Below, piece by piece: positions 1-64,000 of a DNA stretch of 64,000 bases. Both the position numbers and the translations under genes were made by a program. Below the pieces are notes generated by a model that saw nothing but the letters and a program-made list of their open reading frames with translations, made no database searches and was not told the origin of the DNA. Origin of the DNA: Pseudomonadota bacterium (lineage in GTDB: Bacteria; Pseudomonadota; Gammaproteobacteria; Burkholderiales; Gallionellaceae); NCBI GenBank assembly GCA_021821945.1, contig JAJZTF010000001.1:1-64000 (forward strand), read 5' to 3'. The stretch's first letter is position 1; every line of letters begins with the position of its first letter.

Positions 1-651
1 CGTCACTAAGTGTTTTGCTTCTGCCTTCTTCGCTGCGGGCTTGGCTGCTACCTTCTTCGCTGCGGGCTTGGCTGCTACCTTCTTCGCCGCGGGCTTGGCT
101 GCTACCTTCTTCGCCGCGGGCTTGGCTGCTGCCTTCTTCGCCGCGGGCTTGGCTGCCACCTTCTTCGCTGCGGGCTTGGCTGCTACCTTCTTCGCTGCGG
201 GCTTGGCTGCTACCTTCTTCGCTGCGGGCTTGGCTGCTACCTTCTTCGCTGCGGGCTTCGCTGCTGCCTTCGCGGGCTTCGCTGCTGCCTTCTTCGCTAC
301 AGGCTTGGCTGCTGCCTTCTTGGCTGCGGGCTTGGCTGCTGCCTTCGCGGGCTTGGCTGCCGGTTTTGCTTCTGCCTTCTTCGCTGCGGGCTTGGCTGCT
401 GCCTTCGCGGGCTTGGCTGCCGGTTTTGCTTCTGCCTTCTTCGCTGCGGGCTTGGCCGCTGCTTTCTTTTCTGCGGGTTTTGCTGGGGCAGGTGCAACTG
501 GTTTTGCTGCTTCAGATGCAACCGGTTTTACTGAAACAGGCGTTGTAGGAGGGAAAGGCCATATGCCGGAAACGACAGGTTTTGCTGCAGGTGTTTTATT
601 GATGACGTCGCTACTACTTGCATTTTTAACATCTTTAATTTCTTCTACCAT
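1..651 (-). CDS. Histone H1-like Lys/Ala/Pro-rich repeat protein, partial (3' end outside window)
   Basis: The frame is open from an ATG at 651 to the left edge, giving 217 codons with no stop. The ATG has a GGGAG Shine-Dalgarno about 9 nt upstream. The first ~45 residues are non-repetitive and contain GIWPFPP. The rest is built from Lys-Ala-Pro units such as AAKPAAKKV and AAKPAKAAAKP, the composition of bacterial histone H1-like proteins and of the DNA-binding tails of PhaF-type phasins. The likely role is nucleoid or polyphosphate/PHA-granule association through the basic tail. A phasin domain is not visible in the part present, but it could lie past the edge. Strand and frame are certain because only this frame gives a basic Lys/Ala/Pro protein. 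The other frames give implausible Phe/Leu/Cys-rich products. The specific function is unknown. Confidence 0.75.
   Translation of the reverse strand, partial: MVEEIKDVKNASSSDVINKTPAAKPVVSGIWPFPPTTPVSVKPVASEAAKPVAPAPAKPAEKKAAAKPAAKKAEAKPAAKPAKAAAKPAAKKAEAKPAAKPAKAAAKPAAKKAAAKPVAKKAAAKPAKAAAKPAAKKVAAKPAAKKVAAKPAAKKVAAKPAAKKVAAKPAAKKAAAKPAAKKVAAKPAAKKVAAKPAAKKVAAKPAAKKAEAKHLVT
22..250 (-). repeat. Tandem 27-bp repeats encoding a 9-residue Lys/Ala/Pro unit
   Basis: About eight near-identical 27-bp units read PAAKKVAAK on the minus strand. They differ by a few synonymous T/C changes. The unit is a multiple of three, so copy-number change keeps the reading frame. Confidence 0.85.
326..445 (-). repeat. 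Perfect tandem duplication of a 60-bp unit
   Basis: Positions 326-385 and 386-445 are identical 60-bp blocks inside the histone-like gene, each encoding 20 residues. Perfect identity suggests recent in-frame expansion. Confidence 0.9.
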
Positions 652-808
652 GATCGCAATCTCCCAGATGACTAAATCAAAAAAGAACCCACAGGCGCCT
701 CATAGTATTGTGCTAACACATCACAGTCAACAAATACAAACTGTTTGATGAAATTTTGTTGTCAAAAAACAACACATGAAGAGAAAAAAATTTTTTCGGG
801 ATCCGTAA

Positions 809-1921
809 TCACTCCTGATGCCGGCGCAACTCCACGCGCTTGAGATACGCTTCACGCGCGATCCGCACGTCTTCGATGAAGTAAGGCAACTCCTTCAGCA
901 GCAAGGCCTGCGCACCATCGACGAGCGCTTTTGAAGGCTCCGGATGAAAGTCGACCAGCACCATGTTCGCACCCGCCATTACCCCTTGCGCTGTCACATG
1001 CAACATGTCCATGATCCCATCGGAAGACGCCATTCTCGAGCCGACCGAATGGGACGGATCGACGCACACCGGCATGCGCGTCAACCGCTTCACGACAGGG
1101 ACATGCGCGAAATCCACAAAATTGCGATGCGGGTCCCCCATGTTGGTCTTCATGCCCCGCAGACAGAAAACCACATTGCGATTGCCTTCGGACGCAAGAT
1201 ACTCGGCGGCATTGAGCGATTCGTCGAGCGTGATGCCGAAACCGCGCTTCAGCAAAACAGGCATCCTGGTCTGCCTTCCCACGATCTTCAACAGCTCGAA
1301 ATTCTGCGTGTTGCGCGTCCCTATCTGCAGCATCACGCCCGTCGGCTCTCCCGTCATGTGCAAAGCCTCGACGATTTCCTCCATGTGCGATTCATGGGTG
1401 ATCTCCATCGCAATGACCCTGATGCCGTATTTTCCGGCGAGCTCGAACACATAGGGCAGGCAACTCCTGCCGTGCCCCTGGAAGGCATAGGGGCTGGTGC
1501 GCGGCTTGTATGCGCCCATGCGCGTGCATGTCTGGCCGTTTTCCTTCAGCGCGCGCATCATCCTTTCGACATGCTCCCGATTGTCCACCGCACAAAGGCC
1601 TGCAAAAACATGCAGCGTATCCTGCCCGAAGCGCACGCCGTTGTATTCGAAATGCGTCGGGCGCTGATCGTCCTTGTGGCGACCCAGGATGCGATATTCC
1701 TGGGAGACGCGCACCACCCGCTCGACGCAAGGCAGGCTCTGCATGTCGGCGATGTCGAGCGCCTTGGTATCGCCGATCAGGTAGATCTCCCGGAGCGACT
1801 GCTCGCTGCCCTTCTCCACATGCACTCTGGCCTGTATGCCGGGCATGGCCGCAAGATGCGACAACAGCTGCCGGTATTCCTGAGATTCTTCGCCCGTATC
1901 CGGATTCAGTATCAGTATCAT
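809..1921 (-). CDS. aroF: 3-deoxy-7-phosphoheptulonate (DAHP) synthase, AroF/KdsA-like, divergent active site
   Basis: 370 aa. Condenses phosphoenolpyruvate with erythrose 4-phosphate, the first step of the shikimate pathway. Residues 1-75 resemble the N-terminal ferredoxin-like/ACT-type regulatory domain and residues 85-350 the TIM barrel. The hallmark KPRTSPYAFQG is at 139-149, LLKRG at about 223-227, DPSH at 288-291 and a HPEP motif near 326. The start at 1921 has a GGGAGGCGG Shine-Dalgarno; an in-frame ATG at 1996 is upstream but unsupported. Oddities against the usual family pattern: GPCSVE reads GLCAVD, ERG reads LRG, and the usual metal-binding Glu before the HP motif is Asp. The predicted metal ligands Cys110 and His291 remain. 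It follows the HAD gene in the same direction with 20 bp between them. The family is clear; the exact substrate is less certain. Confidence 0.82.
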   Translation of the reverse strand: MILILNPDTGEESQEYRQLLSHLAAMPGIQARVHVEKGSEQSLREIYLIGDTKALDIADMQSLPCVERVVRVSQEYRILGRHKDDQRPTHFEYNGVRFGQDTLHVFAGLCAVDNREHVERMMRALKENGQTCTRMGAYKPRTSPYAFQGHGRSCLPYVFELAGKYGIRVIAMEITHESHMEEIVEALHMTGEPTGVMLQIGTRNTQNFELLKIVGRQTRMPVLLKRGFGITLDESLNAAEYLASEGNRNVVFCLRGMKTNMGDPHRNFVDFAHVPVVKRLTRMPVCVDPSHSVGSRMASSDGIMDMLHVTAQGVMAGANMVLVDFHPEPSKALVDGAQALLLKELPYFIEDVRIAREAYLKRVELRRHQE

Positions 1922-1941
1922 GCCGCCTCCCTTGATTTCCG

Positions 1942-3464
<1,523 letters not shown>

Positions 3465-3518
3465 TCAGAAAATTTAGCGCGGATTCTACACCAGAAGGGA
3501 CGGCTCCGCGGCAGGAGA

Positions 3519-6500
3519 CTAGCCGTAAACCACCTTCACGTTCCCGGGTTGCAATTCGGAACGCAGGTCCCGGAGCAGCTCGTCGCTGAGCGTCACCTGC
3601 CATGTCTCCCCCAGTCTCAGCTGGCAGGAAGCCACGGCGCTGCTGTAGTTTATCAGCACGGGGCATGCGCCTTCGCGCCAGGGCTTCAGTATCTCCGCGA
3701 GCCTCGCAATGCGCACGCTGCCGTCGCAATGCAATTCGAGATGCCTTGCATGATGCGAGCGCGCTCCTGAAAAGTCATAAAGCTCCTCCCCGTTCACCCG
3801 CATGTTTCCGGAATACTCGTCGAGGCTCGCCTTGCCGCGCACCACGAGCAGCTCGTCTTCCCTGACCCACTGCCTGCTTTTCTCGTATTCCTCGTTGAAC
3901 ACCGTGAGCTCGACCTGGGCGCTGCCGTCATCCAGCGTGATCACCGCCATGCGTCCGCGCCTCGTCTGCTGCAGCCTGATGCCCGAGACTATGCCGGCCA
4001 GAAGCACCTGGACGCCACGCTTTGCGCCATATCCCGATGCCTTGCCTGCAAGGGAGGGGGTGAGCTCGCCCAGCCTCACCTTGACGAAATTCGCAAGCTC
4101 CTTTTCATACTCCTGATAGGGATGGCCTCCAAGATACATGCCCAGGCTTGCCTTCTCGTTTGCCAGCTGCTCCCTTAATGACCAGCGCTCAGCATGCGCG
4201 CTGTTCCGGACAGGCTCGGCATCGCCAAACAGGCTGTCCTGATTCGCCGATCTCGCCTGCTGATCCGCGGCAGCCAAAGCCGCATCGACGCTTGCCATCA
4301 GCCCCGCCCGGTTGTCATCGACGGAATCGAAGGCACCCGCCCTGATCAATGCCTCTATCGTCCGGCGGTTCACGAGGCGCTTGTCGACGCGTTGGCAGAA
4401 ATCGAAAAGATCCCTGAATGGCCGCTCCGCCCGCGCCTTCGCGATACCCTCTATCGCGGCCCTGCCGGTTCCCTTGATCGCACCCAGGCCATAGCGTATG
4501 GTCTTTTCATCGACGCGGGAAAACGCATAGCCGGAGCTGTTCACATCCGGCAAAAGGATGGCGAGGCCCTGCTGCAGCGCATCCGCATAGAAGGCCCTGA
4601 CCTTGTCCGTGTTGTCCATTTCCGAGGTGAGCGTGGCCGCCATGAAAGCCGCAGGATAATGACACTTGAGATAGGCGGTCTGGTAGGCGACCAGCGAATA
4701 CGCTGCGGCATGGGACTTGTTGAATCCGTAGCCCGCGAACTTCTCCATCGTGTCGAAGATCTCGTTGGCCCTGGCCTCGTCGATATTGTTCCTGGCCGCA
4801 CCTTCCACGAAGATGCCGCGCTGCTCGGCCATCTCGTCGGCCTTCTTCTTTCCCATCGCCCGGCGCAGCATGTCCGCCCCGCCCAGACTGTAGCCTGCGA
4901 TCACCTGGGCTGCCTGCATCACCTGTTCCTGGTACACCATGATGCCATAGGTGTTGCCGACCACCTTCTCGAGCAAAGGATGGGGAAGCACCACCTTCTC
5001 CCGTCCATGCTTGCGGTTGATGTAGTCCGGAATGAAATCCATCGGCCCCGGACGGTACAGCGCATTCAGCGCGATCAGGTCTTCGAGGCAGTCGGGTTTC
5101 GCCTTCACCAGCGTATCCTTCATGCCGCGCGATTCGAACTGGAAAACGGCGGTGGTGTTTGCGGTCTTGAATATCCTGTCGTAGGTCTCCCTGTCGTTCA
5201 GCGGGATGTTCTCGATATTGAATGATTCCGCCCCCGGCATTCCCGACCCTTTTATGTAGCGGATCGCCCAGTCTATGATGGTCAGCGTGCGCAGGCCCAG
5301 GAAGTCGAACTTCACAAGCCCTATGGCCTCGACGTCGTCCTTGTCGAACTGGCTTACCACGCTGCCGCCGTTTTCAGAACAGTAAACGGGACAGAAGTCG
5401 CTCAGCTTCCCCGGCGCGATCACCACACCTCCGGCATGCATGCCGATGTTGCGCGTCAGATCCTCGAGCCTGATCGCGAGCTCGAGCAGCTCCGGAACCC
5501 CTTCCTCGCTCTCCGCGATCGCGTTGATCTCGGGCTCCAGCTCGCGCGCCTTGGTGAGGGAGACGGGCTTCACGCCCTCCAGCGGGATCGCCTTAGAAAG
5601 CCTGTCGCAAAGACCATATGGAAACTCCATCACGCGACCCACGTCGCGGATCACCGCCTTCGAGGCCATCGTGCCGAAGGTCGCTATCTGGGATACGCAA
5701 TCCGCGCCATATTTTTTCTTGACGTATTCGATCACGAGTTCCCGACCGTCCTGGCAGAAGTCCACGTCGAAGTCCGGCATGGATATCCGTTCCGGATTCA
5801 AAAACCGCTCGAAAAGCAGCTCGTAGCGCAGCGGATCGAGATCCGTGATCAGAAGGCAATAGGCAACGAGGGATCCCGCACCCGAACCGCGCCCGGGTCC
5901 CACCGGTATGCCGTTCGGGAACTCCTTCGAGCGATAGGCCTTGGCCCAGCGGATGAAATCCGCGACGATCAGGAAGTAGCCAGGGAAGCCCATCTTCACG
6001 ATGGTCTGTATCTCGAAGATCAGGCGCTCCCGGTATCTCGGAAACTGCACGCTGCGCTCGGCCTCGTCGGGATAGAGCAGCGCCATGCGCTGCTCCAGCC
6101 CGCGCTCCGATTCCAAAAGCAGATATTCGTCCAGGCTCTCGCCGTTGGGTGTCGGAAAGTCCGGCAGACGCGGCTTTCCAAGCACCAGTTCGAGATTGCA
6201 GCGTTTGGCGATCTCCACGCTGTTTTGCAGCGCCTCCGGCATGTCCGCGAACAGTTCGCCCATCTCGGCCTGCGTCCTGAAATACTGCCCTTCCCTGAAA
6301 TTCCGCTCGCGGCGCCTGTCGTTGATCACGTAACCGCCGGCGATGCATACCCTCGCCTCGTGCGCCATGAAATCGTCCGGCCTCAGAAACTGCACGGGAT
6401 GGGTCGCAACGACAGGCAGGCCGAGCTCGGACGCCAGCGGAAGAACGGCCTGAATGTAGGGAGCCTCTTCGGCGAATCCGGCACGCTGCACTTCGATGTA

Positions 6501-7001
6501 AAAGCGCCTGTCGAAGAGATCCGCCCAATTCCTCGCAAGACTGCGGGCAAGGCTTGCATTGCCCGAAATCAAGGCGCCGCCAATGTCGCCGAGGTGTGCG
6601 CCGGAGAGGGCGATCAGCCCTTCGGTTCCCTCCTCCGAAAACCACTCGACGCAAAGCTCCGGACGGCCATGGCGCTGATTGGTGAGATAGGCGCGGGAGA
6701 GCAGCCTGCAGAGCCGCAGATAACCCGATACGGACTGGCAAAGCAGAAGCAGCCTGTGGGGGCGGTCCCTGTCGGATTCATTCGAGATGAAGACATCCGC
6801 ACCGGCGACCGGCTTTATCCCCTTGCCGCGCGCCTCCCTGTAGAATTTGACCAGGCCCGAAAAATTGCAAAGATCCGTCAGCGCAAGCGCGGGCATCCCG
6901 TCTTTCATGGCCGCGTCTACAGCCTCGCCTATGCGCAGCATCCCGTCCGTGATGGAATACTCGCTGTGCAGGCGGAGATGGACAAAGGCGGGTGACGGCA
7001 T
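3519..7001 (-). CDS. dnaE: DNA polymerase III alpha subunit
   Basis: 1160 aa, the same length as Escherichia coli DnaE. Catalytic core of the replicative polymerase. The N-terminal PHP domain begins FVHLRLHSEYS, matching the E. coli start closely, so ATG 7001 is preferred to the in-frame ATGs at 7040/7043. The palm contains PDFDVDF with the catalytic aspartates, followed by fingers, a helix-hairpin-helix region (YGFNKSHAAAYS), an OB-fold and the C-terminal tau-binding region. A TAAAAT sequence just upstream, overlapping the alternative ATGs, could be the -10 element. The next gene on the right diverges. Confidence 0.96.
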   Translation of the reverse strand: MPSPAFVHLRLHSEYSITDGMLRIGEAVDAAMKDGMPALALTDLCNFSGLVKFYREARGKGIKPVAGADVFISNESDRDRPHRLLLLCQSVSGYLRLCRLLSRAYLTNQRHGRPELCVEWFSEEGTEGLIALSGAHLGDIGGALISGNASLARSLARNWADLFDRRFYIEVQRAGFAEEAPYIQAVLPLASELGLPVVATHPVQFLRPDDFMAHEARVCIAGGYVINDRRRERNFREGQYFRTQAEMGELFADMPEALQNSVEIAKRCNLELVLGKPRLPDFPTPNGESLDEYLLLESERGLEQRMALLYPDEAERSVQFPRYRERLIFEIQTIVKMGFPGYFLIVADFIRWAKAYRSKEFPNGIPVGPGRGSGAGSLVAYCLLITDLDPLRYELLFERFLNPERISMPDFDVDFCQDGRELVIEYVKKKYGADCVSQIATFGTMASKAVIRDVGRVMEFPYGLCDRLSKAIPLEGVKPVSLTKARELEPEINAIAESEEGVPELLELAIRLEDLTRNIGMHAGGVVIAPGKLSDFCPVYCSENGGSVVSQFDKDDVEAIGLVKFDFLGLRTLTIIDWAIRYIKGSGMPGAESFNIENIPLNDRETYDRIFKTANTTAVFQFESRGMKDTLVKAKPDCLEDLIALNALYRPGPMDFIPDYINRKHGREKVVLPHPLLEKVVGNTYGIMVYQEQVMQAAQVIAGYSLGGADMLRRAMGKKKADEMAEQRGIFVEGAARNNIDEARANEIFDTMEKFAGYGFNKSHAAAYSLVAYQTAYLKCHYPAAFMAATLTSEMDNTDKVRAFYADALQQGLAILLPDVNSSGYAFSRVDEKTIRYGLGAIKGTGRAAIEGIAKARAERPFRDLFDFCQRVDKRLVNRRTIEALIRAGAFDSVDDNRAGLMASVDAALAAADQQARSANQDSLFGDAEPVRNSAHAERWSLREQLANEKASLGMYLGGHPYQEYEKELANFVKVRLGELTPSLAGKASGYGAKRGVQVLLAGIVSGIRLQQTRRGRMAVITLDDGSAQVELTVFNEEYEKSRQWVREDELLVVRGKASLDEYSGNMRVNGEELYDFSGARSHHARHLELHCDGSVRIARLAEILKPWREGACPVLINYSSAVASCQLRLGETWQVTLSDELLRDLRSELQPGNVKVVYG

Positions 7002-7065
7002 GACAGGGAGATTATGAAAGTGCAGAGGCAATTTTACCATCATCTGTCCGGCCGGCCAGAGCTGG

Positions 7066-7071
7066 TAGAAT
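7066..7071 (+). promoter_or_regulatory. -10 element (TAGAAT) for the MFS gene
   Basis: TAGAAT preceded by GG overlaps the first in-frame ATG (7070). If this is the -10, transcription starts near 7078 and translation must start at the downstream ATG 7097. Confidence 0.5.
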
Positions 7072-7096
7072 GAAAGCCCACCGAACCTCGAGCGCC

Positions 7097-8323
7097 ATGC
7101 ATCCCATCCTTGACCAGAAAAGAGAACGCCATCTGCTGCTGACGCTCTCCGGCATACAGTTCTCCCACATCCTGGACTTCATGATCATGATGCCGCTGGG
7201 ACCGATACTGATGCGCGAATTCAACATCGGCCCCCACGAGTTCGGCTTCCTGGTCGCCTCGTACAGCTTCAGCGCGGCGCTTTCCGGATTGCTTGCCTCC
7301 ACCTTCGTCGACAAGTTCGAGCGCAAGCGCCTGCTGCTCGCCGTCTTCCTGCTGTTCGGCCTGGCGACGCTGGCCTGCGGGCTTTCGCCCAATTATCCAT
7401 CTCTCTTGATCGCGCGCGGACTGGCAGGCGCATTCGGCGGCATCATGGGCGCGATGGTGCAGACGCTGATAGGCGACCTGATCCCGTTCGAGCGCCGCGC
7501 CACCGCGAGCGGCATCGTTTCCGCAGCGTTCTCGCTGTCCACCGTGGCAGGCGTTCCTCTTTCGCTCTGGCTCGCCAACCATTTCCTGTGGCGTTCGCCC
7601 TTCCTGCTGATCGCCTGCATCACCGCGGCCTTGCTCGCGATCGCGCATCGCACCCTGCCGGATGTCAGGCATCATTTGAGCGCCGAGGAACGCGCCCATC
7701 CCTTTTCGGCGATGTTCGAAGTACTGGGCGATGCCAACCACCTGCGGGCGCTGATGTTCACGATGCTGCTGCTCTTTTCAGGATTCACCGTGATCCCCTA
7801 CATCACCGTCTATGCGGTATCCAATGTCGGCATTGCGCTGAACGACATCCCCTATGTCTATCTCGCAGGCGGGACGGCCACGCTGTTCACCTCGCGCCGC
7901 ATCGGGCGCATCGCGGATGCGAAGGGCAAGATGAAGATATACCGCATGCTGGCATTCGCGGCCATCATCCCGCTCTTTGCCGTCACCCATATCGGCATCG
8001 CTCCGCTGTGGCTTTGGGTTTCCTGCACAACCGCATTCTTCGTTCTGGTCTCGGGACGCATGATCCCTGCGATGGCCATCATCACCTCGGCGGCCGAGCC
8101 CAGGCTGCGCGGCACCTTCATGTCGCTCAACGCGGCGATGCAGCAGCTGGCAAGCGCCCTGGCCGCGATGCTTTCCGGACTCATCACTTCCCAGGGCGCT
8201 TCGGGGCGGCTCATGGGTTATGACAAGGTGGGCTATGTCGCGATTGCGGCCAATCTGCTTGCGATCGCTTTCGTCTCGCGCATCGCGATGCACGACAAGC
8301 GCACTAGCTCTTCTTCTGTATGA
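7097..8323 (+). CDS. MFS transporter (drug/sugar efflux type)
   Basis: 408 aa with about 12 hydrophobic segments, an inner-membrane major facilitator. The first helix carries [15 protein letters not shown], and a basic loop after helix 2 ([11 protein letters not shown]) corresponds to MFS motif A. The family resembles AraJ/YdhP-type exporters, but no substrate can be read from the sequence. ATG 7097 is chosen because a probable -10 element overlaps the earlier ATG at 7070; neither has a strong Shine-Dalgarno. It diverges from dnaE. Its last 20 bp overlap the convergent gloA. Confidence 0.88.
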
Positions 8324-8690
8324 ACTCGATGTAATACCCGTCAGGATCAGCGACAAACGCAAGCACAGTCGTGCCGTGCTGCATGGGGCCTGCCTCCCTG
8401 ATCACCTTGCCCCCTTTTTGCCTTACCATCTCACACGCATGGGCGGCATCATCGACCTCGATCGCGATATGCCCGTAGGCGGTACCCAGCTCGTATCTGT
8501 CGACACCCCAGTTGTAGGTGAGTTCGAGCACGGCGCCTTCCTTCTCGTCCTGGTAGCCCACAAACGCCAGCGTGAATTTCCCCGCAGGATAGTCGTTCCT
8601 TCTCAACAGTTTCATGCCGAGCACATCGACATAAAAAGCGATGGAACGCTCGAGATCCGTCACTCTCAACATGGTATGCAATATGCGCAT
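8304..8690 (-). CDS. gloA: Lactoylglutathione lyase (glyoxalase I)
   Basis: 128 aa. Isomerises the methylglyoxal-glutathione hemithioacetal to S-lactoylglutathione in the cytoplasm. With the start at 8690 the four metal ligands fall at His5, Glu56, His74 and Glu122, the same numbering as the Ni-dependent E. coli enzyme. This decides the start over ATGs at 8693 and 8714. GGAGG lies 4 nt upstream. It converges on the MFS gene with a 20-bp overlap and sits just upstream of an unrelated secreted-protein gene's 3' end. Confidence 0.95.
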
Positions 8691-8718
8691 CATTCCTCCT
8701 TGAATATCATTCAAACCT

Positions 8719-10440
8719 TCAGTGTGCTTCGGGTGCAGCCACCGCCTGATTCATGCCTTCCAGCGCTTTCCGCTTGTATCTCTCGAGCATCCCGGCACAC
8801 TCGCCGCCCGGATAGCGATAGGACTCGAAATACATTTCCCAGTCGCGCGAGAGCGATGAAAACTCGATGCCGGATATCCAGCCCTTGTCTTCGAATGAAG
8901 CAAGACCCCTCCAGAAATGTTCGTCCGCATCTTCCATGATGAAGTAGGCACCCGGATGACGGATGTTCAGATTTTCCGCATCCTTGTAGATGAAACAGCC
9001 TATCGTCCTGACATTCCTGCCCGCGAGCGTCTCGATCCCGGGATAGCCATCGGTCGGCACGGCAGCAGGCCAGTCCGGCGTATCCTGCGAGAAGGAGAGC
9101 CGGATGTCATGCTTGCCATTGAAGCGCTTCAATGCATCGACGCGATTCTGCTGGGCCGTCAATGCGCTTCTGAAATTCGACAGGGCAGGGCCCACGAGAT
9201 CGCGCCATTCCCGATAGGCGGAACCTACGCCTTCCTGCACATCGCCGATGACGAATCTGGGCGTGGAAGCGCCATAGAGTCTTTCAAGATAAGCCTCCAC
9301 GGCGGGAAACTGGCCAAAGCAACTCTTGACCGTTGCCGGATTGCCGTACCAGTCGCTTCCTCCCTTGGCCTCATCCATGAATGACTTCATCACGATTGCC
9401 ATGTCGATGTTGCTCAACCCGAGCTTCGCCAGCCTGCCCGATGCGATGCCGCATGCCTCGGTCAGCTCATGCCCCTTTGCTCCCGCCAGCGTCAGCAGCA
9501 GGCTGGGGGAGGAATCGTCCAGCACCTGCAGGAAGTCGTATGGGCTTCCCGCCATCTTGTAGTTCAGCACGCTGGAAGTGGAGATGCTGTCGGGGCTCGG
9601 TATGCCGCTCGCATCGGAAGAGGCCGTGTCAAAGACGCTGCTCACGAAATTGAACGTGAACCTGACGGTGAAGAGCATCGTCCTTCCGGTCTGATCGCCG
9701 TTCTGAAGCTGCGAAATCCTCCGGTCCGCGGAATCGGTCAGGCTGCTCTCAGCCCTGTAAACCGGAATCTCGATCGACTTCATGCCGCTGCGCAGCTTGG
9801 GCCAGGTGAGACTCATCCTGGTCTTGCTGTTCACCATTCCCTTCATCAGCGAATTCGTCCTCGACTGCGCCTCGGAAAGCACGGGGTTGTCCACCGTGGT
9901 GGCGACACCGCCTATCGCGGCGGCAGATCCCCCCGTTGCCACAATCGCCGCAGCGCCAAGCAGGAATTTGGCCGACCCGATGAAATCATGCTTGGAATCG
10001 GTCGCGCTTTTGACATTCAGGACCAGGGACAATTCGCCGGGATTGAATGCGGAGTAGGTGCCAAGCAGGGCAAGCGGCACGACATTCATGGGCAGCGTGC
10101 TCAGCGTTGCGCATTGCGATCCATTGTCGCGTCCGTCGAAGGTCGCGATCGGAATTTCCTTGCCGTCGAGTTTCCCCTTGAACCCCTTGGTCTCGACTTC
10201 CAGCACGAGCTGCGTATTCTCCCCGCCCCAGAAGCCGTGGTTTGAAAGCGGAACACAGCTGCTTGCCGGTATCACTTCGGTCGTGACGGTGACATACCCG
10301 TCGTGGCCATGGCCGTCGCGCAGCCACTTCGGCGCCTCCCCGGTCACATAGTCGGGGTGGTTCGTCGGAAAGAAAAACGTGGTCGCCATGCCGGACAAGG
10401 GCAGGGACAGGATCAGCAGCAATGCGGCTTTCATCTTCAT
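8719..10440 (-). CDS. Exported protein of unknown function
   Basis: 573 aa, not recognised. It begins [19 protein letters not shown], a convincing Sec signal peptide cleaved after Ala, so it is periplasmic or surface-located. A glycine/alanine-rich hydrophobic stretch lies around residues 157-182. A His-rich segment (GHGHDG) occurs near residue 44. Scattered Cys residues could form disulfides. No transmembrane barrel signature or enzyme motif is visible. The -10-like TAGAAT at 10447-10452 ends 6 nt before ATG 10440, suggesting a leaderless transcript; an in-frame ATG at 10446 would lie between the -10 and the start site. It is divergent from the next gene. Confidence 0.8.
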
Positions 10441-10446
10441 GCGCAT

Positions 10447-10452
10447 ATTCTA
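10447..10452 (-). promoter_or_regulatory. -10 element (TAGAAT) of the exported-protein gene
   Basis: TGTAGAAT on the minus strand, with the ATG at 10440 exactly where transcription would be expected to begin. Inferred from sequence only. Confidence 0.45.
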
Positions 10453-10505
10453 CAGGCTGGGCGCGATCGCATGCATTTCTGTGAGCACCCGCAAGCCCCA
10501 TCGCG

Positions 10506-10511
10506 TAGAAT
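10506..10511 (+). promoter_or_regulatory. -10 element (TAGAAT) for the DUF695-like gene
   Basis: GCGTAGAATG lies 27 bp before the ATG, which also has a GGGGA Shine-Dalgarno. Confidence 0.45.
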
Positions 10512-10538
10512 GAGCGGATTGCAAACCTGGGGAACACA

Positions 10539-10964
10539 ATGGCCTGGCAACTTTTTGACACGACCCTCATGGGGGAAACCTTCCAGATCCTGCAGGACGA
10601 CCGCTTTGCGGGCAACCTGCCGGGAGAGGAATTGCCGACTCTCTCATGGTTTGGCATATGGTGCCGGATGGATACCGATGGAAGCTTCTGGAACCATGCC
10701 GAAACCGATGCGCTCGCGCAAATCGAGGAGGATCTGCTGAGGCTGGCATCGGAATTCGGCAACGGGTGGGTGGTGTATGTGCGGCGCGCGATATCGGCCG
10801 GAAAGTACGAATATTACTTCTACTCGGGCGGGGATGCCCGCCTTCGGGATGCATTGAAGCCATTGCAGGACCTGCATCCCGGCTACCGCATCGAACATGA
10901 CAGCCAGCCCGACCCGGAATGGTCCCTCTACACTACCTGGCTCAAGGAAGCGCCGAACTCGTGA
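10539..10964 (+). CDS. DUF695-like protein
   Basis: 141 aa, soluble, no signal peptide. The C-terminal half (EYYFYSGGDARLRDALKPL, then an Asp/Pro/Glu-Trp segment) resembles DUF695-type proteins, which have no established biochemical role. A GGGGA Shine-Dalgarno lies 6 nt upstream of the ATG. It is transcribed alone and converges on the 50-residue membrane protein gene with a 2-bp gap. The family call is from motif resemblance only. Confidence 0.65.
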   Translation: MAWQLFDTTLMGETFQILQDDRFAGNLPGEELPTLSWFGIWCRMDTDGSFWNHAETDALAQIEEDLLRLASEFGNGWVVYVRRAISAGKYEYYFYSGGDARLRDALKPLQDLHPGYRIEHDSQPDPEWSLYTTWLKEAPNS

Positions 10965-10966
10965 GG

Positions 10967-11119
10967 CTATGAATTGAGGCCGTTGATCAAAAGGCCCGTC
11001 ATCACTGCCGCCAGGATGATAAACGGCGCGCATTCCTTCCAGTTGAGCTGCCTGGCTTTCACCCTGATGCGGAGCGTGTCATCCAGTTCGTTGCGCAAAC
11101 GTCCATTGTAGTATTTCAT
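10967..11119 (-). CDS. Small single-span membrane protein
   Basis: 50 aa, function unknown. ATG 11119 has a near-perfect GGAGG 5 nt upstream and is preferred over an in-frame ATG at 11197, which has none and adds an odd Cys-rich extension. The first 30 residues are basic and polar. They are followed by one hydrophobic segment (FIILAAVMTGLLINGL), so it probably sits N-in in the inner membrane. The strong ribosome site argues that the ORF is real. Confidence 0.6.
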   Translation of the reverse strand: MKYYNGRLRNELDDTLRIRVKARQLNWKECAPFIILAAVMTGLLINGLNS

Positions 11120-11401
11120 TTCAACCTCCTTCCAGACGGCTACAAGATAGCAAAAAGCAGGTCGAAAACAAAACCCGCACGGCGGATTGAAAAGCACCGA
11201 TCAATGGCATGCCAAAAAGACGGACGGTCGGATTTTCAGGACAGAAGGCCAAAAGCTTGTGCGCTGAATTGTCTCGCGCCGACATCATCCATAAGGTGGC
11301 AGGGTTTTCCATCAACCCAAGAATATGTTCTGGTACATGAACGTCAGGATGCTCGTTGCGAACTTGATAAACTTTTCCTGCGAAATGAGTGTGTCGCCAA
11401 T
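11120..11401. other. 282-bp gap with possible decayed coding sequence
   Basis: No RNA gene, terminator or repeat is recognised. On the minus strand, reading on from the end of the DUF2075 gene, one frame stays open for about 90 codons without a convincing start (it includes the minus-strand ORF 11121-11315). It might be a gene remnant or noise. I see no other feature. Confidence 0.3.
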
Positions 11402-13435
11402 TCAGATTTCCATTAGCCCAATTCTCTTCAGATACCTGAAGGTTTCATCGTAGAACTCCGGCAATCGCGTGTGATCCTTGATGTCTCCTGGAGGCACCAC
11501 GATAACCATTCCTTGGCGTGCCCGCGTGAGCAACACCCGGTAAGCATTTTTCTGATACAACTTGCGCTCTGGTTTTTTGATTCGATTCCAGCGGTCCCCT
11601 ACAAACGATCCGTGTTGCCAGCCAGCCTGTGAATAACGAAAGTCGGCATCCCAAGTCACACAGGCCCAATCGAGTTCGAGGCCCTGTACATGAAATTCAG
11701 TTGCTACGTCTTCCAAGTAGTAGGAAGAACGGACATCCTCCTTTCCATCCAGGAACCAATGCACAGGATCCATTGGCGTCTTCACGTCCATGGCATAGGG
11801 CTTGAGCCGCTGGGCCTGAGAAGACACCACGATGCCATATCGCTCACTACCCCGTGCCTGCTCGCGCAACCAGGCCTTGGCAACGGCCACATCGCGGGTC
11901 AGGACAATGGGGTATCTCCCTTGCAATTGCGCCAAGGTCTGCCTCGCCAGATCGGATTCGCCGTCCAGTACCTGTTTAACCCACAGCGCTACATTCTCGG
12001 CACGAAAAGAGCGCATCGAAACACCCAGGTGCAACTCTGGCCTGCGGTTCACCCTCGGATGGCTAGCGAGCTTGTCAAGCGCTCCTTGTGCGCTGTACTC
12101 GCTATCCGTTAAGTTCGAAGAAAGATGTACATCCCAATTTTGGTAACTACGATGGATGGCATCAATCCATCCGCCAATGCCGGCCTCCCCTGTATTGATT
12201 TCCTGCCCACCGCCAACCAAACACACCACAACCGCCCAATCCTGGTGACGATCCATACAGGAAATCAGGAACTCGGGCTCAGACTGCTGGAAGCCATGCA
12301 ACCCCTTCTTTGTCGCCATGAACTTGGAAGTTTGCGCCATATCCCAGGCACGCTGAGCCTCATCGAATAGTGCCACATGCTCGGCGGGCGGGCCTTCGTC
12401 GCGCAGACAGTCGTCACGAAAATGGTGGACGTTCTGGATAAACGCTTTCACCTTGCTTAACGCTTCGCCCTTCTTCATGCGTCCACCCTGCTGCTTGATA
12501 CGATTGACAGTATCGCGTGCCAAAGCTTCATGCATGATTTTAACCAGCGGACCGTTACCCGAAAGAAACACGCTGTACAACGATTCAGAAGGATCGATGT
12601 GCTTGGTAGCAATATCCAGCCCTACTAACGTCTTGCCGGCGCCAGGCACGCCGGTAACAAAGCAAATAGCCTTGCGTTTTTTGTCCTTGGCCTCGGCGAT
12701 GATCCGGTCCAAGGCGGTCGAAGTAACTGATAAATTGGTCGCATCGGCATCGCTACGGGAAATCGCTTCGACGGAATGGCCGCTGTATAACGCTATCGCA
12801 GCTTCCACGATAGTCGGCGTTGGGCAATATCGGCCAGCATGCCAAGCATCGGCACTCAAGGCGGGTGTATCGGCGAATGCCAACACTCCGCAAAAGACTT
12901 CGGTCAAGCCTTCGCTATTGGTCAAGATCGGCTGAAGAATGTGGTCATCTTTGCTATAGGCAACCATGCCGAAAGAGCAAGTTGCTTGAGTAGCAATCAA
13001 TATTGGGACCACAGTCGCCTCATGGCTGGCTTCATGAAAGTTTTTGAGGTCGAGGGCATAGTCCACTACTTGATCCACCGCATGCGCGGGATGCTCACGC
13101 TCCCCCACCTTAAATTCCAGCACTAGGATCGTCGCGCCCAGCAATAGCACCACGTCTACGCGCTTGCCCATGCGGGGAATGGCGTATTCAAAGTACACTG
13201 CACCTTGAGCTCGTATCGGGTGCAAGCGAACATCCGCCAAGGCTTCCTTCAATATTCGGATTTGCTCGCGCCAGGCATGTGTTTGAGCTTGCTCGATGGC
13301 GAATTCGCTCTCTTTGGTGAGGTGACCGAGAATAGTTTCTTCGGTCGCCTCGAGGAAGGTCGGGAGTGTGGCGGCGTAGTACTCGCGGGCAAGAGTGTGT
13401 CGCGGTGAATTCATGTAATATATTTTGCTTGCCAT
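11402..13435 (-). CDS. PD-(D/E)XK nuclease fused to DUF2075 (Schlafen/RecD-like) helicase
   Basis: 677 aa. The N-terminal ~130 residues carry a PD-(D/E)XK nuclease core: Glu83, Asp94, Glu107-Phe-Lys109, then a QxxxY motif at 122-126 as in RecB/Cas4-type nucleases. Residues ~250-670 form a DUF2075 P-loop helicase: Walker A GVPGAGKT at 262-269, Walker B/DEAQ at 358-361, and an arginine-finger-like LLTRARQGM near 645. This predicts an ATP-dependent enzyme that unwinds and cuts nucleic acid. Similar nuclease-helicase proteins are found in antiphage contexts (the Nhi type). It is alone, flanked by 282 and 137 bp of non-coding sequence, and looks less GC-rich than its housekeeping neighbours. Both suggest acquisition by transfer. 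ATG 13435 has no clear Shine-Dalgarno; ATG 13414 is the alternative. Confidence 0.85.
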
Positions 13436-13572
13436 GGCATTTCACAAGTATGCACTAAATCGCCCTACCAAACTTCCAGACTATCAAGCATAAATTCCCC
13501 ATCGAAACCAAACTTTGCAGTCAAATTGGCCGAGCCCTGCAGGCTGGCAAGAGGCCTGCCGCAGGACTTAGC

Positions 13573-14739
13573 TCAACGACCAAGCGCCCTCTCAATTCTT
13601 TGCAGCGCGTCAAGAATCACGCTGCGCGGGGATGCGATGTTCATGCGCATGAAACCGCTGCCGCCGGCGCCGAAGCTGATGCCTGGATTCATCCCGACAT
13701 GCGCTTTTTTCACGAAGAATTCCTGAAGCGCCTCATCACTCATGCCAAGCTTCCTGCAATCCAGCCACAGAAGATAGGTGCCTTCCGGCTTGATGAGCGA
13801 AATCTCCGGAAGGTGATTTGCAATGTAGCCGGCGGCAAAATCGCGATTGCCTGAAAGATAGTTCAAAAGGGCATCCAGCCAGTCTTCGCCATCCCTGTAG
13901 GCCGCCTCGAAAGCTGCAGTGCTGAATGGATTTGTGTTTCCCGCATGCAGGGTGCCGAACGCCTTGCGTATCGCCTGCCTGTGACTTGGTTGTTTGACGA
14001 TCAGACAGGAAAGCCCAAGGCCCGGAATGTTGAATGTCTTGCTGGGTGCGATGGCGGTGATGAGACTGTCTTCTTCGCCAGAAAGTTTGTCAAGCGCGAC
14101 ATGCCTTCTTCCGGGATGGATGAGGTCCGCGTGTATCTCGTCGGACAGCACCACGATGTCGTGGCGCCTTGCGATGTCCAACACGCGCTCCAGTTCCTCC
14201 CTTTCCCAGACGCGCCCGACCGGATTGTGCGGCGAACAGAGCAGCATCAGCTTCGCGCCCTCGCTTGCGCATCGTTCGAGATGGTCGAAATCCATCACAT
14301 GACGGCCGCCCTCGAATCCCAGCGGATTCTCGATCAGCCTGCGCTGACTGGTCGTCACCGCGGAAAAAAAGGGCGGATACACGGGAGGCTGGACGATCAC
14401 GCCGTCCCCGGGCCCGGTCAGTGCCAATACCGCGGCGTACAGCGATGGCACAACACCCGGCGCCATCATTATCCATTCCCGTTTTACCTGCCATTCATGG
14501 CGCTTTTGCAGCCAGAGGATCAAAGCCTCGTACATGCTTTCAGGATGGAGGCTGTATCCGTAGACAGGATGGGATGCGCGTTCGATGAGCGCCCGCGTCA
14601 CGGCCTCAGGTGCCGCAAAATCCATGTCGGCGACCCAGAGCGGCAGCACATCTGCACTTCCGAACTGCGCAAGACGACCGTCGTGCTTCAATGAATTCGT
14701 GCCGCATCTTGAAATCACCCTGTCGAAATCGATGCTCAT
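13573..14739 (-). CDS. ovoB: PLP-dependent C-S lyase (MalY/PatB family), probable ovothiol sulfoxide lyase
   Basis: 388 aa fold-type I aminotransferase-like enzyme. Landmarks are LWVADMDF near the N terminus, the NPVGR substrate loop, LSDEIHADLI, and the PLP lysine in APSKTFNIPGL. Alone it would be called cystathionine beta-lyase/PatB. Its start overlaps the ovoA stop by 4 bp (ATGA), which makes it the likely lyase that cleaves the histidyl-cysteine sulfoxide made by OvoA to release 4-mercaptohistidine. The OvoB role is inferred from context and known pathway logic; the lyase family itself is certain. Confidence 0.85.
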   Translation of the reverse strand: MSIDFDRVISRCGTNSLKHDGRLAQFGSADVLPLWVADMDFAAPEAVTRALIERASHPVYGYSLHPESMYEALILWLQKRHEWQVKREWIMMAPGVVPSLYAAVLALTGPGDGVIVQPPVYPPFFSAVTTSQRRLIENPLGFEGGRHVMDFDHLERCASEGAKLMLLCSPHNPVGRVWEREELERVLDIARRHDIVVLSDEIHADLIHPGRRHVALDKLSGEEDSLITAIAPSKTFNIPGLGLSCLIVKQPSHRQAIRKAFGTLHAGNTNPFSTAAFEAAYRDGEDWLDALLNYLSGNRDFAAGYIANHLPEISLIKPEGTYLLWLDCRKLGMSDEALQEFFVKKAHVGMNPGISFGAGGSGFMRMNIASPRSVILDALQRIERALGR

Positions 14740-16841
14740 GCAATGCGCTCCCAGAGCGTGACTTCGGAAAGGCTGTGCTGGAATTTCCGCCTTGTCTCCC
14801 TGATCACGAAGGGCACATCCCGAGGCGCGCCGATCATCCTGAAGTGCGGCAGGAGCAATTCCTTGAGTCCCTCAAGCGTGGTGCGGCTCTCGCCGTCCTT
14901 CTTGAATCCGCCTATCCACTCACCGATCCTGGTGTGCTCCTCGAGCCAAGTATAGGGCGATGCGATCAGCAGCACGCCCCCGATGTTGAGCCGTTCATGC
15001 ACGCCTGCCAGAAATCTTGCAGGGCTGTAGAGGCGGTCTATCAGGTTGGCCGCGAGTATCAGATCGTAATTGCAGAAGACGGGTTTCAGGTTGCAGGCAT
15101 CCCCCTGGAAGAATTCAACCCTGTCGCGCACTTCATCGAGGCCCAATTCCTTCAGACTTCGCGTCCTGTAGCTCACGAGGCTGCCCTCTTCGGCAAGCTG
15201 ATAGCGCAGCGTGCCGCTTTTTGCAAGATCAGCCCCTACTCCAATGAAGCGCGCCGAAAAGTCGATGCCGGTTACGCGATCGAAATGCCGCGCAAGCTCG
15301 AAGGTCGCGCGCCCGGTTGCGCATCCCAGATCCAGCGCCCGTCTGGCGGGCTTTTTTCCCATCGCGTCGATCGCGATTCCTGCAAGCGTCCTTGGAAAAT
15401 TGGGCACGCCAAAATATTCGTCCCCGTAATGAAACTCTGCATATTCTGAGAGCAGGCGGTCCGTCTCGTAGTTCGAAGAAACGGGAAGGCTTGCAGCCTC
15501 CCCTTCCACATAGCGGAATCCCGCGTGCTGGAAGAAGTGGCGCCTGAAGGCATAACGCGCGCTTTTCAATGCCTCGTTGCCGGAGGATATCCAGGAACCA
15601 CCCTTGATCAGGTTGTGGCGCCCGTCGAAAGTGGGCGTGGTGAAGTCATCGTAAAGCGGATGCACCTCGAAGCCTTCGAAGGGATAAATGGGCGTGCAGG
15701 TCCACTGCCATGCATTTCCCCTCACATCGAAAAATTCGCCCTGGCGGAATTCATTCACGGGACAGGACGAAGCGCAAACATCGAGGTTCATGTTCGCATC
15801 CAGGGACCCTCCCTCCCCGATTTCTTCGGGATTGCAAAAATCGCAAAGCCGGTACCATTCGTCCTCGGTCGGCAAGCGTATGGGTTTTCCCGTTTGCGAT
15901 TTCTTCCAGTTGCAGAACGCATACGCCTCGTGAAAATTGACCTCGACGGGCCAGTCCCAGCGCATCGGCACGACCTCGGTCATCAGCCTCAAGTGCCAGC
16001 CATCCTCATTCTCAATCCAGAATGCCGGATGCGTGGCCTTCGCATAATTCCTCCAAGCAAGCCCCTCGCTTTCCCAATGCACGTCATCTGAATAGCCGTT
16101 GCATTCGACGAACCCGAGAAACTCCCGATTCGAGACGAGGTAACGGCTGGCCCTGAATGCGGGCACAAAAGCTTCGTGCCTCCCGTATTCGTTGTCCCAT
16201 CCGTAGATGTTCGCATCCCTTTTTTTGCCAATCGAAACCCTGCCCGCGGGAACATCGACCAGCCCGTTCTGCGGCGCAGTTCCGGATCTTGAACAGGCCT
16301 GCCAGGAAGGATGCGGCCTCACGTATCGAAGCGCATGCTGGCGTATCAGCACGGAAGAGGTTTCGAGGTGGATGCGCTCGTGCTCTATCCCCATCAGTAT
16401 CGCCCACCAGGGGTGGTCCCAGCCTATCGGCAGGGATAGCGGCAGGGTTTCAATCAGGTTCGTCACCGACCCCCTGACCCTTTTTCGGTAATCCATGACC
16501 TCTGAAACTTGAGGCCAGTCGTAATGCGCATCATCGAGGTCGTCCCAGCTCATCTCGTCCACGCCCACCGCGAACACCGATTCGAACGCCGGATTGATGC
16601 GCTCCTTTACAAGTTTTGCGAGGACGAGCTTGTTGATGAAGAAGGTGGCCGTGTGGCCAAGATAGAAGATCAGGGGGTGCCTCAGCGGAATGGGCTTTAT
16701 GTAATACGCCTCCTCGCAGGAAAGCGTTTCGAAAAGCGCCTCATAGCGGTCGAAGGTGGAAAGGAAATAGCCCAGAATTTCCTTGCGCTTTGCCTCCGCA
16801 TCCTCGCCATCGAGCCGCGGCATTCTCTGCATTCCCTGCAT
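14736..16841 (-). CDS. ovoA: OvoA: 5-histidylcysteine sulfoxide synthase / mercaptohistidine N-methyltransferase
   Basis: 701 aa. A bifunctional ovothiol enzyme: a non-haem iron sulfoxide synthase joins cysteine to histidine with O2, and a C-terminal SAM domain methylates 4-mercaptohistidine. The N-terminal DinB-like domain has candidate iron ligands His63 and the HERIH motif (His154, His158). A formylglycine-generating/SUMF-like domain follows (about 200-450; RLPTEDEWYRLC, GNAWQWTC, IKGGSW). The C-terminal methyltransferase contains LDLGCATGRATFE. The start is placed at 16841, 4 nt after GGGGGG. The ATG at 16877 overlaps an extended -10 element and is unlikely. Co-transcribed with ovoB. Confidence 0.93.
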   Translation of the reverse strand: MQGMQRMPRLDGEDAEAKRKEILGYFLSTFDRYEALFETLSCEEAYYIKPIPLRHPLIFYLGHTATFFINKLVLAKLVKERINPAFESVFAVGVDEMSWDDLDDAHYDWPQVSEVMDYRKRVRGSVTNLIETLPLSLPIGWDHPWWAILMGIEHERIHLETSSVLIRQHALRYVRPHPSWQACSRSGTAPQNGLVDVPAGRVSIGKKRDANIYGWDNEYGRHEAFVPAFRASRYLVSNREFLGFVECNGYSDDVHWESEGLAWRNYAKATHPAFWIENEDGWHLRLMTEVVPMRWDWPVEVNFHEAYAFCNWKKSQTGKPIRLPTEDEWYRLCDFCNPEEIGEGGSLDANMNLDVCASSCPVNEFRQGEFFDVRGNAWQWTCTPIYPFEGFEVHPLYDDFTTPTFDGRHNLIKGGSWISSGNEALKSARYAFRRHFFQHAGFRYVEGEAASLPVSSNYETDRLLSEYAEFHYGDEYFGVPNFPRTLAGIAIDAMGKKPARRALDLGCATGRATFELARHFDRVTGIDFSARFIGVGADLAKSGTLRYQLAEEGSLVSYRTRSLKELGLDEVRDRVEFFQGDACNLKPVFCNYDLILAANLIDRLYSPARFLAGVHERLNIGGVLLIASPYTWLEEHTRIGEWIGGFKKDGESRTTLEGLKELLLPHFRMIGAPRDVPFVIRETRRKFQHSLSEVTLWERIA

Positions 16842-16867
16842 CATTCCCCCCGGAACATATGGATTTG

Positions 16868-16873
16868 ATTCTA
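16868..16873 (-). promoter_or_regulatory. Extended -10 element (TGCTAGAAT) for ovoAB
   Basis: TAGAAT preceded by TGC on the minus strand. It overlaps the first possible ATG of ovoA and so supports the downstream start. It lies back-to-back with the rightward TAAAAT at 16887. Confidence 0.55.
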
Positions 16874-16886
16874 GCATCCGCGGACG

Positions 16887-16892
16887 TAAAAT
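16887..16892 (+). promoter_or_regulatory. -10 element (TAAAAT) for the GT-B-like gene
   Basis: GTAAAATGG 15 bp before the ATG at 16908, giving a very short leader without a Shine-Dalgarno. Confidence 0.4.
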
Positions 16893-16907
16893 GGACGCTT
16901 TCCTTCC

Positions 16908-17990
16908 ATGTCACCGACCCGCATGCATCTCGTCGTCTCCATCTCGGGCCACGGCTTTGGCCATGTCGCGCAGACCGCTCCCGTCCTGAACGCATTGCAC
17001 GGGCTGATTCCGGACCTGCGCATCACCGTGCGATCGCCAGTCGCAAGGAAGCATCTTGCCTCGCGCATCAAGGCGCCATTCTCCCATCTGTCGAGCGAAG
17101 GCGACATCGGCATGGTGATGAACTCGCCCCTTTCGGTCGATGCTGAGAAAAGCCGCGTCGCCTATCATGCATTTCACCGTAACTGGGAGGGACGGGTGGC
17201 CAAGGAGGCAGGACTCCTGAAAGATCTTCATGCCGACTTCGTGCTGTCCAACGTGGGTTATCTCCCGCTTGCGGGAGCCGCCCGCGCGAACATACCCTGC
17301 GTTGCGCTCTGCTCGTTGAACTGGGCCGACATCTACCGCCATTACTGCATCGCATCGGGACGCGACGAGGACATCGCTTCAGAGATTGCAAACTGCTACG
17401 CCCGCGCAAAAGCCTTCCTCCGCGCCACGCCCGGAATGGAGATGAAGGATCTGCCCAACCTGATTTTGGTCGAACCCATTGCAGAGATCGGCCAAAACCG
17501 CCGCGATGAACTCAAAAGGAACCTGCATCTATCGGAAGACGAAAGGCTGATCATGGTCAGCATGGGTGGCATTGCCGGAAGAGTGCCCGTGGAAAACTGG
17601 CCCAGGATGGATGGCGTCCGCTATCTGGTGCAGGCAGCCTGGCAGGTCAGGCATCCCGATGCGATCGTCATCGAATCCCTGCCGTTCCCGTTTCCCGATC
17701 TCCTCGCAAGCTCGGACGCCCTGATCTGCAAACCGGGATACGGCAGTTTCGTGGAGGCCACATCCAGCAACGTGCCGGTGCTGTACACCCCACGTCCGGA
17801 CTGGCCGGAATCACGTCCGCTGATCGCATGGCTGGAAGAACGGGGAAACTGCCTCGAGATCCCGCAAGGCGCGCTGCTCGAAGGCTGCCTCGATTCGGCT
17901 TTGAGAACGCTGTGGGAAAGACCCGCGCCCCCGGCCGTCATGGCAAGAGGTGCGCATCGGGTCGCAGAATGGCTCGTGAATGAATTCTAG
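16908..17990 (+). CDS. GT-B fold glycosyltransferase-like protein
   Basis: 360 aa, soluble. It opens with a Rossmann half (LVVSISGHGFGHVAQTAPVL), with the GHGFGH glycine-rich loop seen in UDP-sugar-using GT-B proteins and in the N-terminal part of plant L-arabinokinases. The C-terminal half has a donor-site-like stretch (DALICKPGYGSFVEA). No export signal. It diverges from ovoA, with the two promoters back-to-back in 66 bp, and overlaps slyD tail-to-tail by 4 bp. The acceptor and sugar are unknown; a link to thiol chemistry is only suggested by position. Confidence 0.7.
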   Translation: MSPTRMHLVVSISGHGFGHVAQTAPVLNALHGLIPDLRITVRSPVARKHLASRIKAPFSHLSSEGDIGMVMNSPLSVDAEKSRVAYHAFHRNWEGRVAKEAGLLKDLHADFVLSNVGYLPLAGAARANIPCVALCSLNWADIYRHYCIASGRDEDIASEIANCYARAKAFLRATPGMEMKDLPNLILVEPIAEIGQNRRDELKRNLHLSEDERLIMVSMGGIAGRVPVENWPRMDGVRYLVQAAWQVRHPDAIVIESLPFPFPDLLASSDALICKPGYGSFVEATSSNVPVLYTPRPDWPESRPLIAWLEERGNCLEIPQGALLEGCLDSALRTLWERPAPPAVMARGAHRVAEWLVNEF

Positions 17991-18478
17991 TGCAGGTGGC
18001 CGCCTTCGTCGTGCACATGGCCATGCTCCAGCTCTTCCTCAGTCGCCGGGCGCACGCCTGTCACCGTGCAGTTGAACGTGAGGGTCTTGCCCGCAAGGAG
18101 ATGGTTGCCATCCACCGTCACCTCGTCGTCAGTGACTTCAACGACCGTGTACAGGACGAAGTCCTCATCGTCGGCATCCTCGGGGCCTCCCTCGAACTGC
18201 ATGCCGACTGCAACGTCAGCCGGGAAAGAGCTGCGCGATTCGACCTCAACCAGCTCATGCTCATATTCGCCGAACGCATCTTCCGGCTTCAGCGTGACGC
18301 TGCACTTGTCGCCCACGCTCTTGCCGTGCAGCGCTTCCTCGACCAGCGGAAAGATGCCATCGTAACCGCCGTGCAGATAGCTGATCGGATCATCGACCCT
18401 TTCGATGACCTCGCCGTCCCCGCCGGTGTTGACCAGTTCATAGCGCAGCGATACGACAGAGTCCTTTTCGATCTTCAT
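17987..18478 (-). CDS. slyD: FKBP-type peptidyl-prolyl isomerase/chaperone SlyD
   Basis: 163 aa. The FKBP domain (residues 1-70 and 120-145) is interrupted by an insert-in-flap chaperone domain. DPISYLHGG, LKPEDAFGEY and the GNHLLAGKTLTF signature are all present. The C-terminal tail (HGHVHDEGGHLH) is a short His-rich metal-binding tail like that of SlyD, which folds proteins and delivers nickel. AAGGGA lies before the ATG. It shares a divergent promoter region with roxA. Confidence 0.93.
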   Translation of the reverse strand: MKIEKDSVVSLRYELVNTGGDGEVIERVDDPISYLHGGYDGIFPLVEEALHGKSVGDKCSVTLKPEDAFGEYEHELVEVESRSSFPADVAVGMQFEGGPEDADDEDFVLYTVVEVTDDEVTVDGNHLLAGKTLTFNCTVTGVRPATEEELEHGHVHDEGGHLH

Positions 18479-18531
18479 TGGTGTTTCCCTTAAAATTCAT
18501 GCTTCATCGGAAGTTGGCTCGCAAGCCCATC

Positions 18532-18557
18532 CGGGGCATTTTATACACATTGCCCCG
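18532..18557. promoter_or_regulatory. Inverted repeat around the slyD -10 element
   Basis: CGGGGCA at 18532-18538 and TGCCCCG at 18551-18557 form a 7-bp inverted repeat with a 12-nt spacer. The spacer contains TATAAA on the minus strand (18540-18545), a likely slyD -10. The layout fits a dimer-bound operator over the promoter. Confidence 0.4.
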
Positions 18558-18607
18558 TTTTGAGCTAATTAAATTTTCCCGCCTGCCGGATGGCCTCTTC
18601 GAAGCGC

Positions 18608-18613
18608 TATAAT
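18608..18613 (+). promoter_or_regulatory. -10 element (TATAAT) of roxA
   Basis: Consensus TATAAT ends 7 nt before ATG 18621, so the transcript is predicted to be leaderless. The in-frame ATG at 18612 overlaps the -10 and is not used. Confidence 0.5.
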
Positions 18614-18620
18614 GCAGCGC

Positions 18621-19757
18621 ATGAAAACACCCAAGACACTGCTGGGCGGGCTTAGCGTCCGGGAATTTTTGCGCGACTACTGGCAAAAGAAACCGCTTCT
18701 GATACGCGGCGCCATGCCCGATTTTTCTGGACTCCTGAGCCCGAAGGAACTCATAGCACTGGCCTGCGGGGAAGATGTCCAGGCGCGCATCGTGACTAGA
18801 AGGCAGGGAAAATATGAACTGCTTCACTCCCCCTTCTCGGCGAAGGACTTCAGGGGGCGGGACAGGACGGACTGGACCGTCCTTGTGCAAAGCGTGAATC
18901 ACCACCTGAGATCCGCCGAAGACCTGCTCAAGGCCTTCAGCTTCATCCCCCACGCCCGCCTCGACGACCTGATGATAAGCTATGCCCCCCGGGGCGGCGG
19001 CGTCGGGCCTCACTTCGATTCCTACGATGTGTTCCTGCTCCAGGGAATGGGACACAGGCGCTGGCAGATCTCTACACAGGAAGACCGGACGCTGATCGAA
19101 GATGCGCCCCTGCGCATCCTGAAGAAATTCAGACCCGAACAGGAATGGGTGCTCGCCCCCGGCGACATGCTTTATCTGCCGCCCCACTGCGCGCACAACG
19201 GCATCGCCGAGGACGACTGCATGACCTATTCCATCGGCTTTCGCACGCCGGCATACCAGGAGCTCCTGGAGCAGTTCCTGATCTATCTTCAGGACAGAAT
19301 CTGCGTGGACGGCATGTATTCGGACCCCGATCTCAAACCGCAGAAACACCCTTCCGAAATCGGCCAGGCGATGCTGAAACAGGTGACCTCCGCGATCCGG
19401 CAGGTGCGGTGGGACAAGGAGGATGTCGCGAATTTTCTGGGCTGCTACCTGAGCGAGCCCAAGGCGCATGTCTATTTCGACCCGCCGGAACGGCCTTTAA
19501 CCCTCAGGAAGTTCATTTCGCTCCTGAAGACTCGCGGCGTGGTTCTCGACATGAAGAGCCAGCTTCTTTGCAACGATAATACCGTTTTCATGAACGGCGA
19601 ATCGACACCGGTATCGCAAGAAGATTATGTCGTCCTGCGCAGCCTCGCGGACCACCGCGAGTTGCCCGCGCTGGAGTCCTGCCCTCCCGGACTCGCCGAG
19701 ATGCTCCATCGCTGGTACGAGGACGGCTACCTCTCCCCCGTTACAAAAGCTGATTGA
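18621..19757 (+). CDS. roxA: Cupin-type 2-oxoglutarate oxygenase, ribosomal protein L16 arginine hydroxylase
   Basis: 378 aa. JmjC/cupin Fe(II)/2-oxoglutarate oxygenase of the YcfD/RoxA family, which hydroxylates an arginine of ribosomal protein L16. The iron triad is GPHFDSYDVF (His, Asp) plus a His in LPPHCAHNG. The winged-helix C terminus is typical. Start 18621 gives MKTPKTLLGGLS, close to family starts. Divergent from slyD; followed by an unrelated lipoprotein gene. Confidence 0.9.
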   Translation: MKTPKTLLGGLSVREFLRDYWQKKPLLIRGAMPDFSGLLSPKELIALACGEDVQARIVTRRQGKYELLHSPFSAKDFRGRDRTDWTVLVQSVNHHLRSAEDLLKAFSFIPHARLDDLMISYAPRGGGVGPHFDSYDVFLLQGMGHRRWQISTQEDRTLIEDAPLRILKKFRPEQEWVLAPGDMLYLPPHCAHNGIAEDDCMTYSIGFRTPAYQELLEQFLIYLQDRICVDGMYSDPDLKPQKHPSEIGQAMLKQVTSAIRQVRWDKEDVANFLGCYLSEPKAHVYFDPPERPLTLRKFISLLKTRGVVLDMKSQLLCNDNTVFMNGESTPVSQEDYVVLRSLADHRELPALESCPPGLAEMLHRWYEDGYLSPVTKAD

Positions 19758-19816
19758 AACTGTAAAAAACCCCGATTAATGGGCTGATTACTACTAGATT
19801 TTTTTTTATTTGCTGC

Positions 19817-19822
19817 TAGAAT
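19817..19822 (+). promoter_or_regulatory. Extended -10 element (TGCTAGAAT) of the Ala/Pro lipoprotein gene
   Basis: TAGAAT preceded by TGC. The predicted leader is about 60 nt and ends in GAGG before the ATG at 19892. Confidence 0.5.
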
Positions 19823-19891
19823 GCGTTGACTTTGGCTTGAAACCACTAAGTCGAACAGATTTTTTAACCAACATAAATCGAGGAAACGACC

Positions 19892-20128
19892 ATGAAATCA
19901 TCCGCTCTTGTTGCCGCTCTGCTGGCCCTTGCTCTGACTGCCTGCGGCGAAAAGGCTGCCGAGGCTCCCGCTGCTGCTCCTGCAGCTCCCGCTGCTGAGG
20001 CTCCTGCTGCTGCTCCTGCAGCTCCTGCCGCTGACGCTGCTTCCGCTCCTGCTGCAGCTCCTGCCGCTGACGCTGCTTCCGCTCCTGCTGCAGCTCCTGC
20101 CGCTGACGCTGCTCCTGCTGCCAAGTAA
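19892..20128 (+). CDS. Small Ala/Pro-repeat lipoprotein
   Basis: 78 aa. A lipobox (ALALTAC) gives a lipidated Cys18. Only three residues after it (GEK) are non-repetitive before an Ala/Pro/Asp/Glu repeat runs to the C terminus (EAPAAAPAAP, then DAASAPAAAPAA units). It is unstructured and probably anchored in the outer membrane as a spacer or periplasmic filler. GAGG precedes the ATG. It has its own promoter and a strong terminator, so it is a monocistronic and possibly abundant transcript. Function unknown. Confidence 0.75.
   Translation: MKSSALVAALLALALTACGEKAAEAPAAAPAAPAAEAPAAAPAAPAADAASAPAAAPAADAASAPAAAPAADAAPAAK
20030..20101 (+). repeat. Two tandem 36-bp repeats in the Ala/Pro lipoprotein gene
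   Basis: 20030-20065 and 20066-20101 are identical, with a third partial copy after them. Each encodes 12 residues. Confidence 0.85.
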
Positions 20129-20144
20129 TACCGCTTTTGCGAAA

Positions 20145-20174
20145 GAAAAAAGGCCGACGAAAGTCGGCTTTTTT
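20145..20174. terminator. Bidirectional rho-independent terminator
   Basis: A run of As, GCCGAC, loop GAAA, GTCGGC, then six Ts. It ends the lipoprotein transcript and, read leftward, the bamC/MBL transcript. Confidence 0.9.
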
Positions 20175-20188
20175 ATTGCCCGATCGAT

Positions 20189-20956
20189 TCAGGCGATTTC
20201 CTTCCAGTCGAATCCCGCATCCTGCGTCGCGACTTCCACCCAGTTCCGCTCGCAACCCAGCGCACCGCTCAGCGCTTCAATGGCAAGCTCCGGCGTATTG
20301 TTTTTGCTGCTCAAATGGGCTGCAACGAGATGCTGCAAACGATCCGTGATCAGATTGGCCAGGATGGCTGCGGATTCCCGGTTGCTCAGATGACCGTACC
20401 GCCCGCCCACCCGCTGCTTCAGGCTGTAAGGATAATCCCCGTTCATCAGCATGGCCTCGTCGTGATTGCTCTCGAGCACCAATGCATCGCAGCCGCTCAA
20501 CATCGCTTCTATGTGGGGCGTTGTTGATCCCACATCGGTCAATACGCCAAGGCGCCTGGCTCCATCGCCGAACACGAACTGCACCGGTTCTGCCGCATCG
20601 TGCGGAACCGGAAAGGGAAATATCTCGATGTCGCCGATGGAGAATCTTCCATGCGGATCGATCTCATGAAGGGCGGAGATGCCTGAAAACGCCTTGGGCT
20701 GACTCCTCAGCGTGCCATGCGTGAGCCACACGGGAACATCGAAGCCACGCGCCAGACGCGCAACGCCGCCGATGTGATCCCCATGCTCATGCGTCACCAG
20801 TATGCCGCTCAGCTGCCCTGGCGACATGCCCAGACGCGCCAGGCGCCGGGTGCATTCCTTCACGCTGAATCCGCAGTCGAGCATCAGGCAGGTTTGCCCG
20901 CTGCGCACCAGCAACGCATTGCCTTCGCTGCCGCTGCCCAATGATGCGAACCTCAT
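20189..20956 (-). CDS. MBL-fold metallo-hydrolase (YycJ/WalJ-like)
   Basis: 255 aa, cytoplasmic. The metallo-beta-lactamase fold is marked by THEHGDHIGG near residue 55, followed by His and Asp ligands (LTDVG, ESNHD). The start motif ASLGSGSEGNALLV is typical of the YycJ group, thought to act on nucleic acids. The gene ends the dapA-bamC-MBL unit common in betaproteobacteria, 17 bp after bamC. Substrate not established. Confidence 0.85.
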   Translation of the reverse strand: MRFASLGSGSEGNALLVRSGQTCLMLDCGFSVKECTRRLARLGMSPGQLSGILVTHEHGDHIGGVARLARGFDVPVWLTHGTLRSQPKAFSGISALHEIDPHGRFSIGDIEIFPFPVPHDAAEPVQFVFGDGARRLGVLTDVGSTTPHIEAMLSGCDALVLESNHDEAMLMNGDYPYSLKQRVGGRYGHLSNRESAAILANLITDRLQHLVAAHLSSKNNTPELAIEALSGALGCERNWVEVATQDAGFDWKEIA

Positions 20957-20973
20957 CCTCGCGCGCGACAGGC

Positions 20974-22065
20974 CTACTGGTTGATGTTCTTGTAGATGGC
21001 CTGCAGCTGCCTGCCCGCCTCGGCACTGTTCTCGCCGTTCATGTCAGACATCGAGACGTCGCAGGAAGCACCGTTGTCCTTGACGTTCACACGGAAATGC
21101 TGGGTGGCATCCTCGTCCTTCCAGAATTCGAACTTCTGCAGCCAGCCGCTCTTTGCCTCGGGCGTGCGGACATAGTAGATGCCCTTTTCGCGGTCCTTAT
21201 CCTCGACAACCAGGCCGGTCTTCTCGATCGCGAGTCCAACCCTGCGCCAGCTCTTGTCGAAAGCGTCGTTGATCACGATGATGCTGCTGCCATCGAACAC
21301 CTGGACGAGATTCGCGCCTCCGGAAGCCGCGGCCCCATTCGTCGTTGCGACGGCAGCCTGATCCGGATTGGCGCCGAAGCGGACCATCAGGCGCTGCAGC
21401 ATCTCGGCCTCAAGCTCGGGATCGTTAGGCAGCATCTTCCAGCTTGTTGTGATGCCGCTCGAATCCAGCACCTCCTCCTGCCCGTACTCGGTGACGTAGA
21501 TGTTGGTGCTCTCCTTTGCGCGTTCCAGACGGAAGCGAAAGCGATTGCGCTCGCCGCTCGAGAACAGCCCGTTGAATATCTTCGAGAGGATGCCGCTGTC
21601 CTTGCCATCCTTGGGGCGATTCTCCGCCCATTGCGTCTCTATGATGCCTGCCGCCTGATCTTCGCTCTGGATCTTGAAGCCCGCCTCGCGGACGAACGAC
21701 TCGACGACCGACCAGGCGCGCTCCGCAGAACCGTCCACTTTCAGGTAGCGTTTGTCGCCGTCGTGCTCTATGCTCACTCCCTTGACGGGGGCCAGCACCG
21801 TCGGCGCCTGCTCCTTCTGCACTGCAGCCGGCGCGCTCTTGTCCTTGGCATAGGCGGAATAGGTTGCGACGGATTCGCCTTCCGCCCCTTCAACCTTGTA
21901 TGTGTCGTCCGTCTGAGGGGCGGTAAGGCCCGGGGGAACTTCGAGGGAGGGAGTCTGGGCTGCACCGGCCTTGTAATCTATGGGCTTGCTGCCAAGCCCC
22001 ATTGCGCTGCAACCTACAAGAGAAACCAAAGCGACACTGCAGAAACCGAGATGCAAAACTTTCAT
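20974..22065 (-). CDS. bamC: Outer membrane assembly lipoprotein BamC
   Basis: 363 aa. Lipobox LVGC with lipidated Cys19, then a Pro-rich unstructured segment (EVPPGLTAP) that in E. coli BamC contacts BamD. Two helix-grip domains follow: about 85-205 with IIETQWAE, and about 235-350. Component of the BAM beta-barrel insertion machine. Directly downstream of dapA (12 bp), as in E. coli and betaproteobacteria. Confidence 0.92.
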   Translation of the reverse strand: MKVLHLGFCSVALVSLVGCSAMGLGSKPIDYKAGAAQTPSLEVPPGLTAPQTDDTYKVEGAEGESVATYSAYAKDKSAPAAVQKEQAPTVLAPVKGVSIEHDGDKRYLKVDGSAERAWSVVESFVREAGFKIQSEDQAAGIIETQWAENRPKDGKDSGILSKIFNGLFSSGERNRFRFRLERAKESTNIYVTEYGQEEVLDSSGITTSWKMLPNDPELEAEMLQRLMVRFGANPDQAAVATTNGAAASGGANLVQVFDGSSIIVINDAFDKSWRRVGLAIEKTGLVVEDKDREKGIYYVRTPEAKSGWLQKFEFWKDEDATQHFRVNVKDNGASCDVSMSDMNGENSAEAGRQLQAIYKNINQ

Positions 22066-22077
22066 ATTCTTTCCTGA

Positions 22078-22959
22078 TTATCGTGTAAGTACGCCTGCTT
22101 CATGCATGGCCTGTTCGACCACGCCGTTCATCGATGGAGACATGGGGGTCAGGGGAAGGCGCAGGAAGTTTTGCATCAGACCCAGACGCGCCACCGCCCA
22201 CTTCACAGGAATCGGATTGGCCTCTACAAACAGCTTCCGATGCAGCCCGAGCAGCCTGAAATTGATCTCCCTTGCGCGCACCGCATCGCCATTCAACGCG
22301 GCCATGCACATCTCGTGCATCAGCTTCGGCGCGACATTGGCGGTGACGGAAATCGAGCCATGCCCGCCCAGCAGCATCAGCGCCAGCGCGCTCGCATCGT
22401 CCCCGCTGTATACCGCGAAATCCCCTGGCGCTCTCTGCAGCAGATCGGTTCCGCGCTCGATGTTTCCGGTCGCATCCTTGATGCCGACGATGTTTGGAAT
22501 TTCGGACAGGCGCAGCACCGTGTCGTTTTGCAGGTCTGCAACCGTGCGGCCGGGCACGTTGTACAGGATATGCGGCATGTCCACCGCCTCCGCGATGGCC
22601 TTGAAATGCTGATAAAGCCCTTCCTGGGTCGGCTTGTTGTAATAAGGCACGACGGAGAGCGATGCATCCGCTCCGGCGCGCTTCGAGAATGCCGCGAGCT
22701 CGATCGCCTCCTTGGTGCTGTTGGCTCCCGTCCCCGCGATCACGGGGATGCGGCCCTTCGCATGCCTGACCGCCTCCGAGATCAGCAGCTCATGCTCCTC
22801 CACATTCACGGTCGGCGACTCGCCCGTGGTGCCGACCACCACGATGCCATCCGTACCCTGCTCCACATGGAAATCTATCAGCGCGCGAAACGACGGCAAA
22901 TCCAGGCTGCCATCCTCCAGCATCGGAGTGACGATTGCAACAATACTGCCCTTGATCAT
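22078..22959 (-). CDS. dapA: 4-hydroxy-tetrahydrodipicolinate synthase
   Basis: 293 aa TIM barrel. Condenses pyruvate and aspartate semialdehyde in lysine/diaminopimelate synthesis. GTTGESPT near residue 43, the catalytic tyrosine in LYNVPGRT (~133), and the Schiff-base lysine in VGIKDATGN (~161) are all present. First gene of dapA-bamC-MBL and divergent from feoAB. Confidence 0.97.
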
Positions 22960-23056
22960 TTTGACTCTCGATTTAATGACAAGCGCTCATTCTAACCTAA
23001 CAGACAAGGCAAATATACCTTCCGCTCGCACCCGGGCAACGCGCCCTTGAATCCTG

Positions 23057-23062
23057 TAGAAT
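23057..23062 (+). promoter_or_regulatory. -10 element (TAGAAT) of feoAB
   Basis: TGTAGAATGG 19 bp before the feoA ATG at 23082. I could not identify a Fur box by eye in the dapA-feoA gap. Confidence 0.45.
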
Positions 23063-23081
23063 GGCAGTCCAGAGTTGATCT

Positions 23082-23321
23082 ATGCCTACCATGTCCGACA
23101 CACTCGCCGCATTGCATACGGGCGACATTGCCACCATCGTCTCCATCCACGCCGAAGAGGCGCTGCACCAGCGTCTGCTCGCATTGGGATTCCGCAGCGG
23201 GAAACAGATCGAGCTCATCAGGAAGGCCAGCTTTTCAGGCCCCCTGCAGGTGAGGATAGGCACGACAGACATCCTCCTGAGGCGCAACGAGGCGGCCAAG
23301 ATCAAGGTGCGCAAACCATGA
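23082..23321 (+). CDS. feoA: Ferrous iron transport protein A
   Basis: 79 aa SH3-like FeoA. Residues LLALGFRSGKQIELI and the C-terminal ILLRRNEAAKIKV match the family. It modulates the FeoB GTPase at the inner membrane. ATG 23091 is an alternative start. Its stop overlaps feoB by 4 bp (ATGA), so the pair is translationally coupled. Confidence 0.92.
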   Translation: MPTMSDTLAALHTGDIATIVSIHAEEALHQRLLALGFRSGKQIELIRKASFSGPLQVRIGTTDILLRRNEAAKIKVRKP

Positions 23322-25105
23322 AGCGCATCGCCTTGCTCGGCATGCCCAATACAGGCAAGTCCACGCTGTTCAACCGCATGACAGGAGGTGCCGCCAGGGT
23401 GGGCAACTGGCCCGGCATCACGGTCGAACTCTACAGCGGAAAGATCCTCCTGGGTCCCGACATGGTCGAGATCATCGACCTGCCCGGAATCTACGACCTG
23501 CATGGATATTCCGACGACGAACAGGTCGTGCGCCACTTCCTGCACGACAACGTGCCCGACCTGGCCTTGGTGATCCTCAATGCAAGCCAGATCGAACGGC
23601 AGATGAGCCTCCTCCTGCAGCTAAAAGCGCTCAGCATCAACATCATCGTCCTGCTCAACATGAATGACGAGGCCAGAAAATACGGCATCACGATAGATGC
23701 GAAGAAAATGTCGGAACTGCTCGAGGTGCCGGTATTCCAGATAAGCGCGAAATACGGAACGGGCTATCCGGAGGCGCTCGAGGGCATAAAGCAGGCGCTT
23801 GCCCTTCCCACGCCCAGCATGAAGGAAAAACTGCAGAGCCAGCTCGAGGCCGATGAACAGCTCGAAATCCAGATGGCCCGGGTGCTGAAACAGACGGTGC
23901 AAATACCCGCCCGCCTGCCGGACAGCCTGACCCAGAGGCTGGACCGCGTGATGCTGCACCCATTGCTCGGACTGCCGGTGTTCTTCGGCATCATGTATCT
24001 TTTGTTCCAGGGCATCTTCTTCTTCAGCCAGCCGTTGCAGGCCGGCATCGCATCCGGACTCTCTTGGCTGCGCGAAACCCTGCTTTCCCCGCTTCTGGGC
24101 GGCCTGCCCCAGGCGCTTCAGGGATTGCTGCTGGATGGCGCATACAACGGCATCGCGACGGTCGCGGCCTTCGTTCCCGTGATCGTGCTTTTCTTCCTGC
24201 TGATGGCGATCGTCGAAGACAGCGGCTATCTGTCCCGGGCCGCCTTCCTGATGGATGCGCTGATGGCAAGAATGGGGCTGGACGGAAGAGGGTTCGTGAT
24301 GCTCCTGATGGGCTTCGGCTGCAACGTGCCCGCGCTCATGGGCACGCGCGTGATGCGTTCGCGCGCCATCCGCCTGCTCACCATGCTGGTGATTCCCTTT
24401 TCCCTGTGTTCGGCAAGGCTGCAGGTATTCATCTTCATCATCTCTGCGGTATTTTCAGCGCATGCCGCGCCATTGGCCCTGTTCTCGCTCTATCTCTTCA
24501 GCTTCGCGTCGGCCATCCTGACCGCACTGCTCTTCAAGGGCAGATTCGCCAACAGCGAACCCTTCGTGCTCGAGCTTCCGCCCTACCGGTTCCCGACATT
24601 GCGCCAGATCGCGCTCAGGGGATGGCTGGAAGTGAGGCATTTCTTAAGCCGCGCGACAAGCTTCATCATCGCCGGCGTCGTGCTGGTCTGGCTCCTGACC
24701 CACATTCCCTTTTCAGCGCAGCCTGCAAGCCCGGCAACCCTCTCCGGCATGATAGGCCACTGGCTGCACCCCGTCTTCGCCCCCATCGGCATCAACGAAC
24801 AGCTGACCGTCGCATTGATCTTCGGATTCGTCGCCAAGGAAATCGTCATCGGTTCCCTCGCCGTGATCTACGGCCTTGCCGGATCCCAGCTTGCCGGCAT
24901 CCTTTCCCATCAGCTCGACTGGGTGGAAGCCTACAGTTTCATGCTGTTCACGCTGATCTACACGCCTTGCCTGTCGACCATCGCGACCCTGAAGAGCGAA
25001 TCGAAAAGCACGGGATTCATGCTGTTTTCGATTGCCTGGTCGCTCACGCTGGCCTGGCTCGTGAGCTTCATTTTTTATCAGACTGCGCGGGCGCTGGGTC
25101 ACTAG
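23318..25105 (+). CDS. feoB: Ferrous iron transporter FeoB, compact form
   Basis: 595 aa. The N-terminal G domain shows G1 GMPNTGKS, G3 DLPG, G4 NMND and G5 SAK. It is followed by a helical GDI-like spacer and a membrane domain with the duplicated Gate motifs (MGFGCNVPA and the region around FVAKEIVIGS). It imports Fe(II) across the inner membrane. It is clearly shorter than the ~770-residue E. coli protein, ending soon after the last hydrophobic segment. Start ATG 23318 is fixed by MKRIALLGMPN and the overlap with feoA. Its 3' end overlaps ftsB, which is convergent. Confidence 0.93.
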   Translation: MKRIALLGMPNTGKSTLFNRMTGGAARVGNWPGITVELYSGKILLGPDMVEIIDLPGIYDLHGYSDDEQVVRHFLHDNVPDLALVILNASQIERQMSLLLQLKALSINIIVLLNMNDEARKYGITIDAKKMSELLEVPVFQISAKYGTGYPEALEGIKQALALPTPSMKEKLQSQLEADEQLEIQMARVLKQTVQIPARLPDSLTQRLDRVMLHPLLGLPVFFGIMYLLFQGIFFFSQPLQAGIASGLSWLRETLLSPLLGGLPQALQGLLLDGAYNGIATVAAFVPVIVLFFLLMAIVEDSGYLSRAAFLMDALMARMGLDGRGFVMLLMGFGCNVPALMGTRVMRSRAIRLLTMLVIPFSLCSARLQVFIFIISAVFSAHAAPLALFSLYLFSFASAILTALLFKGRFANSEPFVLELPPYRFPTLRQIALRGWLEVRHFLSRATSFIIAGVVLVWLLTHIPFSAQPASPATLSGMIGHWLHPVFAPIGINEQLTVALIFGFVAKEIVIGSLAVIYGLAGSQLAGILSHQLDWVEAYSFMLFTLIYTPCLSTIATLKSESKSTGFMLFSIAWSLTLAWLVSFIFYQTARALGH

Positions 25106-25394
25106 CAGAAGGGGCACTCGCCGCATCATCCAGAATCTGATAATAAATCTCGTCCTTCCTGACCATCCCGAGATCGTTGCGGGCACGCTCCTCGATCGCT
25201 TCGGTGCCCTGTTTCAAATCGCGCACCTCCGCATCGAGCATTGCATTGCGCGCGGCAGTCTGCTCGTTGACCTGCTGCTGGGCCGCAACCTGGCGATGCA
25301 GATCCCAGACGCGCAGCCACCCCCCGCGCCCGAGCCAGAGCGGATACTGCAACAGGAGCAGCAGCACGATCAGTATCAAGGTGACGATTTTCAT
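25068..25394 (-). CDS. ftsB: Cell division protein FtsB
   Basis: 108 aa bitopic divisome protein. One N-terminal membrane span (VTLILIVLLLLLQYPLW) is followed by a periplasmic coiled coil (QVAAQQQVNEQTAARNAMLD) and the conserved ERARNDLGMV motif. It acts with FtsL and FtsQ. It lies downstream of eno as in E. coli, with a terminator between them. The 3' end overlaps feoB by 38 bp on the other strand. Confidence 0.92.
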   Translation of the reverse strand: MKIVTLILIVLLLLLQYPLWLGRGGWLRVWDLHRQVAAQQQVNEQTAARNAMLDAEVRDLKQGTEAIEERARNDLGMVRKDEIYYQILDDAASAPSASDPAPAQSDKK

Positions 25395-25425
25395 GTGTCC
25401 TGAAACTTCGCTCGCTTAGGCCTAT

Positions 25426-25454
25426 AAAAAAAGCCCCGGAACTCAAGCCGGGGC
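25426..25454 (-). terminator. Rho-independent terminator after eno
   Basis: On the minus strand GCCCCGG, an 8-nt loop and CCGGGGC are followed by seven Ts. It sits between eno and ftsB, so ftsB may depend on read-through or its own promoter. Confidence 0.85.
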
Positions 25455-25484
25455 GCTGGGTGCATGGCCGAAACTCAAGCCGCC

Positions 25485-26771
<1,287 letters not shown>

Positions 26772-26801
26772 TTATCCTTATTCAAAATTGACCACTTATT
26801 C

Positions 26802-27653
26802 TCAACAATTCTTCAAATCGATCTTCTCTTCGATCAAGCCCTGCTGCTTGACCGCATCGTCCAGCACCATCAGGGTCTTCAGGAGCGCCTTCAGATGGCC
26901 CAGCGGAAACGCGTTAGGCCCGTCGGAAAGCGCCTTCGAAGGATACGGATGGGTTTCCATGAAAAGGCCGGAAACCCCCGCCGCAACAGCCGCACGGGCC
27001 AGCACAGGCACGAATTCGCGCTGCCCGCCCGAAGCCGTGCCCTGCCCGCCGGGCAGCTGGACCGAATGCGTGGCATCGAAAACCACCGGGCATCCGGTGT
27101 TGCGCATCACGGAAAGCGAACGCATGTCGGAGACCAGGTTGTTGTAACCGAATGAAGCCCCCCGCTCGCACACCATGATGTTGTCCTGTCCGCTTGCATC
27201 CCTGGCCTTCTCGACCACGTTCTGCATGTCCCAGGGCGAAAGGAACTGCCCCTTCTTGATGTTCACCGGCCTGCCGGCGCTCGCCACCGCCTGTATGAAG
27301 TCGGTCTGCCTGCAAAGGAAGGCCGGCGTCTGCAGAACGTCGACAACGGATGCAACAGGCCCGATCTCGTCTATGCCGTGCACATCGGTCAGAACCGGCA
27401 CGCCGAGCTGTTTCTTGACCTCGTCCAGTATCTTGAGCCCCGCATCCATGCCGAACCCGCGAAACGATTTTCCCGAGCTGCGGTTCGCCTTGTCATACGA
27501 AGATTTGTAGATGAAAGGCAGGTTCAGTTCGCGGCAAATTTCCTGCAGTGAGCCTGCGGTATCCATCGCCATCTGCTGGGACTCGATCACGCAGGGGCCT
27601 GCGATCAGGAACATAGGGCGGTCAAGCCCGACTTCAAAGTTGCATAGTTTCAC
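26802..27653 (-). CDS. kdsA: 3-deoxy-8-phosphooctulonate (KDO-8-P) synthase
   Basis: 283 aa TIM barrel. Condenses PEP and arabinose 5-phosphate for the LPS inner core. IAGPCVIES, the [11 protein letters not shown] loop and [11 protein letters not shown] identify KdsA rather than DAHP synthase. 10 bp downstream of pyrG. Confidence 0.97.
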
Positions 27654-27663
27654 GAGACCACCT

Positions 27664-29333
<1,670 letters not shown>

Positions 29334-29430
29334 CCGCAAAAAGCCCTGCTCTCAAAGTTTGAAAATCGTCAAAATGGCAGCTTTTCATCCGCGACCGCAC
29401 GCGATCAGGCGCACTGACATGTTCGGGCGA

Positions 29431-29460
29431 TTGACAGGAAGTGCCCAATAAAACTAACAT
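29431..29460 (+). promoter_or_regulatory. Sigma-70 type promoter of acs
   Basis: Consensus -35 TTGACA at 29431-29436, 18-bp spacer, TAACAT at 29455-29460. The acs ATG lies 36 bp further with GGGAG before it. Confidence 0.5.
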
Positions 29461-29496
29461 CAATTTCCAGTTTCTGCGCCAACCCGGGAGTTCGTA

Positions 29497-31461
<1,965 letters not shown>

Positions 31462-31475
31462 CCGCGGGCTTGGTC

Positions 31476-31736
31476 ATGATGAACACGACACGCCGAAAAT
31501 TTCTGCAGATATCAGCGCTCCTGCCACTCTTTCTGACCACTCAAAAGGCAGGCGCGCAAACCAATGCCAGCCTGCGCAAGGAATTCCAGTATCAGGACAA
31601 ACCAAAGGATGACATGAGCTGCTCAAGCTGCCTCGAATTCATTCCCGGCAGCAAGAAGATGGGTCGTTGCAGGGTGATTCCGGGGGACGATGAAATATCC
31701 CCCGACGGCTATTGCACAAAATGGAATTCGATGTAG
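31476..31736 (+). CDS. Tat-exported high-potential iron-sulfur protein (HiPIP)-like
   Basis: 86 aa precursor. A twin-arginine signal (TRRKFLQ, hydrophobic core, AGA cleavage) precedes a ~58-residue mature part with four cysteines at 49, 52, 65 and 80 in CxxC-x12-C-x14-C order, as in HiPIP [4Fe-4S] proteins. The likely role is soluble periplasmic electron carrier. It is shorter than purple-bacterial HiPIPs but close to the Iro-type of acidophilic iron oxidisers. Start ATG 31476 or 31479; no clear Shine-Dalgarno. It probably reads through from acs. Confidence 0.83.
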   Translation: MMNTTRRKFLQISALLPLFLTTQKAGAQTNASLRKEFQYQDKPKDDMSCSSCLEFIPGSKKMGRCRVIPGDDEISPDGYCTKWNSM

Positions 31737-31748
31737 TCCGACGCGCAG

Positions 31749-32162
31749 TCAGCCATTCCCGCCCAGCCCTTTCAAAAGTGCCAGACCTTGCTCCAGCAGG
31801 CCGCCTTCCGGCACCCTTCCGTCCGGCGTGAGCCTGTCGATCACCTGAGGCAACAGTGCAGCCAGTTTCTGAGCCACATCCGAAGTGGACAGTCCCAGCT
31901 TCTGCGCAATGGCCTCGACCTGCTCATTCTCCAGCACCGACTGAATCTGTTCGCTGGAGATGGAAAGGTTCTGCCCGGTCCCGATCCAGGATGCGACAGC
32001 CTCCCCAAGCCCCTTTTCCCTGAAGGCAGAGAGCAGATTATCGAGCCCGCCGGAATGATTGATCAATCCGGTGACCTCATCCACCAGCCCCGGGTGCGCG
32101 CCTTCTATCGCATTGGTCAGAGCGCCTTCCGCCTGCGACAAGATCGAGTCAAAAAGTCCCAT
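31749..32162 (-). CDS. YidB/DUF937 family protein
   Basis: 137 aa, soluble. MGLFDSILSQ at the start and an alanine/leucine-rich helical body (LSTSDVAQKLAALLPQVIDRLTPDG) are typical of the YidB-like DUF937 family, whose function is not known. AAGGAGA lies 6 nt before ATG 32162; the frame extends to 32201 without support. It is located downstream of polA in the same direction. Confidence 0.85.
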   Translation of the reverse strand: MGLFDSILSQAEGALTNAIEGAHPGLVDEVTGLINHSGGLDNLLSAFREKGLGEAVASWIGTGQNLSISSEQIQSVLENEQVEAIAQKLGLSTSDVAQKLAALLPQVIDRLTPDGRVPEGGLLEQGLALLKGLGGNG

Positions 32163-32248
32163 TTCGATTCTCCTTTGAGTGATTTGCGCATCATACTCCA
32201 TGCCTTCATCATGTCGAATAAATCAACCGGGCATAGCCCGAATAAATT

Positions 32249-34954
32249 CTAGTGCGCCTCGTCCCAGTTTTTCCCAGAGCCCAATTCGACCAGTAACGGA
32301 ACATGCAATTCTGCAACACTGCACATCAGATGAGGCAACTTCTCCTTCACCAGATGCAGCTCTTCGTTTGGCACTTCCAGCACCAGTTCGTCGTGCACCT
32401 GCATGATGAGGCGTGTCCTTAATTTCTCGATCTCTATCCATTGCTGAACCGCAATCATCGCAAGCTTGATGAGGTCCGCCGCCGTGCCCTGCATGGGCGC
32501 ATTGATCGCCGCCCGCTCGGCCCCCTGGCGCCTCATGCCGTTGCCGCTGTTGATGTCCGGCAACCAGAGCCTGCGGCCGAACACGGTTTCGACATAGCCC
32601 TTTTCCTTCGCCTGCAATCTCGTGCTGTCCATGTAATTCTTCACGCCCGGATAGCGCGCAAAATACCGGTCGATATAAGCCTGCGCGGCACCTCTTTCAA
32701 GGCCGAGCTGCTTTGCAAGGCCAAAGGAGGACATGCCGTAGATCAGGCCGAAGTTGATCACCTTCGCATAGCGGCGCTGCTCCGGACTCACGCTGTCAGG
32801 CTGGACCATGAAGATCTCTGCGGCGGTTCTGCGATGCACGTCCTCGTTGTTCGCGAACGCATTCAACAGCCCCTCATCCCTCGACAGGTGGGCCATGATC
32901 CTGAGCTCGATCTGGGAATAGTCGGCCGCCACGATAGAACTGCCGGAAGGCGCGATGAAGGCCTCGCGGATGCGGCGGCCCTCTGGGCTCCTGATCGGGA
33001 TGTTCTGCAGATTCGGATCGCTTGAAGCCAGGCGGCCTGTGACGGCAACCGCCTGAGAATAGCTGGTGTGCACGCGCCCGGTTTTGCGGTTCACCATCTT
33101 GGGCAGCTTGTCGGTATAGGTGGATTTGAGTTTCGCCATGCCGCGATATTCAAGCAGTAATTTTGGCAATGGATAATCGAGTGCGAGTTCCTGCAAAACC
33201 TCCTCGTCCGTTGAGGGCGTGCCGCTCGGCGTTTTTTTCTTCACCGGCAGTTTCAGCTTTTCGAACAAAATTTCCTGTATCTGCTTGGGCGAATTGAGAT
33301 TGAATGGCTGACCCGCAGCCTGAAAGGCAAGCTCTTCGAGTTCCGAGAGTCTTGCCCCGAGCTCCTGACTCTGGATGCGCAGAAGGTCGCAGTCGAGCAG
33401 CACGCCGCTTCGCTCCATCTCGTAGAGCACATGCATGGCCGGGATCTCTATGTCCCTGTATACATGCCGCACCCCCTCAAGATCCGCTATCTGGGGAGAG
33501 AGTTTTTTGTGCAGCTGAAGCGTGATGTCCGCATCCTCGGCCGCATAGCGGGTCGCGACTGCAAGATCGACCTGGTCGAAACAGATCTGCTTCGCCCCTT
33601 TACCGACCACTTCCTCATAGCTGATGGTCTTCACATTCAGGTGGCGCAGCGCAAGATTGTCCATGTCGTGCGGCTTGTGGCTTTCCAGCACATATGACTC
33701 CAGAAGGGTGTCGTCCTGTATTCCGCGCAGCAAAATGCCGTGGTTTGCGAAGATGTGCCTGTCGAATTTCAGGTTCTGGCCCACCTTCTTGTGGGCATCG
33801 CTTTCAAGCCATGGCTGCAATTTGAGCAGCACCTGGCGGCGATCGAGCTGGTCCGGTGCCCCCGGATAGACATGCGCAAGCGGCAGATAAGCCGCCTCGT
33901 GCGGCGTAACCGAAAAGGAAATGCCGACAAGCTGAGCCTCCATCACATCGAGCCCCGTCGTCTCGGTGTCCAGACAGACGAGGTCTGCAGCCACGAGCCT
34001 CTCAAGCCACCCATCCAGCTCCTCTTCCGTCAGGATGGTCTGGTAAGAGCGCTCTGCCTCATGGGACTGGACCGTAGCGCCATCCGGGGATGCCTGGTTC
34101 CTGATCTCGCGAAGCCAGGTTCTGAAATCCAGCCTCTCATACAATTGTTCTAGCCTCTCGTTGTCGGGAAGGGGCGCCAGGAGTTCAGCATAGTTCATCG
34201 GCAGATCCACGTCGCATTTCACGGTGATCAACCGGCGTGCCATGGGGAGCCAGTCGAGCGCGCGTCTCAGATTGGCGCCCACCACCCCGCTGACCGCCTC
34301 CGCATTGCGCATCAGGTTGTCGAGCGTGCCGTGCTGTTCCAGCCATTTCACCGCCGTCTTGGGTCCGACCTTTTCGACGCCCGGCACGTTGTCCACCGCA
34401 TCCCCGGTCAGGGTCAGAAGATCGACGATCCTTTCCGGCGGCACGCCGAACTTGGCCTTCACGCCATCCACATCCAGAACCTCATTGTTCATCGTGTTGA
34501 CGAGCATGACGCGCTCATTGACGAGCTGCGCCAGGTCCTTGTCTCCTGTTGCGATGATGCAGCGCACTCCATCCTTTGCCGCATGCGTTGCCAGCGTGCC
34601 GATCACGTCGTCCGCCTCGACTCCCTCTATCGCCGCAATTTTCCAGCCGGATGCTTCGATCGCCTGATGCAATGGCTCGATCTGGGCTGCAAGTTCGGCG
34701 GGCATGGAGGGGCGATTCGCCTTGTATTGCGGATAAAGTTCATCGCGGAATGTTTTGCCTTTTGCATCAAATACGCAAAGGCTATAATCCGACGGGTAAT
34801 CCTGCCTCAGGCGGCGCAGCATGTTGAGCACGCCATAGATTGCGCCGGTGGGTTCGCCCTGGCGATTGCGAAGATCAGGCATCGCATGGAAGGCGCGATA
34901 TAGAAAGGACGAACCGTCCACCATGAGCAGGGTTTTAGTATTTTCGGGACTCAT
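32249..34954 (-). CDS. polA: DNA polymerase I
   Basis: 901 aa. All three domains look active. The 5'-nuclease (1-~300) has the GDKDLAQLV region. The 3'-5' exonuclease carries LDTETTGLD. The polymerase has motif A (DYSQIELRIMAHLS), the O helix (RRYAKVINFGLIYGMS) and motif C (VHDELVLEV). It acts in Okazaki fragment processing and repair. Its start codon is only 18 bp from the divergent LOG-family start. Confidence 0.97.
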   Translation of the reverse strand: MSPENTKTLLMVDGSSFLYRAFHAMPDLRNRQGEPTGAIYGVLNMLRRLRQDYPSDYSLCVFDAKGKTFRDELYPQYKANRPSMPAELAAQIEPLHQAIEASGWKIAAIEGVEADDVIGTLATHAAKDGVRCIIATGDKDLAQLVNERVMLVNTMNNEVLDVDGVKAKFGVPPERIVDLLTLTGDAVDNVPGVEKVGPKTAVKWLEQHGTLDNLMRNAEAVSGVVGANLRRALDWLPMARRLITVKCDVDLPMNYAELLAPLPDNERLEQLYERLDFRTWLREIRNQASPDGATVQSHEAERSYQTILTEEELDGWLERLVAADLVCLDTETTGLDVMEAQLVGISFSVTPHEAAYLPLAHVYPGAPDQLDRRQVLLKLQPWLESDAHKKVGQNLKFDRHIFANHGILLRGIQDDTLLESYVLESHKPHDMDNLALRHLNVKTISYEEVVGKGAKQICFDQVDLAVATRYAAEDADITLQLHKKLSPQIADLEGVRHVYRDIEIPAMHVLYEMERSGVLLDCDLLRIQSQELGARLSELEELAFQAAGQPFNLNSPKQIQEILFEKLKLPVKKKTPSGTPSTDEEVLQELALDYPLPKLLLEYRGMAKLKSTYTDKLPKMVNRKTGRVHTSYSQAVAVTGRLASSDPNLQNIPIRSPEGRRIREAFIAPSGSSIVAADYSQIELRIMAHLSRDEGLLNAFANNEDVHRRTAAEIFMVQPDSVSPEQRRYAKVINFGLIYGMSSFGLAKQLGLERGAAQAYIDRYFARYPGVKNYMDSTRLQAKEKGYVETVFGRRLWLPDINSGNGMRRQGAERAAINAPMQGTAADLIKLAMIAVQQWIEIEKLRTRLIMQVHDELVLEVPNEELHLVKEKLPHLMCSVAELHVPLLVELGSGKNWDEAH

Positions 34955-34972
34955 ATTTGCAAAGGGACTGAC

Positions 34973-35689
34973 ATGAAAGAAACGCCCAAACTGCCCACAT
35001 CCGACATTCCAGAAGCCTGGGATGCAAAGGAAGCATGGCGGGTTTTCGGCATTATGTCAGAATTTGTATCCGCAACCGATCGTCTTGCGCACATACATCC
35101 CGCAGTCAGCGTGTTCGGCAGCGCGCGCATGAAGCCTGACCACCCCTATTACAAGCTATGCGAAGAGATCTCCCGCCTGCTCTCCGACGCAGGATTCTCG
35201 GTCATCTCGGGTGGCGGGCCCGGCATCATGGAGGCCGCCAACAAGGGCGCCTTCTACGGAAAGTCCCCGAGCGTCGGCCTCAACATCCAGCTGCCGCACG
35301 AGCAATCCAACAATCCTTACCAGAACATCAGCCAGTCCTTCCATCACTTCTTTGCAAGAAAGGTGATGTTCGTGAAGTTCGCCCACGCCTATGTGGTGAT
35401 GCCCGGCGGCTTCGGCACGCTCGACGAGCTGATGGAAGCGCTCACGCTGGTGCAGACAGGAAAGACGCGACGCATGCCCATCATCCTGGTGGGTTCGAAA
35501 TTCTGGGGCGGCATGCTGGACTGGTTCAGGACTTCGCTGCTCGAGGAGAAAGTCATCAGCCCCGGAGACATCGAACTGATCCAGCTCATCGACAATCCGC
35601 TCGAAGTCGTCAATGCAATCTTCAAGCATTACGAATCTTCAGGATTCGAACCCACCGAGGCGGAACGCGAACGCCAGCTTTACCTATAA
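34973..35689 (+). CDS. LOG-family Rossmann protein (TIGR00730)
   Basis: 238 aa, cytoplasmic. The SGGGPGIMEAAN and PGGFGTLDE motifs mark the lysine-decarboxylase-like/LOG family, whose characterised members hydrolyse nucleoside 5'-monophosphates to free base and ribose 5-phosphate. AAAGGGA precedes the ATG. A TATAAT at 34787-34792 inside polA could be a distant promoter. Confidence 0.88.
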   Translation: MKETPKLPTSDIPEAWDAKEAWRVFGIMSEFVSATDRLAHIHPAVSVFGSARMKPDHPYYKLCEEISRLLSDAGFSVISGGGPGIMEAANKGAFYGKSPSVGLNIQLPHEQSNNPYQNISQSFHHFFARKVMFVKFAHAYVVMPGGFGTLDELMEALTLVQTGKTRRMPIILVGSKFWGGMLDWFRTSLLEEKVISPGDIELIQLIDNPLEVVNAIFKHYESSGFEPTEAERERQLYL

Positions 35690-35695
35690 ATCGGC

Positions 35696-35701
35696 TAAAA
35701 T
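35696..35701 (+). promoter_or_regulatory. -10 element (TAAAAT) for DUF2782-thrB
   Basis: GGCTAAAATG just after the LOG gene stop, 31 bp before the DUF2782 ATG. Confidence 0.4.
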
Positions 35702-35732
35702 GCGCACATTACAACCAACAGGCATCATCATC

Positions 35733-36095
35733 ATGCGCCTTCCATTGACCCTGCTGCTTTGCGGAATCCCGCTGACCGCCCTGGCAGCCCCCTCCGAACC
35801 GCTTCCGCCGCCGACATTCACCCCGCTGCCGAAAGACCAGGCGACAGAGGCTCCAGCCAGCCAGCCTCCTGCAAACCAGCCCTCCGCTGAAGAGCCCGAG
35901 GTGACCATCATCAAGCAGACCGAGCAGACCATAGAGGAATATCGCGCAAACGGCCGCCTGTTCATGATCAAGGTGACGCCCAAGGTCGGCCCCCCCTACT
36001 ATCTGATCGATCAGCGCGGGGACGGAAAATTCGCCCGCCAGAACACGCTGGATACCGGCTTCCGTCCGCCGCAATGGGTCATACACCGGTTCTGA
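35733..36095 (+). CDS. DUF2782 exported protein
   Basis: 120 aa. Signal peptide (LPLTLLLCGIPLTALAA), a Pro-rich linker, then the DUF2782 core (VTIIKQTEQTIEEYRANGRLF, PPYYLIDQ) to the C terminus. Periplasmic, function unknown. ATG 35733 is chosen because the signal peptide begins there; earlier in-frame ATGs overlap the LOG gene or the -10. It is followed after 3 bp by thrB, a pairing common in betaproteobacteria. Confidence 0.85.
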   Translation: MRLPLTLLLCGIPLTALAAPSEPLPPPTFTPLPKDQATEAPASQPPANQPSAEEPEVTIIKQTEQTIEEYRANGRLFMIKVTPKVGPPYYLIDQRGDGKFARQNTLDTGFRPPQWVIHRF

Positions 36096-36098
36096 TTC

Positions 36099-37040
36099 AT
36101 GTCTGTTTACACGACCGTCACCGAGGGTGAACTTTCCACCTGGCTTGGCGACTATTCCCTGGGCCAGCTGCTGGAACTGAAGGGGATCGCGTCCGGAATC
36201 GAAAACACCAATTACTTTGTCACGACCAGCAATGGCCGTTTCGTATTGACGCTTTTCGAGAAGCTCACTGCCGATGAACTGCCTTTCTATCTCAACCTGA
36301 TGGCGCATCTCGCGCGCCACGGCATTCCCTGCCCTGCGCCGGTGGCAAACCGCCAGAACCAGTTTCTGGGCGTGCTGAAGAACAAGCCCGCCTGCATCGT
36401 GAGCCGCCTTGAAGGAAAGTCCGTTGCCGAGCCCAACGCCGTGCATTGTGAAGCGATAGGCGAAATGCTGGGGCAGATGCACATCGCAGGCATGAGCTTC
36501 TCGCAAATGATGCCCAACCCGAGGGGCGCATCCTGGCGCAGCGCAACTTCCCCTATGGTTCTGCCCTTCCTGAGCGAAGCACAGGCCGGACTGCTCGAAG
36601 GCGAGGTCGCGCGGCACGCGAACGATAACCTGCTCAGCCTTCCCCAGGGCGTGATACACGCGGACCTGTTCCGCGACAACGTGCTGATGCAGGGAGATCG
36701 CATAGGCGGGCTGATCGACTTTTATTTCGCATGCACCGACGCGTTGCTCTATGACGTCGCGATCACCGTCAACGACTGGTGCATGCAGGCCGACTCCACC
36801 CTGGACCCCGGCCGGACCAGGGCATTGCTCGGCGGATACCATCGCGTGCGGCCATTTGAGCCGGTCGAACGCGACGCATGGCCGTCCATGCTGCGGCTCG
36901 CCGCGCTGCGCTTCTGGCTCTCGCGCCTTTTCGATCTGCACCTGCCTCGCGATGGCGATCTGACCCATGCCCACGACCCGGGACACTTCGAACGCATCCT
37001 GCGCAACCATATCGCGACGGACCGCCCCGTCTGGCTGTAG
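36099..37040 (+). CDS. thrB: Homoserine kinase (aminoglycoside phosphotransferase-like)
   Basis: 313 aa. Phosphorylates homoserine on the way to threonine. This is the APH-fold type of ThrB found in beta- and pseudomonad proteobacteria, not the GHMP type. GIENTNYFV binds nucleotide, VIHADLFRDNVL is the catalytic loop with its Asp/Asn, and GLIDFYFACTD is the metal-binding loop. Probably co-transcribed with the DUF2782 gene. Confidence 0.94.
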   Translation: MSVYTTVTEGELSTWLGDYSLGQLLELKGIASGIENTNYFVTTSNGRFVLTLFEKLTADELPFYLNLMAHLARHGIPCPAPVANRQNQFLGVLKNKPACIVSRLEGKSVAEPNAVHCEAIGEMLGQMHIAGMSFSQMMPNPRGASWRSATSPMVLPFLSEAQAGLLEGEVARHANDNLLSLPQGVIHADLFRDNVLMQGDRIGGLIDFYFACTDALLYDVAITVNDWCMQADSTLDPGRTRALLGGYHRVRPFEPVERDAWPSMLRLAALRFWLSRLFDLHLPRDGDLTHAHDPGHFERILRNHIATDRPVWL

Positions 37041-37043
37041 AAT
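37038..37043 (+). promoter_or_regulatory. -10 element (TAGAAT) for the BPSS1780 gene
   Basis: TGTAGAAT at the thrB stop. The next ATG begins 6 nt later, which predicts a leaderless mRNA if used. Confidence 0.45.
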
Positions 37044-37049
37044 CCCGAC

Positions 37050-37787
37050 ATGGAAAACATCGAACCCAAACGCCTGGAAGCCAAGGCAGGCCTTATGTGG
37101 ATCAAGAAGGGCTATGCGCTTTTCATGAAAGCACCGCTGCTCTGGATCGTGCTGGTCATCATCTGCTTCGTCGGCGCCGCTGCGCTATCGAACATACCGG
37201 TCATAGGGGAACCCCTGACGAGCCTTCTGATGCCCGTCGTGGTGATAGGCCTGATGGCAGGCTGCAGGTCGCTTGAGAAGGGGGAAGAGCTGGAGCTTGC
37301 ACATCTTCTGAGCGGCTTCCAGAAGCAGACCTCCAACCTGGTCACCCTGGGCGGCATCGCCCTGGTCAGCCAGTACCTGATCTTCGGCGCGATGATCCTG
37401 CTTGGCGGCAGGGCGCTGGTCGGGATCCTGACTGGAAACCAGCCGGCAGATCCTGCCGTGTTCGAGCAAACGATAGCGGGTTCGGGGAGTGCGATCATGC
37501 TGGGCAGCGCGCTTTTCACCGTGCTTCTGATGGCCATGCAGTTCGCACCCATGCTGGTGTATTTCCGTGATGTGCCCCCCATCAGGGCGATGAAGCTGAG
37601 CCTGAACGCCTTCATCCGCAACGTCGCCCCCATGTTCGTTTACGGCATGGCCTTCATGCTGATGGCATTGCTGGCCAGCATGCCGATGATGCTGGGCTGG
37701 CTGATATTGATGCCCCTGGTCTTCACGACCATGTACATAAGCTTCTGCGACATCTTCCCTGAATCAGCCACTCAAGGAGCCGGCTGA
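37050..37787 (+). CDS. BPSS1780-family inner membrane protein
   Basis: 245 aa with about six hydrophobic segments. Residues AKAGLMWIKKGYALF near the start and VYFRDVPPIRAMKLSLNAFIRN in the cytoplasmic loop match the BPSS1780 family of uncharacterised beta/gammaproteobacterial membrane proteins. 9 bp after thrB. It overlaps the convergent MEKHLA gene by 16 bp. Confidence 0.85.
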   Translation: MENIEPKRLEAKAGLMWIKKGYALFMKAPLLWIVLVIICFVGAAALSNIPVIGEPLTSLLMPVVVIGLMAGCRSLEKGEELELAHLLSGFQKQTSNLVTLGGIALVSQYLIFGAMILLGGRALVGILTGNQPADPAVFEQTIAGSGSAIMLGSALFTVLLMAMQFAPMLVYFRDVPPIRAMKLSLNAFIRNVAPMFVYGMAFMLMALLASMPMMLGWLILMPLVFTTMYISFCDIFPESATQGAG

Positions 37788-38233
37788 TCGGGCTGGATCA
37801 CGAACGTCGCGGCCTGGCCGTGGCAGACGCCCATTGCATCGACAAGATTCCAAACCGTCCCGTCGGAAATCGTGAAGCGATTTCCGCTGCTCGCGATTCT
37901 CACCCCGCAATAGTTGTCGACATAGCCCCGCCTCGTTACCTCATCCAGCAGCCTTGCGCGCAACGGCCGGGCCAGGGGCTCCGCGGAAAGGCGCGATGGC
38001 AGGCGCACAAAGGCATCGAAATCCATCTCGAAGCACTGCAACGCCATGCGGTTTCCATAGAAGAAGACAGGATCCGCTTCCAGCCCGTGCGCAACGATCG
38101 CCCGGTCTGCGTTCCACATGGCGAGCGGATCGAAACATCCGATCAGGTCTTTCCCGGTCAGATGGTTAAAGCTGTCGAAAATCACGCGCAACCTTGGGTC
38201 CTGCAACGCGGCTTTCGGGATCGGGTCCTTCAC
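37772..38233 (-). CDS. MEKHLA domain protein
   Basis: 153 aa single-domain protein. The MEKHLA (PAS-related) domain is visible in VFFYGNRMALQCFEMDFDAF, LPSRLSAEP, and WNLVDAMGVCHGQAA. MEKHLA domains occur at the C terminus of plant HD-ZIP III proteins and alone in bacteria; ligand unknown. The start is a GTG at 38233, 4 nt after GGAGG and overlapping the uvrD stop as GTGA, so it is translationally coupled to uvrD. Longer in-frame ORFs to 38476 are uvrD shadow. Confidence 0.83.
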   Translation of the reverse strand: MKDPIPKAALQDPRLRVIFDSFNHLTGKDLIGCFDPLAMWNADRAIVAHGLEADPVFFYGNRMALQCFEMDFDAFVRLPSRLSAEPLARPLRARLLDEVTRRGYVDNYCGVRIASSGNRFTISDGTVWNLVDAMGVCHGQAATFVIQPDQPAP

Positions 38234-40365
38234 AAGGCCTCCAGCTTTGCATATTCCAGCGCCAGCCACTTGCTGCCCGCATGCCTGAAGTTGACCTGGA
38301 CCCGGCCATCCTTGCCCGCGCCCTCGATCGCCGTGACCACGCCCTCCCCGAACTTCTGGTGCATCACCCGCTGTCCCGTCCTCCAGCCGGCTTGAACAGC
38401 ATGCGAAGGGGCGGAAGGCGGAGCATAGCCGAACGCCTCGAAAGGATTTCTCTGCTGGAGGCGTGGCGAGAGCCACTGCAGCAGTTCTTCCGGCAACTCG
38501 TGCAGGAAACTCGATGGCACGCCGTAATTCACCTGGCCGTTCAGCATGCGCCGCTGCGCGAAACTCAGGTAGAGGCGACGTCTCGCGCGGGTGATCGCCA
38601 CATACATCAGCCGCCTTTCCTCATCAAGGCCGCCGTCGACCTTCTGGCTGTTCTGGTGCGGAAACAGTCCTTCCTCGAGCCCGGTGATGAAGACGGCATT
38701 GAATTCCAGCCCCTTGGCCGCATGAACAGTCATCAAATGCAGCGCATCCTCCTGGTCTCCGGCCTGATGTTCTCCCGCCTCAAGCGATGCATGCGCAAGA
38801 AACGCGGTCAGGCTGTCGTCCTCGTTCTCGTGCACGAACATGGTGGCCGCATTGAGGAGTTCCTTCAGATTCTCGAGGCGCTCCTCGGCCTCGCGCCTTT
38901 TCGCTCCCTGCTCGTTCTGGTAATGTGCAATGAGCCCGCTGTGCACCAGAACATGGTCTATGATTTCAGGAAGCGGAAGATGCCTGGTGCTGCTCCTCAA
39001 CGACTCGATCAACCCTGCAAAACCCGACAGCTTTCCGCCGGCGCGCGCTGCCGCATCGAACAATGTCGTGTTGTTCTTCTTCGCCGCCTCCTGCAGCTGT
39101 TCTATGCTGCGCGCCCCTATGCCCCTGGTTGGGAAATTGACGATGCGCAAGAGCGCATTGTCATCATCGGTGTTTTCCATCAGTCTCAAATAGGCCAGCG
39201 CATGCTTGATTTCCTGGCGTTCGAAAAAGCGCAGTCCGCCATATACCCGATAGGACAAACCCCTTGAAACCAGCGTATGCTCGAGCACCCGTGACTGCGC
39301 ATTCGAACGGTAGAGCAGCGCGATTTCCGCGAGCCTAATTCCTTCCGATTTCAGATGGGCGATTTCATTCACGATGAATTCCGCCTCCTCGACATCCGTC
39401 GGCGCCTCATAGACGCGCAGCTTCTCCCCGCCCGCTTCCGCGGTCCAGAGCTTCTTGCCCATGCGGTTGCGGTTGTGGCTGATCAGCGCATTGGCCGCAT
39501 CGAGTATGTTGCCGTGGGAGCGATAGTTCTGCTCGAGCTTGATCACGGAGGCGACGTTGAAGTCGCGCAGGAGATCCTGCATGTTGCCCACATGCGCACC
39601 GCGGAATGCATAGATGGACTGGTCATCATCGCCCACCGCAAAAAGCGCGTTGCTCTTTCCGGCCAGGAGCTTCAACCACTGGTATTGCAGCGGATTGGTA
39701 TCCTGAAACTCGTCCACTAGGATGTGCCTGAAGCGTTGCTGGTAATGCTCGCGCAATGCGGCGTTGCGCGACAGGAGCTCGTAGCAGCGCAAAAGCAATT
39801 CCGAAAAATCCACCACGCCTTCCCGCTGGCACTGCGCATCGTATTCGGCATATACCTCGACCTTGCGGCGCGTGTAGGGATCGTAGGCCTCCACCTCATG
39901 CGCACGCAGCCCTTGCTCCTTGCTCGCGCTGATGAAATGCTGCATCTCGCGCGGCGGGAACCTCTCGTCATCGACGTTGAGCGCCTTCATCACCCGCTTG
40001 ACTGCGGAGAGCTGGTCCGCGGAATCCAGTATCTGGAATGTCTGGGGAAGGTTGGCCTCCCTGTAATGCGCACGCAGCAAGCGATTGCACAATCCGTGGA
40101 AGGTGCCTATCCACAAGCCTCGCGTGTTGATGGGCAGCATTGCGGAAAGCCGCAGGACCATCTCCTTCGCCGCCTTGTTGGTGAATGTCACCGCCAGTAT
40201 GCCATGAGGACTCGCCTCGCCGGTGCTGATGAGATAGGCTATGCGCGTGGTGAGCACACGCGTCTTTCCGCTGCCCGCACCGGCAAGTATCAACGCGGAC
40301 TGGTGGGGAAGGGTTACGGCTTGCAGCTGGGGGGGGTTGAGGCCGGATAAGAGATTTGCATTCAT
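38230..40365 (-). CDS. uvrD: DNA helicase II (UvrD/Rep type)
   Basis: 711 aa SF1A 3'-5' helicase for mismatch and excision repair. Walker A AGAGSGKT, VDEFQDTN (motif II), GDDDQSIYAFRGA (motif III), VHAAKGLEF (V) and VAITRARRRLYLS (VI) are intact. The C-terminal tail has the UvrD-type VMHQKFGEGVV motif. ATG 40365 gives MNANLLSGLNPPQ; the frame extends to 40413. A perfect hairpin lies just upstream. Confidence 0.95.
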   Translation of the reverse strand: MNANLLSGLNPPQLQAVTLPHQSALILAGAGSGKTRVLTTRIAYLISTGEASPHGILAVTFTNKAAKEMVLRLSAMLPINTRGLWIGTFHGLCNRLLRAHYREANLPQTFQILDSADQLSAVKRVMKALNVDDERFPPREMQHFISASKEQGLRAHEVEAYDPYTRRKVEVYAEYDAQCQREGVVDFSELLLRCYELLSRNAALREHYQQRFRHILVDEFQDTNPLQYQWLKLLAGKSNALFAVGDDDQSIYAFRGAHVGNMQDLLRDFNVASVIKLEQNYRSHGNILDAANALISHNRNRMGKKLWTAEAGGEKLRVYEAPTDVEEAEFIVNEIAHLKSEGIRLAEIALLYRSNAQSRVLEHTLVSRGLSYRVYGGLRFFERQEIKHALAYLRLMENTDDDNALLRIVNFPTRGIGARSIEQLQEAAKKNNTTLFDAAARAGGKLSGFAGLIESLRSSTRHLPLPEIIDHVLVHSGLIAHYQNEQGAKRREAEERLENLKELLNAATMFVHENEDDSLTAFLAHASLEAGEHQAGDQEDALHLMTVHAAKGLEFNAVFITGLEEGLFPHQNSQKVDGGLDEERRLMYVAITRARRRLYLSFAQRRMLNGQVNYGVPSSFLHELPEELLQWLSPRLQQRNPFEAFGYAPPSAPSHAVQAGWRTGQRVMHQKFGEGVVTAIEGAGKDGRVQVNFRHAGSKWLALEYAKLEAL

Positions 40366-40378
40366 GGGGATCCCTGAG

Positions 40379-40399
40379 CCGAAGGGGAATCCCCTTCGG
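40379..40399 (-). promoter_or_regulatory. Perfect hairpin between prk and uvrD
   Basis: 9-bp arms (CCGAAGGGG and CCCCTTCGG) with a 3-nt loop. No T-run follows on the minus strand. It ends about 13 nt before the uvrD ATG. It may stabilise prk mRNA or limit uvrD translation. Confidence 0.5.
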
Positions 40400-40417
40400 G
40401 CTTCAGGCTGCACTTGC

Positions 40418-41314
40418 CTACTTCTTCTTGTTCGCGATCATGTCGTGCATCACGGGAGACAAGATGACTTCCATCGCATGGCTCATCTTGCCGCCAGGGA
40501 TGACCAGCGTGTTCGCGCGGGACATGAAGGAATTCGGGATCATCGCCAGCAAGTAGGGGAAGTCGACCTTCTTGGGTTCGCGGAAGCGCACCACCACGAA
40601 GCTCTCGTCAGGCGTCGGAATGTCGCGCGCGATGAAAGGGTTGGAAGTATCCACCGTTGCGACGCGCTGGAAATTGATGTCGGTGTGGGTGAACTGGGGT
40701 GTGATGAACTTGATGTAATCCGGCATGCGGCGCAGGATGGTGTCCACGGTCGCCTCTGCTGAATAGCCGCGCTCCGCCTTGTCTCGATGTATCTTCTGTA
40801 TCCACTCGAGATTCACCACAGGCACGACGCCGATACCCAGGTCGACATATCTTGAGGCATCGATGCCGCGCGATTCGTCCTTCACCATGCCGTGCAGGCC
40901 TTCATAGAAAAGCAGGTCCGAATCGGCCTCTATGTCTTCCCATGGGGTAAACATCCCGGGCTTGAGATCTGTCAGGCCGAAATGGGCGTTGTGCTCCGCG
41001 GCTTCCGCATCGCTGTGAACGTAATAGCGGCGCTTGCACATGCCGGTCTCGCCATAGGACTTGAACATGTCCTCTATCTTGTCGAAATGGTTGGCTTCCG
41101 GGCCGAAATGACTGAAGGAATCGTTCCCTTCCAGGGCCGCCTTGGCGGAAGCCTCGCGAAACGCCATGCGATCGAGGCTGTGCAGGCTGTCTCCCTCGAT
41201 GATTGCAGCAGTGATCTTCTCGCGGCGGAAAATGTTTTCAAAAGCACGTTTTACGGTGGTGGTACCCGCGCCAGAAGAACCGGTAACCGCAATAACGGGG
41301 TGCTTGCACGACAT
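40418..41314 (-). CDS. prk: Phosphoribulokinase
   Basis: 298 aa, the proteobacterial octameric-type length. Phosphorylates ribulose 5-phosphate for RuBisCO. P-loop TGSSGAGTTTV, the catalytic region IEGDSLHS, KRRYYVHSDAEA and the FYEGLHGM Walker B region are present. GGAG precedes the ATG by 9 nt. No RuBisCO or cbbR gene is in the window, so it is scattered from any cbb operon. PrkB proteins of unknown role in heterotrophs are similar, so autotrophy is inferred rather than shown. Confidence 0.92.
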   Translation of the reverse strand: MSCKHPVIAVTGSSGAGTTTVKRAFENIFRREKITAAIIEGDSLHSLDRMAFREASAKAALEGNDSFSHFGPEANHFDKIEDMFKSYGETGMCKRRYYVHSDAEAAEHNAHFGLTDLKPGMFTPWEDIEADSDLLFYEGLHGMVKDESRGIDASRYVDLGIGVVPVVNLEWIQKIHRDKAERGYSAEATVDTILRRMPDYIKFITPQFTHTDINFQRVATVDTSNPFIARDIPTPDESFVVVRFREPKKVDFPYLLAMIPNSFMSRANTLVIPGGKMSHAMEVILSPVMHDMIANKKK

Positions 41315-41493
41315 AATGACTTCTCCTCAAACTGTTTGATCAATTTTTTAATGGTCGCCGATTTTATCCCAAACCGGCACTCAATCACCACGAATATGTA
41401 ATATTTTTGCATAAAAATGCGATCGACTGACTCTGTTCCTCCACGCTTCTCATCGCGCGATCCGGAATTTAGCCGCAGATAATCCAGGTATGG

Positions 41494-44171
<2,678 letters not shown>

Positions 44172-44176
44172 CGCGC

Positions 44177-44701
44177 ATGAAACTTCCCTCCGCCGCCCCC
44201 CTGTCCAGATTCCTCATCATGCTGTTGCTGGCGCTGCAGCTTGCGGCCTGCGGATATCATCTGCGCGGCGAGGCTGTGATGCCATTCAAGTCGATCTATT
44301 TGAGCGCCGCCAATCCCGGTTCGGCCTTGATCGCGGAACTGCGCAAGGATCTGAAGACCAACAAGACCGAAGTCGTGGACAAGCCGGACAAGGCGGAAGT
44401 CATATTGAACATCTCGCTTGAGCAGCAGGACAAGGTGATCCTGTCACTGGATGCGACAGGACTCGTGAACGAGTACCAGCTTCGCTACCGCGTCTCCCTG
44501 CGCGCCTATGACAACCAGCAGAGGGAATGGCTGCCGGCAAGCGATCTGTTGCTGACCCGCGACCTCATCTTTGACAATTCCCAGATCCTAGCGATGTCAT
44601 CCGAAGAAACCATGCTTTACCAGAACATGCGCTCCGACATGGCTCAGCAGATCCTGAGAAGGCTGAGCCATGCCAGGCCCGTATCCCCGCCGGAAAAATA
44701 A
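44177..44701 (+). CDS. lptE: LPS-assembly lipoprotein LptE
   Basis: 174 aa. Lipobox LAAC with lipidated Cys25 followed by GYHLRG, the usual LptE start. It plugs the LptD barrel in the outer membrane. 5 bp after leuS; its stop overlaps the holA start by one base. Confidence 0.92.
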   Translation: MKLPSAAPLSRFLIMLLLALQLAACGYHLRGEAVMPFKSIYLSAANPGSALIAELRKDLKTNKTEVVDKPDKAEVILNISLEQQDKVILSLDATGLVNEYQLRYRVSLRAYDNQQREWLPASDLLLTRDLIFDNSQILAMSSEETMLYQNMRSDMAQQILRRLSHARPVSPPEK

Positions 44702-45705
44702 TGCAACTGACCAGCGAAGCTTTGCCCCGTCATCTCGCTTCCGGACTAAAATCGCTGTATGTCATTCAGGGCGATGCGCTGCTTTTGGCGATCGAAGCGG
44801 CCGACAGCATCCGGGCGGCTGCACGTAAGGCAGGATACACCGAGAGAAGCATACTCATCGCCGAACAGCATTTCAGATGGGCGGAGCTGAAAAACCAGGC
44901 GCAGAGCCTTTCGCTTTTTTCGGAACGCCGCCTGATCGATCTGCGCATCCCGAGCGGAAAACCGGGCACCGAAGGCGCTGCCGCATTGCAGGAACATGTT
45001 GCCAGTCTCGGCGATGATGTTCTAACCCTGATCACTCTGCCCAAACTCGACTGGAATGCGCAAAAATCGACATGGTTCAGCGCACTGGAAAAGCATGGCA
45101 CCGTGATCAACGCGGATGACATCCCGCTGGATCGCCTGCCTGACTGGCTGGCAGGCCGGCTACAGCGCCAGCATCAATCCGCCGACAAGGCCACGCTGGA
45201 ATTTCTGGCAAGCCGCTGTGAAGGAAATCTGCTCGCGGCGTTCCAGGAGATACAGAAACTTGGCCTGCTTTTTCCTGAAGGCGAAATTTCCTATGAAAAG
45301 GTCCAGGAATCCGTGATGGATGTGGCGCGATACGACATTTTCAAACTGACCGAGGCGATGCTTGCCGGCGATGCGGCGCGTTATGCCCATGTGCTGGACG
45401 GGCTGCGTGCAGAAGGCACGGCGGCCGTGCTGATACTCTGGGCGATCAGCGAGGAGATCCGCACCCTGGGCAGATTGCTGCAAGCCGCCCTCGGCGGAAC
45501 AAGCCTGCGCGATGCCATGCGCGACTTGAGAGTGCGCAGGGACAAGCAGGGTTTGATCGAGAACGCAGCCCGCCGCCTGAAGTTCCCCCACATCGAGCGC
45601 GCCATCGGGCATGCCGCACGGATCGACAAGACGATCAAGGGATTGCGCAATGGCGATATCTGGGATGAGTTCCTGCAGCTGGGATTGCGGTTTGCAAGAT
45701 CATGA
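44701..45705 (+). CDS. holA: DNA polymerase III delta subunit
   Basis: 334 aa AAA+-like clamp-loader wrench, without a functional P-loop as expected. LYVIQGDALLL at the start, EGNLLAAFQEIQKLGLL and DVARYDIFKLTEAML in the middle are typical HolA motifs. Third gene of leuS-lptE-holA; overlaps cutA by 4 bp. Confidence 0.94.
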   Translation: MQLTSEALPRHLASGLKSLYVIQGDALLLAIEAADSIRAAARKAGYTERSILIAEQHFRWAELKNQAQSLSLFSERRLIDLRIPSGKPGTEGAAALQEHVASLGDDVLTLITLPKLDWNAQKSTWFSALEKHGTVINADDIPLDRLPDWLAGRLQRQHQSADKATLEFLASRCEGNLLAAFQEIQKLGLLFPEGEISYEKVQESVMDVARYDIFKLTEAMLAGDAARYAHVLDGLRAEGTAAVLILWAISEEIRTLGRLLQAALGGTSLRDAMRDLRVRRDKQGLIENAARRLKFPHIERAIGHAARIDKTIKGLRNGDIWDEFLQLGLRFARS

Positions 45706-46031
45706 CTGACTGCCTTCTGGTGCTGACCAACCTTCCTGATGCTGCAGCCGCGAAAAAGGTCGCGCTGCGCATCATCGAAGAACATGCAGCCGCATGCGTG
45801 AATCAGCTCGCGCCCTGCACCTCGACCTACCGCTGGCAGGGAAAGATCGAAACCGCGGAGGAAGTCCCGTTGCTGATCAAGACGACCGCCGATCGCTATC
45901 CGCGCCTTGAAGCCCTGATACGCTCGGAACACCCCTACGAACTTCCAGAAATTATCGCTGTCCCAATAACCGCCGGTTTGCCCGAGTATCTTTCCTGGGT
46001 GAATCAGGAAACCCATCTTTGCAAGGAATGA
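45702..46031 (+). CDS. cutA: CutA1 divalent-cation tolerance protein
   Basis: 109 aa. Small trimeric ferredoxin-like protein. CVNQLAPCTSTYRWQGKIE and HPYELPEIIAVPI are family hallmarks. Linked to copper tolerance in E. coli; its biochemical role is uncertain. It precedes dsbD as in many proteobacteria. Confidence 0.94.
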   Translation: MTDCLLVLTNLPDAAAAKKVALRIIEEHAAACVNQLAPCTSTYRWQGKIETAEEVPLLIKTTADRYPRLEALIRSEHPYELPEIIAVPITAGLPEYLSWVNQETHLCKE

Positions 46032-46033
46032 AA

Positions 46034-47812
46034 ATGCGTCTTGTATTGCTGCTGCTCTGTTTGATGCCCCTGGCTGTCGAGGCAGAAAATTTTCTGGATA
46101 GATTGCCCTCTTTCGGGATCAGCAGACAGCCCGATTTCCTGCCGCCTGAAAAAGCCTTTGCCCTTGATGTCAAGGCCACCGACAGTCGCACGCTGGAGGC
46201 CAACTTCGATGTCACACCGAGCTACTACTTATATAAGAGCAAAATCAGCTTCACCGTCGATGGCGGATCAACCCGGATAGCCGCAATCAACCTGCCCAAT
46301 GGTGACATCAAGACAGACCCGAATCTGGGCAGGGTGGAAGTCTACCACCGCCCCTTTTCCGCCAGCATCGCGCTCGATCCCGCAAATTCGCCGGTCACGC
46401 TGCATGCCTCCTACCAGGGTTGCAGCGAAAAGGGCCTTTGTTATCCCGTTCAGGAAAAGGTCTTCAAAATAGATCTGCCGTCAGGCGCACAGGCAGCCAA
46501 AGCCCCGCAAGCAGGTCTGCCGCAGACGGAAGACTCAAAAATCGCCGGCATTTTCAAGAAAGGCAGCTTCTGGCTGATCATATCCTTCTTCTTCGGTGCC
46601 GGGCTATTGCTCGCGCTGACTCCCTGCGTGTTCCCGATGATACCGATACTGTCCGGCATCATCGTCGGGAGGGGGCACAAGATAACGAAGACCCATGCCT
46701 TCATCCTTTCCCTCTCCTATGTATTGGGCATGGCCATCACCTATGCAGCGGCAGGTGTCGCAGCCGGCCTCTCTGGAGATCTGGTTTCCAATGCGCTGCA
46801 GACTCCCTGGGTGCTGGGCGGTTTTGCCGCCATATTCGTGCTGCTTTCCTTGTCGATGTTCGGATTTTATGAGCTGCAACTTCCAAGCGCCTGGCAAAGC
46901 AGACTGAGCGACACCAGCAACCGCCTGCATGGAGGCCACCTTACCGGCGTTTTCGCGATGGGCGCCCTTTCGGCCGTCATCGTGAGCCCATGCGTCGCAG
47001 CACCATTGGCCGGCGCATTGCTCTACATCGGCCAGACGCACGATGCGATTCTGGGCGGGATTGCGCTATTTGCCCTCGCCCTGGGAATGGGAGCGCCGCT
47101 TCTGCTGATAGGCACGTCGGCCGGCGCACTGCTGCCCAAGGCCGGCGCATGGATGGACGGTGTCAAGCGATTCTTCGGCGTGGTGCTGCTTGCCCTGGCC
47201 ATCTGGATAGTCCAGCCGCTGTTGCCCATGGAGGTGCAAATGCTGCTGTGGGGAGTGCTGCTCATCCTGTCCTCCATCTACCTTTATGCGCTGGATGCAT
47301 TGCCGCATAACGCCAAGGGAGGCCAAAAGCTGATGAAAGGAATCGGGTTGCTGGGCCTGCTTCTGGGAGTCGCCTATCTGATCGGCGCCCTGTCCGGCGC
47401 ACGCGACCTGATGCATCCGCTGGGTGCGATCAGCAAGGCCGAGGCGGAACCTTCATCGATGTTCACGCGAATCAAGGACATCCCAGATCTGGAACGGAAA
47501 CTGGAAGCGGCAAACGGAAAGATCGTCATGCTGGATTTCTACGCAGACTGGTGCATATCCTGCAAGGAAATGGAACGCTTCACCTTTTCCGATCCCGCAG
47601 TCAGGGCAAGGCTCAAGTCAGCCGTGCTTCTGCAGGCAGACGTCACCGCGAACAGCCCGGAAAACAAGGAGCTGCTGAAGAAATTCGGCCTCTACGGCCC
47701 CCCGGGCATCATGTTTTTCGATGCCCATGGCCGAGAAATGACCGATTTCCGGTTGGTCGGCATTCAGGATACGGCGCAATTCACCAACACCTTGCAGCAG
47801 GTCGGGCTTTGA
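46034..47812 (+). CDS. dsbD: Thiol:disulfide interchange protein DsbD
   Basis: 592 aa. Passes electrons from cytoplasmic thioredoxin to the periplasm. After the signal peptide come the alpha domain (redox Cys130/Cys136), an eight-span membrane beta domain (ALTPCVFPMIP, VSPCVAAPL with the paired cysteines), and a thioredoxin-like gamma domain with WCISC (Cys507/Cys510). Start 46034 has AAGGA 6 nt upstream; ATG 46028 overlaps the cutA stop. It is functionally linked to the dsbC gene at the end of this block. Confidence 0.95.
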   Translation: MRLVLLLLCLMPLAVEAENFLDRLPSFGISRQPDFLPPEKAFALDVKATDSRTLEANFDVTPSYYLYKSKISFTVDGGSTRIAAINLPNGDIKTDPNLGRVEVYHRPFSASIALDPANSPVTLHASYQGCSEKGLCYPVQEKVFKIDLPSGAQAAKAPQAGLPQTEDSKIAGIFKKGSFWLIISFFFGAGLLLALTPCVFPMIPILSGIIVGRGHKITKTHAFILSLSYVLGMAITYAAAGVAAGLSGDLVSNALQTPWVLGGFAAIFVLLSLSMFGFYELQLPSAWQSRLSDTSNRLHGGHLTGVFAMGALSAVIVSPCVAAPLAGALLYIGQTHDAILGGIALFALALGMGAPLLLIGTSAGALLPKAGAWMDGVKRFFGVVLLALAIWIVQPLLPMEVQMLLWGVLLILSSIYLYALDALPHNAKGGQKLMKGIGLLGLLLGVAYLIGALSGARDLMHPLGAISKAEAEPSSMFTRIKDIPDLERKLEAANGKIVMLDFYADWCISCKEMERFTFSDPAVRARLKSAVLLQADVTANSPENKELLKKFGLYGPPGIMFFDAHGREMTDFRLVGIQDTAQFTNTLQQVGL

Positions 47813-47867
47813 TGCCTGATCATCAAAAATGTAGACAATTACCCCCAATTTACGGCAAACTGCGCAC

Positions 47868-48299
47868 ATGAAAGCCATACTCGTACTGCACGGCCCCAAT
47901 CTTAACCTGCTCGGAAGCCGCGAGCCGGGAGTCTACGGAAGCACCACTTTAGAACAAATTAATGCAAATTTAACTGCATTAGCCCAAAAGAACGGCGCAA
48001 ACCTTTCGTGTTTCCAGAGCAATTCGGAATCAAGCCTGATCGACCGCATACATCAGGCGCGGGCTGACGGCACGCAATTCATCGTCATCAATCCCGCAGC
48101 CTTTACTCATACCAGCGTGGCGCTGCGCGATGCGCTCGCTGCAGTGGCCATCCCCTTCATCGAAGTACACCTATCCAATGTGCATGCGCGTGAATCCTTC
48201 CGCCACAGATCCTATTTCTCCGATCTTGCGATCGGCGTGATCAGCGGTCTTGGCACATCGGGATATGAATTTGCAGTGCAATATGCGCTGAACCATTAA
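47868..48299 (+). CDS. aroQ: Type II 3-dehydroquinate dehydratase
   Basis: 143 aa, dodecameric shikimate-pathway enzyme. [14 protein letters not shown] with the catalytic Tyr in PGVYGS, the [12 protein letters not shown] segment and [11 protein letters not shown] are present. Stands before accB, the common proteobacterial order. Confidence 0.97.
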
Positions 48300-48314
48300 G
48301 CAAGGAGAATCATC

Positions 48315-48764
48315 ATGGATTTACGCAAACTCAAGACATTGATCGAACTGGTCGAGGCATCAGGCATTGCCGAGCTCGAGATCAGCGAGGGCGAGGAACG
48401 CGTGCGCATCACCCGCACAGCCGCATCCGCCCAACACGCCGTCCAGCTGCCTACAGCACCTGTGGTTGCGGCAGCGGTTGCAGCCAGCGAACCCGCGCCG
48501 ACCCCGGCGGCAACACCCGCAGCGCAGGAAGGTCACATCGTGAAATCCCCGATGGTGGGCACCTTCTACCGCTCCCCATCGCCCGGGGCAAGGCAGTTTG
48601 TGGACATAGGCCAAAGCGTGAGCGCGGGCGACACCCTGTGCATCATAGAAGCCATGAAGCTGCTCAATGAAATCGAAGCCGATCACAGCGGCGTCATCAA
48701 GGCCATACTGGTGGAGAACGGCCAGCCGGTCGAGTTCGGCCAACCGCTGTTCGTCATAGGTTGA
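48315..48764 (+). CDS. accB: Biotin carboxyl carrier protein of acetyl-CoA carboxylase
   Basis: 149 aa. N-terminal dimerisation segment, Ala/Pro-rich linker (about 45-80), and a biotinyl domain with the biotin lysine in [17 protein letters not shown] precedes the ATG. 4 bp before accC. Confidence 0.97.
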
Positions 48765-48768
48765 TGCG

Positions 48769-50124
48769 ATGTTTGAGAAGATACTGATTGCCAACCGCGG
48801 AGAGATCGCCTTGCGCATCCAGCGCGCCTGCCGCGAGATGGGCATCAAGACCGTCGTCGTTCACTCCGAAGCCGATGCCGATGCCAAATACGTCAAGCTG
48901 GCCGACGAATCGGTTTGCATAGGGCCTGCCCCTTCAAACCAGAGCTATCTGAACATCCCCGCAATCATCAGCGCAGCCGAAGTCACCGATGCCCAGGCGA
49001 TACATCCGGGGTATGGCTTTCTCTCGGAAAACGCCGACTTTTCCGAGCGCGTTGAAAAGTGCGGCTTTGTTTTCATCGGCCCCAAGGCCGAAACGATACG
49101 CTTGATGGGCGACAAGGTGAGCGCCAAGATCGCGATGAGGAAAGCGGGCGTACCCTGCGTTCCGGGCGTCGAAGGGGCACTGCCTGACAATCCAGCCGAG
49201 ATCATCAAGATTGCCCGCAGCATAGGCTATCCCGTGATCATCAAGGCTGCAGGAGGCGGGGGCGGACGCGGCATGCGTGTCGTGCATACCGAGGCTGCAC
49301 TGCTGGGCGCGGTCACCATGACCCGGTCCGAAGCCCAGGCCGCCTTCAACAATCCCATGGTATACATGGAAAAATACCTGGAAAACCCGAGGCACATCGA
49401 GTTCCAGGTACTAGCCGACCAGCATGGCAACGCGGTTTATCTGGGCGAGCGCGACTGCTCTATGCAGCGGCGCAACCAGAAAATCATAGAGGAAGCCCCT
49501 GCGCCTCTGCTCAATGCACGCCTGCGCAACAAGATAGGCGAGCGCTGCGCCGAAGCATGCCGCAAGATTGGCTATCGCGGGGCCGGCACGTTCGAATTTC
49601 TCTACGAGAACGGCGAATTCTTCTTCATCGAGATGAATACCCGCGTTCAGGTGGAACACCCCGTGACCGAAATGATCACCGGCATAGACATCGTGCGCCA
49701 GCAGATCCTGATTGCGGCAGGAGAGAAGCTCACGATCCGCCAGCGCGATGTCCAACTGAAGGGGCATGCCATCGAATGCAGAATCAATGCGGAACATCCC
49801 TACAAGTTCACCCCTTCTCCCGGACGCATCACCTCCTGGCATGCGCCGGGCGGTCCCGGCATCCGGGTAGACTCCCATGCCTACAACAATTATTATGTGC
49901 CGCAGCACTACGACTCGATGGTAGGGAAAGTCATCGCCTATGGCGACACCCGCGAACAGGCGATGGCGAGGATGCGCACAGCCCTGTCGGAAATGGCTGT
50001 CGAAGGGATAGAGACCAATATCCCGCTGCATCGCGAACTCCTACTCGACGCAGCCTTCATGGGGGGCGGCACGAGCATACACTACCTTGAAGAACGCCTG
50101 GCCAAACGCAACAAGGACAAGTAA
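48769..50124 (+). CDS. accC: Biotin carboxylase of acetyl-CoA carboxylase
   Basis: 451 aa ATP-grasp enzyme that carboxylates biotin on Acc[11 protein letters not shown], the GGGGGRGMR loop and [16 protein letters not shown] are intact. Its stop shares one base with the prmA start. Confidence 0.97.
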
Positions 50125-51023
50125 TGACATGGCTGACGCTCATTGTCGATAGCGATGCAGAACACGCCGAAGCCCTTAGCGATGCCTTGCTGGAGAAGGG
50201 CGCATTGTCAGTAGACCTGCTGGATGCCGACGCGGACACCCCCGATGAAGAAGCCATTTTCGGCGAGCCGGGGGAATCCCCCCCCGGATTGTGGCGCCAC
50301 AACCGCGTGACCGCCCTGTTCGACGAGAACGCCGATGTGGAGGGCATACTGCAGCATGCCGCAAGCCACATCGGCCTTGCCTCATTGCCTCCCCACCGCA
50401 TCGAGCCCCTGCCTGACAACGACTGGGTGCGCCTCACCCAATCGCAATTCGAGCCGATACGGATCTCCGAGAGACTCTGGATCGTGCCCTCCTGGCATGA
50501 CCCATTCAGTGCCGCAATCAGCATCGTGCTCGATCCGGGCCTCGCCTTCGGCACCGGAAGTCACCCCACTACCCGCCTTTGCCTGCGCTGGCTGGATGAT
50601 CACCTGGAGGAAGGGATATCGGTCCTCGATTACGGTTGCGGCTCGGGCATCCTTGCAATTGCCGCTCTCAAGCTGGGCGCATCCTCTGCTGTCGGCGTGG
50701 ATCTCGATGCCCAGGCTGTCGCTGCAAGCATTGACAATGCGCGCACCAACCGGGTTGAAAATGCATCCTTTCACCTTCCGGACTCGGCGCCCAAGGGAAG
50801 CTACGATCTCGTCATCGCCAACATATTGACCAATCCCCTGCGCATGCTGGCACCCTTGCTTGCGGATGCCACTAAACCAGGGGGCCGGATCGTGCTGTCC
50901 GGCATACTGGAAGCGCAGGCAGCGGACATCATGCACATCTATCAACAATGGTTCGATTTCGACGAGCCTGTATTCGAAGAAGGCTGGTCATGCCTTTGCG
51001 GACACAAACGCCAGAAGCGATGA
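50124..51023 (+). CDS. prmA: Ribosomal protein L11 methyltransferase
   Basis: 299 aa. N-terminal L11-binding domain, then a Rossmann SAM domain with DYGCGSGILAIAALKLGA and the NILTNPL catalytic motif. Overlaps the zinc-ribbon gene by 4 bp (ATGA). Confidence 0.96.
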   Translation: MTWLTLIVDSDAEHAEALSDALLEKGALSVDLLDADADTPDEEAIFGEPGESPPGLWRHNRVTALFDENADVEGILQHAASHIGLASLPPHRIEPLPDNDWVRLTQSQFEPIRISERLWIVPSWHDPFSAAISIVLDPGLAFGTGSHPTTRLCLRWLDDHLEEGISVLDYGCGSGILAIAALKLGASSAVGVDLDAQAVAASIDNARTNRVENASFHLPDSAPKGSYDLVIANILTNPLRMLAPLLADATKPGGRIVLSGILEAQAADIMHIYQQWFDFDEPVFEEGWSCLCGHKRQKR

Positions 51024-52063
51024 ACGGAACGACACTTTGCCCACACTGCAGCACGCGCTTCAACATCTCCGAAGCGCAGCTCACCGCCCATCAGGGCATG
51101 GTGCGTTGCGGCCACTGCATGCAGGCATTCGATGCAAGGCCAGGCTTCGTACCCGATGTCCCCAGCCCGCAGCTTGCACTGCCGATCGAGGAACCGGCAT
51201 CCGCGGAAGCTCCTGTCGGCAGCGCAATCGAACTTTCCCCGGAAACTGCTGAACCCTCGGCAACGGCAGAAACCGCCACACCGGAAGCTCAAGTTGCGGT
51301 AATCCCTCCGGTTGAAGCGCCCGAGTACAGCGCACCCGAAGTGCTCACGGAATCCGAAGCACCGCCTGTTTCGCAGGAAGCGGACGAGGTCTTTCCGGAC
51401 ACGGTTATCGGGATCGCCGGGCCCGAGCTGATTTCGGATTCAGGTCATTATGTCGAACATCTGACGCTTGCCGAACAAATCGATACGAACCGGATCAGCG
51501 AGGAACCGGTCGGCATGGTCGAGGTCGATGAAGAACCCTTCGTCAGGCCGCGCATCTGGCCTTGGGCATTGGGTGCGCTGATCGCAGTCTTTTTGCTGAT
51601 CGCGCAGTCTGTCTACTTCTTCCGCATAGAGCTGGCGGCAAGGTTCCCTGCTGCAAAACCCGCCCTGCAATCCTACTGCAGCCTGCTTGGCTGCAGCGTT
51701 CCCTATCCAGAGAAGTCGGCGCTGATCAGCATTGAATCCTCAAATCTGGACGCCGACCCCGCGCATGAGAATCAAATCACGCTCATTGCTCTTTTGCGCA
51801 ATCGCGCGAATTTCATACAGGCATTTCCAAATCTGTCACTCACCTTGAGCGACAGTCAGGACAAGCCGCTTGCGCGCCGTCTGTTTTCGCCCGGGGAATA
51901 TCTGCCTGCCGGGGAAGACCGGTATGCGGGCTTTCAGGCGAACCATGAAGTCAGCATCAAGCTTCCTCTTTATACCGGAACCTTAAGGCCTGTGGGCTAT
52001 CAGCTGGAATTTTTCTTCGGCCCCATCCCGGAAGTTCATCCTCATCCGGCCAGGAACAAATGA
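51020..52063 (+). CDS. Zinc-ribbon/DUF3426 membrane protein
   Basis: 347 aa. An MJ0042-type zinc ribbon (Cys7, Cys10, Cys30, Cys33) lies at the cytoplasmic N terminus. A ~130-residue acidic Pro/Glu linker, one membrane span (ALGALIAVFLLIAQSVYFF) and a periplasmic DUF3426 domain follow. Start ATG 51020 gives MNGTTLCPHC and overlaps prmA. Conserved downstream of prmA in betaproteobacteria; function not known, possibly an anti-sigma-like sensor. Confidence 0.88.
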   Translation: MNGTTLCPHCSTRFNISEAQLTAHQGMVRCGHCMQAFDARPGFVPDVPSPQLALPIEEPASAEAPVGSAIELSPETAEPSATAETATPEAQVAVIPPVEAPEYSAPEVLTESEAPPVSQEADEVFPDTVIGIAGPELISDSGHYVEHLTLAEQIDTNRISEEPVGMVEVDEEPFVRPRIWPWALGALIAVFLLIAQSVYFFRIELAARFPAAKPALQSYCSLLGCSVPYPEKSALISIESSNLDADPAHENQITLIALLRNRANFIQAFPNLSLTLSDSQDKPLARRLFSPGEYLPAGEDRYAGFQANHEVSIKLPLYTGTLRPVGYQLEFFFGPIPEVHPHPARNK

Positions 52064-52761
52064 AATCCCTCATCTGCGTCCTGCTGTTGCTGTTTCTCCC
52101 GAATGCATCATTCGCCGAGGAAGCAGACATCGGGGCTGCGATGAAGAAAAAATTCCCCTACTCGAAACTCGTCAGCGTCAGCAAGACACCTTATCTGGGC
52201 CTCTATGAAGTCGTGTTCGACAATCAGATCGTCTATACCGACGAAAAGATGACTTATCTTTTTTCCGGCGACATCATCGACATGCACACCATGAAGGATC
52301 TCACCAAAGCCCGGGAGAAGGAGCTCTACCCTTCGGCCATCGCAAGGCTGCCGCTCGATCTTTCGCTCAGGATGGTTAAAGGAAACGGCAAAAGGAAACT
52401 TGCCGTGTTCACCGACCCCAATTGCGGCTATTGCAAGAAGCTGGAAAAGGAGATGGTCAACCTCAAGGATACGACGGTCTATCTCTTCATCTATCCCATC
52501 TTGCCAGGGTCCGATCGGCTTGCAAAGACACTCTGGTGCACCCCGGACAGGCTCAAGGCATGGGAAGACCACATGCTCTACGGAATGGATCCAAAACAGG
52601 GGGAAATTTGCGATGTCAGCGTCTTTGCTAAAGTCGCAAAGCTTGCAAACCAGTTGCACATCAGCGCCACCCCCACCCTGCTGTTTGACGATGGCACACT
52701 GCAGAAAGGCACCCTCCCCCTGGATCAGCTAGAGAGCCAGATCTCCGCCTCCGAAAAGTAG
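52060..52761 (+). CDS. dsbC: Periplasmic disulfide isomerase DsbC
   Basis: 233 aa. Signal peptide, DsbC-type N-terminal dimerisation domain (about 25-95), and thioredoxin fold with catalytic CGYC in TDPNCGYCKKLE and the cis-Pro loop SATPTL. It would be kept reduced by DsbD, encoded earlier in the block. Overlaps the DUF3426 gene by 4 bp. Confidence 0.9.
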   Translation: MKSLICVLLLLFLPNASFAEEADIGAAMKKKFPYSKLVSVSKTPYLGLYEVVFDNQIVYTDEKMTYLFSGDIIDMHTMKDLTKAREKELYPSAIARLPLDLSLRMVKGNGKRKLAVFTDPNCGYCKKLEKEMVNLKDTTVYLFIYPILPGSDRLAKTLWCTPDRLKAWEDHMLYGMDPKQGEICDVSVFAKVAKLANQLHISATPTLLFDDGTLQKGTLPLDQLESQISASEK

Positions 52762-53027
52762 CAATCAGACGCAACTACCTGTATATAATAATAAATTAAT
52801 ATTCTAAATTCGCTGTAACTTCTGGAAAAAATCCATTCCGGGTGGAATAATGCGCACCGTCGGTACGTCATAAGGGGAATGGAAGCCCATGGCTTCGCAT
52901 CGGGACCGTCCGTCACGTTTCAAAAGGAGGCTGTCAGGGATCAGAAATTCAGAAGAAATTCTTATTTTTTTATAAAGTTATATGAGTTCCACAATAAGAA
53001 AAATCAAAACCAATCAGGGGGAAGAGC
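52762..53027 (+). promoter_or_regulatory. 266-bp upstream region of the porin-like gene
   Basis: Contains a 6-bp hairpin (GAAGCC, loop CAT, GGCTTC) at 52882-52896, a possible -10 TATAAA at 52971-52976 and an AT-rich stretch. The left end is the tail of the cutA-dsbC block. No known riboswitch or tRNA is recognised. Confidence 0.35.
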
Positions 53028-54404
53028 ATGAAAAGATTAGCAAGTCTCGCGCTGTGCGCATCCATGTGCGCAGCACCAATGGCCAATGCCGCAAACTGGT
53101 TCGACATTCAAACGATTTCATTGCCGGAATGGGGAAGCGGTAAGTTCATCGGATTCGTTCAACCGCTCTACACGGACTATACGGGATCAAACCTGGCGGC
53201 ATCCAATGGTCAGATTCCCAAATTCAACCTTGTTCAGCCCACATCCAATCAGACTTCGGATCTCTATGTCCAGCGCCTGCGCCTGTTCGAGCGCGGCAGC
53301 ATCAATCCTGACATTTCATACTATGTGGGTGTGGAAGCCGGCCAGAACGCATACGATTACTCATTCGGGAGCTATTCGCCAAGGCTCATCGATGCCAACG
53401 TGGTGTTCAGCAACTACATCCCGGGGGTGAGGCTCGAAATCGGCAACATCCGTGCGCCAGGCCCTGAAGGCGCAATGGAAGGTTTCATGGCTTTCAACTT
53501 GATAGACATGTTTCCGACAGGCATCACGCAGCTGATGCAGCCGACTTTCTACAACCCGTCCGTCGCCTACAGTCAAATTGCGCATCCCATCAACACGGGA
53601 ACCCCATATGCCGTACCTGCAGCCAATGTTTCCGGCAACAACGGCTTCCGTTATCCCGGCGTGATGGCCGAGAACTGGTTCATGGTCGCCCCGCAGACCG
53701 AGGTCGCATACGGCCTGATGCTGGCAGACTACGGCCGCCTTTTCGACGAGGGAACCTCGAACGGGCCGATCATTGCAGGAAGGTTGCAGGCATCCTACCT
53801 CCTGGATGACCCGGAGACGATCAAGTCGTGCGATTACTGCAAGCGTTTCTTCAGGAACGACCTGACCGGCTTCATCTGGGCGCAGCAGGCCCACCCTTCC
53901 ATCATGGGCGTGGAAGCCACGATGAAGCGCGACGGCTTCGGCATGACCTTCAGGGACGGCTACATGCAGCACGGCGCAGTCAATGTGAAGGCTGAATACT
54001 TCGAGGGCAGCGGCAACATCGTCGCACCGGCGGTATTCAACACCTTTCCGGGCGCACCAGCCCAGCTAACCAATGAGCTCGTTTATATCGGCAGCCAGAA
54101 CAAGGCAAACGGGTATTCGGCTTCGGCCGGCTATTTCCTGGACAGGAACTGGGAAGTGGTCGCCCGCTATGATTACTACGACCGCCTGCCCAACCTGGCC
54201 GACCAGGAAAGGGTATTCAAGGACAAGGCCATCGAAGCGGTATACCACATGACACCGATGAACAAGATCGTGGTGGATTACATCAACAGATCCCTTAATA
54301 TTCCCAATCCGGGCGCAATACCTGTCGCTCAGCGCGCCCTGGCCGAATCGATTGCCGGCTCGATCGGTAACCAGTTCGACATCTGGGCAATCTTCGCGTT
54401 CTGA
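53028..54404 (+). CDS. Outer membrane porin-like beta-barrel protein
   Basis: 458 aa. Signal peptide ending in ANA, then alternating amphipathic strands rich in Tyr/Asn/Gly and a C-terminal aromatic residue (FAF), the barrel-assembly signal of outer membrane proteins. LYVQRLRLFERGSINPDISYYVGVEAGQN and YSASAGYFLDRNWEVVARYDYYDRLPN resemble phosphate-selective porin O/P-type barrels. Two Cys (CDYC, about residue 270) are unusual for a porin and are not a haem site, because no His follows. GGGGGAAG precedes the ATG. It converges on the cytochrome/DsrE unit. Confidence 0.78.
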   Translation: MKRLASLALCASMCAAPMANAANWFDIQTISLPEWGSGKFIGFVQPLYTDYTGSNLAASNGQIPKFNLVQPTSNQTSDLYVQRLRLFERGSINPDISYYVGVEAGQNAYDYSFGSYSPRLIDANVVFSNYIPGVRLEIGNIRAPGPEGAMEGFMAFNLIDMFPTGITQLMQPTFYNPSVAYSQIAHPINTGTPYAVPAANVSGNNGFRYPGVMAENWFMVAPQTEVAYGLMLADYGRLFDEGTSNGPIIAGRLQASYLLDDPETIKSCDYCKRFFRNDLTGFIWAQQAHPSIMGVEATMKRDGFGMTFRDGYMQHGAVNVKAEYFEGSGNIVAPAVFNTFPGAPAQLTNELVYIGSQNKANGYSASAGYFLDRNWEVVARYDYYDRLPNLADQERVFKDKAIEAVYHMTPMNKIVVDYINRSLNIPNPGAIPVAQRALAESIAGSIGNQFDIWAIFAF

Positions 54405-54419
54405 TGCTGAAGTTATAAG

Positions 54420-54447
54420 GGCCTCATCGCAGGATGAGGCCTTTTTT
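54420..54447 (+). terminator. Rho-independent terminator of the porin-like gene
   Basis: GGCCTCATC, loop GCAG, GATGAGGCC, then six Ts. Confidence 0.92.
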
Positions 54448-54486
54448 GCGCCTTTAAGTCCTGCAAGATTATCCATTCCTGAAAAC

Positions 54487-54510
54487 AAAAAGGGCGCTTG
54501 CGCGCCCTTT
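54487..54510 (-). terminator. Rho-independent terminator of the cytochrome/SBP/DsrE unit
   Basis: AGGGCGC and GCGCCCT arms with a 4-nt loop, flanked by A and T runs. On the minus strand TTTTGTTTTC follows the stem. Positioned just after the dsrE-like stop. Confidence 0.8.
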
Positions 54511-54535
54511 TCTGTCTTGCCTTGAATGCCGATTC

Positions 54536-55045
54536 TTAGTTCATCGGATCCACAACAAAGTGCTTCTTGGCCTGCAGATAGGCGACTTCCGCGAAACCGG
54601 ATGGAACGATGTCGGCGTCCGTCACGTTGTAAAGCGTGTGGAAATCGATGCCCTGCTCGGCCAGCGAGTTGTTGCAAACCACGAAATGCACGCCCTTGCT
54701 CCTCAGCATGTCGATCTGCTTTTGCACCTTCTCGTCAGGATTCTTGAGCAGCGTCAGTCCCTTTGCGTAGAGCACGACCGTCACCTCGAACTTGCCCTTC
54801 CACTCGTCCACCGCCTTCAGTCCATTGGTGATGTTGCGCATCTTCATGCCCTGCACGCCCTTGTCGTCGGTCGTGATCGGCACGACGACCTTCAGCACGC
54901 CATAGGACTCGTGCTTGATGTTGGGCTTGACGTAATTGCTTGCAGCTTCAGCAGCAGGAGCAGCGTCAGCAGCGAGGGATGGAAGCGCTGCAAACCCCAA
55001 GGTGGAAGCAAGAACGGTAAGTGCGAGTTTTTTGTACAGTTGCAT
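54536..55045 (-). CDS. Exported DsrE-family protein
   Basis: 169 aa. Signal peptide (LALTVLASTLGFAALPSLAA), then a DsrE/DsrF-like fold (LKVVVPITTDD, KFEVTVVLYAKGLTLL). One conserved-type cysteine sits in HFVVCNNSLAEQGI, the position where DsrE proteins carry sulfane sulfur. Cytoplasmic DsrE acts as a sulfur carrier. Periplasmic members are less understood. Last gene of the cytochrome unit, 45 bp after the binding protein. Confidence 0.85.
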   Translation of the reverse strand: MQLYKKLALTVLASTLGFAALPSLAADAAPAAEAASNYVKPNIKHESYGVLKVVVPITTDDKGVQGMKMRNITNGLKAVDEWKGKFEVTVVLYAKGLTLLKNPDEKVQKQIDMLRSKGVHFVVCNNSLAEQGIDFHTLYNVTDADIVPSGFAEVAYLQAKKHFVVDPMN

Positions 55046-55090
55046 AGTGATCTCCTGGTTGTAAAGTTACGTTTCTGCTAGTCGATGCCG

Positions 55091-56068
55091 CTACTTTTTC
55101 ACTGCCTTGAATCCGTACTGCTGGAAAATGGCGAGCCCTGAAGGCGAATTCAGGAAGTCTATCCATTTCTTTGCGCCCTCCGGATTTTTTGCGCCATTCA
55201 CCACTGCCGCGGCATAGATTCCGGTCGCATTCTGCTCGTCAGGAATGGCCACATGGCTGATCGGGTTCCCCGCCTTTTCCTGGAAGATCGCCTCGGACTG
55301 CCATGTCACACCTGCCTGGGCCTTGCCCAGCATCAGGTAAAGCGGGGATTCACGGTGATGGATGTGGGTGAGCAGCGTCTCTCCGTTCTTGACCTTGGTC
55401 TCGTAAACAGCTTTCACGAGTTCCGGTCCGCCTGCCTTGTTCAGGCTGGCCTTGATCTGGCGGCCTATCCCTTCGAATTCGGGATTGGGCATCACCAGGC
55501 GCACGCCGGGCTTGCCCAGGTCGTTCAGGGTCTTGATGTTCGCAGGATTACCCTTGGGCACCATGATGGTGAGCGTGTTGGTCGCATAGGTCACGATGGG
55601 TGGCTTCGCATAGCCCTCTTTGACCATGCTTTCGACCCTTCTCAGGCCTGCCGCATATACATCGGCCTGCACGGTCCAGGTCATGTTGCCCACGGTGATC
55701 GTGCCGCCCATCTGGATCTGCTTGGCAACGAGGCCGGGCGGGATCGTCTCATAGTAGATCTTTCCCTTGTATTCCGGGTTCTGCTTCTCGAACTCCGCGA
55801 CCAGCGGCGCCATCGCAAAGTAATAATTGCCTCCCACGAAGATCGCAAGCTTGTGATCCGTCAGATTTCCATGGAAGTCGGGCAGGTTGTCGACTTCCGG
55901 CACGGTGAAATCCATCCCCTTGTCTAGGGCCGGATTGTTTGCACCATGGCTCCAGGGAGGATATACGCCAAGCTCATTGTCCGCCGCGTAGGCGGTTGCA
56001 GCACAGGTGACCGCGAGCGCTGCGCAAGCAGAAAGCAGCAGGTTAAGTTTCGATTTCAAAATCATCAT
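55091..56068 (-). CDS. ModA-like periplasmic substrate-binding protein, no transporter genes
   Basis: 325 aa. Signal peptide ending AYA. Class II binding-protein fold with LAIFVGGNYYFAMAPLVAEFEKQNPEYKG, NTLTIMVPKGNPANIKTL, and a C-terminal KWIDFLNSPSGLAIFQQYGF typical of molybdate/sulfate/tungstate binders. AAGGAG lies 4 nt before ATG 56068; the frame extends to 56104 unsupported. No ABC permease or ATPase is nearby, so it may deliver or sense an anion for the adjacent cytochrome rather than feed a transporter. That role is inference. Confidence 0.85.
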   Translation of the reverse strand: MMILKSKLNLLLSACAALAVTCAATAYAADNELGVYPPWSHGANNPALDKGMDFTVPEVDNLPDFHGNLTDHKLAIFVGGNYYFAMAPLVAEFEKQNPEYKGKIYYETIPPGLVAKQIQMGGTITVGNMTWTVQADVYAAGLRRVESMVKEGYAKPPIVTYATNTLTIMVPKGNPANIKTLNDLGKPGVRLVMPNPEFEGIGRQIKASLNKAGGPELVKAVYETKVKNGETLLTHIHHRESPLYLMLGKAQAGVTWQSEAIFQEKAGNPISHVAIPDEQNATGIYAAAVVNGAKNPEGAKKWIDFLNSPSGLAIFQQYGFKAVKK

Positions 56069-56100
56069 GCATCTCCTTCGTTTATCAAACCTGCAATTCA

Positions 56101-58125
56101 TCAATACCGTGAGTCTTTGGGCTTGCCGCCATTCGGCCAGTCATAGACCTTGTCCGGGAAGTCCGGACGGGGCATGTGCGTGAAATACTCGGCCACATCG
56201 ACCGCCTCCTGATCCGTGAGCCCGCCCTGACCCAGAGGGAATTTCATCGTATTGGCCATGGGCATGTTGCTCTTCGCAAACGCGGCACCCGTGTAGGTCT
56301 TCGCGATGCCCGCACCGATATTGAAGGACTGGTCACCCCATAGCGGCGGGAACACGAAGCTGCCATCAGCCCGCTTCATCCCCTCGCCGTTGTCGCCGTG
56401 GCAGACCGCACACTGATCCTTGTAAACCTTCTTGCCATTCTCCACATTCGGAAGGATGCTCTGGCTGATCTTGCCCACGCCGCGCCCGGGGATCGGCTTG
56501 TCCTTCTGCGCATCGCCCTTCATGTTGTCCATGAAGGCGATCATCGCAAGCATTTCCTTCGAATCCTTGTCCAGCACCTTGCCGTTCATGGAACGCCTCA
56601 TGCAGCCATTGACCCTGTCCTTGAAATCGATCACCTTGCCGGCGCGCGGATTGTAGGATGGGAACAGGGCCGAGATGCCGACATAAGGCGAAGCATGGGC
56701 CACCGAACCCCCTGCCAGATGGCAGCTGTTACAGTTCAAGACATCGCCGACATTGTCAGGCAGCATCTTTTTCGTGTGGTACATGAGCCTCATGCCGTAT
56801 ATCAGCTGGTCGGCATTCGGTTTGCTCAGCATGTCCGCAAAACGGGGCAGAGCAAACTTGGAAGGCTCGACGGGCTTGAGTTCAATCCCGTCACGCACCT
56901 TCTTGATCTGTTCCGCCGTCACAGGCTCTCCCTGGTTGCCCCACTTGGTGCGCACGAAAGTCACGATCTCCGCAAGTTCCTTGTCGTTCAGGCTGCGATA
57001 GCTCGGCATGCCGAAAGCGCGCTTTGCAGACTGGGTCTCGGGCGACATCCAGCCGCTCAGCACGACATGGATGACGGAGGTCGGATCCTTGGACTGGACG
57101 GAAGAGTTGTCGGCCAGCGGAGGGAAAATCTTCTGTATCCCCCTGCCATCCATCTGGTGACAGGTCGAACAGAACTGAACATAGCCCAGGCCACCTCGGG
57201 TCTTGTAAAGTTCGTCATCCTTTGCAAGCACAGCCCCCCTGGGCTTCAAGATCCCCGACTCCGGACTGGGTTCCAGGGAACTGATGTATTCGCCCATCGC
57301 AGCAAGATCGCTGTCGCTGAAATTCTGCGTGCTGAAATGCACCACCTCGGTCATCGTGCCATAAGCCGTCGCATGACTGTTGTAGCCGGCCTTCAGGAAC
57401 TGGGCGAATTCGGGACCGGACCACTGATTGCGCAGATTGACCGCATGCCATCCTTCGACAGTAGCGCCCGTCAGGAAGTATTTTCCATTGCTCCCATCCT
57501 GGGTCATGGTCTTTTCCTGGAAGGCTATGCCGCGCGGGGTATGGCATGAACCGCAATGACCCAGCCCCTGCACGATGTAGGCGCCCCTGTTCCATTGGGC
57601 AGACTTCTGCGGGTCAGCCTTGAAGGGAGCATCATCGAGGAACACCAGATTCCAGATTTTCAGGCCGAAGCGCATGCTGAACGGCCACATCATGTCGTTT
57701 TCCTTGTTAGCCTGATTCACAGGCTCAACGCCGTGCATCATGTAGGCATACAGCGCCCGCATGTCTTCAGCCGAGGTCTTGGCAAAGGAAGGATAGGGCA
57801 TTGCGGGATAGAGATTGTGGCCGTCTGCCGCCACGCCCTTGCGCATCGCGCGATCGAACTGCTCGAAGGTATAGCCGCCGATTCCGGTTTTGGGATCCGG
57901 GGTGATGTTGGTGGAATAAACGATGCCGAAAGGCGTCTTCAATCCCAAACCGCCTGCCATGGTCTTGCCGCCCTTGGCCGTATGGCACGCCACGCAATCG
58001 CCGAGATGCGCGAGGTACTCGCCGCGCTTGACCTGATCATCCTGAGTATCGGCCAGTGCCGTGTTCAACAAAAAAGCCGGAAGCACGATACCCAGCCAAC
58101 CCATCAATCTCGATCCAAACGCCAT
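56101..58125 (-). CDS. Pentaheme cytochrome c: triheme dehydrogenase-type subunit fused to TsdA-like domain
   Basis: 674 aa, exported (signal peptide ending ALA). Five CxxCH haem sites at 44-48, 191-195, 319-323, 465-469 and 572-576. Residues ~30-400 match the triheme cytochrome subunit of membrane alcohol/gluconate dehydrogenases. Residues ~430-674 match diheme thiosulfate dehydrogenase TsdA: CNSCHLAGG, DRVNGCMRRSMNG with Cys508 as a possible haem ligand, VFPPLWGDQSFN and KSNMPM. No dehydrogenase flavin or PQQ subunit is adjacent. The predicted role is oxidising a sulfur compound such as thiosulfate and passing electrons along a haem wire. ATG 58125 has GGGAGAGG upstream; the frame extends to 58182 through a palindrome. 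First gene of a three-gene unit. Confidence 0.88.
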   Translation of the reverse strand: MAFGSRLMGWLGIVLPAFLLNTALADTQDDQVKRGEYLAHLGDCVACHTAKGGKTMAGGLGLKTPFGIVYSTNITPDPKTGIGGYTFEQFDRAMRKGVAADGHNLYPAMPYPSFAKTSAEDMRALYAYMMHGVEPVNQANKENDMMWPFSMRFGLKIWNLVFLDDAPFKADPQKSAQWNRGAYIVQGLGHCGSCHTPRGIAFQEKTMTQDGSNGKYFLTGATVEGWHAVNLRNQWSGPEFAQFLKAGYNSHATAYGTMTEVVHFSTQNFSDSDLAAMGEYISSLEPSPESGILKPRGAVLAKDDELYKTRGGLGYVQFCSTCHQMDGRGIQKIFPPLADNSSVQSKDPTSVIHVVLSGWMSPETQSAKRAFGMPSYRSLNDKELAEIVTFVRTKWGNQGEPVTAEQIKKVRDGIELKPVEPSKFALPRFADMLSKPNADQLIYGMRLMYHTKKMLPDNVGDVLNCNSCHLAGGSVAHASPYVGISALFPSYNPRAGKVIDFKDRVNGCMRRSMNGKVLDKDSKEMLAMIAFMDNMKGDAQKDKPIPGRGVGKISQSILPNVENGKKVYKDQCAVCHGDNGEGMKRADGSFVFPPLWGDQSFNIGAGIAKTYTGAAFAKSNMPMANTMKFPLGQGGLTDQEAVDVAEYFTHMPRPDFPDKVYDWPNGGKPKDSRY

Positions 58126-58158
58126 CTGCCTCTCCCTAAGCGATCCTGCCAAAAATAT

Positions 58159-58184
58159 ATTTGGAGGGTTATAACCCTCCAAAT
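58159..58184. promoter_or_regulatory. Perfect 26-bp palindrome upstream of the pentaheme cytochrome gene
   Basis: 13-bp arms with no mismatch, centred at 58171/58172 on TTATAA, with GGAGGG/CCCTCC in the arms. It lies 33 bp before the ATG, downstream of the likely -10 at 58234-58239. It could be a repressor operator or a 5'-UTR hairpin. Confidence 0.7.
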
Positions 58185-58233
58185 TTATCGTCTAATCTTA
58201 TGCCAAAAAGCAGAATTCGCATATAGGAATTTA

Positions 58234-58239
58234 ATTATA
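58234..58239 (-). promoter_or_regulatory. -10 element (TATAAT) of the cytochrome unit
   Basis: Consensus hexamer in an AT-rich stretch about 110 bp before the cytochrome ATG. No good -35 is evident, so an activator may be needed. Confidence 0.45.
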
Positions 58240-58271
58240 AAATTTACATCTTTAATAACTTCTTTCAGGCA

Positions 58272-59120
58272 TCACGCATCGTCAAACGCGATGTCGCCAT
58301 CAGCGACATCCTGCCCGACGGACATGTTCTTGAAATCGAACTTTCCTCCGTCCAGCAGATGGGAGGGAACGACATTCTGCATCGCGGTGAAGATCGCCTG
58401 GCTGCGTCCGGGATATTGCTTCTCCCAGTCGCTGAGCATTTGCTTGATGTTCTGGCGCTGCAGGTTTTCCTGCGAGCCGCAGAGATTGCAGGGGATGATG
58501 GGAAACTGCATGCCGCGCGCATAGCGCGCGATGTCCTTTTCCGTGCAGTAGGCAAGGGGACGGATCACGATATGGTCGCCCTTGTCGGTGACGAGCTTGG
58601 GCGGCATCGCCTTGAGTTTCCCCGCAAAGAAGAGGTTCAAGAACAGCGTCTCCACCATGTCGTCCCGGTGATGCCCAAGCGCTATCTTGTTCGCTCCAAG
58701 GTCGCCGGCCACCTTGTAGATGATGCCGCGCCGCAGTCGCGAACAGAGCGAACAGGTCGTCTTGCCCTCGGGTATCTTTTCCTTGACGATGGAATAGGTG
58801 TCCTGCGTCTCGATGTGATATTCGACCCCGAGCTTTTCAAGATAACCCGGCAGAACATCGGCCGGAAAGCCCGGCTGCTTCTGATCGAGGTTCATCGCGA
58901 TGATGCGAAAATCGACGGGCGCGCGTTTCCTCAGGGTCAGCAGGATGTCCAGCAGGGTATATGAGTCTTTCCCTCCCGAAAGGCATACCATCACGACATC
59001 GCCTTCCTCTATCATGTTGAAGTCGAAAATCGCCTTGCCCACCAGATGCTCCAGCCTGCCCTTGAGCCTGTTGAAATTGCCCGAATGTTCGAAATGGACG
59101 GGCTGCCCGATTGCGTTCAT
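58272..59120 (-). CDS. ttcA: tRNA 2-thiocytidine synthetase TtcA
   Basis: 282 aa. Thiolates C32 of tRNA. PP-loop [13 protein letters not shown], then [10 protein letters not shown] and PCNLCGSQ supplying cluster cysteines for the [4Fe-4S] centre. 12 bp after the SDR gene, same direction. Not part of the cytochrome unit: 146 bp separate them. Confidence 0.95.
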
Positions 59121-59132
59121 AAGAATTCCGAT

Positions 59133-59873
59133 TCAAAGATTGATGCTTCTTCCGCCATCCACCGCGATGACCTGCCCCGTAATGTATGGCGCATCTTGCG
59201 ACAGGAAGAGAACCGTCCTGGCGATATCGTCGGGCTCCCCTTCGCGCTTTAGGAGCGTATGCGCGATGATCTTCCTGCGCTCCTCCTGATCCGCCCAGCC
59301 CTCCCCCTCGGGCCAGATGATCACCCCGGGAGCGACTGCATTCACCCTCACCTGGGGCGCCAGCTCCTGAGCCAGCGAACGGGTCAGCGCGACAAGCCCC
59401 GCCTTGGCCACGCTGTATACCAGATGGCCGTGCATGGGGCGCTCCGCATGTATGTCGACGATGTTGACGATGCAGCCGTGGCGGCGGCGCAGTTCGGCAG
59501 CCGCAGCCTGGGCGAGAAAAAGGGGGGCGCGCAGATTCGTGCCTAGCAGATCGTGCCAGTGTTCCTCATTGACCTCTGCCAGAGGCGTGGGATAGAAACT
59601 GGATGCATTGTTGATCAGGCCATCGAGCCTGCCAAAGCGCGCCATGACCTGATCCACCATTGCGCGCAATGCCCCAAGATCAAGCAGGTCGGCGGAAAAT
59701 ACCGCAACGCTCCCCTCCCTCTTCTCGTTGAGCTCCTGCTGCAAGGAGAGCGCATCCTGCGAAGAACTGCGATAATGCAGCGCGATGTCAGCCCCTGCCG
59801 CATGAAGACGACGGCAAATCGCGGCGCCGACCCGCCTGCCGCCCCCGGTCACCAGCATCACTTTGCCTTGCAC
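59133..59873 (-). CDS. SDR-family pteridine reductase-like protein
   Basis: 246 aa short-chain dehydrogenase. LVTGGGRRVGAAI with the RR typical of pteridine reductases (NADPH), INNASSFYPT, catalytic YSVAKAG, and the C-terminal TGQVIAVDGGRSI. Likely reduces dihydrobiopterin/folate-type substrates. A GTG at 59873 has GGAGG 5 nt upstream and gives MQGKVMLVTG. ATG 59885 is the alternative. The TATAAT at 59904-59909 fits this start. Confidence 0.83.
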   Translation of the reverse strand: MQGKVMLVTGGGRRVGAAICRRLHAAGADIALHYRSSSQDALSLQQELNEKREGSVAVFSADLLDLGALRAMVDQVMARFGRLDGLINNASSFYPTPLAEVNEEHWHDLLGTNLRAPLFLAQAAAAELRRRHGCIVNIVDIHAERPMHGHLVYSVAKAGLVALTRSLAQELAPQVRVNAVAPGVIIWPEGEGWADQEERRKIIAHTLLKREGEPDDIARTVLFLSQDAPYITGQVIAVDGGRSINL

Positions 59874-59903
59874 AGCATCCTCCATTAAACTGATATTCAG
59901 CAA

Positions 59904-59909
59904 ATTATA
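59904..59909 (-). promoter_or_regulatory. -10 element (TATAAT) of the SDR-ttcA unit
   Basis: Minus-strand TATAAT in the 42-bp gap between the divergent SDR and methyltransferase starts. Confidence 0.5.
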
Positions 59910-59915
59910 CCCGAC

Positions 59916-61076
59916 ATGTCCAGAGCCGCCCCATTTCCCGCCCCCAGCCCGGATGCGATGCAGCATAGCAATCGCATGACTCAGCATATCCTAAGCGAGA
60001 TTGCCGCAAGCGGCGGATGGATTCCTTTCTCGCGATACATGGAGCTGGCGCTTTATGCGCAAGGCCTGGGCTACTACACCGCAGGCTCCCAGAAGTTTGG
60101 AGAAGCGGGCGATTTCGTGACCGCGCCCGAAACCTCGGCGCTTTTTGGCCGCACGCTTGCAAAGCAGACGATCGAAATCATGGAAGCCAGCGCCCCGCAC
60201 ATCCTGGAATTGGGCGCCGGCAGCGGAAAACTCGCGCTCGACATGCTCGGCGAACTGGAGCGGCGAGGCTGCCTGCCCGAAAGTTACAGCATACTCGAAG
60301 TCAGCGCGGACCTCAGGGAACGCCAGAAATCCAGGCTAAGGGAAAGCCTGCCGCATCTTTTCGGGCGCGTGCAGTGGCTCGATCACCTGCCCGGACATTT
60401 CAACGGCGCCATCGTCGCCAACGAAGTTCTGGATGCGCTGCCGGTACATCTCGTGCACTGGCAGGAGAATCAGCCCAGCGAGATCGGCGTGGCAACCGAT
60501 GGATCGGGTTTCGTCTTTGCGGAACGCGCGATTTCCGATGTACAACTCATGAAGGCCGCCGGGAAAATCAGCGTCGAAGGCGATTATGTCAGCGAGATTT
60601 GCCTCGCTTGCAGGGGCTTGATCAAGAGCCTCGCCGAGACACTGGGACAGGGCGCGATGATCTTCATCGACTATGGATTTGGCGCGCGCGAGTACTACCA
60701 TCCGGATCGAACCAGGGGCACCTTGATGTGCCACTACCGTCACCGCGCCCACGATGATCCTTTCTTTCTTCCGGGACTGCAGGACATCACCTCGCACGTC
60801 AATTTCACCGACATCGCGGAAACCGGCATCGATTCCGGCCTTGAAGTACTCGGTTATACCACCCAGGCATTCTTCCTGATCAACAACGGCATCACCGAAC
60901 TTCTGAAGGAGATTCCGCCCGAGGACGCCAAAACCTATCTGCCACTTTCCGCCCAGTTGCAAAGGCTCACCAGCCCCGCGGAAATGGGCGAGCTTTTCAA
61001 GGTGCTTGCACTTGGCAAGAACCTTGAGACGACGTTGACGGGTTTCTGCTTCGGGGATCTGACCCGCCTGCTTTAA
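59916..61076 (+). CDS. SAM-dependent methyltransferase, NDUFAF7/MidA-like (DUF185)
   Basis: 386 aa. FSRYMELALYAQGLGYY at the N terminus, SAM loop ELGAGSGKLALD, VANEVLDALPVH, and IDYGFGAREYYHPDRTRGTL are signature segments of the MidA/NDUFAF7 family. Mitochondrial members methylate an arginine of complex I subunit NDUFS2; the bacterial target is not established. Divergent from the SDR gene, overlaps the EF-hand gene tail-to-tail by 4 bp. Confidence 0.88.
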   Translation: MSRAAPFPAPSPDAMQHSNRMTQHILSEIAASGGWIPFSRYMELALYAQGLGYYTAGSQKFGEAGDFVTAPETSALFGRTLAKQTIEIMEASAPHILELGAGSGKLALDMLGELERRGCLPESYSILEVSADLRERQKSRLRESLPHLFGRVQWLDHLPGHFNGAIVANEVLDALPVHLVHWQENQPSEIGVATDGSGFVFAERAISDVQLMKAAGKISVEGDYVSEICLACRGLIKSLAETLGQGAMIFIDYGFGAREYYHPDRTRGTLMCHYRHRAHDDPFFLPGLQDITSHVNFTDIAETGIDSGLEVLGYTTQAFFLINNGITELLKEIPPEDAKTYLPLSAQLQRLTSPAEMGELFKVLALGKNLETTLTGFCFGDLTRLL

Positions 61077-61558
61077 CGCTCTGCCTTCGACTTTTTCTCA
61101 TGCATCTGATTCGCATGCGTGCGCACGTAATCAGATATCTCCTTTAACGTCAGTTCACCATCGTGATTGGTGTCGATCTCGTCGAAATGCGCGCTTAGAT
61201 TCGGCAGGGCCTTCGCTTCCTCGTGCGACAGTTTGCCATTCTTGTCCTTGTCGGCACGGGCCAGGTTCTCCCTGAACTGAAGCTGTTTCTTTGCGACTTC
61301 CAGTATTTCCTTCTTGAATTCGCTTCGGGAAATCACGCCATCGTGGTTCGCATCCATTCTGTCAAAGCTGTCCAGCAGGGCCGGCGCATTCTGCTCGATC
61401 TCCTTTCTGGAAAGCGTGCCCGACTTGTCGGCGTCCATTGCATCGAACGCCTGATTGATCTTGGCATCCCGCTCCTGTTTGGTGACGACGCCCTGTTCTG
61501 CCGCAAAAACCGCACAGGGCAGCATTGCAAGAAAAAACACCCATATTACATTACGCAT
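61073..61558 (-). CDS. Exported EF-hand calcium-binding protein
   Basis: 161 aa. Signal peptide ending VFA, then four EF-hand loops: DADKSGTLSRKE, DANHDGVISRSE, DKDKNGKLSHEE and DTNHDGELTLKE, each with the expected acidic ligands. A basic C-terminal tail follows. Periplasmic calcium binding is predicted; partner unknown. Overlaps the cca stop by 8 bp. Confidence 0.88.
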   Translation of the reverse strand: MRNVIWVFFLAMLPCAVFAAEQGVVTKQERDAKINQAFDAMDADKSGTLSRKEIEQNAPALLDSFDRMDANHDGVISRSEFKKEILEVAKKQLQFRENLARADKDKNGKLSHEEAKALPNLSAHFDEIDTNHDGELTLKEISDYVRTHANQMHEKKSKAER

Positions 61559-62780
61559 TGCTCATCCTCTTCTGTTCAATCTCGATTGCGCCGATGCGCG
61601 CCTTTAGCACAGCATCGGCTATTGTACTGCCATCCCGGCATGAACGGGCGATTCGGCCCGCATCCACTGCCCGCGCAACCGCAAGCATGCGCAGCAGAAA
61701 GTCCGCCTGCGGGTAGTCATCCTCCTCATGCCCCCAGCGCCCCCGCGCGTCAGAAGCGCAGGCCTGCAGGAGCTGTTCGAATCTCTGCGGGCGCCGCCAT
61801 GCGTCCGTATTCTGAAAGAGCCTTGCGATCGTGTCTGCGCGCAGCTCCATCGCACGATGGATGTCGCCGTGATAGCGCGCGGCAAGCATGGCCAGATCGC
61901 GGCAATCGCCGCTTGCACGTATGCGCTCAGACATCGCGCTCGCCAGATCCACTCCGCGTATCTCGTGCCCGACATGCCGGGGCAGAATTTCCCGAGGCGT
62001 CGTTGCCTTGCCAAGGTCATGGGTCAGCGCGGCGAATCGCACTTCAAGCGGATAGCCGGATCTTGCCGCATCGTCCACCACAAGCATGGTGTGTATGCCG
62101 CAATCGATTTCGGGATGATATTTTTCTGGCTGGGGAACGCCGAACAGCCCGTCCACTTCGGGCAGAATTTTCTTCAGCGCGCCGCAACTGCGCAAGACCT
62201 CAAAAAAACGCGACGGCTTCTTCTCCATCAGGCCGCGGGCGAGCTCCTGCCAGACGCGCTCGGGAACCAGCGCATCCACTTCGCCGTTTTCCACCATCTC
62301 GCGCATCAGCAATTCGGTTTCGGGCGCGATCACAAAACCGAAGCGCGCCGCAAATCTTGCCCCCCGCAATATGCGCACCGGGTCCTCCTTGAATGCCATG
62401 CTGACATGGCGCAGGATGCCGGCTCTCAGGTCATCAACGCCATGATAGGGATCGATCAGATTCCCGTTCTCGTCTTCGGCCATCGCATTGATCGTGAAGT
62501 CGCGGCGAAGCAGATCCTCCTCCAGCGTCACGTCCGGCGATGCATGCACGGCAAATCCCCTGTATCCGGCAGCGGTCTTGCGCTCCGTTCGAGCAAGCGC
62601 ATATTCCTCATGTGTTTCGGGATGCAGGAATACCGGAAAATCCTTTCCTACCGGTAAGAAACCCCGGCTTAACATTTCCTCCACCGTGGCGCCGACCACC
62701 ACCCAGTCCCGGTCCACGACAGGCAAGCCAAGTAGGCGATCCCTTACCGCGCCTCCCACACAGTAGATTCTGCTACTCAA
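61551..62780 (-). CDS. cca: CCA-adding tRNA nucleotidyltransferase with HD domain
   Basis: 409 aa. Adds or repairs the 3' CCA of tRNA. YCVGGAVRDRLLGLPVVDRDWVVVG, RRDFTINAMA and EDPVRILRGARFAARF are class II motifs, and THDLGKATTP is the HD phosphohydrolase site as in E. coli. A TTG at 62780 has GGAGG 5 nt upstream, gives a start like E. coli (MKIYLVGG) and overlaps the slt stop. In-frame ATG 62804 is the alternative. Confidence 0.92.
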   Translation of the reverse strand: MSSRIYCVGGAVRDRLLGLPVVDRDWVVVGATVEEMLSRGFLPVGKDFPVFLHPETHEEYALARTERKTAAGYRGFAVHASPDVTLEEDLLRRDFTINAMAEDENGNLIDPYHGVDDLRAGILRHVSMAFKEDPVRILRGARFAARFGFVIAPETELLMREMVENGEVDALVPERVWQELARGLMEKKPSRFFEVLRSCGALKKILPEVDGLFGVPQPEKYHPEIDCGIHTMLVVDDAARSGYPLEVRFAALTHDLGKATTPREILPRHVGHEIRGVDLASAMSERIRASGDCRDLAMLAARYHGDIHRAMELRADTIARLFQNTDAWRRPQRFEQLLQACASDARGRWGHEEDDYPQADFLLRMLAVARAVDAGRIARSCRDGSTIADAVLKARIGAIEIEQKRMSNA

Positions 62781-64000
62781 GTCCGCCTCCGCTGTCTGCC
62801 GCATCCTTGGGATTCGGGGCGATGGTGCCCAGGCGCATCTTGAGGCTGCGCTGCGGCGCGCCAAATTCCTCGGCATAGTACATGGTATTGCTCATCACCT
62901 TTTTCACATAATCCCGCGTTTCATCGAAGGGTATGGTCTCAACATAGATCGCGCCTTCCATGGGCTTGCTGTCACGCCAGCGGCGCGCCCGCCCCGGCCC
63001 CGCATTGTAAGCCGCCGAGGCCAGGACCGGGCTTCCATCCAGGGATGCAAGCATGTTCTTCATGTAGTACATGCCCAAAAGCAGGTTGGTATCCAGCTGT
63101 CCGAGAAGCTTGCTCCGGTAATCCCTCAATCCCAGCTTCTTTGCGATCCAGTGGGCGGTCGCAGGCATGATCTGCATCAATCCCGTAGCACCCACCCCCG
63201 ACCTTGCCGTGGTCACGAAGCGGCTTTCCTGGCGCATCAGGCCAAAGACCCATGCCTCCTCCAGCCCATTCTCCTCTATATGCTGGCGCATGATGGGGCG
63301 ATATGGCGCGAGATAGCGCAGGCTGAAATCGTGCATCAGCACAGTCTTGTCCGCAGTATTGATCGCCCTGTCGTACATCTCATGACGGCGCGCCAATTCG
63401 GCTGCCGTCAGAAGCTGCTGATCGTTGAACCCGCGTATCGCCCAGTTCCACTCGCGCAGCGCATCGATGCGCAGATCCATGCGATACAGTGCAATCGCGC
63501 GCTGTATTCCAGGCATCCTCTCCATCTCTTCGATGTCCTTTTTTTCCGGGTGAAACGGGGGCTGCATCCCGCTCAGGACAGGGGTATCGGAGATCTCCTC
63601 GCGGGCCAGTTCCCCATAGAAGGTGTGCTCGGCGCTAAGCGGCACAAAAATCTCCAGCGCATCCTGCCTTCGCCCCAGCGCTTGAAGCGCGCGCGCCTTC
63701 CAATAGCGCCAGGTCGCCTCGCTCTGCTGTGCGCTTCCCATCACCTCTATCCCGGACAATACGGTTTTCCAGTCCCGGGCACGCAAGGCCGCGCGCACCT
63801 TCCAGGCCTTCTGCTGGTCATTCAACTCACCCGCATCTTCATACCATGAAAGCGCGCGAGGATCGTGCTTCCTCGCCCCTTCATAGCCGAGCCAGCCAAA
63901 GAAATAAGCCCTTTCCTTTTCCGTAAAATGCGACTTGATCCTTGAGAATTGCGCAACCGCATTATCCGGCGATTGCTTTGCGAGCCGCATCAGGGCGAAC
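62773..64000 (-). CDS. slt: Soluble lytic murein transglycosylase, partial (5' end outside window)
   Basis: 409 codons visible and the frame is open to the right edge. An alpha-helical superhelical domain is followed by the C-terminal SLT domain with the catalytic Glu in GLMRQESRF, GATGLMQIMPATA and AYNAGPGR. Cleaves peptidoglycan glycan strands in the periplasm, forming 1,6-anhydro ends. The N-terminal signal lies outside the window. The stop overlaps the cca start. Confidence 0.93.
   Translation of the reverse strand, partial: FALMRLAKQSPDNAVAQFSRIKSHFTEKERAYFFGWLGYEGARKHDPRALSWYEDAGELNDQQKAWKVRAALRARDWKTVLSGIEVMGSAQQSEATWRYWKARALQALGRRQDALEIFVPLSAEHTFYGELAREEISDTPVLSGMQPPFHPEKKDIEEMERMPGIQRAIALYRMDLRIDALREWNWAIRGFNDQQLLTAAELARRHEMYDRAINTADKTVLMHDFSLRYLAPYRPIMRQHIEENGLEEAWVFGLMRQESRFVTTARSGVGATGLMQIMPATAHWIAKKLGLRDYRSKLLGQLDTNLLLGMYYMKNMLASLDGSPVLASAAYNAGPGRARRWRDSKPMEGAIYVETIPFDETRDYVKKVMSNTMYYAEEFGAPQRSLKMRLGTIAPNPKDAADSGGGLE

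Follow-up and report, generated by a model that had tools for sequence, protein, structure and literature searches.

For particular TsdA enzymes, HiPIP, a monohaem cytochrome c and TsdB have been named as electron partners. In the crystal structure of TsdA from A. vinosum (AvTsdA), Arg109, Arg119 and Ser127 (precursor numbering) are located beside Cys123 and bind thiosulfate (PMC4423706). Thiosulfate-binding residues of this enzyme have been tested by exchange (PMC4423706, PMC6879331), and Ser127 was reported to be invariant in TsdA and to be missing from SoxA (PMC4423706). At haem 2 of the C. jejuni enzyme (CjTsdA) the residues K252, N254 and M255 were described (PMC5146829). A precedent for an acceptor that is fused to TsdA is given by TsdBA (PMC5146829, PMC6879331), which also served as template to model the cytochrome of fructose dehydrogenase (PMC5937911). 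This use suggests that the modules are akin, but gives no hint of a fusion of a triheme cytochrome with TsdA.

A gene of the latter kind lies in the window, i.e., the whole stretch of 64,000 nucleotides analyzed here (contig JAJZTF010000001.1 of the Gallionellaceae assembly GCA_021821945.1). The question raised in the initial annotation, whether this fusion had already been characterized under another name, was followed up in the open-access literature (titles and abstract openings). No description of a triheme-TsdA architecture, under this or another name, was found there, and an earlier mention elsewhere is possible.

The five-haem gene and its distribution

The fusion gene occupies exactly the coordinates of the initial annotation, positions 56101-58125, with the minus strand as coding strand. 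Its ATG lies at 58125-58123 and its stop codon at 56103-56101, and stops interrupt a plus-strand translation of the same stretch. The gene encodes a protein of 674 residues (P0001) with full-length relatives in other genomes, for which the records consulted give the annotations "c-type cytochrome" or "cytochrome C." The five CxxCH sites claimed earlier for one 674-residue chain are CVACH at residue 44, CGSCH at 191, CSTCH at 319, CNSCH at 465 and CAVCH at 572; outside these motifs the protein contains a single cysteine, C508. An N-terminal hydrophobic stretch closing with ALA, judged by eye, predicts that the protein is exported.

For comparison, a set of 84 distinct fusion loci was assembled in which no two fusions are 99% or more identical, and which come from Gallionellaceae, other Pseudomonadota, plasmids and one Nitrospirota MAG. 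All five CxxCH motifs are present in 83 of the 84 loci, which rules out a chance, assembly or frame artefact. The spacing of the motifs is close to constant: 147 residues from the first to the second (82 of 83 fusions), 145-149 from the third to the fourth, i.e., across the domain junction (81 of 83), and 107 from the fourth to the fifth (83 of 83). Such a near-constant junction fits a fixed docking of the two halves and not a loose tether. The exception among the 84 is a plasmid copy from Paracoccus versutus, which matches in two pieces and contains stops in a one-frame translation; this copy appears interrupted (L114, 7001-9129).

The whole fusion was found in eight of 101 genomes comprising the own genome and its relatives. 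With the own genome included each time, the family sample of 158 genomes contained 15 with a full-length fusion; the count was 20 for 399 genomes drawn from the order, one for 369 of the class and four for 398 of the phylum. As full-length matches are few in each of these samples, the spread of the fusion is patchy. Of the best 80 matches of a scan of named genomes, 49 were full-length fusions and the other 31 were triheme-only loci, which were used as control set. Among the matches listed, the fusion hosts include Gallionella, Sulfuriferula, Thiobacillus, Rhodoferax, Azospira, Zoogloea, Comamonas, Ralstonia and Methylobacter as well as 17 Pseudomonas, Xanthobacter, Rhodopseudomonas, Magnetospirillum and the Nitrospirota MAG. 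A match was also obtained for 610 plasmid records, 11 of which cover 80% or more of the fusion; in two of these (Paracoccus) the match is split into two pieces. Plasmid pMOL30 of Cupriavidus metallidurans CH34 carries the fusion under the annotation "c-type cytochrome"; there (L112) it is flanked on one side by an integrase gene and on the other by a MerT-type gene, with czc nearby, and these flanks suggest that it may have traveled with mobile DNA. Altogether, the fusion is a widespread though patchy family rather than a local oddity.

The two halves of the fusion and their ancestry

Two separate homology regions had been proposed for the protein, and phmmer searches recovered both of them, with residues 6-412 matching cytochrome subunits of dehydrogenases and residues 435-662 matching TsdA. 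The structural comparisons below made use of an AlphaFold2 model of moderate confidence (pLDDT 76, pTM 0.75), which was based on an alignment (A2) of 43 fusions: that of the window, 36 of the 49 listed full-length loci and six of seven other fusions. For the trees, five of six fetched plasmid copies (of the 11 plasmid records) were added to these 43 and the P. versutus copy was excluded, so that 48 fusions were compared.

The triheme cytochrome domain spans residues 26-412 (56890-58050, minus strand) and contains the CxxCH motifs at 44, 191 and 319. When compared with PDB chains by phmmer, residues 6-412 matched the cytochrome subunit of an alcohol dehydrogenase (8gy2_B, E 1.1e-105) and also the cytochrome subunits of glucose, fructose and aldehyde dehydrogenases. 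A Foldseek search with the model returned the same type of subunit (8gy2_B, TMt 0.77; 8jej_C, TMt 0.82). The N-terminal half is thus a triheme dehydrogenase cytochrome, as had been claimed before. M109, M258 and M373 are invariant in all 43 aligned fusions and are candidate distal haem ligands. After the first CxxCH the 48 fusions lack a strong hydrophobic stretch (mean of maxima 0.97). As the tails of the 31 triheme-only proteins do not exceed them in hydrophobicity, hydropathy did not separate fusions from controls with regard to a membrane anchor.

The TsdA-like diheme domain comprises residues 435-674 (56104-56823, minus strand) with the CxxCH motifs at 465 and 572. Here, residues 435-662 matched A. 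vinosum TsdA (4wqc, E 2.2e-42; 4v2k, E 1.6e-41) and residues 422-657 the TsdBA of Marichromatium purpuratum (5lo9, E 2.5e-31) in phmmer searches, while the Pfam family SoxA-TsdA_cyt-c (PF21342) was recognized at residues 465-533 with 43.9 bits (cut-off 27) and Foldseek aligned the model to 4wqc with a TMt of 0.89. The cysteine outside the haem motifs, Cys508 (56602-56604, minus strand), aligns with Cys96 of AvTsdA (Cys123 in precursor numbering), which is the catalytic ligand of haem 1, and by this alignment Cys508 is predicted to be the distal ligand of haem 1. R494, R504 and S512 align with Arg109, Arg119 and Ser127 of AvTsdA. All four residues are kept in each of the 48 compared fusions, which supports the view that the C-terminal half retains the catalytic residue set of TsdA. 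The TsdA-like assignment of the initial annotation therefore withstood the objection that this half might be a generic cytochrome c only, a reading ruled out by the TsdA alignment and the conserved active-site residues. Membership in SoxA was likewise rejected, as the SoxA family model reached only 35 bits (cut-off 110) and Ser512 is present.

The surroundings of haem 2 read K-x-N-M, with K618 in 46, N620 in 47 and M621 in all of the 48 fusions; M621 is predicted to lie beside this haem, together with His576. An Asn before the haem-2 Met was also found in 17 of 19 rows of free TsdA and in the M. purpuratum enzyme (MpTsdBA), and N620 can therefore not be read as a mark of a reductase or of a direction. 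Tyr611, on the other hand, occurs in 47 of the 48 fusions and in none of the 19 free TsdA rows, and might be a mark of the fusion.

In a tree of the C-terminal halves, built from the 48 fusions and the 19 free TsdA, all fusions lie on one side of a single branch (100/99). The free TsdA genes that adjoin a fusion are of different affinity: MpTsdBA is joined by six of the seven included (94/87, not starred), and that of L075 clusters with AvTsdA. The tree of the N-terminal halves, which was calculated without six triheme rows (L009, L010, L011, L013, L014, L015), unites 46 of the 48 fusions in one clade (100/100) and places L075 and L078 apart; the data do not reject a single clade that includes every fusion (p-AU 0.339). 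The simplest account of both trees would be one fusion event with a possible later exchange in two lineages.

Gene neighbourhood of the fusion

At 58159-58184, 33 bases upstream of the fusion ATG, the window contains a perfect 26-base palindrome, ATTTGGAGGGTTATAACCCTCCAAAT, which is followed by a T-run on the minus strand and is possibly a ttcA terminator or an operator. A second copy with up to three mismatches does not occur in the window. Imperfect versions were located upstream of the fusion in three close relatives, in G046 by script and in G004 and G827 by eye. Scans for promoters and terminators gave counts no higher than shuffle level.

On the same strand, the fusion is followed by a gene for a binding protein and then by a DsrE-like gene. 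The former (55091-56068, minus strand) encodes an exported solute-binding protein of the SBP_bac_11 family that resembles ModA and sulfate-binding proteins (PF13531, 181.6 bits; SubI, 5.6e-8); for its start the second Met pair was chosen on visual inspection, and its nearest solved relatives are binders of sulfate and molybdate. The latter (54536-55045, minus strand) encodes a DsrE-like protein (PF02635, 35 bits; cut-off 22.7) with one conserved cysteine (VCNNS), and its export was judged by eye. Converging with the DsrE gene is a gene for a Porin_O_P-like protein (53028-54404; 18.5 bits, below the cut-off of 20.9), which is found in the same place in G046 and G004. The gap between both genes is only about 130 bases in the window; in two close relatives, the space between porin and DsrE genes is occupied by a second DsrE-family gene (L021, 11191-11766; L022, 5709-6341).

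Neighbours within 6 kb were sought across the comparison set by tblastn, with queries taken from some of the fusion loci and from one free-TsdA locus. At least one of the sought sulfur genes was present at 40 of the 84 fusions, but at none of the 31 triheme-only loci listed. Most frequent were the binding protein (24 of 84) and DsrE (19 of 84, with the cysteine kept in all 19), followed by a TtrS-like kinase (11 of 84); four of these kinases were examined and had TtrS as their best family, but their scores of 306-339 bits stay below the cut-off of 750. Free TsdA was found near nine fusions and TsdB near eight; thus, a separate tsdA stands beside the fusion at L041, L043, L045, L070, L075, L076, L077, L138 and L141, eight of which also have tsdB, and two kinds of TsdA are neighbours at these nine loci. 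A YeeE-type transporter was present at seven fusions (one member checked: Pfam Sulf_transp), a thiosulfate dehydrogenase of the Acidithiobacillus type at five (one member checked: NF052225 over cut-off) and SoxB at one. In Ca. Gallionella acididurans, such a thiosulfate dehydrogenase (NCBIfam NF052225, 385.9 bits; cut-off 300) stands beside both the fusion and the binding protein. Fusion, binding protein, DsrE and YeeE occur together at six of the 84 loci.

The 15 Gallionellaceae loci include the binding protein in 13, DsrE in 12 and YeeE in five cases, while a TtrS-like kinase was found at one of them only (G022). None of the sought sulfur neighbours was detected within 6 kb of 44 fusions, of which 11 have less than 6 kb of sequence on a side; 15 of the 17 Pseudomonas fusions belong to this group. 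The own genome encodes a SoxB over cut-off on a different contig, and among the genomes of the genus SoxB exceeded the cut-off in six of 10 that bear the fusion and in 19 of 66 others, which is a weak association. In a one-contig Gallionellaceae genome (L125, 2425-6944) the fusion operon adjoins genes that resemble aprA, aprB and sat by eye.

The picture for dehydrogenase genes is the reverse. A partner gene lay within 6 kb of 28 of the 31 triheme-only loci listed (GMC at 20, subunit-3 at 20, xanthine-dehydrogenase-like at six and PQQ-type at two; types named by eye), but of only one of the 84 fusions, where the neighbour is a weak GMC match with 22% identity. In the window, the 6 kb on either side of the fusion contain no gene of the GMC, subunit-3, PQQ or xanthine-dehydrogenase type. 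The earlier claim that the fusion does without a flavin or PQQ partner agrees with these data for the four partner types sought, and the triheme half is no longer tied to a dehydrogenase partner.

Possible function and relation to known systems

Taken together, the fusion probably acts in the periplasm as a TsdA-type enzyme that can work both as thiosulfate dehydrogenase and as tetrathionate reductase, with the triheme half as its built-in electron relay. The course of events, from activity, direction and haem ligation to electron path and redox partner, all of which we infer, might be as follows. Arg494, Arg504 and Ser512 would bind thiosulfate next to the haem held by His469 and Cys508, and two thiosulfates would be joined to tetrathionate at this C-terminal site, or the reverse. 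The electrons would move from there to the His576/Met621 haem and on to the fused three-haem domain, which would replace a separate acceptor such as TsdB and could deliver them, via a soluble cytochrome c, to a terminal oxidase. Handling of the sulfur substrate or product may, in Gallionella, be the task of the binding protein and DsrE encoded nearby. Thiosulfate oxidation is most likely the working direction in Gallionella, and an exit via cytochrome c is favoured there by the context of binding protein, DsrE, YeeE and sox genes. The initial annotation had proposed that the TsdA site feeds electrons straight into a haem wire leading to quinone or a terminal oxidase, without a dehydrogenase partner. 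Its structural part, a TsdA-like C-terminal and a triheme N-terminal half with mostly no dehydrogenase-partner genes nearby, is borne out; the electron route is retained here as a proposal.

The dehydrogenase relatives of the triheme cytochrome deal with ubiquinone, the potential of which lies near +100 mV. As the thiosulfate/tetrathionate couple is found at +198 mV (PMC6879331), a quinone-linked triheme domain would favour the reduction of tetrathionate, and the fusion could mainly be a tetrathionate reductase in which quinol feeds the triheme domain and the TsdA site reduces tetrathionate. The K-x-N-M surroundings of haem 2, which are those of the tetrathionate reductase CjTsdA (PMC5146829), and the TtrS-like kinases near 11 of the 84 fusions (TtrS being the top family of all four that were examined) would fit such a role. 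However, the Asn before the Met is shared with MpTsdBA and the 17 free TsdA rows, and among the 15 Gallionellaceae loci only one has the kinase, whereas 13 have the binding protein. Furthermore, TsdBA of Vibrio is likewise driven by TtrRS and was demonstrated to oxidize thiosulfate (PMC11293645), and a TtrS-like sensor therefore does not settle the direction. As a general account this role appears rather unlikely, but tetrathionate reduction from quinol may be a stronger possibility in the TtrS-associated lineages.

An exported DsrE that keeps its cysteine in 19 of 19 cases, the co-occurrence of fusion, binding protein, DsrE and YeeE at six loci, and the description of SoxA/TsdA family members as enzymes that link thiosulfate with a second thiosulfate or some other thiolate (PMC4423706) could also point to a SoxA-like conjugation, in which thiosulfate is placed on the cysteine of DsrE (or of another carrier) and the product is passed on, e.g., to the YeeE-type importer. 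Yet all 48 fusions retain Ser512, whose equivalent is reportedly invariant in TsdA and missing from SoxA, and the search of the 6-kb surroundings gave no DsrE for 65 of the 84 fusions, which makes this reaction improbable. Similarly doubtful is a broader idea, according to which fusion, binding protein, DsrE and YeeE would form an undescribed periplasmic thiosulfate route, either by conjugation to the DsrE cysteine or by tetrathionate coupling under control of DsrE, with the electrons running straight down the fusion's own haem chain, the sulfur reaching the YeeE importer and Gallionella-type iron oxidizers gaining a second energy source. TsdA relatives such as C. jejuni CccC, which have a Met in place of the Cys ligand and show low activity (PMC5146829), are a precedent for a cytochrome that merely transfers electrons with a catalytically dead TsdA half; with Cys508, both Arg and the Ser kept in 48 of 48 fusions, this is very hard to credit here. 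A TsdA-type enzyme with a built-in relay thus stays the preferred reading.

Such a fusion encodes its acceptor within the gene, with a cytochrome of another type than TsdB, and offers a testable gene for thiosulfate/tetrathionate metabolism in relatives of Gallionella, in Pseudomonas and on pMOL30 of C. metallidurans. Triheme cytochromes of this type are used for direct electron transfer in bioelectrochemistry, and the fusion links this cytochrome type to an inorganic sulfur site. Sideroxydans lithotrophicus belongs to the same family, Gallionellaceae. This species turns thiosulfate into tetrathionate though its tsdAB is not induced (PMC8788666).

With regard to described systems, the free TsdA of A. 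vinosum (4v2k/4wq7) shares with the fusion the fold, the two haems, the position of the Cys ligand and the set of two Arg and one Ser, and the C. jejuni enzyme shares the K-x-N-M at haem 2. Unlike the fusion, free TsdA has no fused acceptor, and the A. vinosum enzyme carries Lys208 where 47 of 48 fusions have Asn620. The Acidithiobacillus cluster (tsd, sbp, doxDA and rhd; tsd and sbp are also included in the thiosulfate cluster of A. ferrooxidans) likewise combines the gene of a sulfate/molybdate-type binding protein with that of a thiosulfate dehydrogenase (PMC6335251), and a Tsd-type gene and the binding protein accompany the fusion at five of the 84 loci. The Acidithiobacillus Tsd was described as an enzyme of a different kind from TsdA (PMC6335251).

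TsdBA of M. purpuratum (5lo9) also consists of a cytochrome acceptor and a C-terminal TsdA catalytic domain. Its acceptor is, however, a diheme unit (PMC6879331) and that of the fusion a triheme dehydrogenase cytochrome, 5lo9 aligned to the whole fusion model with a TMt of only 0.51 (rmsd about 10; Foldseek), and the TsdA half of MpTsdBA falls outside the fusion clade. Membership in TsdBA is ruled out by an N-terminal half with three CxxCH that matches dehydrogenase cytochromes best. The triheme subunits of quinoprotein and flavoprotein dehydrogenases (8gy2_B, 7w2j_C, 8hdd_B) resemble residues 6-412 in their three CxxCH and their fold; structural alignment with 8gy2_B gave 40% identity. In contrast to these subunits, the chain of the fusion continues into TsdA past about residue 412, and 83 of 84 fusions have no adjoining dehydrogenase gene of the four types sought. 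The novelty of the architecture thus plausibly lies in its acceptor, a triheme cytochrome that otherwise serves sugar and alcohol dehydrogenases.
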